Of a stretch of DNA of 64,000 bases, positions 1 through 64,000 are shown piece by piece. The DNA comes from Linnemannia elongata (Eukaryota > Mortierellomycota > Mortierellomycetes > Mortierellales > Mortierellaceae). Position 1 is the first letter of the stretch. Each line of letters starts with the position of its first letter. Made by a program: the position numbers and the translations under genes. The stretch spans positions 868,001 to 932,000 of the forward strand of contig JAXBDG010000017.1 of the NCBI GenBank assembly GCA_036320915.1, written 5' to 3'. The notes below the pieces were generated by a model. That model was given only the letters and a program-made list of their open reading frames with translations. It was not told the origin of the DNA and searched no databases.

Positions 1-356
1 AATGGATACGAAGAATGAGAATTACACACCCAAACAAATAAGCAAACTAGCAAGCAAGCATAATAAACAAACATAGAATCGGAAAGGCAGTGAGCGATGG
101 TGTGAAAACCACTCTCTATAGGTACAGCATTGAATGGAGTGCCGCTTGAGTGTGGGGCGTATCATAGAAATGAACCATATGTTATCCAAAGGAAATACAA
201 CATCATGAAAGAATGGGTATTTGTTTGTTTTTATTTGAGTGCTTTTTTGGCGTGAAAAAAATGGACAAGAACGAAAGATGCAAATGGTGTTGGATGGGTG
301 AGAAATGCAAGAGAATGGTACATGGGGTGGGCGAAAACAAAAAGGAACAAGGAGGT
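1..356. other. 3' flank of the MATE gene, no gene seen
   Basis: This A/T-rich stretch lies downstream of the MATE stop codon on the minus strand and presumably carries its 3' UTR. Open frames here are short or overlap the MATE coding region in other frames. Nothing else is recognisable. Confidence 0.5.
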
Positions 357-3300
357 TTACTCTTCATCATCATCGCTGGTCCGCTTGGCAAGGACATCGT
401 TGCGCTCCTTGCACTTGATGACCTCGGCTCTCCAGTTAGTCTTGAAGATAACAAACAACTCTCCCAATCCAACCATCCAGAGCGCCACACACAGTGCCGA
501 CCACAAGCCTTTAAGACCCCACTGCAACTTGAACGCCAAGAGGTATCCGACAGGGAAGGCGACCAGGTAGTAGGCAATCAAGTTCAGGTAAGCGCCGAGA
601 TGTTGCAATCCAACACCACGAAGGACTCCACCGCCAACACCAGCAAGACCGTCGCTGATCTGGAAGAGCGCAACCAAAGGCAAGACCATGGCGACAGTGC
701 TGACAACATCCGCATCCTCGCTGAAGAGACGACCCCAGCGGTCCTTAAAGACAATCAACATGGTCGAGTTGACCATGCCAAAGATGATCGACAGCGCAAT
801 CGAGACACGGGCAGCGACCTTGGCAGAACGAGCATCGCCTAATCCAATCAGATTTCCAACACGGTTCGAGGCAGCGATCGAGATACCAAAGGGGACAGTG
901 TACAACAATCCAGACGTTTGGACAACAACCGACTGAGCGGCCAGGGCGACCGTTCCGAGGTACGAGGCAGCCAATGAGACGACCTCAAAAGCCCACCACT
1001 CGGTGCACACCATCATCACACCGGGGAGCGCCAGCTTCAAGAATGCAGGCCATCCAGTCAAGCAGTCCCGGCTCCAGCCACCCCAGCCCTGGTATCCATC
1101 GACAAAGCGAATGTAGAGCAACAAAAGGATCAACATGTTCCAGTACGAGATCGATGTAGCAAGTGGTGCTCCGATGTATCCCATACCGATGTACTTGTTC
1201 CAGACGAGGGTGTAGTTGAGGACAACGTTGATGGGCGAGGCAATTAGGAGGACATATGTGCTGGCGTGCATGTTTCCCTGAGCCTGCAGGTATTTCTTGA
1301 CACACTCAAAGATTAAAAAGGCGGGTGCACCAGGCAAGAGGCCGCGCAGGAAGAGCGCCGCGTGCTGAGCAAGTGCTTGCTCCTGGCCCAAGAGCATAAA
1401 GATGTACTCGGACGAGAGCCAGACACCGGCAATGGGGACAAAGAGGACCATCAACACAAGGATGGCACGCTGGAGATGGAGTCCGAGGGTGTGGGGATGA
1501 TGGCTGGTATAGGACTGAGAACACAGAGTGTCCAGAGCCGTGGCTGTACCAAGTGAGACGGACCAGCACGTCACAGCGGCGAACATTGAGGCCAAGGAGG
1601 AGGCAGCCAATTCTATTTCGTACAACAGTCAGGGGTGTGGGAAAGCGTGCAAACAGGAGTTAGTGTGTAAACATTGCAAGGCCAGATCGATCGATTCAGT
1701 CCAATCGCATGGGATGGGTATCTAGACACAACTAGACTATTGGATCTGCTACTGGTGTTCCTCTTTTGAGGAAATCGGAATGATGTGATGGGTGCCATGC
1801 TGTCATTGCCTAATGGTGGGAGTAGCACAGTCCTTCCTTCTTTCTCCCCCTTTTTGAATACCATCCTGCATTGTCCCAAAGCAAAATCTTGCTGGCCGTT
1901 GCATGTGCATATGGGCGACAGTCTTTTCCATTCTTCCTTTTTCCTTGATGCGCCTTTTCTTTTTTTTTTTTTTTTTTGTCTTGACTCCTCTATTTTTTGC
2001 GACATGGTCCATGCATCTACTCTTTGCATTATTTCTTCTCCGTTCAGATTATCGACTTCAACCCCGTTCATGTTTGTGGTATGTTTGGTGCGATCGTAAT
2101 CAAATACCAATGCCGACTTCTTTTTTGCTGCCTAGCCTGTTTTCCCTACTTTCTCCTCACATCCTTCCTTCTATTTCCTCACTCCGCGCGTGAAAAGAAA
2201 AAAAAAAATCCCGATTCTCCCAGCTGAGTCTTTTTCGAACATGAGAACAAGTAAACGAGAAACAAATAGATCTTTCCTCCTCCTCTTCCCCCCCTTCAAC
2301 TCAACCCCTTCTCGCTCACTTTTGCTTCTTTTTTTGTCTCTCCGTCTCCCCGTCTCCCCGTCTCAACAAAACTGCGCTGCTTCCCCGCTGTAAATGAATG
2401 TGGAATGATGTTGTTGCTTCCATTTGTTAGCGTTTTTGGTATTTGCGCTTCCTAGGATCCTTGCTCGATGACTGTGGTGGTAGTAGTAGTGCAATGATAG
2501 GATAGTTTGTGGTTGTTTGCCGGATAATATTAACAGAAAAGGGTGTGGTCCGTTCTGTTGTTAGATGACGAATATGACGAATACGCCTCCTTGCTCCTCA
2601 ACGTGCATGAATCCCCCCACCCTTGCTGTTCTTACTGAACGCAGCATAATCCTGTCCAACCAAACAAGAAAAATAAAGAGCGCAAAAAAATAGTGGGTTT
2701 GTGCTACCCCTTCCCTTTCCTTTCTCCACGTACTCCTCCTCCATTCCTTTTCCTTTTTGCCCAGTGTTAAATCCCCTTCTTCGTCTATTCACCCATCCCT
2801 TTCCTCCTCGCATATATTTTCCCTCTCCGCCTTATCACATCGATAAGAACCAGGCCACATGCAAAAAACATGAAGAAAAATAAAAGCGCAAAGGAGGAAA
2901 GGAGGAAAGGAGGAGAGGTCAAAAGAATAAGCTAGCAAAACAACTGCCTGAGTAGCACACTTTTTGGTCAACACATACAGAGAGACCAACCACAATAAAA
3001 ATAAGGGATGAATCTCTTGCAGGACAGGTATTGGAGAAAGAACAGAAAAGGTTTGGTGTTTGTGTGCATGTACAGCGGTAAAAAGTTCTGTGTCTTTTCT
3101 GTGAGTAGGAAAAGTATGAATTGGACGACACAGGAGCGGAGTTTTCGTCTTTTGCCTCTCAATGCAGCTGCAATGAGAGCGAAAAGGGAGAGGAAGGAAA
3201 GGAAAATACGACGAGAAACAAGGCCACTTACCAATGGATCCAAGATGACCAAGAGAGACCAAACTGGCGAGCTGGAGAGAGTTTTGGAGGACGTAGGTGA

Positions 3301-3766
3301 GAACGACTGGGGCCGAGTACCGCAGTAAGATCTTGAACTCCCGTACAGTTAGGTCGCGGATCGACATATACTGACCCGAACTGCTGCTGTTTCCTTGCTC
3401 GAGAAGGGTGTCGGTCGACGAGACCGATGTGCCGTGGCTATGGTGATTGTTATTAGGGTGATAGTCGTCGTCGTCGTCATGGTTGTTGTTGGTAGAGGTA
3501 TAGGAACCAGGGTGGTTCTGGATGGGAGCCTTAGTGATCAAAGGAGACCGTTCGGAGATAGTCGACAATCCTGGACCACTCGGCGCAGCCAAGGAGTTGG
3601 TGTTATAGTTGTTATTGCTGTAAGCCTGTGACGGAGAGGTCGCACTTGATGGTACTGCTGAGCCGGTGGCAGAGGTATTGTTGTTGTTGTTGTTGCCGTT
3701 GGGTGGGCTTGGAGGGAAGGCATGGTCGTAAGCCTGCTCGAAGGAGTGCTTGGGGAAAGAGGACAT
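357..3766 (-). CDS. MATE-family multidrug/organic cation exporter
   Basis: Predicted MATE (multidrug and toxin extrusion) membrane transporter of about 596 residues, which would export organic cations or toxins by H+ or Na+ antiport. Two exons: 3766-3232 and 1612-357, with a GT..AG intron. Joining them restores the family motif GHLGSIELAASSLASMF in frame, followed by the MATE hallmark TALDTLCSQSYT. The first 140 or so residues are a hydrophilic tail rich in Ser and Asn, with NNN runs, common in fungal vacuolar MATE proteins such as yeast Erc1. The rest is a polytopic membrane domain with roughly 12 segments. The start is the first ATG in the exon 1 frame. The intron of about 1.6 kb is unusually long for a fungus. 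The family is clear; substrate and membrane are not. Confidence 0.9.
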
Positions 3767-4456
3767 GATCAGATTCGGATCAGTTCGACTGAGGAGAGCA
3801 AGAAAAAAAAGAACCCGGGCGAATCAGTCAATTGCGTTTGAGCAAAAGAGTGACGAAGGAGGGGTGGGGAAAAGAGTGATGAGCCTCTTTTTTTTGAGAG
3901 GCAAAGGCGGTGGAGGGAGAGTGGAATGTAGAGTGTAGCAAGAAAAGTATGTAGGAAGGCCGAGAGTGCAAGAGTGTAAAAGGGTTAGGAAAAAAAAAAA
4001 AAAAAAGAAGAAAAAAGAGAGAAAAGGAAAAGAGAAATAGAAAGTTTTTGCAGACCTCAATTTTCTTTCATTTCCCAGTCACGGTGGCATTTTTCCTTCC
4101 CGTTTTTCCTTCGCGGATGGATATTTCGGAAGGATTCCCTTCGTTACATATTTAGTAAAAACCCCTGTCTTTACTGTCTTCACTGTCTTCACTCCACTCT
4201 CTACACTCTCTTCAACTTTACAACCACGGACAACAGCAGCTCTACAGAGTCTTCAACATCTACCCACACCAAAATAGAGGTCTCCTGACCGCCGAACGTA
4301 TGACTGAAAGAATACCTGCGAAACAACCCAATTTTCCTTCGTTCGGTTTTCCTTCGTGAAGGTTACTCTGAAGATGTTCACGACGTTTTTATCCCTTTTG
4401 CCCGTCCATGGAATGACAGACTAGGATAAATGTACTATAGGTTCAATCTATAGAGA
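3767..4456. other. Intergenic: MATE promoter and 3' flank of the Fanzor fusion gene
   Basis: The left part (to about 4060) is pyrimidine-rich on the minus strand with long homopolymer runs, as expected for the MATE leader. The right part lies just 3' of the fusion gene's stop codon. It holds a tight cluster of TTTTCCTTCG-like motifs (separate entry). A 19-codon ATG frame at 4300-4359 is too short to call a gene. No clear terminal inverted repeat or target-site duplication was found. Confidence 0.5.
4088..4365. repeat. Dispersed TTTTCCTTCG motifs with small hairpins
   Basis: Two blocks, about 4088-4135 and 4330-4365, each carry two spaced copies of TTTTCCTTC followed by CG-rich bases. The second block ends in a perfect hairpin CCTTC-GT-GAAGG, and the first is followed by GGAAGG...CCCTTCG. 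The blocks are about 240 bp apart in the same orientation and lie 90-370 bp beyond the 3' end of the Fanzor fusion gene. In TnpB and Fanzor loci the guide RNA is usually made from the 3' end of the nuclease gene and its flank, so this is where one would look. That link is inference; no homology to a known omegaRNA was tested. Confidence 0.4.
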
Positions 4457-7400
4457 TTAGGGGCTTTTTGGAGGGGGTCTTGCAAGGGCCTCGGGCCGTC
4501 CTTGAGACTTGAGGTACTGTTTTCCGATCAAAGCAATGTTGTGCGCCCCCACTCCATCTCGGTGAATCCACCGAGTGCACTCAATGCAGGCGCATGCTCT
4601 AATCGAAGGCTTGGCAAGTCTTGACTTCTTGCCCTTAGAAACGCAAGTTGGGCACATTGTGGATGTAAGATATTCATCCACTAACGCTACCTTGTACCCA
4701 AGCGCCATGCACTATCAAATTTAAAAAAGATAAATGCATCAATATACATGTGTATCCATATTACCATGGTGTTGAAAAGACATATGGTACTTGTAAATAC
4801 AACCATCCGTACATCCTCTTCTTTCTACCCTTCCCTTTTCTTATCATTACCTTCTGCTGTAGCCTGCGCAGGAACGTTTGATGGACCGATGTGAGGTTAA
4901 GCCCTGTCCGAAAGGTTCCGTTCCCCAGGGCAAAAAGGACTTTTCTTTGATCGACAGATACATCCTTACAGGCCTGATCCACCATGCGCAAAACACCAGC
5001 AATAGCCAGATCCATCTCTGCCAACTTTGCCATCCTATGTTGGTGTACGGCCTTCTTCCAGTCCGACGACGAGTAGAATCCATGGATGATCGGCTCCAAC
5101 TCGAAATACTGCTGATGTGCGGATTTGACGGCGTCCAAAGATGCGTATGAGGTTGGATGGAGGGCATTCTCAAGATCATGTATCGAGGGTAGAAAAGTCG
5201 CCCTGTTCCTGTCATCCATCTTTCTCGTCCAAAGGCTTGCGTCGACACTATCTGCGGGGCCGGCTGTTGGGTGTTGTCGCCTCCATTCCTGCTCCCATGC
5301 TCTGAAGGCGAGTGTTGGTTGATACAGTGATGCGCGCTTCACCAACAAGTTGACCACAGTTGTATCATCAAGACATACACAGAACGCACCGCTCACAACT
5401 TCGCCTGGATCAATGCCAACCACCACCACCGACTCCAAGTTTTGACCGAATGCGTTGGTCATCGACTGTTGTGTTGGGTACTGCTTTTCGATACGTTTTA
5501 AAAACTCCTTGTAGCCCAGCGTTTGTCGATTCTTGGTGAGGTCATACGCCAAAAGTTGCAGCTGGTGGCCGTCCGTGCGGATGAAATTGTTTAACGCATA
5601 CCGAAAAAATCCTGCGCCTGGAGGAGGGGTCGGCAATGGGGGGTTCAAAGGCAACGGCGTTGTAGATGCTGAGGAAGATGATGAGGATCTGGCCGGGATG
5701 GACGCATTGTGCCGGGCTCGGTAATAGTTAATCCGGTCTATCTTGTATCGTGCGAGAGGTATTTGGCCATAGATGTTGGGGTATGTTGTGGCGCATTGAT
5801 CCATTGTTGTAGTGCGTTTCCCATATGTTGTCTGTTGTTTAAGTGCGTGCCGAACCGTGTTTCGATCTCCAATGAAAAGCATCTTGATGATGTTCCCGAA
5901 TGATGAACTGAGTTGTTGCCCGGCCCACTGAGAGGTATAAGTGCCGCCGCTCCAGATCAGTCCGACTTGACCTGCATCTCTTCCCCAAAGGATACTCCTC
6001 AGTTCGTTCTCACTGATGTCGATAAAGCCGTCGGTCATCTTGGACTGGATACAGAAACGAGGTCGGTTTGCCGCTGGAAGCTTCATAAGATAGCCCCAGC
6101 ATGATCGGATGTGTCCCGGCTTGAAGACAATTTTTTTCGACTTCTTTGAGGGGTCATCGTCATCGGTACTACCGACGTCATCGGCTTCACCGGCGATATT
6201 GGCTTCATCGACATCATCGGCTTCGTCAGCATCATCGTCCTCATCGTCCAGAGTAGCACCGCCATCGTCAGGTTTGTTTTCATCTTCTTGCTCAACTGTT
6301 GGAAGTTGGGAGGGATCGAACCCAAGCTTCACCATCTAGTATTGTTAAACCAAAAAAAGTACAATGTTAGACTAGGCAATTCACACACTCCAGTTATCAA
6401 TGGCGCCTCATCAATGACTAAGGCGATCAGTACCTTTGTGCGGATAGTTTGTAGCAACTTTCTGTAATGCAACTTCATAGCCAAACAAATCTTGGGCGCC
6501 AGCTCTTGGATGATAACAGCAAGGGGTATGCTGGATGGGTTAAGAGCCTTGAATCCCGGATGCAACTTCTTGAAGTCCTCAAAAATCGATTCCGCCTTTG
6601 TCCGTGCATCCTTCGACTTTAGGTCGGTAGCCACAGTTCCTTGTGGGCTCGTCGAATCTCGAAGAACAAACGACAACAGGTTCCCAATAAGCCTATCTGC
6701 CCAGGCCGAATCCAGAATGGTCTCCAGAAAGGACGTCTGACCACTGGTCATGGGTTGACCCTGGATCGTCTGCCGTGAACTGGGAAATAGCTCTCGGAGG
6801 ATCTGCATTTCAAGCATCTTGTAAACAAAATGCTTGGCGGTATTGACGATAGACACAGCCATATCAAGTCTCTGGGCAATCAGGTCGACGTTCGCCGTGG
6901 AGAGATCGGTAGCTCGTTTCAGACATCCCTTGATAGTTCCTGTGGTAAGGACGATTGTGGCGAAAGCACCCCTGAATGACTTCTTTAGAGCAGCAGGACC
7001 AGTCTTTTCCTTTTTTGGATATTGAAGATAACTCCTCTTTCCCTTAACTACGGGGGCAGTAGCAGCTTGTTTGTTGATGGTAGTGGAATCCTTGGGCTTG
7101 TATGGTCGAGGGGTTGAAGGTGTTAAGCCTGTCAACTCTATTTCCTGAATGGGGCTGGCCATCTCGAGATTGACCGTTTGAGGTACGTAGCGATCTGCTA
7201 AATCCGTTCGGGATCGGAAGCTAGACATAAAAGCACCGGTATTGTGAAGAGTGAGATTAGTACAGAGAAGCAATAGAAATCAATAAAAGTAGCTGGATAT
7301 AGCTAAAGATGACACTAAAAAGTACATACCTTGACCTCTGCCATTTCTGCCTTCTTCTTGACCGGGCGCGTGACTTATGGCGCCTTTCCCGCTTTTTTTT

Positions 7401-9022
7401 CTTTTTATAGAGTGGTGTTTCTTGGTTGATAGGTGGGGGCGCTGGTGGTCCTGTATGTGATGTTCGGGTCCGTGAGAAACGCTCCCAGTTGGCCTTTGCC
7501 TTTCTTAACTCGACCTCCTGAATGATAGTCTTGATACGGCTGAGGATATCGGGTGTAGAGGAAGTCGTTTCGGCAGTGTCGGTAGGTAAGGGATGCTCGG
7601 TACACATCACGAACGCTTGAAGGGCATGATCGAACTCGTTGTCTTGTATTATCAACTGGCGCTCAGCTTTCTCCACCCTTCTCGTGTCCCTTTTGTCGGC
7701 TTCCTCATTTCTTCGATTACGCGACGCTCTATTCAACATGGAGACCTCCGCGAGCTCCTGAACCTTTTCGGCGTTATCCTTTACATTTTCCAGGTATTGA
7801 GTGATGCAGACTTTGAATTGTCGAAGTCGTTCCTGGCAGCTCAGTCCCTGAAGTCCGTCCAGTTTGAATGTCCGAACAATCTTAGCGTTTGATACCAAGC
7901 CATAGAAAGGAACGCCGTCGGTATAGTCGTTGGTTGTTAATATACCAAGAAGAAGAAGATGGTCCGGGGTTTTGAGCTCGTATCGATCCAAGAGATCCTG
8001 TTTCTGAAATGTTTTCCAATCCTTGCCAACAGGAAGAGTGATCGATGTAGAGGCCTTATAGACCAACAAGTCGGAATCCTTGGTGATGACTCGAACATCC
8101 TCCGGCTTGACCGCATTTTGGAGACAACGGGCAATGCAGCAGTCGGCTTGGTGGGTGCAGCGACATATTGTCCATCCCAGTTTCTCCAGAGCATTCAGCA
8201 CTTGTCTCGCGGCATCGGGTGGTGCTCGATAAACAGACTTCAGACGCCGGTATAGCTGCTTCGTCCCTTTAATCTTCTTGTTGTCATAGTCCTTCTGGAG
8301 TTTTCCCATCCGTGTCGTTAGATCGTGATCCCGTTTCCGATGGGCATGCTCCTTCTCGACCGAACGGGGACCGTCGGCGTGGATTGTAGTGCGCTGCTGT
8401 GAGACTTTTTTCATAAGGATGTCGTGAATAACCAAGCCTATGTGGCCATAGTCCTATTGAAAAACCAAAGCAATGAGATTGTGTAAGTTACATTTCTTAC
8501 AGCAGCTTGATCTTTGCCCAAGTATATCTGAAAATGCAATATACTTACAATGCCCTTGTTGGCAACGACTGTGGTTGTAAGAGCACCATTACTGTCAAGG
8601 AAGATTTGAGCTGGCCCTCCTTGCAGTAAGTGTTGAAGGTTTGTCACCAAGGTTGTCGAAGCCGGGATGGGAGGGGTTACAACAAGCCCAGTGCCGGTCG
8701 GAGTACTTGTGCCCGAGGGAGATCCCAAGGTAAGGCGAGCATGCTTGGTGGATGGGCTCCCAAACTCGATACCCTCAAACTCTGATGGTGAATGAGGATG
8801 TTTTTGTTCGCCTTCTGGTATGTTGGTAGCGAAAGTTGTGTTTTGTGAATAGTGCATTCGGGCCTGCCTGGCTTCAAAGTTGATGGTATCGTAAAATGCA
8901 CGCGAGTTCAACAGGGCGAAGAACATCGCTGGAAAGTCCACATGGCATGTTTTTTGGGTGAGATCTTCTTCGGTTCCGTTGGAGGCCTCCTTGATCCACT
9001 TAGGAAGGGCACTGACTCCCAT
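4457..9022 (-). CDS. XPG/FEN1-like nuclease fused to a Fanzor (TnpB-like) RNA-guided nuclease
   Basis: Five exons (9022-8549, 8453-7330, 7220-6434, 6335-4851, 4711-4457), introns of 95-139 nt, all GT..AG and phase-consistent, predict about 1,374 residues without a stop. Residues 1-335 form an XPG/FEN1-like PIN nuclease: MGVSALPKW start, acidic residues at D29, D185, D262, D284, D286 and D334 (KDSD, TNDY). Residues 509-533 are a basic, NLS-like run. A poorly conserved helical part follows, then an Asp/Glu-rich linker (about 812-858). Residues 1100-1342 carry the TnpB/Fanzor core: RuvC-I VGIDPG (D1104), RuvC-II VDEYLTS (E1303), zinc ribbon CPTC...CIEC (1310-1335) and RuvC-III HRDGVGAHN (D1342). 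Known TnpB/Fanzor proteins cut DNA guided by omegaRNA; FEN1 proteins cut 5' flaps. Activity here is inferred. Alternative: two adjacent genes, which the splice phases argue against. Confidence 0.88.
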
Positions 9023-9042
9023 TCCTGAACTATGTTCAGGAA
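9022..9042. repeat. Perfect 9-bp inverted repeat at the fusion gene's start codon
   Basis: TTCCTGAAC and GTTCAGGAA are separated by TAT. The left arm starts at the first base pair of the fusion gene's ATG, so the transcript could form a hairpin directly before and touching the start codon. It could also be a palindromic protein-binding site. No further support is visible. Confidence 0.6.
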
Positions 9043-9300
9043 ATTGAGCATGCTAGGGTGAGTCTTTTTGCTTGTTGAGTTGTGAAGAATAAATTGAGCG
9101 TGATTCGCAATCATATCCAGCATTGGCCTTACAGAATGTTACTTGGAGGACTTAGAATGAGTATAGCAAAGATATATGTAGAGTGGTGTGTAGGAAGATG
9201 TGGACGAGAGTATGAGAAGTGAAGTTTACTTGAGAGAGTGTGGTTGGAAGCTGATGAGGAAGGAAGGAAAGATGGGAAATGGAGGTGGGTTTTATAGAAA
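9023..9300 (-). promoter_or_regulatory. Putative promoter and leader of the Fanzor fusion gene
   Basis: On the minus strand TATAAAA occurs at 9296-9290, about 270 nt before the ATG, followed by a C/T-rich leader. This is the layout of an ordinary RNA polymerase II fungal promoter and suggests the gene is transcribed on its own. Transcription start unknown. Confidence 0.45.
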
Positions 9301-9479
9301 AGGAGGAGGTAGAAAATGATATGCTTATGTATAGAGACTACTATACTACTTATGAAGTTCTCCTATGCCTACCTTATGCAACACAGCCAAAAATGACCTG
9401 CTCAAGGCTCCTTGATCCAATTTGCTTCAAAAGAAAAGACCATGCATACTTTGCATGATAGTCAACATCACAAACCATG
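9301..9479. other. Short spacer, no gene seen
   Basis: The sequence lies between the fusion gene's promoter and the minisatellite. No coding or structural signal was recognised. Confidence 0.4.
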
Positions 9480-10195
9480 GCCTCTCTTCTTTTTCTCTTT
9501 TTTTGCCTCTTTGTTCTTCTCTCTCTGTCTGTCCTTCTCATTCTGTTTATTTTTCTTTGGTTGTTTTTCTCACGATTGTGGATTTCGCCTCTCTGTCTAC
9601 TTGTTCCTCTCTGTCTGCTTGTATCTCTCTGTTTGTCCCTCTCTGTTTGTTTATTTTTCCTTCTCGCGATTGTGGATTTCGCCTCTCTGTCTGCTTGTCC
9701 TTCGCTTTCTGTTCGCCTCTGTCTGTTCCTCTCTATCTGTCCCTCTCTTTCTGTTTGTTTATTTTTCCTTCTCACGATTGTGGATTTCGCCTCTCTGTCT
9801 ACCTGTCCCACTCTGTCTGCTTGTCTTTCTCTGTTAGTCCCTCTCTTTCTGTTTATTTTTCTTTGGTTGTTCTTCTCACGATATTGGACTTCGCCTCTCT
9901 GTATGTCTTTCTGTTTGTGCCTCACTTTTTTCTTCTCTGTCTTTTCTCTCTGTCTTTTCTCTCCGTCTGTCCCTCTCTGTTTGTTTATTTTTCCTTCTCG
10001 CGATTGTGGATTTCGCCTCTCTGTCTGTTCCTCTCTGTTTGTCCCTCTCTTTCTGTTTGTTTATTTTTCCTTCTCACGATTGTGGATTTCGCCTCTCTGT
10101 CTGTGCCCCTCTGCTGTTGTTCCTCTTTGTTTGTCCCTCTCTAGATTTCGCCTCTCTCCCTCTCTTTGTCGCTTTTCTGTCTCTCATTATCTTTG
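9480..10195. repeat. Degenerate C/T-rich minisatellite
   Basis: A unit built around GATTGTGGATTTCGCCTCTC preceded by TTTATTTTTCCTTCTC recurs near 9573, 9668, 9776, 9878, 10002 and 10078, with a partial copy at about 10144. Spacing varies from about 75 to 125 bp, with runs of CCTCTCTGTCTG between. All frames stay open because the unit contains few stops, which creates spurious long frames on both strands. It sits between the nuclease fusion gene and the Argonaute relic. Confidence 0.85.
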
Positions 10196-10319
10196 TGGCC
10201 GATGTAAACCATCCCGCAGACTGCCTTTTATGAATCATAATACTGCATGAGCAAGCTCTATATTTCGTGTTTACTACAGTAAGTGATACAATATATACTT
10301 CCACCACTGCGATGTTAGC
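10196..10319. other. Spacer before the Argonaute relic
   Basis: Short non-coding stretch. The 5' part of an Argonaute PIWI domain, including the first catalytic Asp region, would be expected here but is not recognisable. Confidence 0.4.
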
Positions 10320-11063
10320 ATCTGTGGATATGAAGAACGCCAAATATGCTACCTCTATTCAAGCACTGGAGCCACGCCTGCAAGCCATTGTAGACCTGGA
10401 AGATATGGTCGTCGAGCGTTGATAAGTAAGTATCTCCAAGGAATTGTCGACTGTCTCCATTTCTGTCGGACAGCTAAAGCATGTTCATGTATTCGTACTA
10501 ACCTACCATTCACTTCTGCTTTCGGCAGTTCTTTGCTTCTTTTGCAGGACCATGAAAAAGCCTGAAAGGGTTTTGTTCTACCGCGACAGAGTTTTGCAGA
10601 GTCAGTTTGTGCAAGTTCATCGCGACGAGGTGGCTGTCATTCGGCCAGCCTGCAAGAAACTATATGTTACCTATGTTTCCAAGATCACACCTTGCTCTGA
10701 AGCGTTATTATGCTTGCTTGTTTTCAATGCAGAAGGATCTGGCCGATCAATCAGGGATCTGCCCGCCCGGGACTGTGGTGAACACTGGCATTATTCATCC
10801 ATTCGAATATGGCTTTCATATGTAGTCGCATGTGGGTCTGATTAGAACTTCGACACCTGCTCAATGCAACGTCCTCTGCAATGAAAACCGTTTTCATGTC
10901 GGTCAGTTTCCAGAAACTGGCCGACACACTGTTCTTCTATGTGCTCGATGCACTCGATCCGTCGTTATGGTCCCTGCGGCGTTCTATGGCCGTACAGAGA
11001 GCATGCTTCCATACAAAGGGTGTGAATTGGAGCGAGACCCACGTCCTTAGAGAGATTGATTGA
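10320..11063 (+). pseudogene. Argonaute (PIWI domain) relic, frameshifted
   Basis: Fragments in different frames match the C-terminal PIWI domain of Argonaute in the right order. The first is SVDMKNAKYATSIQ..DLEDMV (10320-10421). An intron-like GT..AG follows, then KPERVLFYRD...QF..V (10551-10650), a frameshift, MQKDLADQSG.CPPGTVV..HPFE (about 10727-10810), a stop and frameshift, and finally NVLCNENRF...RCTRSVVMVP (about 10867-10990). The second catalytic Asp (FYRD) survives, but the catalytic His before VL..EN is Asn. PAZ, MID and the N-terminus are absent. Intact Argonautes are the slicer of RNA interference; this copy cannot encode one. Confidence 0.85.
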
Positions 11064-11515
11064 GCCGATTACCTATGTCGCGAGTCAACCAGCAGCTGCA
11101 AAGGATGTGTTATCTATGAAGCACGGAAGGGATATCTACATAGTACGTTTCATGGTTAACAGTAGTACTGTACGTTTCAATGAAGGCCAATACATGAAAA
11201 GCAGAGTTGGTGATAGATGCCCGTGAACGTTGGCAGGCTGTGACCAGCACGCCTTTTGTACTGATGATAACTAAGGAACCTTGGCTTTTATTTTTGCTTT
11301 GTGAGGAAGTGATAGAAAGAAATAACGCTTGTGAAGACTGAGAGCTTTGCGAAGGACGGATGGAACAGGAATGATTGTCCACCGCAGTTTCAGCAGTGTG
11401 AGTTCAAGGGGAAAAAAAGACGTTTTCTATCCTCAAGGCATCCAGCGGTCGTTGGCATAAGCAGGATCCGATCTCAGCCTTTTAATGCGATGACCCTAGC
11501 GTTTGTTCAGCCGTG
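11064..11515. other. Intergenic, no gene seen
   Basis: Lies between the Argonaute relic and the stop codon of the LDAF1-like gene. It may hold more decayed relic sequence and the 3' UTR of the next gene. Open frames are short and unrecognised. Confidence 0.4.
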
Positions 11516-12184
11516 TTAGCTGGTGAATCGTCGACCACCATCATGAGCCCTCTGCTTGGCCTCCCGGATTCGTCGCCGAGCCTCGCGCGTGTCACCCTGT
11601 CCACAGATCATGCCTAGTATGGCACAGGCCATGAGGTATCCGACATAAGCGACCATGCTGATCAACCCTACACCACAGGCAACCAACAGCGAGACTCCCA
11701 AGGCTGGGAGTAGGAACACTGAACCGAACATCGCGAATCCACCCTAAGAAAGATAAGATAGCACATGGAGACAGTGATGGGTTAGGGTAAGGAGTATTCG
11801 GATCAGTTTCGTCTATCAGGTTTTTGGCATTCAAGTGCGTATCGTCGTAGTCCTCATTGTTGCCAAAGAATCATCTCTCACCTCAACAATGGTAAATCCA
11901 ACTCCAACAACGATCAAGCACCCAAGGGTGACCAACCCCATGAAGCCCATGAAGCAGCCCAGAGGAATAGCCGACATGGCTCCAAATCCAACGACCCCAA
12001 TCTTGACACCTGTGGGTGCTTGAACATATCGGTTCTTGAGGTACCCCGCGGGAGGGAAAACATAGCGCTGGACTACGTCCATCTGCTTGACAGACTCCAG
12101 GACCGATTGAGCTTTGCTGGCAAATACCTGGGGGACTTCTTGGGCGGCGTCCCGGGCTTGGTCGACATTTCGCTCGACGTTCAT
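11516..12184 (-). CDS. LDAF1/promethin-like lipid-droplet membrane protein
   Basis: Two exons (12184-11882 and 11743-11516) join in phase 0 to give 176 residues. The core is a set of closely packed hydrophobic, Gly-rich helices with the signature FGAMSAIPLG, then IVEGGFAMFGSVFLLPALG. This lines up well with promethin/LDAF1 proteins (MSAVPVG..., ILEG...), which act with seipin at ER sites where lipid droplets form. The N-terminus has an amphipathic part and the C-terminus is basic and cytosolic-looking. An in-frame TTG lies just upstream, but the first ATG (12184) gives a sensible start. The family call rests on motif resemblance from memory. Confidence 0.75.
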
Positions 12185-14362
12185 TGTGCCCAAGGTGATG
12201 GTGTTGGTCTTAGTTGGGAGGTGGTTTTGGTGTGATGGCAGAGGCTGGATGTGAAGGACGCGTAGGGGGAGACTAAAAAAACGGGATTGTGTTGGTGAAA
12301 CACACTCGGGTGGTGGTACTGGAGCGTGAAGGGGTGTGGATAGGAATAGTCAAAGAGGAGGCGATCGTTGACCTTGCTGCGTTAAAGAAAGACGAAGGAG
12401 AGTGGAAAGAGTAGGAAGTGGAAAGAGGAGGAAGAGGAAAGAGGAAGACGAGAAGACATAAGAGCAGAGTCGTAGCTGAGAAAATTGCAAGCAACACCAT
12501 AATGCCGCAAGGATAGGAGCCGAGCGATAGAAAATGGTAGCCATCGATATCCAAGCATCACTTGCATTGATGGAAAGTGATAAAAGTTCGGAGCATTATT
12601 AATAACTCACACGATAGAGGCGAATGGACTCGTCGTGCTGTGAGACAGTACGTGACTTGACTCCTTCCTCTGATGCACGAAATCTTTTTTTTTTGGGATC
12701 CGGCCTCCATGCCATTAGTCCCATTCTTCAATGAGTATGAGGCATCAGGATTGATGGTTCACTTAATGCGAATGATGAGGAAGAAGGGGAAAAAATAGAT
12801 GCCGATGTTCCTGTCGGTCAGGTGTCTCGTTTTCTTGTGAGAAGCAACCCAGGTAAATAGGGAGGGGAGATGAGAGTCTGTGCAATTTTCATGTAAAAAA
12901 TTCGACCACTTTTTGTGGTAGAAAACGGAGGAAGGGATAGTAGACTAACGCAAGGAATATGCCCTGAGTTGGGATCGGATTTTTTGTTCTTTTTTTGACT
13001 TTGGGCCAAAGATTGATCAGAACGGAGAGAGGCTGGTTAGTCGTTATGTGTCTTTGTCTGTCAGGCTGAGTCCTACTGTTCCGCTCCCAAGAAAAGGGAG
13101 GCCACCGCTGGACTTGAAAATTATTCAAATCCAAAATTACACTCACTTAATACCTGAGTGGAAGTGAGTGAAAGAAATGGAGAAGGGAGACTCAGAGCCA
13201 GCTCATTACGACAACGACCTTGGGTCAATTGGATGCTGCTCGGTCGCACTGCAGGAAAAAAAAACAAAAACAAAGGCAATAACAAAAACAAAAACAAAAA
13301 AAAACAATCGATGTCATAGTCATCTATGCTGTCCTTCTTCTTCTGTTCCCCTCAAAGGAAGAAAAAAAAACATAAAAAAAAATCGGCCGTTTTTCATGTT
13401 CAGTTGTTTCTTTTTCTTCTCTCTTTTGACACTCAGCCATTGTTGCTTATCCATAGCATATTTTTCTCTTCCTTCAATCCTGTCTGCTCATACCTTTTCT
13501 CTTCACTCCTTCCTGCACCTTTTTCTTCAATCCATCAATCATGCCTTCACCCTTACTTTCATCTCCTCCACCTCCTCCTCCTCCCTCCCTCCCTTTAAAC
13601 CATCTATTGCTCTTCAACGGCACGTCCTCCCAACAGATGACCATTCCATCTCTCTTTGCCTTCTCTGCTCTCTTTTCTCACAAACCGAGCCATCTATTCA
13701 TCTGGCCCAAAAGGAGAAGTAAATGAAGAAAGAGCTTATCATGACCATGAATCTCCGTTACACCTGTTAGTGAGTAATTAGACACACCTTACTCTTCCCA
13801 TACCTCAGGAACCCAGGATTCCCTTACAACTCTTCTCTGACCAACCAGAAACCACCGACTGATCGGAGAACAACGGAGTCTGCTTGGTCTGTGCCCTCTC
13901 CCTTCTTCCCTGTTCCTCCCGTCACCACTCATTTTCAATCTCGTTTATCTTATTCAACGCCCATTCACTGCCTTACTAACTCGCACTCCAGTCACTCGTC
14001 TCCTAACTGAATCGACAGTTGAGGAACCGGAATCTGGGTTCCTGGAACGAGGAGGCGATGACGATTGTATTGCCTCTTTTTTTTGTTTGGTTGATTCGTT
14101 CGTTAGAGGGTGGTTTCGGTTTCGTGGAAGGAAGTGAGGAGTTTTTATTATTATTCGGGAAAGGGTCAGCAAAGTAGTAGTAGTTAGAGGAAATGGTAGC
14201 AAAGGAGAACAGAAGTGAAGGTGAAATTTGTGGAGTGAATGAAATGAAATGAAATGAATGAAAAGCAAATTGTACAAGAAGAGAGATATTAAAGAAAGGG
14301 CAAAGAGTGAAAAAGAGAAAGAAAAAAAAAGTGAGAAGTAGATGGAGTGCGCGCAGGAAATA
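12185..14362. other. Intergenic, 2.2 kb, no gene supported
   Basis: 12185-12570 is C/T-rich on the minus strand and is the likely leader and promoter of the LDAF1-like gene. 13320-13720 is C/T-rich on the plus strand, like the leaders of plus-strand genes here, but no gene follows it. The right end should hold the 3' UTR of the HMG-box gene. Frames in between are low-complexity. Confidence 0.5.
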
Positions 14363-17300
14363 TTAGGCGCTGACGACGAGGCTGTGTGACGCACCGGGGT
14401 GGGTTCGATGAGCATCAACCATATCCACATCATCGCTATATCCACCATTCACATGCGCGTGGTCTGCTCCATTGGCGGTAACATGATGGCTATTGGTCTC
14501 GCCTTCATGATCATCCTCCATCTCGTCATGAGAATCGCCTTCCTCCTCTTCCTCTTCATCCTCTTCCTGTTCATGCTCATGCTCGTTATCATGTTCGAGC
14601 TCTTCATCCGCATCTTCATCATCGTCCTCGTCCTCGCGGTCCTCCTCGGAGGCATCCATGCGGACATCGTCTTCCTCATCAGGCGAGGTCAAGTCGTCGC
14701 CTTCCAGGTCATCATTCACCATCGCCTGGATACCCATCTTGCTCTTGGCCGAGTGGCCATTCGTTCCTGGCGTTGCTTTCGTCGTTGCAGATGCTAAAGT
14801 CGTCATTGCCTTGGCCGCCTTAGGTGGTCGTCCTGGCTTGCCAGGCTTCTTTTTGGCTGGTGCACCGTCATCCGATCCATTCTATCAAGTGAAGTAAAAT
14901 CGGTGGCAAATTAGACTCATGTCCATCAATGTAGCATAATAACCTCCAAGTCAAAGGATGCTCGGTATTGTGAACTCACTTGTGCAAGTTTGTGCTCATG
15001 TTGGTATTGCGACATCTCATCCAGGTAACGCTGTCTATCCTGAATAGCCAACTCAGAGTAAATCTAAAAGGTGACACGGTGTAAAAAAGAAATATAAGTG
15101 CCTATGATTCCACAGTAGAAAAGCTGAATGAGAGTGGAGGTGTGTAAAGTCCAAGGTGCACTGAGTCCATATTGACGTCCACGGTTGCTGCACTGTATCC
15201 TACAATCCAACATATCCAAAACGATCCAGAAGTCGCCTGCGAAGTATGTCGAGGCATATTTAACTGGTCATGCTTTGCCCATGGTGGTGTCGACATACAA
15301 ATGAAAGTCGTTGATTTTGGCGTTACACAATTCAATTAAAAGCAAACGAATTGTAACAGTAAAGCCAAGTCTCCGGTTTTGAGCGTAGAATATACCTTTT
15401 TCTCGGTTGAGGGCATTGACTTCCATTGCAGTCCCAGGAATTTGGTGAGTTCGCTCTGGTTTCCTTCCTTTTTCTCCTCCCTTGCCTGCTGCCGATGCTG
15501 CTGTGAAAAGATGAAGAAGGCATTGGAGGGGCGCTTGGGAGCAAGGGGGTCCTTACGTCTTTTCTTGACCGCCTTCTTTCCAGAGGGCGAGAGAGGCGCA
15601 GACTGGGATGGGTCTAGATTGCCTCCAAGGGAGGACGAGGTGCTGTGGTGGGCCGATCCGACGACGGACGATCCGCGCGAGGGTGGTGTTTTGGATCGAG
15701 CGGCGTTCCTGGAAGTAGTGTGAGACGAGGAGGGTGGAGCGAGGGAGTGGGATGATGTCTGGCGGCTGTGGTGGTGAGAGGTTGATGAAGAATAAGGGTG
15801 ACGGTGGTGTTTGTGGCGGTTGAGGTGACGGTGAGGACGGGAACCTCCGCCGTTTCTGTCGTTGTCGGTGTCCGAGTCGGAGGTGGAGGAGGACGAAGGG
15901 GAGGGGTGTCCGGTCTGATCATTCTGATCCAGGCGGTCAAACAAAAAGCTGTGTGAGATACATGTGAGATAGAAGATAACAATGAAAATTTTTAAGGGTC
16001 AGTGTTAGAAAGAGACAGATATAGATGCATAGTTCATATATACATAGTGGGTTAGTAAGGATGAACGAGTATTCCCTTTGACCGGGGCTTCAAATGAATG
16101 GAGAGAGAAGTCGAAAGCAAAACAAAGCAAAGCAGAGTAGAGCAAGGCGACACGTTGTTTCGCTATTTCCTGTCCATCGTTGGCGCTTATCATTTCCTTC
16201 AACTGTTTACAATAATTACCTTCGCTCGACTCTCAGGCGGTGAATGTTCTTTCGGGCACGGCTCAATTTAATGTTGAGCACATCATTGTCCTACCATATC
16301 ATCGTCGAATGAATCATTGAATGAATGAATGAAAAAAAAAAAAAAAAATATACAATAGTCAGACGGGTGGCTGTTTGCTTGCAACTTGCACATGAAGGGG
16401 ATTAATATGTAAAACCATGCTCCGTTGTGAATGATGGGGGTATAGAAAACGGATGGCCTGACCCTATCCTCTCTCACACCCCTCATCCCCCTCATCCCGG
16501 CTCAAAAAGGGTGAAAAACGAGGCGAAAATGAGCGCATGAACTGAAAATCGAAAATAACAGCAACAAGAACGTTTTCGTGGTGTTTTCCTTGTGTTTGTC
16601 TACAGTCTCTTTTTACTTGCTTTCTGCTCTCCTTTTTTATGTTTCTGTTGTGCGTCCTGTCTTTTTCCTTGTTGACATGACAAACATTAAAGGAAAGGAA
16701 AGACAAGAAAGCAAAAGACAACAGTAAACACAGAAAATGAGAACACGCAAGTTCGACTCATTGTCCTTTTTCGCCTGACCTGCACCCCTTACTATTCGAA
16801 TAATCCAAAGGAAACAACTCTCTTCTCCTGCACCATGCAGGACCAAAGCGCCATCCTTACCCACATCCACATCCATGGCCACATCCACTCTGTCCATCAT
16901 GCATACATGTGCGATACCTGCCTGGTTCATGCACATTGTGCACAGGGTATGGAAACAAAGACAACGCAGCAGCTCTCTTGTTTATATCTCCTCCATTGTC
17001 CGCTTTTGAGTTCTCGCGATGTGTCATGTCATTCACCTCACCACCTCTACCACGTTTCCTTCCTTGCGTCCTTCTCCCTCCCTTGAGACCCCCTCTTTCT
17101 AATTGCTCCTCTTTTTGTACAATGGGATATTTTTATGCTTATCACTTTCTTTTTTTTCTTTGTTCTGTCCTTTCCTTTTTCCTTTTTGAACAATTGCCTC
17201 TCCGCCCTCAGACAAATTGTTTGAACAGATCGATTGTTGGTAACAAAAAAAAAGAGGCCGGTGGGACGTAACAAAAAAAAAGAGAAAAGGAAATGACATT

Positions 17301-18036
17301 TCGAGAGATAATAATAAAAAAGTAAGGCACTTACATCTTCAATGTCTCTTATCCGTTTCTTCAAGTCCTTGTACTTGCGCTTGTATTTGATGTCTAATAA
17401 GAAAAATAGCCATTCAAAGTGAACAAAAAATCAAAGGATTAATAAATCATCAAACGACGCGTCTCTGGGAGAAAGATTATCGGAGCGAGTACGAATGGGT
17501 GAGATGCCAATTCGGCGTGGCGTCAATTGCATGGATAAGCAAACGGGTGGCCAGTTACCATCGGCTGTGGCGGCCTGGGTGTTGGCTTTGCCGGAAGTGG
17601 TGTCGGCTGCATTGGAGCCATTTCCTGCAGACGTTGTGTTGTTGTTTGTGGTGGTGGTTGCAGAGGGGGCGGTGGAGTTCTTGCCCTTTGTCAATTGAAA
17701 TCAGTGTAAAGGGATATAGAAAATAGTTAGTCAATGCATATTCTCATGGTGATATGCAATCACGAAAACGAGAAAACAAGCTCTGATAAATGTGGTGGGA
17801 TTGGCATAATAATAAAATCGTGTTTCTTATTGTAGCGGGGAAAGGAGTTTGTGTATGCATATGCTGACGAGAGGAATGAATCGAATGCAGGGTCGGGTTG
17901 AGGGAGTGAATGGAGCGAATGCATTGAGAGCAAAGGGACATGAGAGGCGACGGGGAGCTGTTGTTTGTTGGTAAGGGAAAGGAGAAGAGAAAAGAGGGGT
18001 TGCATGTACCTTGGGTGAGTTGGTGGCCGTTGACAT
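14363..18036 (-). CDS. HMG-box protein, INO80E/Nhp10-like
   Basis: Seven exons (18036-18010, 17685-17559, 17393-17335, 16290-16220, 15948-15396, 15063-14980, 14881-14363) give 479 residues with phases matching throughout. An Asn/Thr-rich start leads into KYKRKYKDLKKRIRDIED and then RLRVERSFLFDRL, a coiled coil like that of INO80E. A Ser/His-rich linker follows, then one HMG box (DPLAPKRPSNAFFIFSQQ...EKKIYSELA, about residues 233-310), an AT-hook-like GRPPK, and a long Asp/Glu tail. HMG boxes bend DNA; yeast Nhp10 and human INO80E are INO80 remodeller subunits, so a nuclear role is likely. One intron is about 1,040 nt. An HMGB-type chromatin protein outside INO80 is the alternative. Confidence 0.85.
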
Positions 18037-19535
18037 GGCGAGAAAAATGAAATGACCCTTTTTTGGTGTTAAAGGGTGGTGTGCAGGCGGTTTAGTACAG
18101 TAGGAATAGGTGCGGTGGTGTGAGTGAGTGAGTGAGGTGGATAGAGGAAGGGAATAGCAACAATAGGAGTTGAGGTTGGAAGTGAATGTGGGTGAGGTGG
18201 GGGGGGGGGGGAATGTAATGGGTGGAATGAGTAATAACAATAACGGTCAAGGGCAAGGGCCAGGGGTGGAAGGAAGGAAGGAAAGAGAAGGAGGAAAGGG
18301 AAAACAGAGCAGAAGGAAGGAAGGAAGGAAGGGAAGAGTCTTTCCACGAGGTGACGAGGGAAGGTAGAGGAGTGAGTGAGCGAGAGTGAAGGCGAGGGAG
18401 GGTGAGGGTGAAGGTGGGAATGGCGATTTGAGGGGAAGAAAGGAAGAAGAAAAGGAAAGGAAAGAGTAGAAAAAGTGTTCAAAATGGAATCAAAGATAAA
18501 TGGGAAGAGAAGGAAGAGAAGGGAAGAAGAAAGGAGAAGAGGAAGAAGAGGAGTGGATGACGGGTCAAAGAGAACAACAGAAACGGAAAGAAAGGAAAGG
18601 AAAGGGAAAGGAAGGAAAGAAGTAGAAGAAGAAGTAAAGAAGGGAAGGGAACAAGGAAAAAGAGAAAGGGAAAGGGAAAGGGAAAAGGAAAGGGAAAGGA
18701 GAATCAAAAAACAAAAAAAAATCAATCAATCAATAAATCAATCAACAACAACAGCAACAAAGAGACAACAAAGAGACAGCAAAAGAAACAACAGCAAAAG
18801 GGAAGAAAATTGAAGAAGGGAAAGGGGAGAGCAAAAGAAAAGAAAAAAAATTCAATTTCTATTTCATCGTCATCATCACCATCATCATAAACAACAGCAA
18901 CATCAAAACAGCATCATTCATCATTGATATTCTAATTCAATTTCAATTGTCCCTTTTCTATTTTTCCATTCTTTCCCTCGGCTTGCCTTTTGATGGGTGT
19001 CTAGGATATGGGGACTCGTGTCATTTTTTATTATTATTTCGTACATAGAAAGAAAAAAAAAAAAAAAAAAAAGGACGTGAAAGTGGGTGGGTGGGGGTTG
19101 TCCGACAAAATGGACAAAGGAAAGATAGGAAACAACAAAGGGGAACGGGTAGGAATCAACAAAGGGAAACAAAGGAGAGCAGAGGGAATCAAAGGAAACA
19201 ACGAAGGAAGACGAGGAATAAAAAGCCGACACAAAACAACAAAAGGGGTTTGCTTGAACACACACACACCCACTCCCCCGTTGCCTGACTGTTGGGTTCG
19301 CCACTCAGTCAAAATAATCGCATCGCACTTCACATCACACATCGCATGCCAAAATCCACCTTTTTTTTTTTGCTGCATTCTATTTTTTTTCTCCTTTGTT
19401 TTCCTTTTTGTTGCCCTTGAAAGAATCGAAGAAGCACCACAACCACAACAACATCAACATCAATAATAACCATCAAGAATACCAATGGCATTCAGGTCCT
19501 GCCTTGCGGTTGCCTCTGTTGTTATTTGTTGTTGC

Positions 19536-19568
<33 letters not shown>

Positions 19569-20890
19569 GTTGAACGGACTAAAGTGAAATAACAAGGCAA
19601 GCACAAGCATTGGGACAAAATATGAATAGGAAAGGCTCTTTGTCTTCTTCCTTCTTCCACCTTTTCCATTGTCGCCTCCCTTCTGTTCATGGTCGCACAT
19701 GTGCCCTTGGTTCACTTCGTCGCTCATCCATTCATTTTATTTCCTGGTTATCAAGTGAAAGTATAAGTATGAGATGTATCCATGTGCAACAACAACCACG
19801 CACCCGTTTTTCTATCCTTTTTGTTGAATGTCATTGTTTTTCTACTCTCTTTTTTTTTTTTTTTTTAACCTCTTGCCCCAAGAAAATAGGGGAGGGGTGA
19901 TCCGTTGGGCATGGCAACACATGGACCTACAAAAAAAAATGCTCATGCTCCGCTTTCTTATTCTGATTTTCCTCACCTCCTTGTCCTTCCTTTTCTACCA
20001 CTCCTCCTCTTCCTCCTTTGATTGCGTTCGTTTCCCGAGGAGGACAAGGAGAAATAAAAACCATGACCTTCCCAACAGCAGTCAACAAACCACCGTCGTT
20101 CCCTCTCCACCTATCCCCCCCTTCTTCGCCTGAACTTATTTCTCCGCCCATCATCATCCTCCCAACCCGTCTCTTCCTTTTCAAAGATCATCCAATCCAA
20201 TCCAATCCTTTGTTCTCCTTTTTTTTTCCAGTTTTCTGTCTTGGTAGATACATCCATCCATCTTCCTTTACAAACAAAAACAGCAGCAGCACCTTCAAGG
20301 TGACGTGCGTCCCTTCCTTAGGTCCTTTGCCCCTTTTGTCCCATTATTGTCGGGGACAACGGCTTCAAAAATTTCAATTTCTCTTGTTGTTATTGTTTGG
20401 CTCCGCCCAAAGGAAAATAACGAACAGAAGGGAAAGATTAGAAGGGAACGAGGGAGAGGCGAACAGAATAACAACAACAAAAGGGAAGGACAGACGCCTA
20501 AAAATAAATAGTGTAAAGGTTGATCTATCTTTTTCCTTTGTTATTTAGTTTTTTTTATATTTTGTCGTTGTTCCTCTTTTTCCATACAAACAAACAAAGG
20601 AACGGAGAACAAACGCTGCAAGGGAGAAAATGGAAGAAAGAGGGACAAAAAAAGTGAGAAAGGGAGGAGGAAGAGAGTTCTATGAAATCATTTGTACATG
20701 GGAGCAGGAGGCTACGCAACACAACAGGGTTATTACGCTCAATTGGAGAAAGCATACGCTGGGAGCAACTTTTTATTTCTTGTGTCTTTTTTTTTATGTT
20801 GTTTTGTTGGATCAGGATATCAGGTATAAGGAAAGCACCCTTTGTTTTCTATATATCTCTATACATCCAACCCCTCGATTTGTTAATATT
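18037..20890. other. Intergenic, 2.9 kb, low complexity, no gene supported
   Basis: 18040-18900 is strongly purine-rich on the plus strand (C/T-rich on minus), consistent with the promoter and leader of the HMG-box gene. 18900-20600 has A and T homopolymers, short AAC/TTG runs and a C/T-rich plus-strand block at about 19950-20300 without a following gene. No frame resembles a protein. Confidence 0.5.
19537..19567. repeat. TTG/CAA microsatellite
   Basis: About ten uninterrupted TTG units. Frames through it encode poly-Asn or poly-Val/Cys and are artefacts. Confidence 0.9.
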
Positions 20891-23390
20891 CTACTTTCGG
20901 TGAGCGGGCATCATTGACAACCCCTTTTGTGCCTGCGCCGGCTGCTGCACCGGCTCTTGGTATTGCTGCTGCTGCTGGTGCTGGTATTGCAATTGCTGGT
21001 GGTGGTGATTCGATCCCAGCAGAGCCGTCGTCGTGGGCGGAGAATAGCTCCCCATGGATTCTGGCGTCGACACAACGCTGAGACTACGAGCTCCTCCACC
21101 TCCACCTCCCTGTTGTTGTTGTTGCTGCTGTTGTTGCTGTTGTTGTTCAAGTTGTAGCGCGATCTGTTGTTGACGTCGTTCCTCTTTTTCAATCTCATCC
21201 GCGACCCACAACGCACACCCCACAATGTTAGTCCACATAAACAACAAGTTGGCTATCGGGATCATCTCTAGACCGACCGCCACCGCGCCAAAACTTTTTT
21301 TTTTTGGTTGGGTTGGATTCACATTCACATAAGCAGGGTAACACCACACAAACGCAAAACAACGCCGCACACAGCCAACATGTATGAAATATTAATAATG
21401 TGAAAAGGACGATGCGGGTTGTTAGAATATTTTTTTTCGGAAAGACACAAATGGGCAGGAAAGACATTTGACAGACAGACAGACAGACAAATAAAATGCA
21501 CAATTGAGAGAGGAAGAGAGAGAAACGAGGGTGGACGTGAGTAAGAGATGGCAGAGGAGAAAGAATGAACAAATGGACAGAGATAGTCAGCAAACGGTAT
21601 ATGCATAGTTTCAGCGAAATTGAAGGCAAGACAGCCAAGAAAGAATAAAAAAAAAAAAAAAAAAGAAAGAGTGAGCCGAATCACAAAAAGATCATCCACG
21701 GCTCAATTACCATTCATTATCTTTGTATAAGTGGTATTATTACCTTGTATACTCGGATTTACGTGCCCAAGCTTCGCGCCTTGACTGGGAGACAGGCATA
21801 TTGCGGATCTCGGCGTCGTAATGGAAGCGGATGCCGAAGGTCAAGATCCATCCGTTAATGGTTGCATACAGGATCTGTCCGAGGATAGGGATCAGGTTCA
21901 GCGGTAGCGTCACTATCAATACAATTATCTTTTATTTCAAAGAGGGCATGTACCATTAGCACCATTTTGGATCATTTTGTGGAATGACTTATGGAAAACG
22001 CAGACAAACAACAAAAGGCACGTAACATGGACGCAGACACAAACAAAAAAAAGCGCAAGGGTGCAAAACGAAGACGTAAAACACAAGACGAGAAACGTAC
22101 TTGACAGAATAGGATGAAGAGACCACCGTTGACACCTCGCATACATTTGGCGACATCGTTGCCTCGATTGGCCTCAAGGATATGTCTCAAGCCCCGGAGC
22201 TTGAGGACCCGGTCGAAGAGTCCGTCCTGATAGATGGGGAGGATGATCAGGTAGAAGAGCACGATCATAATGGCGATTTCCAGGAGTACGAAAATGACGC
22301 TGACGAACCTTTCTCCCGCCAAGGCAAAGTAGGGTTGACAACGCCATGAGTAATATCACACAAGAAGTACAATTAGAGAGAAAGAAAAAAAAAACGAGGG
22401 AATAAAAACGCAAGAGGGAATAGAAGAGAATAGAGCTGGTGAGCATCCATTGATTCATATATGAATAATCCAAAAAAAAGTGGAGAGAGTAGAGCGAGTT
22501 ATATAGAGCAAGAAACAGAGAAGAGGCGGGGCGGGGACAATGGATGAGTATTGGTGTGACAGGTGACGAGCATTGGGTATGGACAATGACAAAGTATTAT
22601 TATCCCCGCTCGCCTGCTGCAAAAATCGAAACTGAGTGAGAAATGAGAATCAAAAGAGAGAGAGGGAAGGGGACGCACAGACACCGGGACTGCTCCATTT
22701 GGCCACCAAATGAGCATAAAAAAAAAGTAAAACGAAATCGGGGCCCCAGGTCGCGTATCTTTTCCAGATAGGGGTTGCAACAGTTGACAGGTCCTGACAG
22801 GGTACACACCATTCCCATCCCAAAAGTGGAGCAAAAGAAGCGTTGTATTTTGATTGGTCGGTTGGGAGGTCTCATTGGCAATGCACAACCAACCAACGGA
22901 ATAACATGAGGAGCGGGAAAAAAGACAGAACGTCCATAAGGCATGGACATTTGTGATGTGCTTGGATGTGATTGAATTCTTACCATGCGAGTCCGGCTGG
23001 ACAATTGGCCCTGATAAGCGCATGTGCCTGCGTCTTGAGGAGATAGGCAAATCCAAAGACAGTGGCGGCAATGCCCCATATCATCGTCAGGATGATGGGA
23101 CATATTAGACTCGTTATCAGCGATGGATGTCCTAGAAAGTACAAGATGCCTTGGGCTATGTGCAGTTGTTGAATTGACGAGGGAATTGAAGCCGAAAGAA
23201 AGTGTGCAGGGGTGCGGGTTGAGCAGAAGGGAAGAAGAAGCGATGAGTATGTTGCTTGCTTGCTGGGGCTGGGTGTGTGTGTGTTGCTCTTTGGTCATTC
23301 GTTCTCTGATGGCGAAACACCGAAAAAAGGACTTAAGGTTCCTTGTTTTTTTTCTTGCTCTTTACCAGGGTAACTGGAGGGGATTATCAT
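20891..23390 (-). CDS. EI24-family ER membrane protein
   Basis: Five exons (23390-23366, 23155-22984, 22308-22101, 21928-21744, 21293-20891) give 330 residues. The first exon is only 25 nt, but it joins exactly in phase to GILYFLGHPSL, the EI24 N-terminal motif. TLPLNLIPILGQILYATING and SFGAVAVGLEMIPIANLLF are further EI24-domain signatures. Several membrane helices are followed by a Gln-rich tail (poly-Gln, poly-Gly, His-Gln). EI24/PIG8 proteins sit in the ER and have been tied to autophagy and growth control in animals; the fungal role is not established. The acceptor of exon 4 is the least certain junction, since a nearby alternative also keeps the frame. Introns of 210, 675, 172 and 450 nt. 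Confidence 0.83.
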
Positions 23391-23867
23391 CGGTGTTGTT
23401 GCGTTTGACGCTGTTTATTTAATTGTGTGTGTATATGAGCGTAAGTGTGAAGGTGTGAAGGTGTGTTGAGGTGGTTGATGAGAACCGTGTATGTATGCAG
23501 TATATGTGTGTATGTAAGTGATGAACGAAGAGAGATGTCTTGGTGCCAAAGAGGGGGCAGAATAAAAAAAAGAGTTTCGTTCTCCTCCCCCTTCTCAGCA
23601 CCCTTGCCTTAGCACCTTAAATGCTTTACTTCCTTGCCTTCCCCTTTGCGTCATTTTGCAAGGTGCCGATATTTCCATGCAAAGAATCACGTGCAGGTAG
23701 TTACCTTCCTCCCTTCAATTCCCTTATTCTTTCCCTTGTGTCTCCCTTGACCCCGCACCCACGGATCCTCTTTTTGAACAATCGAATCTTGACTCTTTTC
23801 ATCCTTACTTCTTCTCCTTTCATCACCCGCTCCCCACTCTTCACCTCCAATCACTCACATTACAAAC
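23391..23867. other. Divergent promoter region between EI24 and ETFA genes
   Basis: Both start codons face away from this 477-bp stretch. The right half is C/T-rich on the plus strand, the typical leader here for ETFA. A GTGTGT/ATGTGT-rich part is on the left. No specific site was identified. Confidence 0.5.
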
Positions 23868-25571
23868 ATGTTCGCCCTCCGTCGTGCTGCTCTTCCCACC
23901 ATGTCCCTGGTAAAGACAACAAAGCACACACACACATCAACCACACCCCTGACACAGCACTTCCTTTTTACACTCTCTCACACTCTCGACGCGCTAAATC
24001 AACCCGTGAAACAGGAACAAAAAAAAAATAACGATCGATGCACACAATTCGGTGCCTGAAACTGATCATAACCGACCCCTCATCTCTTTCTCTCTACATC
24101 AACCAATACAACAAATCAGGCCCGCGCTTACGCCTCCAGTGGAAACGTCTCGGCTTTGCTGTTGGTCGAGCACAAGGACAACAAGATCGCTGCCTCCACC
24201 TTGAACGCCCTCACTGCCGCCTCTGGCTTGGGTGGTTCCGTCACTGCCCTCGTTGCTGGTAGCGCCCCCGACACTGTTGTTGCTGAGGTCTCCAAGCTCG
24301 CTGGTGTCAGCAAGGTTCTCGTTGCCAAGGATGCTGCCTTTGCTCATACCCTCCCTGAGTCCCATGCCTCGCTCCTCGTCGAGACCCAGAAGAAGCACGG
24401 ATTCACCCACTTGATTGCTGCCCACTCTGCCTTTGGCAAGAACGTCCTCCCCCGTGCTGCTGCCCTCTTGGACGTTGCCCAGATCTCTGATATCACTGCC
24501 ATCGAGGGTGCCGACACCTTTGTTCGCCCCATCTACGCTGGTAAGGAGTTAGGGTAGTGAGGAGCAGGCATACCTTAGCTAGCTAACCACGAAGTTGATG
24601 ATTTTTTGGAGTGACTAATCTTTTTTGCAGGTGCCAGTGACCAGTGGCATGAAAATATGTAACCCCTGTCTGTACCTGAACAATTTACTAACTGGTTTTC
24701 TCGACAAACACTTTTCTCTAGGTAACGCTATTGCCACTGTCAAGTCGAACGACAGCATCAAGGTCATCACTGTCCGTGGAACCGCCTTCCCTGCCGCCGG
24801 TCACCAGGACGCTGCTGCCCCTCACGAGGATGCCCCCGCTGTTGGCCAGAAGGACCAGAGCGAGTTTGTCAGTGAGCACATGCAAAAGTCGGATCGCCCT
24901 GAGCTTGACTCTGCTACCCGTGTCATTGCTGGAGGCCGTGGCATGAAGAGCGGCGAGAACTTTGGTCTCTTGTATGATATGGCCGATAAGATTGGCGCCG
25001 CCGGTAAGCAGCAGGACTCTTATGCTACTCTCGTGAGAAATACTCTTTTGTTACTTTCAGGCACCTACGACACAATGCACTAACTCATTCATGGGTCACT
25101 TTTCTTGTGCTTCCTTCAACTGAATTGAACTAGTTGGTGCTTCCCGTGCTGCCGTCGATGCTGGATACGTCGACAACTCTCTCCAGATCGGTCAGACCGG
25201 AAAGATCGTTGCCCCTGAGCTGTAAGTCTACTACGGCACTCTCACTCCTCCTCTTTCATCACCTCTATCCTTTTGTTCCTGATCTTCTCCCTTGTCCCAT
25301 GCATACTATTCTCTTCTCATGCGCTCTGAAAAAAAGTATAAGGTAACGGTCCGTTAACACAAAAATTATTTTTTTTCCCCCTCCTTTCGCCCCAATCAGC
25401 TATGTCGCCGTGGGTATCTCCGGAGCCATTCAGCATTTGGCCGGTATGAAGGACTCCAAAACCATTGTTGCCATCAACAAGGATCCTGAGGCTCCCATCT
25501 TCCAGGTCGCCGACTATGGCCTCGTTGCCGATCTCTTCACCGCCGTCCCTGAGTTGACCAAGAAGCTGTAA
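23868..25571 (+). CDS. ETFA: Electron transfer flavoprotein alpha subunit, mitochondrial
   Basis: Five exons (23868-23909, 24120-24540, 24722-25003, 25134-25221, 25400-25571) give 334 residues, the usual length. ETF-alpha pairs with ETF-beta in the mitochondrial matrix, carries FAD and passes electrons from acyl-CoA and other dehydrogenases to ETF-ubiquinone oxidoreductase. The N-terminus [12 protein letters not shown] looks like a matrix-targeting presequence. The C-terminal FAD domain has [28 protein letters not shown] and the ETF-alpha signature [16 protein letters not shown]. Codon use is strongly C-ending, which suggests high expression. Identification is firm. Confidence 0.97.
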
Positions 25572-25758
25572 ATAACCCTATTCATTACTCGACCCTCACC
25601 CCCTCCCCTCATCACCACTGAAGAAAGTTCCTTCTTTTTAGAGGATATTTTCAAAACTTGTAGTTGCTACGAATAAACCTGATAGACAAACAAAACAATG
25701 CCCATCGGTGTGTGGATAATGATTATTTTATTATTGGAAAAAATAGGCGCAACACACA

Positions 25759-25968
25759 TTAGGCTGACTGCTTGCGCTCGATGATATCTACAACCTGGAT
25801 CCCACATCGCTCGCATTCGCTCAAGAGGGACTTGCTCTTTCCAATGATGATACCTAAATCCGCCTCGACTATTTTGTTTAATGAGCAAACATATAAAGCA
25901 AACGGAGTGGTGTGATATCATGGTTAGCAGCGCACAGAAAAAAGGAGCAAGAGTAGAAAGAACCCACC

Positions 25969-26003
<35 letters not shown>

Positions 26004-27561
26004 GGCAAGTGAGCGTGAGAAAACTTTACTCATTCATCTGCACGCAAAAGACGAGAGAGACGCAGAGACAAAAGAGTCACAAACGCAGACAGACACAAGA
26101 AAAAAAAGTGTGTGTACAGAGTGCGTGAAAAAAAGCCCAAGGAAAGAGAGAAAACTTACCCAGGCATCCAAGGTCAGTAGTCGAGTCGCCAAAGTACGCC
26201 CACTTAATCTCTGAGGGTGCAAGGTCATGATGCATCGCATAGCGTCGTTGGATATCCCTGAAGGCATGCAACTTGTCCGTCCCCGTTAGGATGCAGGCGT
26301 CGACTTTGCCGCTTGTGTGGTGGATGCATGGATTGTCGCCATCTTGCTTGTTTTTGTTGTTATTATTATTATTATCGTCCATCATATTTCCAGTAGGGGC
26401 TGCGTCGGATTTTCGTCGCCGGGCAAGGGTCTCGTGTCCCTCCTCCGCATACTCGAGGTTCGAACAAATCAGATTCGAGTCGGGAAGATACCTTGAAGTA
26501 TACTCCTCGCTCCCAAAGACCTGGTCCATGGCTCCACGGATCAAATCCTGACTCCAATTGACCGACAGGATCCATAGCTGTCCTCTTGTATGCTTTGACG
26601 GTGCCGCCTTTCCAGATCCCGATCCCTCATTCCCTCCCATCGCTCCAGCTTGCAACTCCTTATCCTGCGCTTCTTTCTCGAGGCGATCTTGCTCTTGAAC
26701 AAACGCTTTCAGGAAAGCAACCATCCCCGGCCGCAACTTAATATGCTCCCGTCCAAACTGTCGAATCTGGCTCCGTGTTAACCCCACAAGGTTTCCACTC
26801 TCGTAGACCCTGTCCAATGAGACCTTTTCGACAGCTCGTTTGCGGACTTGAGAATGGATCCAGGGTTGTAAGGAGGGGATCTTGGGGACAGGGAGCTCCG
26901 GTTCTGGGGTAAAGGTTCGTCCGTCGATGTGGCATTGAAGCTCGCGGACTTTGGGGTCGAGGAGATGGTGTTGCTTGCTGGGTGGTTGGATTGTGTGTTT
27001 TGGTGCGGTGGTGGTTTTAAATGGTGGGGAGTCGGACTTGGGTTGTGGGTGGTGGAGTTGACTACCGCCTTCCTGCTCTAGTCCTTGTGGTGATGAGACC
27101 ACTACAGTCGGTGCCTCACCAGCACTCCCTTGAGCAGAAGGAGGGTCCAGAGGCCGGTTCAAGTGACACAAATCACTAATATCAACCTTCTCCAAATCAT
27201 CCAAATAAGCCTGCAGGATCTCATCCCAACTCATTTGTGGTTCCTGATAATCCGTCCCCGGTCGAACCCTACACGCCAACGTGTCAAACGAAGACGTCGT
27301 ATCATGATCCGTGATCGTCTCGTCAAAGTCGACGACCAGATGGTTAAAGGACGAGATCTCTTTGGTGGCATAGTCGGAGACGACGGGAGCGGCGCCGTTG
27401 AGGGTTAGGTGTGTCCCGTGGACCGTGTGGACTTCAAGGTGCTGGGATGCTGCTGATGTTGCGATGTGGGAGGTATTGTTGGAGGTAGTGGTGATGGTTG
27501 TGCGGTCTAGAAGGTGGATGAGTCCTTCAGCGGAGGTGAATCTGTAGAGTGTTGGTGACAT
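25759..27561 (-). CDS. HAD-superfamily phosphatase-like protein
   Basis: Two exons (27561-26160 and 25868-25759) give 503 residues. All HAD motifs can be placed: motif I VDFDETITDHDT (about residue 99), motif II LSVNWS, a Lys in GTDKLHAF, and motif IV YFGDSTTDLGCL, which is completed across the intron to VEADLGIIIG. The DxDxT motif and GDSTTD motif fit a phosphoserine-phosphatase-like aspartate phosphatase. The cap region carries a long Pro/Ser-rich insertion (about residues 155-215) and an Asp/Asn-rich insertion. It resembles fungal Cto1-type HAD proteins in layout, but substrate is unknown. The intron contains a run of about 28 A. Confidence 0.85.
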
Positions 27562-30500
27562 GCTTGCTTGCTTGTTCCGGTGTGTGTGTGGTAAGAGTTA
27601 CGTGTAAGAAAAGGATGAAAAAAGAGTGCGTGGTCACCATAAAAAAAAAAAAAAAATGCGCAAGGGTTGGTTGCGTGACTGGTCGGATGTCATTGGTTGG
27701 TGGCGCGTGAGGAGACAAGGAGAAAAATACCATGTAGCCAACGTTAGCATTTGGTGTCCCTAGGGCAAGTAAAACAGTGACATCTTGTTCCATTTTATTG
27801 CGCAACTCAACGTGTCTTCTCTACCTTTGGTTTCGTCTAGGATGGCTCAGAAATTACCAAGTACGTTGGCAACTGTCTTGCTGCGTTTCTTCGTTTTCTT
27901 TAGCACACTTCTCTGCTTTCTTCATTCTTTCACGACAAGAAACAAAAGCATTCTACAAAGTCACTTTGACGGTGTCACCAAGTGATGGCCAATGGTAACC
28001 ATCGGTCATTCGGTACGATGTCGTTTTTTTTTCTCTTTCCCTTACTAACCGAACCCATTGTCCATTCGCATCGCTCTTACAGCCCAAAGAACAAAACGCG
28101 TCAACACTTCAGAATAATTGTCTCGGTAAATGAGCACCATAAGCCTGACCTCGACGTGCAGTACTAGTCGTCGAGTTCACAAAAAAAAAATGTTCATGCG
28201 TGGCCAATCATGCGACTCGCGACTAAGTCATGGTCAGGTTTTACTTAAATTTATGAAAAGCTTGCGGCAATAGCACATCGTCGTGAGGATCCTTGGAACA
28301 AAAGAATATATCGCATGCGACTATGTTCACTTCTAAAAGCCCTTTGACCAACCAACTTATCTATTCTACAAAAGTCTGACAGCCCGCCATAGCATCAAGC
28401 ATCCGAATCTTCACTCAGGCTTGTACATCTGATCTTATCACCCTTTCTATCATACATAATGGATGTCGTGGTCTTCGCTGGCATTTATACTATCAAACCC
28501 GTCTGCCTTTGTTACCTGCTTGTCTTTCATATCAAGGGCCTTCATTACCATAGCACACTTCGATCATCCACCATGTGGCCGTCAATTAGGTATAGGAGTT
28601 CAGCAAGAAATATGGGACAAAGACAATAGCTACCGTGATGCAAAATCTCCACGTTCCGGTTGAATTCATGAGCAAAGCTCATTGGGTCTCCTCCATCCAT
28701 CATACTCGAGAATGGGCTAACAAAAAATCGATCTTCTTCGACGGAAAGGGTCACGCTTGAAGAGATCGCGCCTCAGGCCACTACTCAACTGAACAGCACA
28801 AGCGAGGAGTTATTAGACCTGGAACCCAACGAAACCAAGGGCGCTGCAGCTAGAGGAATCTGCTAGGTGGACGTGCTACTGACTGAAAGGTATTCTGTTA
28901 CATATCGGACTCTGGGATCACCTCGGCTTGGAAGTGTTAAAAGGTACTATGGCGACATCCATCACGATTTTCACACAACATATCATTCGCCTTATCCTCA
29001 GCCTTAAAATAACAATATCCTCGACACAAACACCAATGCCTATTCTCCTTCAGCATGTCATCCCCAAACTTTTTTGCGGTGGTAACAAAAGCAAACGCGC
29101 TCATGCTGTGTTATGAGTTTTTTGTGTGAACGACCCAGGTTGGTAGCGTTGATGTGGTGACAGGCCCAACCTGAAAAAAAGTTCAATCCTGAGCGACGAG
29201 AAAATAAGGTCGAGACGGGACCATGGGAACATTCCTTGACACCTGTGCAAAGGAAAACCCCCGAGTGGGATGATGGTTTTTACGATCTGACTTGGGTTCA
29301 GAGGTGCGTTTCGTTCCTTAGGGTGTCCGTCATGGCCCCCACCTTTTTTAAGCAGCCAACATGTTTATTAATTTTACAGGAAAATATGGTCGCAAATAGA
29401 ATTGGGTGCGTTCTCCGAATAAGAAACTAAGGAAGGTTGACCAAGGTAACGATAGTATTAAGGGACGACATGGGGTGAGGTTAGGTTGGTAATGAAAAAA
29501 GGTTGAGGCAAACAAAGACGAAAAATTAGTGGCGCTTTGATCAGCAAATGAGGAGATAATACGATTGCAGGCAAGCGAGTGCAGTGGACTGAACTGAAGA
29601 AGGGAAAAGATCACAATTCTACGGCATTACCGTCGCGTTCGTTCCATCGTCTTTACGCCATCCCTTTGCATGTGCTGTTTCACTCCTTTGAACAAGTGGT
29701 CGCCCTTGTCCACCTTCGATCAATATGCCTGAAGCAAACTAGGAGAGTCGACCAATTGAACCCCAATACTATGCGCATGTCAAAATGGAGATAGAAAAAA
29801 CGGCAAAAGACCTTTAGCGCCTGGGAACCAAGTCGCCTACCGCTCACATGAAAGAACACGCTGGATCCTGGGGCCTATTATTTAATCGCCCTCTCTCCTT
29901 CTCTCGCTCATTTATGCTGTGTTCGCTTTTTTCGATATGCAAAGAGTATGTCTCCTCCAATTTTGAGATGCATCTGCATTGACCCTCCCCCCTTACTTTC
30001 ACGATGTCGGGGAATGGGGCGGTTTATACACATTCCTTGTTCGTACATATCACCTTACAAACCCTGCTTGTCGTGTTTATTCCTTATACAAAACCGGCCT
30101 CTATCCTGGCCTGTGATATCAAGAGTCGATAGGCCCGCAAGTGTACATTCTGTACCTTTTGTCTTCGTTCTCTCTTGGTAGCAATTAGGCTTGTGCTCCA
30201 AAATGGCAGCCCATTCACGCACACTCTCCTCATGGGCACAATGCATCAAAAAAATATACTCTGCTTCCCGACCTGTGGCTCATGCTTGTGCGCACGCCTT
30301 GCTCTCACACAGCACTATTGGGAACTATTTAAATTATCATCCAAGGCACTAGTACCGTCATCTTAGCTATGAGTTGTGGTAGATACTTTTCATACCAAAA
30401 ATATCGCCGTGATAGCGAAATACAAATTGCAGAAAATAAGAGATAGGAAGGCCCCAGGTTGGATAGTTTCAATTTAGCACCTAGCATGTGTGTGCGCGTG

Positions 30501-33500
30501 TGTGTGAAGAATGTGATGCTGTGCCTCACTCCTCCCCCTCTAATATTCAGTTTTCGCGCTAGCGGCGCAATCTAATTGCTGCCCCTGAAAGAATACTATC
30601 AGAACACGTTAATTGCTTTCCAAGGTCATTGACACGCCGAAGAACGACAGAAGGAGTGAAGATGGAGAAGGGGAAACAGATTGGAGACAGTCGCCACACA
30701 CACGCCCATTACAGCGAACCGGCAAATAGACGCCAAGGTTGCGTTGCTCTTTTTCTGTCCAGCCGACCCGACAAAACAACACCATTTGGCTCTGAGGTTT
30801 GAGGTGTGGGGAGGCAGACAAGAGCCCTAGGGAAAGTAAACGGAGAAGGATAAAATGGTCGCATGGCTGGGCTGCGGCGGACAACCAAATAAACAATTTG
30901 TAGAGAGTTAAAAGGCGCATGACAAGGAGACAGGGAGGCAACAGGGAAAGAGAAGACAAAAAAAATGAGCATCGTGAACTTGTGTGCATGAATGAATGGA
31001 AAAAAACAAGAGAGAGTGAATAAGGTACCTTGATCCCTGTACCTCCACTTCCTTACCCATCTTGCCTTCTTATTCGCTTTTTTATTCCGCTTGGCTTTGT
31101 TATTGATTCTGTTGCTGTTTTTGTCCATGACCTCAATCCCAAAGGTCGAAAAACAACAAAATAAAGACGCATGTACTGGGTTAGAGATACTCGACACACA
31201 ACTATACTCCACACCCGCATTGCACCAGCGAGCCATCAGCCGTCATTTCATGCAAAGGAGCGACCCTGTTTTTGTTGTTGCTGGATAAAGGAAAGCGGAT
31301 CGTGTTTAATCCTAGGTCTGACGTGGGCGCAATTCAACATAGTTTTTCTCTGTTGGCCACACTTCCAACGCTAGACATTCCTTCCATCCCAACGCAAGGT
31401 CTCTCAATCATTTGCACCTGTCAAAGCTGAAACTATGTCCGAGACAGAATAAAAAACAAAACAAAGCTCATGAGATATGGCGCAAAGGCCTTTTTGGACA
31501 ACAAAATTAACAAACAAGCTGGCTGCTTTGGAGTCGTTGTCCATTATTATCACGCTTGGGGCTTCTCTACACTCCCTCTCTCCTTTGATCTCCTTTCATC
31601 GTCCTTGCGCAATATGAGAGAAAGATCCACGAGACTCACTTGGCTCAATTGCACATGAAGAAGGTTCAAGCGCACACAAACAAAGAACCTACCGCCTTTA
31701 AAATTATGCGCTAGGCTAACGACGACAAAATAAAAGTTAGAACTGTGATCGATGAAGGGGGATAAGGGAGAAAGGATAACGCTGAGGCCGCCCTCTTTTC
31801 TTCTCTTATTTCAACGGCGAAGCACAGGTACAGGCACAAGATTGGAGGAGAGAGTGGAGGTCAACGCGCTAAATGCCAACTCATACGATCAAGAGACTTG
31901 GTGCAGGCAGCAAATCCAAACGAGAAGTAAGGGGGAGATATATTGCCCAAAGACCAACTCGAACAGCGATCTCATGTCAGCAATGAGAAAGAAAGGGGTG
32001 AAAGAGTGCATCGATCGAGCGTGCGTGTATCATTTCATTCACCCCTTGGTACAAAGGAAACCACAGACCGCCGACAACGGTGAAGGAATAAAATATAACG
32101 AAGCATGCGCGTCTGCCCCTTTATCCTTCTAATGGTTGTCGTGACAATTTAAGCCTCATCCAGGCCGGCCCTTCGCCAACAATGTCTGTCCTTCCATTGC
32201 CAACAATGCAATTAGCAAACAGGCGTCATTACTCCCCTTACCCCTCCCCCCAGGTACCTTTATCTTTGTAGAGGATTGTACAACCAAATGGCCTCTTTTC
32301 TCTCTCTCATGCTCACCATTTATTTTTTTTTCTCTTTGGATACCCTACCTCATCCCACTTCTCTCTTCTCTGCTCACAATTATTTTTCGTTGTTGTTCTC
32401 TGATGACAAGCAAAGAGTCGAAGTCTGCTTGCAGACATGTGTTTCTCGAATGTGAAGGTGGGGCTTGCCCCCTCTTTTGCCTCCTTTTGCACAACTTGGC
32501 TGACTGTCTGGAAGAAGGCTGTATGGCGAGGATGACAATGAAGAGAAAATAAGAAAGGGTTGGATATGCAGCTGCTATTCAATCAGTGCTTGAACAGTAC
32601 GGTGTGCAATGCTAATTGATCGAATGATTTGGGTTAGGAGTAAAGATACTGCCTTGCCCTGCATCCAGCCCTTGAACCCCTGCCTTTGTACACATAAAAC
32701 CACTTTGTGCCTGAATTATTGAATTACATTTACATTGTTATTTTCCCTTGCATTCATTCAGCTTCCTTTCCGCCTTGTCGACATGAGTTGAGCGTCCTCC
32801 TTCCATCCTATCCCATCGTCGTCATGGACTCCGATCGCCATCCATTGGGAGTCTTTACTGTCTTGTTTATTTATTTGCCTTTTTGTCGATGTACGATCGC
32901 GGGCATTCTCCTGACTGGCAGAGGCGCCTGTTTGCTGCTTGTCCTTGTCAACCCACTCGGATGTCTCTTCCTTTCCTTCTCTTTTCCCTTCTCTTCCTCC
33001 TGCACGCCAGCCCACCCACACAACAAGTGCCTGCCAACTCCACACCACATCCATATGTTTCCCTCTCATCCTCCCACATATCACACCCCCAACTCCATCC
33101 TCCGCTCCTTCACTCCTCCACTCTTACGCTGGTCTCTCCACAACCATCCTTTATCCGCAAAAGTGTACCTCACACCTCTTCCCCCATCGACTTTTTCTAT
33201 TCTCTCCTCTTCTCTTCTTGTTATTGTTTTCCCTGAACATCCATTCCTCCATCCATTCGACCAGAAAGCGCCTTCGCTCTCATAATACGAACAAACAAAC
33301 AACAAACTTCATCCGACTTTTTTTTTTCACATAAATAGAACCGTTCATTCCTCCATTTTTTGTTTCTTTGTCGATTTCTGGTGCCTGATTTCCTGACCCC
33401 CTACTACCTCCACCCCCTCGCCCTTCCCCTCATTGCCTCCTTTCTCCCTTACCGCTTTTCCGGTTGTACATACTCAATTCCTCCAACCTACTTTCGATCC

Positions 33501-33592
33501 ATTCCTTTTTCATCACACTCCTGCACATACCTTTTGTACATATCACAAATCTTCCCCCTTTCTCATTAACGACTTTGTTCATATTTATAAAA
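27562..33592. other. Gene-poor stretch, about 6 kb
   Basis: I could not support any gene. Open frames are short, do not form spliceable series and resemble no family I know. A 48-codon ATG frame at 27842-27985 has a signal-peptide-like hydrophobic run. Frames at about 28450-28870 hold scattered fragments (for example MSKAHWVSSIHHTREW) that could be an old gene relic. A 126-codon frame at 31752-32132 is unrecognised. From about 32750 to 33590 the plus strand is C/T-rich and is the promoter and leader of the lipase gene. Confidence 0.45.
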
Positions 33593-34830
33593 ATGACCCG
33601 TTCAATCAATGCTACAGTCTACCTCGCCATCCTGGCAGTGTGGCTTCTTTCCCTCATCACCCCCATTACTGCCCTGCCAGCCGTCCCCATTCTTCCCTAC
33701 AATGCGCCCAACCCCAAGCGCGATGCCGGTCGTACCACTGTGGTTTCTGGTTTGAACAACTGGGACTGTAGACCCTCTGCCGCCCATCCTCGTGCCATCG
33801 TCCTGGTAATTCACTTTTTTTACTTGTTATTTTTTTTTTCAACCTTCCTTGTCGTTCATCAATTCTAACCCTCGATCCATCTCTCTTTGCTTACGGTCCC
33901 AAATTGTAAAAAGGTCCATGCAACTTTACTGACCGAAGAATCCTGGCACCCCCTCGTCGCACCCGCGCTGGTCAAGAACGGGTACTGCGTCTTTGCACTC
34001 ACCTACGGTCGTCAACCCGGCGTCCCCTTTTTTGGAGCCGTCAACCATTTGGAATCTAGTGCCCGAGAAGTCGGCGACTTTGTCAACAAGGTCCTGGCAG
34101 CTACCAATACCACCCAGGTTGATATGGTCGGTCATTCCCAAGGCGGAATCTTGGGTCGGTATTGGATGAAGTATATGGATGGTGCTGGGAAAGTCTATCG
34201 GTATGTGTCTTTTCTTTTCTCTTATTTGTCTTTGTAAGAGAGTTTCCGTTTGCATGTCTCCTCGGAGCTCTCGTTGTCCCTGAAACTAACTCGATCATCT
34301 CGTTCATCTCCTCGTTTTGCTCTCATCTCCAATTTCCCTTGCTCTCTATTCACCCCCCTTTCTTTCAATTTTCACGTTCTTGGGCTTATTCATTACCTTA
34401 TCCTCACAGAATGGTCGGCATCAGCGCGATCACCCACGGCACCCTCCTCAGCGGCCTCGTCCTCCTCGGCGAAGTCACCGGCCTCCTCAAGCCTGCAGAA
34501 CCCCTCATCGACGCCTTCTGTGCCGGCTGCTACGACATGATCCGCGATTCCGATTTTATGAAGAAACTCAATGCCGGTGGCGATACCACCCCGGGGGTCA
34601 TTCATTCCTATATCGCTACCCGGTACGATGAGGTGATTACCCCTTACCAGTCGACTTTTTCGTTGTCTTCCGGAGTGACGAACACGTTGGTCCAAGATCT
34701 GTGTGCGGTTTCTGTGCCTGAGCATTTGTTGATGGTTGGGTCCAAGGTGGTGATGAGGTGGATTCTGAACCAGTTGGATCCTCCCAATGCGAAAACTGCC
34801 AACTGTTTGTCGGTCTTTGACTGGTACTGA
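33593..34830 (+). CDS. Secreted lipase (class 2 / LipA-like alpha/beta hydrolase)
   Basis: Three exons (33593-33805, 33914-34200, 34410-34830) give 306 residues. An N-terminal signal peptide (basic start, hydrophobic core LAILAVWLLSLITPITA, then Ala-Leu-Pro) indicates secretion. The hydrolase fold shows AIVLVHATLL at the oxyanion strand and the nucleophile elbow MVGHSQGG, with the Ser in GHSQG. The acid Asp and base His are likely in the last exon (YDEVITPY and VPEHLLMV). Layout and length match fungal and Streptomyces class 2 triacylglycerol lipases, which hydrolyse extracellular lipids. Cysteines in the mature protein could form disulfides. Lipase versus a related esterase cannot be settled from sequence. 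Confidence 0.88.
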
Positions 34831-35482
34831 AAAAAGTGCTTTGTAGTTGAGGAGGAGGGTGTCGTATACACCTTTTGTTGTGTAGAGCTACAGCTACTTC
34901 TTTTTTTTTCGACTTTCCCTGGATCTCTCTTTTTAGATGATGGTCGGGGAGGGAGGGGATAGGGAGTGGTTTTTTTGCTTCTACAGAATAACAATAACGA
35001 TACCATGAGGGCTACCTTGTATGCCCTCCAAATAAAGCATTCATTCACACATACATGCATATGCTATTCGATTCAATGTACTTTCCCATGCCGTCGCAGG
35101 AACAAATATCCGCGAGATCCCGTAGAAAATTACGACAAAAGCTACAGTACATCAGGCATAGTTAAAGAAGTGAATGCTTGTTTTGTTTGATTATTGGATA
35201 CATGATTATGTGAATAGGTATGTGGGTGACAAACCCTTCCCCCTTTGTATTACCAGAGTACAAACATAAGGGATGAATAAGGGAGAGAATGAGAGAATGA
35301 GAGAAAAGGAATATTGGTACGAGTCTACATGTACGAAGGGTCCAGACTTGTTGGGAATCGTCGCGTGTCGCTGTCTATCATTGTGGAGTGGTGGGTGGGT
35401 GGGCGTGAACGGGGTTCCAAGTTTAAGGAGTGCAGGAGAACGAGAAAAAGGGAAAAGTTAAAAAGCATACAATTAGAAGGGA
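34831..35482. other. Convergent 3' region between lipase and DENN genes
   Basis: Both neighbouring genes end here. AATAAAG at about 35030 is a plausible lipase polyadenylation signal. No gene seen. Confidence 0.5.
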
Positions 35483-35979
35483 TCAGAGGCGGAACGAGTC
35501 TGAGTACGTTGAGAAAGTATCAAGCGAAAGGTATGTGTCTCAGGGGTGAGTGGGAGGATGAGGAGTTGGGAAGTATAGAGGTATTTACCATAGACTTGAA
35601 TATCTCCAGAGGGAGGGATCGCCTTTACGGTTCCTTGCACCCCATAGCTTGGATCCTGTTATTGAATCGAATATACATTCCACGTGCGAAGACAAAAAGT
35701 AAAGAAAATGGTTAGAGAACGAATACTAGCCTTTGAATAGCCTTTTGCTTTTCATTCTTTTTGTCAAGGCGAACACTTACATCCAGGAACTTGGTCTCCT
35801 CCTTGCCAAGTCGGAACCGGGACCGATTGATCTTGGCCTTGATGACCTCGTCAAAGAACATGATCTCTGGGTCTCCAGGCGAACGATCGACTCTGTCCTG
35901 CACAAACTGAACAAACGCCTGCGACTCTGTGAATACCGACATGAATGGCTATATACATATGAATAAGACAAAACATGTT

Positions 35980-36014
<35 letters not shown>

Positions 36015-39000
36015 ACATGCATGTAATACAAAAGTGTTAGAAAACAATAGCTACTTGAAGAAATTTGTTGGCGCAGATGCAGCAACATTAACAGAAAAGG
36101 TACATGAGTAGTAATGCCAATCACATGCAAGTAGCCTTTTTGAAAAACAAGAAGAGAAAACAAGGAGAGAACAGCTTACCCTAGCTTCTTTGTCCACGCC
36201 TTTCATAAACACATCCCGATGGAAGGTTACAGTGTCGCTATGAGTGCTTCCTTCAGTTCCATTACGAGCACGCGTCAATGGCTGAGAAGTAGGCTGGGGT
36301 GGTCGTTGGGCAACAGGAGACGCCTGCTGCTGCTGTTGTTGCTGGTTGTAGTAGGCTGACTGATGTATCTGATCCAGGTTGGTTGAGTTCCTGTTGCTGG
36401 AAGGTGACAAGACCGCAGATCCCTTCGTGCTACCTCCTCCGTTGCCTCCTGGACCGTTTACATTACTGCTAGCAACTTGCGCATAACTCTTGCCCGCCCA
36501 TCTCTGAAAGCTCGCCCAGGAAAGCCGGTCTCGGCCACCGTTGAGGCTGCCCTCCCTTTCGTTTTCGCTACCGCTGTTTGATGGTTGCTTCCTGTGGCCC
36601 AGACTGCGTGGGCTGGCATGTGGGGGAGGAGTGTGTTGTGGCTGTTGCTGCTGTTGCTGCTGTTGGTGTTGATGTTGTTGATGTTGTTGTTGATGGAAGG
36701 ACTGATGTTGACTTTGTTGCTGTAATGCAGCTCCTGCCAGGATGCCAGATCGGTAGCCCTTCAATAGCCCCGCCCACATCTGGAGAACACTCCAACAGAC
36801 GCCCGACTCATCAAACCCGCGAGGAACACATGGGTACAGCAGCTCGTCCAGACATCCTGCATGAACATAGAGCGAGCATCCCTCGCAACGATGAACCTCA
36901 TTGTGTGGCGCCAGACCTCGGGAGCAGATACCGCATCGACCGTTCAAAAGTGACAGCGGCACTGGCGTATGGATGGGCAAAAGCACATGTCCTTCGATTG
37001 TGATCGGCGTCGCTTTCTCCTGATCCGTCGATCCTCCTCCATGACCACCAACCAAAAGCCCGTCATCATCAGAATAACCATTAAGATGATGGCCATGACT
37101 CATTGCGTTGGATGAAGAAGGGGCTCCATTGATACTGGCCATAGTCGAGATGGGCGATTTCGACAGGATACTCGAGGTAGTCGAATCGATCGACGTGAAC
37201 GAGGCACGATGTGTCAATCCAGGTCCATCATAGTTGCTATTGATTGTCACCGAGGTCATATGCGTGCTATGGCGACTGTTGTTTCGTGAAATGCCGCTGT
37301 TCGGATGACTGGGTGGCATGGTTGCAGAGTTGGCAATCTGGTTGTTGCTGGTGGCGGTGTTGGTGTTGGTGTTGTTGCCCTCCTGTCTCTTGGATGTTTC
37401 CAGTAGGCTGGCGCGTGCCCTGGCAGGCGAGAGGACTTTTCTCGAGTTTGTCTTGAACGAGTCCGACGTACTCTATTATTCGAATCGTTTTAAATGGAGT
37501 TAATCGACAATTATAAACATAAGAAATCCTGGGGCGTTACGGGAGGGTTCTTACATGGTGAGACAGAGGAGACATATCCTGCATTGAGTCTGACGGCGCC
37601 ATCGAGTGCTAAAATGAAGTAGACAGTGAAAAACGTCAGTCTTCTTGCCAAGGGATTTTCTCGCTCAGGCACAATGTTGCGGACGTGAGCATTATATGTT
37701 ACCTTGGACATTCTGGAAGCAGCATCACTCTTTTGATCCAGCGTATCCTCAGAGGATGACCTAACCATGCCTCCAACAGTTGTCAAGGATGTCCTTGAAT
37801 CTTGGTTCTGCATCATCAGACGCTGCTGCTGCTGTTGCTGCTCGGACATGACCAACGGCAAACTCTCCAAAGTCGAGCTCTTCTTGACCTGACCAGCATA
37901 AGACGGCACATTCGGTAAAGGACCGTGGTCACGAGACGTCGACGCCGTAGAGATGGAAGAAGAGTTGGCAGCAGACGCAACGCGAGGATCGCCATGAACA
38001 GTCGACCGATCTCCTGGTCCACCAGGAACTGCAGGAAGAGGTCGTTTATTCCAGCGAGGTGCTCTCGAGACGCCACAAAAGAGTGTCAATCGTGAGTGGG
38101 GGAATGCCTCCTGGACGTAGACTGGAGGTCCTAGTGCTGGATTTTGAACCGCGGCTGAGCGTTTAATGGCTGATGTGGGCGCGTATTGTTCCAGGGATTG
38201 AATAAGTTTTCGACGTTGGCGTGGGGGGAGTGGAGTTGGTGCTAGTTGTACGTTGATTGTTCCCTTGTCCAGATCCACGACACATGCCTACATATGGAGG
38301 GGGGTATGTTATTAGTACTGTATGTTATGCAGCAGTGGGCCACAATGTCAAGACATTTATCGTCATGTTTGTCTTACGTCTTCCGGTGGAAAATCAGGGT
38401 CTCGACTTTTGCGCTCAACTCCGATGATATATGGCACAGGTGCCTGGAGACAGGTCATGAGGGCTGAGGGCAAGATTGGGATGTAGACACCTTGCCAGTA
38501 GAGTGGAAACAGCAAGTAAAGGAAACTCTCGCTGGCAAGTGTCAGCATTCCCAAGTACGAGGACAAAAAGATGATCTTCCCCTCCGACAAGATAACCTGT
38601 GCAAAAGTGACAACAAGAGTGAGTTAAGTAATGCACTCGCAGAACAAATAAAGCATCAAATGCTGAATATGTACGCCTTTACATGCCGGATTTTACCTCA
38701 ATGACCGTGACGATATCCTCAGCAGTCAGGCAACGGAAAAGAGGAAACAAGGAAAACTATTGGCGACACACAACAAAACAAGGGCGAGGTGAGCCTACTA
38801 CCGCAATTCAAATGCTTCATGACAATGGCAGCATGTGCATATTATCAACTCCTTACGTTCTTCACGATGGGGACACTGTTGAGAGCTGGTCTTGAAGCGT
38901 AAATGACTCGATTGTTGATGGTAATACCGACTTCCAGCTTCCCGAACGGGGGCAGATTAACCTCGTGGATCAAGTTCTTCACATAGCTAACATCCAGACA

Positions 39001-41981
39001 GAACAAAGCACACGTCGCATTAGAACTATCTCTTGCCACCCACCACAAGCCTAAAAAGGCTGCGACAGAACCAAATTTCTAAAAGCAATCATTGTACCTT
39101 TCAAGCCGCATGGAGCTGAGGTTCATTCCAGGATGCTCAACCCCTCCAGAGCATGCAACAACAATCGCCAGCAGCCAGTCCCGCAGAAGGTAATGATAAG
39201 GGATCGCGCTGACAAGACCAATACACCGTGGCATCCAGGCATCCTCGATTTCGACAAACAGTCCTCGCCAGGGTTTCATTTGGTCGTCCAAAAGAGTGAG
39301 CTTCTCCTCGGTGTCAGTAATCTCCCGTTCGATTTGGTTCTGTCGGGCCCTCCGTCCTAATGTCTTTTCCTCCCGAAGTTGCATCTGAAGACTCCTTAGT
39401 AGCCGTCGTTCTCGTGAGATCTTTGTCTTGATAGCTTTGGCGTACTCCATCTCGCTCTCAGACTATTGACATAGACGACGAAAGGGGTTGACGATTAGAG
39501 AGATTTCCTTCCTGTAAATACACGTTATGAGCATAATGACAAGTATGTTTACCATATGGCTTCGGGTCCATCGTTGACAGAGAATGTCCAGTTGATCGTG
39601 CATCCGTTGGGGTAGTCGCTCATACATAGTGACACACATTGCGTACGATCGACTTCCTGTCTCCTGCGTCAGCACAAACGAGTGATAGGTCATTGGCGGC
39701 TTTTCGTCCGACATTTTAAACGACAACTCCCCAGGGAAGCAGAACTAACAAGAGAACAAAACAAGGATTACATATCAGTACGGGAAGAAATGGCAAAGTG
39801 ACACAAGAAAAAACAGCGACACTTACCATGGGCAGGAAATTCGGGAAAACGTCTGAATCAGGCCAGTTGGTCTCTGGATACCGACAAGTGACCAAGGGCG
39901 AAAACGTTCGGTCGCCTGGATGGATGTCATGTTGGTCCGGTTTGGGTATAATCGATAGCCTCTTCCTCGCGGTTCTGATAGAACTCGCAGGTGTGCTCGT
40001 TCGTGCGGTAATAGTGGTATCTGAGGCGGTCGAGGGCGGTGCTGGGGATTTGGCCCGATTCCTGAGCAGCGGTGCCGCTGACTTTCCAAAGGCCTGACTT
40101 TTGAAATCCTGAAGAGATTGTGCCTGTTTGCTGTTGGTATTGTATTGTCCTGTTCCTCCTGGGATGGGATCTATGTGTTTGAGGAGGCATGGTTCATTTT
40201 GGGAGAAATTGATCCCGAATGCATCCCAGGGGAGGGCAGAAAGGAAACGAGCATATGCGTGTGTTCGAGAAAGAAAAAGAGAGAGGGAAATATAATAGTT
40301 GGTTTGTTAGTTCTCAAAAGGGATGACATTGAAAAGGAGTGGAAAGGAGCAAAAGGAGAGAGAGGAGAGAGATGTACAAACGGGAGATAAGCACGCACAC
40401 GCATGTCTGAACACATAAACACATACACACATGCGCAAAAAAAGAATACAAAAAAGAAAACGGGGAAGTGACACGCAAGGGGCGACCCAAGGTACAAAAA
40501 GGAGAGGGGGCAGGTCGGGGGACAAGCAAACGAAGGGACAAGGATGGATGGAAGGATGGATGGATGGCGATGGCCGTAATTATGACACTCCCTTTCTCAC
40601 AGAAGGGTGGTTGGGAAAGAAAAGGGTGTCCCCCCTCTCCTCATATATCTCCAATCAACCAGAATAGAACTCATCCGTGTGGACTGGAAGGTGAACGTAC
40701 CAGCTCCAGGGCGTTGTTCCTTCCTGTGCGAATGAATGCCGCCTCTACTACCAGAACCAGAGGCAACAGCAGCGGCCTCGGCCTCAGCTTCCTCTTGGAT
40801 TCCCTCGATGGTCTTGTCGAAATCCAGCCCTTCCTGTACGCATTTGAACAGAGTTCCCGCGGAGACATGGCGGTAATTGGGCTTGTGTTGAAGCATGGTT
40901 CCACCGCTTCCTCCAAGCCCTACTCCAACTCCTCCTACTCCTGCTATTCCTCCAACCACTCCTGGCTGGTGGCTCACATTGCTGACCGTCAGAATACGTC
41001 GTGGCGGTCCTATCTGTGCAGCTGCACTGGATCGTCGTGGCTGTCGAGGACGCATGGGCGGGACAGGAGCACCTATTTTAGAACGAGGGGCAGAATAGGC
41101 CAGGAATAAAAAAAATGCAAGTGGGTCAGCCTTTTTTCTTTGTCAAAAAAGGCATTGGACCTGAACAATGAACAACTCTTGAGAAAGCGGGAGTCCAAGA
41201 GTTCTGGTTATGTTTTACCTCGTTGCTGGGCGGTGCTTCTACCAGGGCTAGTAGGTTCATTTTCCGATTTTTCCAGGCTTGCGATAATGGGAGTGGGACG
41301 AATGTGTGCCATGGAGTATGATCGAGCCCGCATAGGGGCAGCTGCCGAAGATAAGCCTGCTGTTGTCTTTGTTGTTGCTGCTGTTCCCGCTACCCCGACT
41401 TGCGTCCCTGTCGCTGCTGTCGGTGCTGTCGCTGTTGCTGCAGGAGCATCCGCATCTGGTTCGTTCAACGGCCTCGTTGCGAGTATCACTTCATCTTCGT
41501 GACCTTTGGCAGTTTTGGATGGTGACGGTGCTGTGCGACCGGATTGTTGTTGTCCCTGTCCGCGTCCCTGTTGTTTCTGTTGTTGATTTTGCTGCTGGCC
41601 TTTACTCGGGCCATGCCCAGTGCTCGAGGCTGATATCAAGACCCGAGCGGAATGGTCACGACTCTGTTGTTGGATCGGAGACGAAGGTCCAAACACTGTT
41701 GAGGTCGTTGGGGTGATACCAGTGGGTAATGAGGGTGTTGTTGGAGAGCGGGGAGAACGAGGAGAACGAGGAGAACGAGGAGAGACACGGGCAGAGGGAG
41801 GGCTGGCGGGCTGTATTGTCAGAGACGGATGTGGTGGTCTCTGGTGGTTGCTATCGTCTTCAAAGACTTCGTCTTCAAACTCTTCTTCCTCGTCAGAGGG
41901 GATGAGACTGTCCTCGTCCCTGAGACCAACCATGAAGAAATAGTCTGCAATGCGTTTTGGAGTATGAGTTGTGGCCGACAT
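35483..41981 (-). CDS. DENN-domain protein with C1 zinc finger (Rab GEF-like)
   Basis: Fourteen exons give 1,542 residues: 41981-41219, 41072-40701, 40170-39827, 39744-39553, 39462-39098, 38986-38857, 38756-38697, 38596-38378, 38287-37703, 37608-37555, 37472-36180, 35948-35781, 35655-35589, 35499-35483. uDENN parts: RIADYFFMVGLRD and, after a disordered insert, CRYPETNWPDSDVFPNFLPM. cDENN runs from about residue 525 with a coiled-coil-like basic insert, then IGLVSAIPYHYLLRDWL and LTAEDIVTVIEVILSEGKI. dDENN follows. A perfect C1 finger (CX2CX4HX2CX7C, about 1190-1245) may bind diacylglycerol or membranes. DENN proteins activate Rab GTPases in vesicle traffic; the Rab here is unknown. Long Ser/Gln-rich parts look disordered. 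The last exon is tiny and least certain. Confidence 0.9.
35983..36010. repeat. GA microsatellite in a DENN-gene intron
   Basis: About 14 GA units lie inside the intron between the exons at 37472-36180 and 35948-35781, near its 3' end on the minus strand. There they read as TC and could act as an extended polypyrimidine tract. Confidence 0.9.
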
Positions 41982-43277
41982 GGTGTTTCAGTGTGAGAGG
42001 GGAAGAAGTAACGTATAGAATGAGATTCGAATGCTAGTTCAGGAGTGGGGAGGGGCGATTCAGGAATAGAGACTAGCAAAAAGAAAAAAAAAAGAAAAGA
42101 AAAGAAAAGAATGAACGAAAAAGTGTGCTGCTGTCGGTGGCCATGTCGACAGAACATACAACAATAGCAACAACACAACGGGGTCGATGCAAACACGGGA
42201 AGGAGGGACTGCATTCAGGAGAATCCAGACGGAATAAAAAAAAGGGTGAACTGTCCAAAGCACTGGCGGGACGAGAGGAGGAGGAGGAGGAGTAGGCGGG
42301 AAAAGGAGTAAAATGGAAATGTATGTGTGTGTGAACATGCTGTAAGTGATGAGGTGAGTGAGCAAAGCAGTACCCATGGGATGATAGATAAATGGGCTGT
42401 CATAAATCAATGTAAAAAGAGCATAGGTCCGTGGATTAAGGCTCAATGAGTATGATGGAGAAGAAGAACGAGAAAAAGAACAAGAAGAAAAAGAAGCAAT
42501 AGTCTTCATCATCATTGAATCCTCCTTCGTTTTCTCTATCCTAAGGCTCCAAAAAAAAAAGTCACTAGAGACGCGTTGACTGAGCTTCTTACTTGTTCGT
42601 TTGGTCACTCGACGCGTCCTGACTGGCCTGACGCGTATGTCTTGTCTCACCTTAGATTTATGTGCTGGAAGCTTGGTCATTCGAAGATGAGCGACGCATC
42701 GTACGCAGGTGTCAACGTGGTCATGTTGACTTTCGCTGTTGTGCGTGATGTATACAACCCGGAGGCACAAAGTACCTTTATATCGGGTAATCAAGTCTTT
42801 TCGTCAACCCAGAAGGACTCCCTTCCTAAAATGAATCAGAAAACCTATGAGCGAAAGCTGAAGAGAGCATTTGTGAGCATGAACAAAACAAACCAAAAAA
42901 AACCTTGTCTGAAGTGCACCACTCAGAATGCCTTGAAGAGGTAAAAAGTTCACAGTCAACACTCATTCGACACACCGCGCCTTATTATGTCTGCTCGGTT
43001 GTCAAACAGCCGATCAGATAATCATACCCTTAGGCTTTTGCCACCATTAGAGAGAAAGCAAGCGAGAGTGAAAAATAACTTTAAACCCAGGGGAAGTTGA
43101 CTGACGCTCCCAAGTCATAAAACTGTTTAAAAGGAGGAAGGGAAGCAAACTTCCCTCTTCTTTCATTGCCACTGCCAATCGACACTCTCCTTCCTCACTT
43201 TCTCCTTTTCCCTGACCACTTCCTCTCTTAAACAACACCTAACCTCTTCCTCCCACACTCTTTCACACAACTTCACA
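41982..43277. other. Divergent promoter region, DENN and VHS-GAT genes
   Basis: About 1.3 kb between two start codons facing away from each other. The left third is C/T-rich on the minus strand (DENN leader), and 43100-43270 is C/T-rich on the plus strand (VHS-GAT leader). A plus-strand frame at 42576-42944 is unrecognised and probably not coding. MluI boxes in the middle are listed separately. Confidence 0.5.
42571..42636. promoter_or_regulatory. Cluster of three MluI cell-cycle boxes (ACGCGT)
   Basis: ACGCGT occurs at 42571, 42612 and 42631, three times in 66 bp, where a random 6-mer is expected about once in 4 kb. ACGCGT is the MCB element bound by MBF (Swi6 with Mbp1-type APSES proteins) at G1/S promoters in fungi. 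It lies about 590 bp upstream of the DENN gene's ATG and 640 bp upstream of the VHS-GAT gene's ATG. Whether either gene is periodic is unknown. Confidence 0.6.
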
Positions 43278-46253
43278 ATGCGTATCTTCCCCAAAGTGAC
43301 CAACATCACCCCTGAAATTGGTACATACTCCTTCTTCTCGACTTGCTGATAGGGTGCCTTTCTGGCCATTTCCTTGGCAACCGAAACTTTGCTCATCTGG
43401 ACTTGATTCTAGAAAACCAATTCAGCTTCTCATTCCTTTCCGTTCTCTCTTAATTATTCCTCTTCAACAGAGATCCTCTGCACCCAGCCAAAGTTCTCGA
43501 CGTGGTCCTCCCTGCGTCTCCTGTGTGCCTCGGTCAACTCTATCGACGATGGGTAAGTTTCTCAGGAGCAACCTTGGCATCCCGGGGTTTCCAGCTCTAA
43601 ACAAAGTACTACCGCACGTGATGACTACACGAATTAGTGGCGTGGTGCTTATACTAATTTTTTTTCCCAACTCCACTCTCCCGCTCTCGTCATTTTTCTC
43701 CAGAGCTAAGGAGGCAGCCAAGGCACTGCGAAAGTTCCTGCGTGGAGATGTCCCTCGTCACCAGATGAATGCCATCATTGTAAGTGTGGGAAGTTCAAGA
43801 TGAATGCTCGAGCTGTTTGATCCTTTGATTTGCTTTGTGCTGCAAAATTACCCGCCTGCAGCCATGGAGGCGAAGCCGAAACACCTACACCTTATTTTCT
43901 GACTCATGTTTGGTACTGCGCTCACATCCACATCATTCGTTCTTCCTTTTTTCGTTTCTAAAGATCATCCAAGGTTTGGTCGATGGAAGCTGCTCAAGGT
44001 TCTTAGGTACAACATCAACAAATAAAAACACACACTGCCGCAGTCAGCATTGTTTTTACTCTTCAATATGTGCACTGTTACTACTCGATGATTGTGTTAC
44101 ACGTGGACAACAGTGGCCTAACCTGCCATTCCTACATTTCTCACTTGTCTGTCTCTCGTAGCCCAGTTGGCTACTACAAAGTTCGCTGCTGATATAAACT
44201 ACGTCGCCAGCTCCAAGGTAATACCCCCACCCCTGTCATTGGGGTGAGACTTGATGACGACCGGTTTGATGATGTTCAGACCACCTCGCAGTTCCTTGGG
44301 GAACAGGACTGTAAGTTAACGATCATCCATATGTCTGTCGCGTTTTAATCAACTAACTCCTTCGTCACTTCAAAATACTCTCTGTAGACCATCAACCGTC
44401 AAGTCAAGCTGTGCCTTATGGAGAGACTCGCTTCCTGGGCGCGTGCATGCTCCTCCGACCCCAGCCTTGTCCTCATCCCCAACCTCTACAACGGCCTTGT
44501 CTACGAGCAGGTCGTTCCATTTGTAAGTTACTCCTACTCGGCCTGGATCCCCACAATTATCGAGACTTGTTAAGGGTGCCGGACGCGCTTATTTATTAAC
44601 TTTGATACCCCATTATATATTACATCATATCCATAGTACGACCCAAATGCTCCTGAGCAGTACCCTGCCATTCGGCCTATGATCGTCGGTGGGCCCAACT
44701 TTATTGGAAGCCCACTCACCTCGCCCACATCCTCGGCCCCTCCTTCCAGGGCTGGATCGTTCAATACGCTTCATATTTCGCTGGTATCGTCTCTTCCTCC
44801 ATAGTCATGTTGTATTAGCACAATGGTTTATTTGCATGTGAGATATTAGGTTGACTTATCTAACCAACCGTCCTTACACTGCTTCCGTCTCCATAGACCA
44901 CTAATGAGGTCCTTCGTCACGTCGAGATGGTCAAGAACAACGCCCAAATGCTCACCGAGACGGTTTCTTTTACAGACCCTGATATCGCTACTAAGGACGA
45001 GCTCAGCCTGATCAAGGTACCTCAATGGAATGCGATAGCTACTTGGAGTAGATCAAGGCGCACTAGTATCTACTCTTTTGTTCGATGTACTTATACTCAG
45101 TATTTCATGTTGTAAATAATAGGAGTTTTTCAGGCAGTGCATGACGCTGCAGCTCGACACTCAGAAGTACCTAAGTGAGATCACTTCGAAGCCCGCATTC
45201 GACGAGATCTCCCTCGGTAAGCAGAAAAGCCGGAGAATGGATCCAAATCGTCACATCCTTGTGAGCATTATCTACTCTGCTACATGATTTTAACACATTT
45301 ATACCCTTCATTCATTCAATAGGCCAACTCTTGTACGCCAACGAGGATCTGCTCAACTCAATCAACTGCTACAACGTCTTTATGGAGAAGATCCAGCTCA
45401 AGCGCGCACTCCAACGTTCTACTTCGATCATCACCGCCACTACCACTACCCTCGCCCCCATGAGCACCACCACTCAGATGCCCATCATTCGGGGCTCTTC
45501 GGCTTCTCCACCAGCATCACCACAACAACCCACTCGTACCTCCTCTGACGAAGCTCACTTCAAGGATTTGATCGACATTGACGGTGCCGGTGTTGGATCT
45601 GGATACAGCAACGCCACTTCGGAGTACCGGGGCTCATCATCAGTAGCAGCAGCGGGATCTGCTGCATCTAAAGGCAAGACTGCCGTCTTGTCTTCTTCCC
45701 CTCCCGTGTCGTCCATTGCCGCAGCTTCGGCATCATCGGAGCCATCTTTCGATCCCTTTGCCGATGATTCCCATTTTGTTACCCATGAGTCTGATCCAGA
45801 CCGTGTCGCAACTGCCATTAGGAATGGGTAAGTTGAAAGCTTGTATTTGAAGAAAACTGAGAATAGAATTGGTAAAGAGGTTACTGATAATCAGCATGGC
45901 TATTTGCCTACGAATGGATGGTTCCTCTTTCTCGCACCATGTACGAATGAATATCTCAAATCGATTAATCCATGGTGACTTTTCTCTACTTGTAATAATA
46001 TAGAAAACGTCCGGTTCTGAATGCAAAGGAGGAGCCGCTGACTGCGCAGGAGCGGGATCTGATTCACCTCATCAAGATCCAATCCTTGTCCGAGCCCACA
46101 CGTATCGAAACTTCTACTGGTACCTCATCTTCATCATCATCCTCCGCTGCTGCCGCCGCCGCGGCAGCCGCAGCTATTGCGGCAGCTCGACCTGGTGCTA
46201 CCAGTGCTGCCAATGCACCTACCGCACTCCAAGTTGCCACGCCAGTTGTTTAG
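43278..46253 (+). CDS. LSB5: Lsb5-like VHS-GAT domain adaptor
   Basis: Eleven exons (43278-43320, 43471-43552, 43704-43779, 43964-44006, 44162-44217, 44388-44522, 44637-44783, 44897-45016, 45123-45216, 45323-45827, 46004-46253) give 516 residues. Residues 1-145 form a VHS-like superhelix (NSIDDGAKEAAKALRKFLRG, IIQGLVDGSCSRFLAQLA, QVKLCLMERLASWAR). Residues 195-290 form a GAT-like three-helix bundle (NEVLRHVEMVKNNAQML, FFRQCMTLQLDTQKYLSEI, LLYANEDLLNSINCYNVF). Yeast Lsb5 links Arf, ubiquitin and the actin regulator Las17 at endocytic sites; GGA and TOM1 share this architecture. The C-terminus is low-complexity with poly-Ser and poly-Ala. A 31-nt exon-like segment in intron 5 is left out because it breaks the frame. 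Confidence 0.83.
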
Positions 46254-46571
46254 CACTCCCACTTTGTTATTCCTTCTCGGTTCATTTCCTTCCTTTTTAT
46301 TGTTTTTTTAAGACCAGTAATCGATTCATACCCTAATGTAAATAAACAATATAAGCATTTTTCGAAGCATAACTGACATATGAGATGGAGGGAGATCTGC
46401 GTTATCGACAGGGTCCGATCGATGGTGGGAAAACAGGGGAGAGGAGGAAAGAGAAGGAAGGTGGGTGAGGTGAGGGTGTCCTTGCCTTTGGAATGTTCAC
46501 AAGAAGAAAAAAAATCTATCGAACGAAGAGACTACTGATAATCACCATTTCATGTGTTGAACAAGAAGCAC

Positions 46572-46613
<42 letters not shown>

Positions 46614-48097
46614 TTATCGGTGGGGTAAAAAATGCGGACAGATTTCATCCTATGAAGGAAAAGAAGGGCAAGAAAGTTGAGAGCACCAACAGAACAACCC
46701 CAACGTTTTTTTTTTTACGGTTTCCCCTTGCTGGATACCCTTATGGGCTTGCCATGTAAGGTTCTGAGAGGAGAGTATTTGAGATCCCGCTCACGGTCCC
46801 CCCATTCCATACAGTACTACTTTGATCACAGTCGCACGCGCCCTTTGAGCGAAAGGCAAAGCAGGTACTGTAGTAGTAGGAGCGAGGTACCAAAGGAGCC
46901 AGTTAAAGTCAGCACAGGTGGCGTTTGCACCAAAGGTGTTGGGATAGTTGGAGTAAATTGAAAATTTGTTCCTGAACTCACTCAAGGAATTGGTTCAAAC
47001 CACGAAGGAATCTTGCAATGAATGAGAGAAGAAAGAAACAAATGGCGGGGAATAAGGGTGAAGGAGAATGAAAACGATGAAGAAGGTGGAGAATGAATAA
47101 ACAGCCAGATCGATCTCGGTAGACTGGTTGGCTTGACGATAGGACCCCGCAAACGAGCGCGGGATAGTTGCAATCATGATTTTGGTTAATCCAATTGCGA
47201 AGGAGGAAGGAAGAATGAGTTCTGACGAGAAAAGATTGAAACGAAGAAAGGCAAAGAAGAACGGATCAATTGAAAGGGATTCTTCCTTGGAAGATGAACA
47301 CAAACAGGCACAGGAGGAGAGAGTGTGTGCACACACTCTCTCGCGTGGCCATGGACACATACACAAAGAAAAACAAGGGTGAAGCAAACACAACAGTTGA
47401 TTCAAGAAGAGAAAAGAGGAACAAAGACGAGGAAGAAATGCGAGAGGACAATAAGAGAACAAGTAAAATCTTGAATAACAAGGTTAGAGTTGTCGTCCTC
47501 CTATCGCATCTTTCTTCTTTTTCTTGCTCGGACATGTGTATATGAGGGTGGGTTCGGGTTCCTTCGCTTGATGGAGAAAGAGAGACAGGGCGTTTGTTTG
47601 GAGTGTTTGTTTGTTTTGTTTGTGCTTCGTTAGCATGTGTCGGGTGAGGTTGGATGTGAGGTCGTCCATGTACTTCTTTCTTGCTTTCTCACTGGACCAT
47701 TTGTCGTCCATGTAGCGTCGTACAAGTGCAAACAAACCGCAGGAAAAAAAAACTATTACGAGCTGAAAACAACAACAAAGGAAAAATGAAGGAGGAAGAT
47801 GAAGAATGGACCCCCGCGCGAGAAGTAAAAAAAAAAATAGGAAAAAAAAAACTCGCCTATCTCTCGCTGGATGCTGGTATATTTTGACTGTCGGACATGG
47901 AAAGATGGCCCGTTAACCTTGTCAATTAGTTCCTCCTCACTACTCCCCTCCACTTGTGTACACTCTCGATGAATCGGGTCCAGGTCGTTCTTTCTCTTTC
48001 TCTCTATCATAATAAAACACTGTTAGATTGGATCCAAGAGGGGAGAAAGGGTAACCGGACAACAGTAATAACATGTGCGTCTCCTTCAACTTAATTG
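46254..48097. other. Intergenic, 1.8 kb, no gene firmly supported
   Basis: AATAAAC near 46343 is a likely polyadenylation signal for the VHS-GAT gene. On the minus strand 47790-47530 holds an open stretch with a hydrophobic segment (LVIVFFSCGLFALVRRY) followed by a charged tail. It has an AG acceptor before it (about 47760), but I found no convincing first exon. It could be part of a small membrane protein or chance. The rest is C/T-rich on the minus strand. Confidence 0.4.
46573..46611. repeat. 39-nt poly-T tract
   Basis: An uninterrupted run of 39 T. Its true length may vary between individuals or be mis-sequenced. Confidence 0.9.
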
Positions 48098-48104
48098 TAT
48101 AAAA
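48098..48104 (+). promoter_or_regulatory. TATA box of the permease gene
   Basis: TATAAAA lies about 116 bp upstream of the permease ATG, followed by a C/T-rich leader, a good spacing for a fungal core promoter. Confidence 0.55.
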
Positions 48105-48219
48105 GTAGGCAACGCCCCCTCTCCTCCCGACTTTTTTTCTTTTTCTTTTGTTCGCTCCATCGACCTTCACCTTCCACCCTACCTGTCTCCTTCACTCCTC
48201 CTCCTTCCCTTCACTTACA

Positions 48220-50636
48220 ATGGACAACAACGAAAAGGGTCACCCCGCCGACTATAACGAGGACGAGGCTCGTCTCGCCGGGGTAAATAATTTTTCTTCT
48301 CCTCTCCACTTTCGCCATTAAGAGATCTCGACATCAGGGACAGCATACTCTCATTGCTCAACACTCACTCATCACCGAATGAGCAACGGCAAGAACGACG
48401 ACAAGGAGTACAAGTGATACTTACCATTCTTCCTTCCTCTTTCTCCTCTCATGCCCATGTTCCTTGTGTGTGAATAGCTCGGTTACAAGCAAAACATGAA
48501 GTAAGTTTCCTTTTTTCTTTCTCTTAAGCGTGGTCCCTGAAAACTCTCGCACACAGGCAGCAGGACCCTTCCCACCAATGCCCGATCACTCCTTGCTTTT
48601 GAAACGTAAACACGGGGAGACAAAGTCAAGGAGGCGGATAACAACGATCAAAGTGGGGACAGCCTTAGGTCGACCCTCCATGGGGTGACAACATCGATGC
48701 CTCCCATTCAACAATCAGACACCTTCATTTTCTACGCGACCAGCTACTAACAAGCCCCCTCAATCTTAATTCCTTCGTTGACTCCACTTTTGAACCAACA
48801 GGCGCCAGTTCTCGGGTCTTCAGAACTTTGGCTTCACACTCACCAACTCGTCTGTCTTGATCGGAATTGTTCCTCTGTTCACGTTCGGAATGAACACCGG
48901 AGGACCTGTTGCAGCCATCTGGGGATGGCTCATGGTCGCCTTCTTTGTCATGTTTATCGGTTTGGGCATGGCTGAGATTTGCAGTACCTTTCCCACCGCC
49001 GGAGGATTGTACTTCTGGACCGCCAAGCTGTAAGTGTCATTCGATTGCTTCGATCGGGCTATTGCTAACCCTGGTTTGTTTTGTTTGTTTTGGCGTATTG
49101 CACTAGCATGCTTGCTTACGATCAATTTGTATATTTTTTCGCCGTTTTTTAACCCTCGTGTTTGTTTGTCTCCCTTCCTTCCCATATCTCCTTCGCGATG
49201 ACGATATTATAGTGGTGGTCCCAAGTGGGGTCCTATGTTCTCTTGGTACGAGGCCTGGTTTAACATGCTCGGTCAATGTAAGTTACCCCTTCTTGCCATC
49301 GTTCATCTCCCTTTCATTACCTCAATGATGCCATTTTATGTCTGCCCGCATCCAATTGCTCCATCTTCGTGAGAACAGAAATACTCACGCACTGTTCGCA
49401 ATCTTCCGTCATTTCTCCCAAATAGTCGCTGGATGCTCTGGATCTGTCCTTGCGGCTGCTACTTTCTTGAACACCATGGTCAAGGTCTGGGATCCCGAGT
49501 ATGAGATCACCGGCACAAAGAACTTCTACATTATGGCCATCATGATGGTCCTCGGTGGTCTCATTAACACTGCCGGTGGTCGTGCCTTGAAGGTTGCCTC
49601 TTTGGTCTCGGTCGTCGTCCACATCTTTGGTACCATCGCTATTGTCATTGTTGTCCTCGTCGGTGCCCCCAAGCTCCAGTCTGCCGAGTTTGTCTTCACT
49701 GAATTCCAGGATCACACCGGCTATACCGAGTCGTCCAGTGCCAGCCCTGTCCTTGTCTTCTTGCTCGGTCTCTTGCAGTCCCAGTGGTCCATGCTCGGTT
49801 ATGACGCCTCAGCCCACATGTCCGAGGAGACCGAAAAGTCCTATGTCAACGGACCCCGCGGCATTCTCATGTCGATCTTTGCCTCCGTCTGCATTGGTCT
49901 CTGCTTGGCCCTTGCCCTGACCTTTGGTATTCAGGACTACGAAGTCACCCGTCTCTCTCCCTTGGGAGCTGCCCCCCAGATCTTTGTCGACTGTGCCGGA
50001 AAGACCGGAGGAAGCATCCTCATCTTCCTCATCGTCTTTGCTGGTTTCCTCTGTGGTATTGCTACCGTCGCTGCCAACTCTCGCATGCTCTACGCCTTTG
50101 CCCGTGATGGTGGTCTCCCCTTCTCCCCTTACTGGACTGTCCTCAACAAGCGCACCCAGATGCCCCTTCGCCTCGTCTGGTTGTCCGTTGTCGTCATTAT
50201 CATTTTGGCCTTGCCCGCCATCGGATCGGCTGCCGTCCTCAGTGCTATCTCCGGTATCTCCATTATCGGATTTACCACCTCGTACGCCATCCCCATCTTG
50301 CTCCGCATTACCGTCGGTGCTGAGGGATTCATTCAGCGCGAGTTCAACCTCGGTGCGTGGTCCAAGCCCATCGGTTGGGTTGCCTGCATTTGGACTGCCT
50401 TCATCTTTGTTATCTTCAACTTGCCCCAAACCTGGCCCGTTGTTGATATGGAGTTCTTCAACTACACCCCCGCTGCAGTTGGTTTCTTGCTCATCTTCAC
50501 CACCTCGTCTTGGTTCTTGTCTGCCCGTCACTGGTTCAAGGGCCCCGTCTCTGAGATTGCCCTCCAAGAGCTCGACGGCGTTGTCCCTGTTTCTCGCCCT
50601 GACGAGAAGCAAGAGGTCATTGAGGAGGCCAAGTAA
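48220..50636 (+). CDS. Amino acid / GABA permease (APC superfamily, Uga4-like)
   Basis: Five exons (48220-48282, 48478-48500, 48802-49029, 49213-49277, 49426-50636) give 529 residues. About 12 membrane helices; helix 1 region SGLQNFGFTLTNSSVLIGI, then TAGGLYFWTAKLGGPKWGPMFSW, the motif shared by fungal choline, GABA and amino acid permeases. YDASAHMSEETEKS after helix 6 is the typical conserved loop (GYDA..H.SEET), and ANSRMLYAFARDGGLPFS is another family signature. The protein moves amino acids or related amines across plasma or vacuolar membrane with protons. Codons are strongly C-ending, indicating high expression. Substrate could be GABA, choline or another amino acid. Confidence 0.95.
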
Positions 50637-51216
50637 AACCTTGCTTGGTTGTAACTTTTGTTTTTTTATCTCACCATTATGTATTCCCCAACCCACTTCA
50701 TCATTTTGTAATTTCGCCTTAATCTTGTATCTATAGTATCTCAACATGCTTCAACCAGCACATCCCTGCATTCAACATGCAGTTCTTTCATCGCTCAAAT
50801 AAACCATTTGCTTCTTTCGGTGAAAACGATCTCGGTGTATTTGAAAATTGGTGGCGCTAGTCCATGCTGTATTTTGGAAAGATTGGTGGTATCAGCGCCG
50901 AATGATATGAATGACGCGAATGAGACAAATTTGTACGCATGATTGACTCCCCTTTATCATCCCTTTCTCTTTGTGTTGTTCATCTCTCACACTTCTCCAT
51001 TCATTTTCACATTCATTCCGAACACACACAGTCTTCTTTACAACGCATTCCTTTTCCACAACACTGCTCGACCTTTCGCTCCTTCCGCCCACTCTACAAC
51101 ACGAATAAAAGTAGCAGCATCAGTCTCTCGGGCAAGACTTTTCCTGTCTTCTCGTTGTGCCAGCACCACTGCACTTTCTACTTCGCGTCACATACCTGAC
51201 AGACTGCTGCAAACAA
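50637..51216. other. Intergenic, permease 3' end and nucleotidase leader
   Basis: AATAAAC at about 50799 may end the permease transcript. From about 50945 the plus strand is C/T-rich, the leader of the next gene. No other gene seen. Confidence 0.5.
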
Positions 51217-52872
51217 ATGTCTGTGCCACGCTTTCTAACAGCGCGACCGAACATGGTAGTGAATTTGCCTGCGCGATCTGCACTGGCATTTATTAACCAC
51301 AGCAAGGCTGCATTTGCACTGAGCACTCACCAGGGACTTCACACAGGCACACTCAACCTCCGACGACCCCTAGCTGCCCCATCTTCAACCTCAACAGTAG
51401 CAGCAACGCTTACATCATTACCACGCTCAGTGTGCACCTTGAACAACAATCGACCGTTACTTGCATCAATCCACATCAACAGCTGTCAACGCTACTCTAT
51501 TTCGACCCCTCTCACCAACAATGGCCAGAAACCACCACTCTTTGCTACCTCCTCTCTCTACGCAGATGACAAGCGGGTCTTTTTCTTTGACATTGATAAC
51601 TGTCTCTACCCGAAGACTTCCGGCATCCATCACCTCATGAAGGCCAGGTATGTCACACCGTCAAGAAGCATTGTTTTGGGGTCATATGGAAAATTAATTA
51701 ATTTCTTTGCCCAATTTTCACTTACATTCTGATCTTTCGTACCTGTGTTGAATAGGATTGAGCAGTACTTTCGGGATTCTGGGATTTCTCACAGTGACGG
51801 TAAGCTCTATGTTTATTTTCGTAGTTGAAGGCGCCGCGACCTCAAGATGAAACGGATAATGACCGCGAATAACGATTTCTTTTTGTTAGTTGAGAGACTT
51901 GCGCACCGGTATTACGTGGACTATGGTTTGGCAATTCGCGGACTCATCGAGAAGCATCCAGGTACTTGACATATCCCTCTTATGAATAGAGGTTGCCATG
52001 AATGAATCACCGGAGTAAAGGCACCATGAACTGACTACGGTCTCATTCTTTTGGTTTTCTGCCTACTCATTTCACGCGTGAACAGAGGTAAGCCAGTTAC
52101 ACATTGCCCCTTTCAAATATTCTCACTTCATGTGGTACTGCTCTTAGCCGAAATGCTAACGTTTATCGCATTCACGGTTGTAACACTCTGATAGGTTGAC
52201 ATCCGGGACTATGGTGAGCTGGCGTGCAGTCAAACATGGACCATGGCTACAGTTGTCTTTCATCGGACAACAGGTATCTTACTCAAAGTACTCTTTCCTT
52301 CTTCCTGCCATTGTGTAGACAACAAAGTGGATGGCGGGCTTCCGCTGGAAAAGCTCCTTACCCCAAACCCCAAACTGCGCGCCATGATCGAGTCCATGAA
52401 AGTGGGCAAAAAATGGCTCTTTACTAACGCAGGTGAAAATGTATACTCTCCTTTGTGTCTTCGTAATTTGGGCATTTGTTTGTTTATTTCTATCAGATCA
52501 CTAACATCGTGTTATTTCATCCAACTTCCCTCAACGACCACGTAGCATGCACGTAGAGTGGTACGGATTCTGGAGTTGGAAGGTCTCTTCCACGGGATGA
52601 CATTTTGCAACTACCTTGAACCCCAATTCGTCTGCAAACCCGACCGGAAATCATTCACAAAGGCCATGCGGGAGGCTGGAGTACGAGATCAAGATTCGAG
52701 TCTGTGTTTCTTTGCTGACGACTCTGCGCCCAATGTCGATATGGCGGTCAAGATGGGGTGGACGGCTGTTCATGTGATGGATAAGTTCAAGGATTTGCCG
52801 TCGACTTCTGGGCAGTATCAGATTGAGTCATTGGTGGACCTTCCGACTGTTTTGCCACAGTTTTGGAGGTGA
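51217..52872 (+). CDS. Sdt1/Phm8-like pyrimidine 5'-nucleotidase (HAD family)
   Basis: Exons 51217-51647, 51756-51799, 51890-51961, 52086-52087, 52195-52213, 52319-52440 and 52546-52872 give 338 residues. HAD motif I is VFFFDIDNCLYP, typical of the yeast Sdt1/Phm8 family, which dephosphorylates UMP and CMP. RRVLRILELEG, FCNYLEPQFVCKPDRKSF and CFFADDSAPNVDMA carry motifs II-IV. The N-terminal 115 or so residues are rich in Arg, Ser and Thr with few acidic residues, so a mitochondrial presequence is possible. The conserved IEKHPEVDIRDY segment needs a 2-nt exon (AG) between two introns with normal splice sites; without it the frame breaks. Either that micro-exon is real or the gene carries a small lesion. 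Confidence 0.82.
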
Positions 52873-53309
52873 ACGATAGGTGTCGCTTTGGAGCCAAACT
52901 TCTTTGCTTGATAGAGCATTAATTGGCTAAAAAATAATAAAGAGTGAAGGTGCATTGGAAGAGGGATATTTCCGCGACTAATTGCCTTGTGGTTTATTTT
53001 CAAAAAGACTTTCAGCTGTAGCACTTTACAACTTCATATCGACCTTCTTGCTGGTTGAAGCCACAGAAAAAAAAGCGAAAAAAACAAAGTACATCTCACT
53101 CAAGTAGGGTACTTTAAACCCCCCAGCGGACACAGGGGGTACTTCTAGAGGTGTGTGTGGATATTATTCATAAAGAGGAGGGGAGAGATCATCGTAGAGG
53201 GAGGTGCGACGCGTTTGTGACGAGAAAAAAAAAACAGAAAGAACAGAAAGAAAGCAAAAAGGGTTTGTGATGTGGAAGATTTCGGAAACTAGCAACAGGA
53301 AGAAAAAAT
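52873..53309. other. Convergent 3' region, nucleotidase and COX5
   Basis: Both neighbours end here. AATAATAAA at about 52935 is a likely polyadenylation signal for the nucleotidase. No gene seen. Confidence 0.5.
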
Positions 53310-54227
53310 TTAGTTCTTGGAGCTGGAGACGAAACCAGTGCCCTTGTAGTCCTCGGAGGAAACACCGGAGATGGGGTTGATCTTGTTGGCACGAGCGTAC
53401 TCGTTGGAAGCCTCCTGCCACTCCTTGGTCATGGTAGTGGGCTTCTCGCCACCTAGTACAAAAGTGAGAAACAAATATGCACGATTAGTATGTAAAAGAA
53501 AAAAAAATCTTAAAGAACGCGCGACAAGCAGCAGGTTAATGGTGCCAGGAGCAGAGAGTAAGTACCCTTGGAGCGGATCCAGAGGAAGAGAGCACCAGCG
53601 GCACCGACGACGGCGGTGGTACCGGCAGCGACCTTGAGGGCGTGTCCGGGTCCGGTGAGGGGAGTGCGGGCACCGTGAGGGCCGAAGGCAACCCAGTAAG
53701 CTATTGTTTTTTTATTTGTTGAGGAATGATCAGATAATAGAGTCGTCAGTAACATGCAATGTCTCACTTCATATACATGCATTGTCTTCTTATGTGCAGG
53801 CTGATCCACGAAGAGCCGTCTTTATGCCTCCTCGTATGATTCCGGCGGTCCCGAATATGGTGCACAAACATGCAGTTCCTGAATATGCAGTGTTCTAGTT
53901 TGTATCTCTTTTTCCATATTTGATATTTTTTTGTTTATCCCTGCCTTTGCTTTCTATTTGTTTTCCTGCGAGGTGTAAAAAGAAAGAGATAAACAAAGAG
54001 AATGTCAATGATTCCATACCAGCCTTCTTCTGCTCAGTGGTCATCTTGGTCCATTCGCCGGCCTGGATCTGCTCAAGGTGCTTGGCGACGGAGGACTGCT
54101 CCTGGGCAGAGAGGGTAGCCCAGCGGGACTCGATGTTCTGGAGCTGAACAGCGGGGGTGGTGGCCGAGGTGGAAGCGCAGCGGCGCTGGGTGATGCGGAC
54201 GGCGGGGCGGGCGAGAGCGCGGATCAT
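53310..54227 (-). CDS. COX5: Cytochrome c oxidase subunit 5 (COX IV family)
   Basis: Three exons (54227-54020, 53700-53566, 53452-53310) give 161 residues. This nuclear-encoded subunit of respiratory complex IV sits in the inner mitochondrial membrane with one helix. The N-terminus MIRALARPAVRITQRRCAST is a typical presequence. The matrix part has WATLSAQEQSSVAKHLE and WTKMTTEQKKAAYWVAFGPHG, the COX5 signature, and the helix is in the Ala/Gly-rich VAAGTTAVVGAAGALFLW. The C-terminal KEWQEASNEYARANKINPI is also family-typical. A CRE site lies about 105 bp upstream of the ATG. Confidence 0.96.
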
Positions 54228-54333
54228 GGTCGTTTATGTGTTTGTGAGGATGTTGTTGGTGTGCGGAATGATCCAATGCTTGCCGGTGTGTGTTGAATAA
54301 TAGGGATCAGTCTCCTCACAGGAAAAATCCTAG

Positions 54334-54341
54334 TGACGTCA
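54334..54341. promoter_or_regulatory. Perfect CRE (TGACGTCA) in the COX5 promoter
   Basis: The 8-bp palindrome bound by ATF/CREB-type bZIP factors lies about 107 bp upstream of the COX5 start codon, close enough for a core promoter element. A random 8-mer occurs about once in 65 kb. Confidence 0.6.
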
Positions 54342-54376
54342 CAGATCGCAAAATGCGACGCAGCGAGGGAAAAAAG

Positions 54377-54453
54377 AAAAAGAAGGGCAACCAAACCCCA
54401 CGCTGACAAGGAAAACCCTTTTGTCAGCGTGGGGTTTGGTTGCCCTTCTTTTT
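54377..54453. repeat. Perfect 33-bp inverted repeat with 11-bp spacer
   Basis: Left arm 54377-54409 and right arm 54421-54453 are exact reverse complements. The centre of each arm is the mixed-sequence ACCAAACCCCACGCTGACAA and its complement. The spacer is GGAAAACCCTT. Such a long perfect match with a short loop would form a stable cruciform or RNA hairpin. It sits between the divergent COX5 and UBP3 genes. Confidence 0.9.
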
Positions 54454-55116
54454 TCTTCTTTTTTGTCTTCATCAGTTCTGTACACTAATTATCCCTCCCA
54501 TCTACTTATTTTGCCACCAACCTCATCTCCATCCTCCTTTCATCTCATCGAGCATCTTCCATACTACTCTTGGGGCTACTACTACTTCTCACTCCTTTCT
54601 CTTTCATCTTCTCTTCATACATACACATATATACACCCCTGACTCACTTTTTGTATTTCTAAGAAAAAAAAGTCGATCCACCGAAACGAACCCCTCCCTT
54701 CCTTCCTTTCAGTTTCTTTGCCTCCAGCTACTCCTTCTTTTTCTTTCTTTGTCGTTACCGTTGTCGTTGCTATTTTTTATATTGTGTTTCCGTTCATTCA
54801 TCGTACCGTTGTCTTTTCGTTGTCGTCGTTCTTTGTACATAGTGTTTTTACTTTCTTTTGCTCTACTTTCTTTTAAAAGCTTCTTTTGACTTCTTGCCTT
54901 TGTGTACGCAACAAATTACCACTTGACCCTTCTCCTCCCCACTCCAGCCAGCCATCTTACCAGTAAACCACCCTAAACCGCCTCCTTTCTTTCACAGCTC
55001 GAACCAGACTCCAGGGAACTTGTTGGCAAACCCACTCCTTTTCTATCAAACAAGTTTCACTCAACCCACAACTCAAGCATCTCGATCAGTCAGCTTCATC
55101 CGTAACTTACCCCTCG
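54454..55116 (+). promoter_or_regulatory. C/T-rich promoter and leader of the UBP3 gene
   Basis: About 660 bp of C/T-rich plus-strand sequence before the UBP3 ATG. Low-complexity open frames here have no family resemblance and are taken as untranslated. Confidence 0.45.
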
Positions 55117-57803
55117 ATGAGAAGCCTGGCAAAGGTAATAAAATACGAACAAGCTTATTCAACTCAACTCACACGCACGCATACAAGTGACCAAGAAGCA
55201 TAGCTAAAAATTTGAATAGAGCGAAAGTATGAATGCTAATCCCATGCACGTTCTTATTCAACTCGGTAGTCCTACAACCCGCAGCAAGGACCTGCGTTCG
55301 GACAACTCACACGCGAGGACATCAGCAACGTTGTCAAGAAGGAGGATGTCAATGTGGTACGTGCATCCAACAACAATAACATCATCAGATCCAACGGACT
55401 CGGAATAAGGAGAGGACGAGGCGCACATACTCGATGGACTCGATGGAGCTGGATCAGTGACGCGCCTGGATCGATTCTAATGGAACAAACCATAAAAACC
55501 AGGCGACAGTCGTGACTTAAACATCTACCTTTTCTTTTTTTTTTTTGTAACTGCGGTATTCCTCTTTGTTTTATAGGTGGTTTGGTCCATAGGAAAGCGC
55601 CCAAAAGGTATATACCGAACTATTCATGAACCCATATGTTTGTATCAACTTGACCCTTACGAGACGAAATACTACAGTGAAAAAAGGGATCATGTGTCAA
55701 GAAAACACTCGCAAACTCACAATCGACCTTTTTTTTTCTCTTTTGTCCTTTCAATCTGAGAATAGATGGATTCCCTGCAAAGCCAAAGACAACTGTTATC
55801 TTCACCGTACCAGCTCAACATGAGCTCGGCGCAGAGCAGGATGGCGCAGTCCAACCTCTAACCGATGCAACGATCACAGGAACGACAACCGACACCCCAT
55901 CAACCATCAACGGACAAGATGAATCATCCAACACTCCCGCTACGCCCGCAGCACCCGCTAAACCCAAGAGCTGGGCAGAACTTCTCCGATCAAAGAACCC
56001 AGCTGCTCCTTCACCCGCTGTTATCGCCAATGGAACTGCTGCTCAGAAACCAGTTGAAGCGAACAAGACCCCCACCGTTAACGGAGCAAAGTTTGACGGC
56101 ATCGCTGATGTCCTTCACAAGTATCAAACGACCTATTCGTCTGTCCTTATTCAACCCAGAGGACTTGTCAACAATGGCAACATGTGCTTCATGAACGCTG
56201 TAAGTCATTTTTTTCCTTGATAATGCCATGTGTCCGAACCTTATGTGCACTAATTATAAGAAAAATAAGAAATGATGCACTGACCTTGTTTGTGTATAAC
56301 TTGTCACGCTACATAACCCACAGATTTTGCAGCCTCTGTTGCACTGCCCTCCATTCTACAACTTGCTGATGCAGATTGGAAAGCATGTCGTGCACAGCTT
56401 CAAGAGCAAGACCCCCTTGGTCGATTCTTTGTAAGCCATCAGCAACTTTGATGTTGTACTCTTGTAATCCTGTTTACGCACTCAAGACGTGTCATATTAA
56501 CACCAACTACTATCAATTGCTTGAACATAGGATCATGTTTTTGAACGAGTTCCACGTCGCCAAGAAGAACCAGCCCGATTATGGTCCACCCTTTGTGCCT
56601 GAGTATGTTTATGACGCACTTCGTGGCCTCAAACGATTTGACTCGATGAGAGGACGTCAAGAGGATTGCCAGGAATTCCTCGGATTCCTACTTGATGGAC
56701 TGCACGAGGAGTTCTTTGCAGCCATGAAGGAGAGGCCCTTGGAAGCATCGCCCAACGGAGAGGCTGACCATGAGGAGGGCGAAAGCGGAGTGAGCGATGA
56801 CGAATGGATGGAGGTTACCGGGCCTAAGAACAAGGCTTCTTTCACTCGATCAACCCAGTTCTCAGAGACTCCTATTTCCACAATCTTTTCAGGACATTTG
56901 CGATCGATCCTTCGTATCCCTTCGCGCAAGGATTCTGTTACATTGGAGCCCTTCCAGTCTATGCAGCTGGACTTGACCCCCGATAACGTCCATACCATTG
57001 AGGATGCGCTTTTGAACTCAACCATTCCCGAAGTCTTGGATGGGTTTACTAGCTCTGACAAGGGTGACCCTGTCGAGGCGACCAAGAAGATTTTTATTGA
57101 GGAGGTCCCTCCAGTCCTGGTTCTTCATCTCAAGCGCTTCATCTACAAGGATGGCAGCACTCAAAAGTTGCACAAGCAGGTTGGCTATAAGACCGTCCTG
57201 AACCTCCAGCCTGGTATGTTTTCATTCCTTTTTGCTTTGAGTTGCGTTCATTACTGATGTCACGTCTTGAATCTGTTGAACAGAGAATCTAACAATGATC
57301 TTTTATTACATCTTTCTTCAGAAATCATTTCGCCCGCGCGTCGCCCTGCCAACCCGATCCCTTACAAGTTGTTTGGTGTCGTTTATCATCACGGCAGGAC
57401 TGCAGCTGGAGGCCATTACACATGCGATGTTCTCCGTCAGAACGCCGAGTGGCTCCACATCGACGATACTAACATCACTGTTATTTCTGAGGCTGATGTG
57501 ACAGTGGACAATCAGCCCACCAACGACAGCACTTTCAAGCCTGCTATGAACGGCGCGCTTACCAACGGTGCCATTTCAGAGTCCGCTGCCCTTGCCGCAG
57601 CGTTGTCAGCATCCTCGATTGCTGCCAGCAAATCCAGCGATGGTGTCGCGTATGTTCTCTTCTACATCCGCTCGGACCAGAAGGGCGCAACCATGACTGA
57701 GTTCCCCACACCCAACACCACTGGCTCCTCAAAACCAACCACCAATGGATCTCATCACGGCAAGGCACCAGCCTCAGCCGCGTGGAGTGTCCCCAAGAAG
57801 TAA
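55117..57803 (+). CDS. UBP3: Ubiquitin carboxyl-terminal hydrolase, Ubp3/USP10-like
   Basis: Seven exons (55117-55134, 55270-55356, 55577-55607, 55766-56199, 56324-56430, 56531-57213, 57322-57803) give 613 residues. USP cysteine protease that removes ubiquitin. The Cys box is GLVNNGNMCFMNAILQPLLH (Cys near residue 186). DSMRGRQEDCQEFLGFLLDG is the QQD box, and the His box HHGRTAAGGHYTCDVLR is near residue 485, followed by AYVLFYIR. Ubp3 acts with Bre5 in ribophagy and COPII/COPI traffic, and human USP10 binds G3BP; KSWAELLRSKNPAAP in the N-terminal region resembles the short segments of this subfamily. The N-terminal 150 residues are Thr/Pro-rich. The first exon of six codons is the least certain part. 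Confidence 0.92.
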
Positions 57804-58637
57804 ATTGAGATGACAGTCGGGACAAGGGCCTACTCCGAATATTTTCCCCTCCTTTCCCGATAAAGGACGCTCTCCCAGGTTCCTTCAAGAACAAGACCAA
57901 AAATACCAGCTATTGCGACGGTCCAAGGAGGACCACAGTCGACAATGGCCAACAGAGTGTTGTCGATACCAGCAGGAGTGATGGGGAGCGTCAAGGTTGA
58001 GGAGCGGAAGACGAGGGTGTATGAGGATCTTGGGAGACGCGAGATGTTGTAAGAGAGGCCAGTAGTGTGGTCGTTTGAGTTTTATCCATAGAGCATGTCC
58101 CTTGCGGAAGTGCCAAAAAAGCGCATATCATTTTCATTACACGTGACTATTAGAAACATTTAAGTATCGGATCAATGTCTGGAGTTACTGTTCTTTCTCT
58201 TGCAAATATCGGATCTTTTTTCGTATGTGTTTTGGCACCATGAAGGCGCAGTGATGGATACGGCGGATGTCTGAACAGGAACCATTGGAGGGTTCAATGG
58301 TACATGGCAACAGGATCCCGATGGTGTAAGGGATGCTTTCCGGTCGATACAAGCTCGGACGGATGGATACCGCTTTGGATGGCTCGATATCGCGGACTGG
58401 CGCACTTTCAGGAAATAAATTTATGGTCATCACAGGAGGAATCCAACATCAAATCGACTCCATCTACTCCCTGCACTTGAGCTCCCTTTAAACCACTCCA
58501 GGAACCCAGGAAGCACCACGTACCCAGGAAACAAGCTCTACTTTGCAAAGATAGAAAGTTGACCCCAATGCCTGTTTTTTCTTTGAACTTGTTTTGTTTC
58601 AACCTTCAAATAGCTATCACCCTAAACTACGATAGCC
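57804..58637. other. Intergenic with an orphan reading frame
   Basis: On the minus strand about 58077-57827 is open. Its translation has a plausible hydrophobic stretch (IVDCGPPWTVAIAGIFGLVL) ending in a charged tail and stop, but it is closed upstream by a stop and has no ATG or clear acceptor. It could be the remnant of a membrane-protein exon. The right end holds the RPS0 promoter. Confidence 0.4.
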
Positions 58638-59879
58638 ATGTCTGGATTGCCTACTATTCTCAAAGCCACCGAGGAGGACATCAAGCTCCTTCTTTCGGCC
58701 CAGTCCCACTTGGGAACCAAGAACTGCGATGTTCACATGGAGCCCTACGTCTACAAGCGTCGTGCTGATGGTAATGCTTCTATCAAAAGCATTCTTCTCA
58801 GGAACATTGGAAGTTGGACATAGGATGCAGTATCAAGTGCTGCGATATGGCGGTTGGAAGTGGTTGTGGAGGATATAGTTGTCATTATGGACACCAGCAC
58901 CCTTGAGCGACAACACATCAACACTTTGCAATATCACATCGACAAATTGAACATGTTAAGAAAGAACGACGTTGAAGCAGGATCAAAAGTGTCTGGAGGC
59001 ACAGCAGCTCGCTTCTGGTTGTGAGCAGGGACGCGTATAATGTCCGACAAAGGCCACAGGAATAAGAACGCGCGAGGCTTTTCAAAGGGGCTAGACTCTG
59101 GAGGCGTGACGCGAGCAAAGCGAAGGCACGGCCAGGCAACCGAAGCAGAATACTGGCGTTAACACAAGACATCTTCCCTTGTTACTTCAAACTTTGGTTC
59201 ATTGTGAATAGGTCTCCACATCATCAACATCGGCAAGACCTGGGAGAAGATTGTTCTCGCTGCCCGTATCATTGTTGCCATTGAGAACCCCGCCGACATT
59301 TGCGTCATCTCTGCCCGCCCCTACGGTCAGCGTGCTGCCTTGAAGTTCGCTTCGCACACCGGAGCCCAGGCCATTGCTGGCCGCTTCACCCCCGGTACCT
59401 TCACCAACTACATCACCCGTGCCTTCAAGGAACCCCGTTTGATCATTGTCACCGACCCCTTGACCGACCACCAGGCCATCAAGGAGGCCTCGTACGTCAA
59501 CATCCCCGTTATCGCTTTTGCCGATACCGAGTCCCCCCTCCGTTACGTCGATGTTGCCATCCCCACCAACAACCGCTCCAAGCACGCCATCGGTCTTGCC
59601 TACTGGATGTTGGCCCGTGAGGTTCTCCGTCTCCGTGGCACCATCTCCCGCTCTGCCCCTTGGGACATCATGGTCGACATGTTCTTCTACCGCGACCCCG
59701 AAGAGAAGGCCGAGGAGGAGGCTGCTGCCCTTGCTGCCGATAAGCCCGTCGAGGTTGAGGCCGAGACCGGTACCTGGGCCCCTGGTGAGGCTGCCCCCGC
59801 CGCCGCTGGTGACTGGACCGCTGAGGAGGCTACCGCTGACTGGTCTGCTGCCCCCACCACCGACTCGTGGGCTGCTTAA
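58638..59879 (+). CDS. RPS0: 40S ribosomal protein S0 (uS2, laminin-receptor family)
   Basis: Two exons (58638-58770 and 59212-59879) give 266 residues. This small-subunit protein is needed for 20S pre-rRNA maturation and 40S assembly. [40 protein letters not shown] and [17 protein letters not shown] are all uS2/RPSA signatures. The tail is acidic with TADWSA and TTDSWAA repeats, as in eukaryotic S0. Codon use is extremely C-ending, the strongest bias in the window. The 441-nt intron shows no obvious box C/D snoRNA. AATAAAA at about 59953 is a likely polyadenylation signal. Confidence 0.98.
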
Positions 59880-60628
59880 GTCATCTCGACTCCTTTGCTC
59901 GCACACACCCTTTTTTTTGTTCGGACAGCTGTGAGTTGTTGACTTGTTCTCGTAATAAAAAACGACCCTTCTCTCTCACATATTCTCGTCTTTGCTGTAA
60001 ATGAACTGTTTGTTCGAGAGAGCATGATGTCTATTAGAGAACGTGGATGCCGGCCGGGTGAGTGGAACGAGGGTTCACTTTTCTCTACAAATGAAGAAAG
60101 CGCCGAAAATACACAGAATACTCATGCGGGGTGAAATTTTTTTCCCAATGTTTGAGACAAACGTTGAAGATCTAGCCCCTATGCACCATGGCCGCGGGGG
60201 ATCAACGAAGGTGCTCCTTTTATGCTTCAGAAACCAGGTAGGATCCTAAATCCAAGTCAGTAGTCCTTCAAGAGTCAGAAAGAGAACTCCCGGGGAGGCG
60301 CCGAAGAGGAACATGCCTTTTTTCTATCTTTGCAATGAGGTTTCGTGTTGTTGGGCACGTTTTCGGTTACTTGAGATCGAGGAGACATCCATTTTTGTCT
60401 TCCACTCTCGGACATTTTTTTTGTAACCCACCAGGTTTTAATTGGCCATGAGGACAGTTACTTGGTGCATAAAATGGTGCCGTGTTGAGCTTTTGGAACC
60501 CTTTTCGACCTCTTGTTTCTTCATCCCCCACTCCAACCTTTTTCATTTCCTTCCATCCGCCGTTCTTCCTCCCATATTTCACGACGCTTGTTGCATTATA
60601 CACCCATATCGACAATTAAAACGAAGAA
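59880..60628. other. Intergenic, RPS0 3' end and RING-gene promoter
   Basis: No gene recognised. A C/T-rich leader precedes the RING gene from about 60500. Confidence 0.5.
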
Positions 60629-61767
60629 ATGGCACCGCTTGCTTTGTCGCCATGGCTGCTGCAGAACAGCTCGGCTGTGCCTAGCTTCTTCATGACAGAA
60701 GTCGACGACCAGCCTAGCTATGACCAGGTAACAAAAGGCTTTGTTAACAGCAAGTTGTGGATGCAGTATGAAAGAACTATCTAACAACTTGTTTGTTCGT
60801 ATATGTTGTTAGGCGGCGGCAGCGTATCTTTCGGCACGGATCTTAACAATCGGAGGAGTGACACTCTTCTTCCTCGGTTTGTGTAAGTTCACTAGTCGCT
60901 TTCTACTTTTTTCCCTTCTTTTTTCTGGTTGTGCCGCTCGCTGACATCTTCTCCTCTACATATCCTTCTCATAACTTCTCCTTTACAGGCTGCATAGGAG
61001 CAGTATTGCTAAGATTCAGCAGACAACAACACCTCGATGTACAACGGATAGAATTCACTAAGGAGTGTGTCCTCGACCAGGACGCCATCCATCGCTCGCT
61101 TCCCGTCCGGATCTGGCCTTCCCAACAGCAGTATATTATGGATAACGAGAATCATGTTGTTGCGTTCGTGCAGCAAATGCCTAAGAAGGTTGCAAGTAAC
61201 CATAAGGGAGGAGAGGCGTCGGTGAGGAGTGAGGATTCGGAGTCAGCTCATTCGAGAACGGCACCCAGGAGGCTACGTACGGGGATCGGGTTCGTGGAGA
61301 GGTTGTGTCATCATGGTTCAGGCTCGGTTTCTGGATTGTCGTCTTCAGGAGCTGCGGAGGTTCAGGATTCGAACGGAGGGATTCAGATGATGGCTATGGC
61401 CGCAGGTTTGAGTCCTGTCCCGACGCAGAACAGCAGTAACAGCAATGGAAGGCGGGGTAGCTATACAGAGTCGATGGCGGGGGATGTGTGTTGTTCGATC
61501 TGTTTGTGCGAGTACATTGCTGGTGACCGTGTTAGGGTCTTGCCATGCACCCATGAGTACCACGCCGAGTGCATAGGTAAGCTTTGAAACATGCTTTTAG
61601 CTGACAGCGCTTCTATTTCCAATGGTGGCTCGTGTTTTCAACTAATACCATCTTTGCTTTTTTGTCTTGTAGACATTTGGCTGACGAACAAGTCGACGCA
61701 GTGTCCTTTGTGCAAACACGATCTGTTGGACGACTTGACCCTGCCATCTCGAATACATTCCTCATAG
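60629..61767 (+). CDS. Membrane-anchored RING-H2 E3 ubiquitin ligase
   Basis: Four exons (60629-60727, 60813-60882, 60989-61576, 61673-61767) give 283 residues. One membrane helix near residues 40-65 (ILTIGGVTLFFLGLCCIGAV) is followed by a long cytosolic, Ser/Gly-rich region. The RING-H2 finger is at the C-terminus: CSICLCEYIAGD, then CTHEYHAEC and CPLC, with spacing CX2C-X14-CX1HX2HX2C-X10-CX2C once the last intron is removed. Such proteins recruit E2 enzymes to ubiquitinate membrane or vesicle cargo. Layout resembles small RNF/ATL-type ligases. The first ATG (60629) is used; a second ATG slightly downstream is in another frame. Confidence 0.88.
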
Positions 61768-63822
61768 CCTCTACATCCTATTGTCGTCTTTTCGAATGTC
61801 ACTTCGTCTTAATTCCATACAACTCTCGTAATATATTCTTGCTTAACAAGGCATGCATTAGTTGTTGTTCATTGTTCATGTCGCTCTATGCGCCCTTGCA
61901 TGCCTGTGTGCCCCTTCCACCCGCCCCCGTCTCTCCCCCTTGCATTTCTTTTTTTTTTCCCTATTGTCCCTTCCTTCATAATTCGTCGTCCTTGTATTAG
62001 TACCTGATCTGCCTGATATAAATAGTGCATCGCGTTCCTTGCTTGGCACTTGAAAAAGGGCTGTCGTGCGTGCGGCTCAACCCTTTTGTCTTTTTTTTTC
62101 CTCCACTCAATTGCTCACGCGTGTGATTGGTGATGTTCACTGTCGTATGTGATGTCATTGAATCTGGACGCGTCGATTTATCTTTCGCGTTTGTTGACAA
62201 TGCACAATGAGCAATGTCGACAGTCGCCAAGAGAGTGCAAGAAAAAAGATACCAACCTTGTTCAATTCGACACCGAAATAAATCACCCGTTTGCTGCTTC
62301 GCATGCGGCATACCAAGTGGGAGAAATAAAAATCCTAATAGATCCTTGCATGAGAAGATGTCATTACAGGTTCATTTCGTTCAGTTGGGATCGGACTGGA
62401 TCCGAGCCTTGTATGTGGACTTTGATACATGAATCTTGTTTGCTCTCTTGATGAAATATCATAATATGTGTCTAAGGTAAGAATTGGATCATGTCCGTTC
62501 ATTTGAATGAATTGGGTCGATTGGGCGTTACGCCAATGGCGGCATGCTATGCTAGGCGAACCTTGGATGGACCTGACTCTAGATGTGCGTTCGGATGGGT
62601 ATCTGCAACATATTCCCGAGGGAAGGGAACCAGGAGAAAATAAGAGTCGCAGAAGACTTGTAAAAGTAAAATACTCAGAAGGGAGGATAGCATCAGAGTC
62701 GTGGTCATCGTCCATAAATCATATACACACGACATCCATTGGCTCCCTAAGTCCTCCTTCCCCCTTCTTCTTCTCCTTTCTCCCTTTTCTCCCCCTTTCG
62801 CTTTCTTGAATCTTTTGTCAACTCCTCTGCATCTCTGTTTCTCAACGGATCGGTGGGGTCAATGCGACAAGCGCGCTGCCAAGCACTCTCAATGGCTAAT
62901 CCAAGGGCTATTTCTTTTTTCTTTATTTTTATGATTGTAATGTCCCTCAATGTTCTCTTGACTCCTCTACTCCTTCATCGCTATTGCTTACCAACCTTTT
63001 GTTCTTTCTCCTCCATAACCACATCACTATCCACATCAGATGGGGTGTTCTATCAATTCAGAGACCAAGGAGAAAATAAGAAGACTAGTTCCTTTTGCTT
63101 GTGTCTACCCCGCCTTTTCGTTCTGCTTCTTGTTTCGTGCGAGGAGGAAGAAACAATATATTTTTTTTCCCGGTTCTTGTTCCAAATGATAAAAGCGGGG
63201 ATCTCTTTTCTGTTTGTTGACTTGAATTTGGACCTGTGAAATACTTTTATGGTAGCAATGGGGGGGTTGACATGAGTGATGGGAGTCGAATGGGGAAGGA
63301 AAGACAGGGAATGCAAGAAGAGAGGGAGAAGCGAAGGTGGAGTTTGAACAAGGTGAAGAGAGAAGGTGAACTTGTTGAAGTAGTGAGAGTGTCGGGGACA
63401 GTGAGTGGTTCGTTTGAAGTTGTCTCGATTTGCCGTTCTCTGAGTGGTCACCTTTCTTCCTGACTGACTCTTTTTTTTTTGCCTTTTCGTTGCACTTTGG
63501 TGACATATTCCCCTTTTGACCTTCTTCACTTTCCTCACCTTCCTTACTTTCTTCGTCTCTCTCTCTTCTTTCTTCTTCTCGTCCTTCCAACTCTTCTCTT
63601 CTTATTCTTTCTCTTCCTTCTTCGCTTTCTTTTCCCATCAACCTCCATCGGCACCTACCTATACCTCACTCACTCATTCACTCACCTAGCTACTTCTCTC
63701 TGCTCAACCTACCTTACATTCACAAAAAGAAACAAGCAACGACCTTTCAAATATCCTTCACAGGACACAACAGCTGACCGAACAGGACACATTTCACACG
63801 CACTCTCTTTCACTTGCTCACC
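61768..63822. other. Intergenic, 2 kb, no gene seen
   Basis: Short low-complexity frames only. Two C/T-rich plus-strand blocks (about 62740-62830 and 63470-63700) lie upstream of the gene starting at 63823; the second is its likely leader. Confidence 0.5.
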
Positions 63823-64000
63823 ATGGCTACGAACGGGTCGTCCTTAGTCACTGCGACGACACTCAACCGCCCCTCAGAACCAGACTCAGACCTCCGTTCA
63901 AAGCACCTCTCACAGCCCTACAACATGCAGTCCATCAGCACAGAAAGCCTGCCCGCCCTCTTTGGCGCTGCATCGCTCCGTCGCTCAAACTCAAACGTCT
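63823..64000 (+). CDS. Start of an unidentified protein (truncated by window end)
   Basis: The first ATG after a long C/T-rich leader opens a frame that runs to the window's edge (59 codons). The N-terminus is Ser/Thr/Asn-rich and looks disordered (MATNGSSLVTATTLNRPSEP). I do not recognise it. The leader, the clean frame and the codon choice support a real gene; no domain is visible in the part present. Confidence 0.55.
   Translation, partial: MATNGSSLVTATTLNRPSEPDSDLRSKHLSQPYNMQSISTESLPALFGAASLRRSNSNV

Follow-up and report, generated by a model that had tools for sequence, protein, structure and literature searches.

A predicted gene fusing a FEN1/XPG-like nuclease to a Fanzor-type nuclease in Linnemannia elongata, a member of a largely mobile family

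Fanzors are RNA-guided cutters with a single nuclease, and their role in eukaryotic elements is open. The flap nucleases FEN1 and EXO1 cut 5′ flaps and resect 5′ ends of DNA. Among elements with a Fanzor gene, the closest described ones are the Fanzor1 elements (SPu-1, HVav-1 and kin, ROr-4/PBl-3/MCi-4), which, according to the excerpted text of their description, occur in Mucor-like fungi too (Bao and Jurka, 2013; PMC3627910). XPG goes unmentioned in the excerpt of that paper on Fanzor1 elements. No paper describing a FEN1/XPG-Fanzor fusion was found in the literature, searched mostly outside subscription journals; in the parts available, PMC12719977 is a review that mentions Fanzor and FEN1 once each, and PMC7286691 is a Cas12a paper containing TnpB and XPG. 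The initial annotation of the locus studied here had named no described two-nuclease system, and this agrees with the literature found, but the combination is already in public databases, since UniRef labels two relatives, P0019 and P0052, "XPG-I domain-containing".

The window, meaning the whole 64,000-nucleotide stretch that was analysed, is C9:868001-932000 of a Linnemannia elongata genome of 51,144,381 bases in 32 contigs (named C1 to C32).

The fused gene and its relatives

The window holds a predicted five-exon gene that fuses a FEN1/XPG-like nuclease to a Fanzor-type RuvC and zinc-ribbon end, a gene structure that the splice-site and frame check confirmed. Five minus-strand exons join into one open frame of 1374 amino acids ending at 4457, reproducing the canonical splice sites and uninterrupted frame of the initial annotation, and the four introns (95, 109, 98 and 139 bp) are all GT..AG. 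An alternative donor for intron 4, with the exon ending at 4765 instead of 4851, yields 1326 amino acids and loses the zinc ribbon, so the donor chosen initially is the better one. The motifs also lie where they had been placed: MGVSALPKW, KDSD (D284/D286) and TNDY (D334) in the first half, and GIDPG (D1104), DEYLTS (E1303), CPTC (1310-1313), CACIEC (1330-1335) and HRDGVGAHN (D1342) in the second. The features, all on the minus strand, are as follows.

8549..9022, minus: exon 1, start of the FEN1/XPG-like half, with MGVSALPKW and D29 at about 8938 (open frame and donor, motif positions)
7330..8453, minus: exon 2, core of the FEN1/XPG-like half, with D185, Q260, D262, D284, D286 and D334 (frame, motif positions, fold of relatives)
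6434..7220, minus: exon 3, linker and beginning of the Fanzor half (frame; Fanzor structures align from residue 418 on in the relative P0027)
4851..6335, minus: exon 4, Fanzor half with the RuvC-I DPG, D1104 having its codon at 5411 (frame, motif positions)
4457..4711, minus: exon 5, alternative Glu E1303, zinc ribbon, RuvC-III D1342 and stop (frame, motif positions, Pfam TNB)
4388..4456, minus: candidate guide-RNA scaffold, two hairpins 3′ of the stop codon (fold -19.4 kcal/mol), the second ending where homology to other copies stops
12934..12940, minus: candidate far end of the gene-bearing repeated unit, an imperfect TATCCCTT-like inverted end (homology to the C1 copy stops at 12940)

The whole window protein has a single Pfam match, to Cas12f1-like_TNB (E 1e-9, 38.9 bits, cut-off 26.3), and scores 36.3 bits against the NCBIfam guided_TnpB model, whose cut-off is 100. 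Fanzors are recognised by a DPG at RuvC-I and by an alternative RuvC-II Glu six residues ahead of the first CxxC, as stated in the portion of the source at hand (PMC10711439). The window protein reads GIDPG at 1102-1106, and six residues separate its E1303 from C1310; its zinc ribbon (TNB above cut-off) is accompanied by the RuvC-III Asp, D1342 of HRD. The mobile relatives depart from DPG, with DGG, DAG or DLG at RuvC-I. All 13 relatives compared have the RuvC-I Asp and the alternative Glu, and at least 90% have the RuvC-III Asp.

The N-terminal half of the window protein alone reaches 12.8 bits against the Pfam model XPG_I_2 (E 0.082), below its cut-off of 24.2. Among seven relatives scanned, five exceed the cut-off of an XPG model: P0019 and P0032 together with TNB, and P0025, P0043 and P0046 with TNB absent; P0015 and P0016 have TNB alone above cut-off. 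We took alignment columns, from motifs and FEN1 numbering, to correspond to FEN1 D86, K93, R100, E160 (an Asp here), D179, D181 and D233, and none of them varies among 13 relatives of both kinds. In the window protein, the acids D29, D185, D262 (for E160), D284, D286 and D334, assigned by motif, are kept, while Q260 replaces E158. This first acid of the EAE motif is Glu in 24 and Gln in seven (the window, P0001, P0002, P0005 and P0007-P0009) of 31 rows matching the motif; the 20 further rows, left unread at this position, are gene models that do not match it. Flap activity of the window protein itself is predicted to be less sure than that of its mobile relatives because Q260 stands at the first acid of EAE. 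Between groups B and C of the mobile copies described below, whose proteins are 66.5% identical, pN is 0.22 and pS 0.82 in the FEN1 exon, against 0.21 and 0.74 in exon 4, with synonymous sites saturated. In two Linnemannia hyalina gene models (P0007 and P0008), a piggyBac-type fragment (DDE_Tnp_1_7, E 1.6e-17 and 5.2e-21) replaces the start of the FEN1 half.

A database search with the whole window protein returned 10 proteins at E ≤ 0.001, and one with the group B element protein returned 40. The third protein search, a profile search whose query was 13 of the 50 relatives then known, gave eight matches, four of them new. Every named match across these searches, which reach relatives sharing short words, belongs to a Mortierellaceae genus. 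The closest, P0001 from Linnemannia gamsii, is 72% identical over 97% of the query, and P0003 and P0005 from Entomortierella parvispora are 50% and 46% identical over 100% of it. Gene models of these other Mortierellaceae fungi hold both halves in one chain at 46-72% identity.

Sequence-only searches of the PDB gave nothing significant (best E 0.47 for the FEN1 half and 0.16 for the Fanzor half), and the claim of a fusion therefore rests on folds and relatives. In the predicted fold of P0009, from the window's own subfamily, all 50 of the 50 PDB matches listed are FEN1, EXO1, Rad2 or XPG entries. For P0027, a mobile relative of full length, the predicted structure resembles those of solved Fanzors (best E 7.8e-10) and of FEN1 (5.8e-7), with Fanzor and FEN1/EXO1 structures matched simultaneously and Fanzor structures aligning from residue 418 on. 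The models of these two relatives, rather than of the window protein, thus place both halves in the Rad2-type and Fanzor folds that had been named, and they support the initial interpretation of each half.

Copies in the same genome and the ends of the elements

A scan of the genome found 34 matches to the FEN1 half and 54 to TNB. A TNB match follows on the same strand, 2.6-4.3 kb downstream, in 32 of the 34, where 0.1 would be expected. The other 22 TNB matches may be diverged copies, fragments or Fanzors that lack the fusion. Matching between near-identical copies breaks off at sharp points. The 5′ parts of group B are 98.9-99.96% identical in six places and the 3′ parts 99.07-99.95% in the same six, with a seventh 3′ part, L047, at 97.6-97.9%. 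These youngest copies (at least 98.9% identical) are 4.7-kb elements with inverted repeats, and their ends read GGSTGCAGGACAATGGACGCC and GGCGCCAATTGTCCTGCAGCC. The end pattern occurs 39 times in the genome (reversed control, 0), and eight end pairs lie 4.7-5.1 kb apart, five in group B and three in group C. Of the 12 copies whose two ends were both read, eight are flanked by exact 8-bp target duplications (group B 5/5, A 2/4, C 1/3); one end was not found in group C on contig C31 and group A on C16 and C1, which were left out.

The gene model of group B also has five exons, coding for 1322 amino acids, and shares with the window gene the phases 2, 0 and 0 of introns 2-4. On the fusion strand of the group B element there is no frame of at least 130 amino acids beyond the fusion exons save one overlapping frame of 137, and on the opposite strand none of more than 125; the fusion is the sole gene recognised in this one element, examined on both strands. 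Elsewhere in the genome, L057 (C23:425900-435300) holds two fusion copies from different families head to head (C23:426391-430335, minus; 431222-434881, plus). A deleted fusion element in L071 adjoins a plus-strand frame (L071 61-1006), which, by its motifs, we take to resemble a pogo/Tigger-type DDE transposase.

Counted from the element start, the motif ACGTCAC starts at -17, leaving two bases before the duplication, exactly in eight of 17 flanks and with at most one mismatch in 12; at the 23 other offsets there is a single match, at -18. Three loci were left out of the 17: L073 (a fragment), L074 (within an esterase-like frame) and L075 (no fusion match). The elements' own 3′ ends contain GGTGACGTMA, with much of ACGTCAC inside it, and such a site within the 3′ end of a different element harbours one group A copy.

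The window gene is one of this largely mobile family. The "single gene" of the initial annotation stands as one fused frame, given the gene models of relatives and the 32 of 34 paired matches, but it is no lone gene. Homology to the window stops at 4390 on the C1 copy and at 4385 on the C31 copy. The C1 copy follows window 4390-5849 at 95.8% identity and then jumps to 11494-12940 at 90.8%, as either an internal deletion or a rearranged duplicate would. The unit common to both spans about 4388-12940. Its inverted ends are TATCCCTT-like, and inspection of them by eye revealed no target duplication; it is either an element or a duplicated segment. Within it lies a promethin-like gene (about 11520-12300, minus strand; Pfam Promethin 21.2 bits, cut-off 27), which the C1 copy holds along with the 3′ part of the fusion. 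The window copy is an older, diverged family member that lacks clear mobile ends and has one Glu-to-Gln change in its FEN1 site. Just upstream of the gene is a low-complexity stretch (9480-10190) of repeated CTCTCTGTCTG and GATTGTGGATTTCGCCTC units, and a MatE transporter frame lies at 357-1628 on the minus strand (E 7.3e-58).

Candidate guide RNA and proposed guided cutting and end processing

In the accessible part of PMC10711439, Fanzor1 reRNA scaffolds are predicted to include inverted repeats and duplications, a model that we adopt. Many element 3′ ends share a layout of a T run, a small hairpin and then a long hairpin, the last arm of which forms the end of the element. Of 15 termini, seven have TTCG at the loop position, five TCCG, two CTCG and one TAAG. 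Among 18 loci, a usable GGTGACGT-like terminus occurs in six (L081, L082, L083, L088, L091 and L093); L092 has the motif and was not used, and the other 11 have none. The second pair of hairpin 1 varies by family between C-G, A-T and G-C, the partner arm being in place in five of seven; it is T-A in L040, where the fold pairs GTGTG with CACAC, and just four bases pair in L048. The folds of 13 termini range in z from +0.7 to -5.5. In the long hairpin, 80.3% of cells are paired, against 28-51% in slid controls and a mean of 75.5% in shuffles, one of 500 shuffles being as high, and nine of 500 reach its covariation score. Pairs changed on both sides are not above shuffles, 451 of the 500 scoring at least equally. 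RNAalifold, given 15 terminal hairpins, returned another structure rather than the long hairpin, MAFFT on 12 termini did not align hairpin 1, and Rfam gave no match for five 3′ loci. The 3′ end of the window copy (4388-4460) also folds as two hairpins. On this mixed evidence, the two-hairpin layout could be a candidate guide RNA.

Our best explanation of the family, to which we give a probability of roughly 45%, is a five-exon FEN1/XPG-Fanzor fusion whose Fanzor half, in the mobile relatives, would make an RNA-guided cut next to ACGTCAC and whose FEN1 half would trim or resect the cut ends, after which repair would copy the element back or to a new site. The fused frame, the predicted folds of relatives, the conserved catalytic residues, the sharp mobile ends, the duplications and the motif are shown by the analysis. 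The RNA scaffold would be the element 3′ end, with two hairpins reaching the last base, and the guide would be flank read through from that end. After precise excision the site would read ACGTCAC-NN-duplication-flank, so that the motif would adjoin the guide match, TAM-like as for TnpB. FEN1 and EXO1 resect 5′ ends and cut 5′ flaps, so copying repair would be favoured. The anatomy fits a guided cut at an emptied site followed by end processing; the guide RNA, the cutting, the trimming and the repair route are steps that we infer. Among the putative functions proposed initially (repair, mobility and defence), element mobility is favoured. Several observations count against the best explanation. 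Four of the 12 sites have no exact 8-bp duplication (group C on contig C1 and at the second C4 site, group A on C28 and on C32), P0024 and P0026 are missing an acid from either half (SGGSD, NKFYTS), and the window copy combines Q260 with a lack of clear mobile ends. L034 folds no better than shuffles, and the minimum-energy folds of L035, L036 and L082 favour another pairing of hairpin 1. The FEN1-type domain could also serve purely in DNA binding.

The alternative that we take most seriously, possible although we lean away from it, is that the mobility comes from an unrelated DDE transposase, encoded elsewhere and acting in trans, with the fusion as a passenger that at most retains the element by cutting emptied sites. 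Inverted repeats and 8-bp duplications are typical of DDE transposases, and deletion derivatives, L071 and L072 among them, have moved while lacking a complete fusion gene. Single-gene Fanzor1 elements that lack their own transposase are known as well, from the excerpted source (PMC3627910). Yet a non-exhaustive search recognised no other element gene, the spacing of the eight end pairs, 4.7-5.1 kb, is what the fusion needs, and outside the fusion exons the group B element offers no frame of at least 130 amino acids apart from the overlapping one of 137. At the other extreme, the two-nuclease protein may be the entire transposon machine, working without a DDE transposase: the Fanzor half would select sites by ACGTCAC and an edge-derived guide, the FEN1 half would open and resect the ends, and the element would move and restore itself by guided cutting and copying. 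We regard this bolder proposal as doubtful.

Two further readings concern the protein itself. That the FEN1 half is a former nuclease, which now serves the Fanzor half in DNA binding or as a structural module, would suit the Gln at the first EAE acid in the window subfamily and the weak XPG score of the window protein (12.8 bits, cut-off 24.2); it is quite unlikely, as 13 relatives all keep the remaining FEN1-type acids together with the Lys and Arg, and between groups B and C the FEN1 exon shows constraint like that on the RuvC exon. Highly improbable is a joining of two adjacent genes merely by gene prediction. The fusion is predicted from genomic DNA, and in exons 2 and 3 the frame stays open beyond the splice sites, but gene models of other species cover both halves, the FEN1 half is paired with TNB in 32 of 34 cases, and the group B model agrees with the window gene in its five exons and in the phases of introns 2-4.

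Comparison with known systems

The pairing of FEN1 and Fanzor halves in 32 of 34 cases, together with constraint on both nuclease exons, suggests that the fate of the broken ends is as important as the cut. In the youngest copies the ends are defined and there are candidates for both the TAM and the guide scaffold, which makes the role of a Fanzor for its element directly testable here, and a guided nuclease with built-in end processing, if true, would be of technical use.

Like Fanzor1 elements, the family combines a TnpB-like gene, with RuvC and zinc ribbon, with eukaryotic elements, and it shares with some of them inverted repeats, target duplications and the apparent lack of an own transposase, as far as the excerpts of PMC3627910 describe them. 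It differs in its N-terminal FEN1/XPG-like nuclease, its 8-bp duplication and the ACGTCAC ahead of the duplication. With FEN1, EXO1 and XPG/Rad2 the family shares the predicted fold, a Met-Gly start, DG..EK.......R, and the two-Asp and NDY-type motifs. It departs from them in identity (12-18% among the structure matches listed), in reading E-A-D, or Q-A-D in the window, in place of EAE, and in being fused to a Fanzor and borne by mobile elements. As in TnpB of IS200/605 and IS607, a structured element end lies after a RuvC nuclease gene, and a motif stands beside the other end of the insertion (PMC10711439, in the part available). In contrast to those systems, the family is eukaryotic and has introns, inverted repeats and duplications, its guide RNA is a candidate, and each protein combines two nuclease domains and carries the alternative rather than the canonical RuvC-II Glu.
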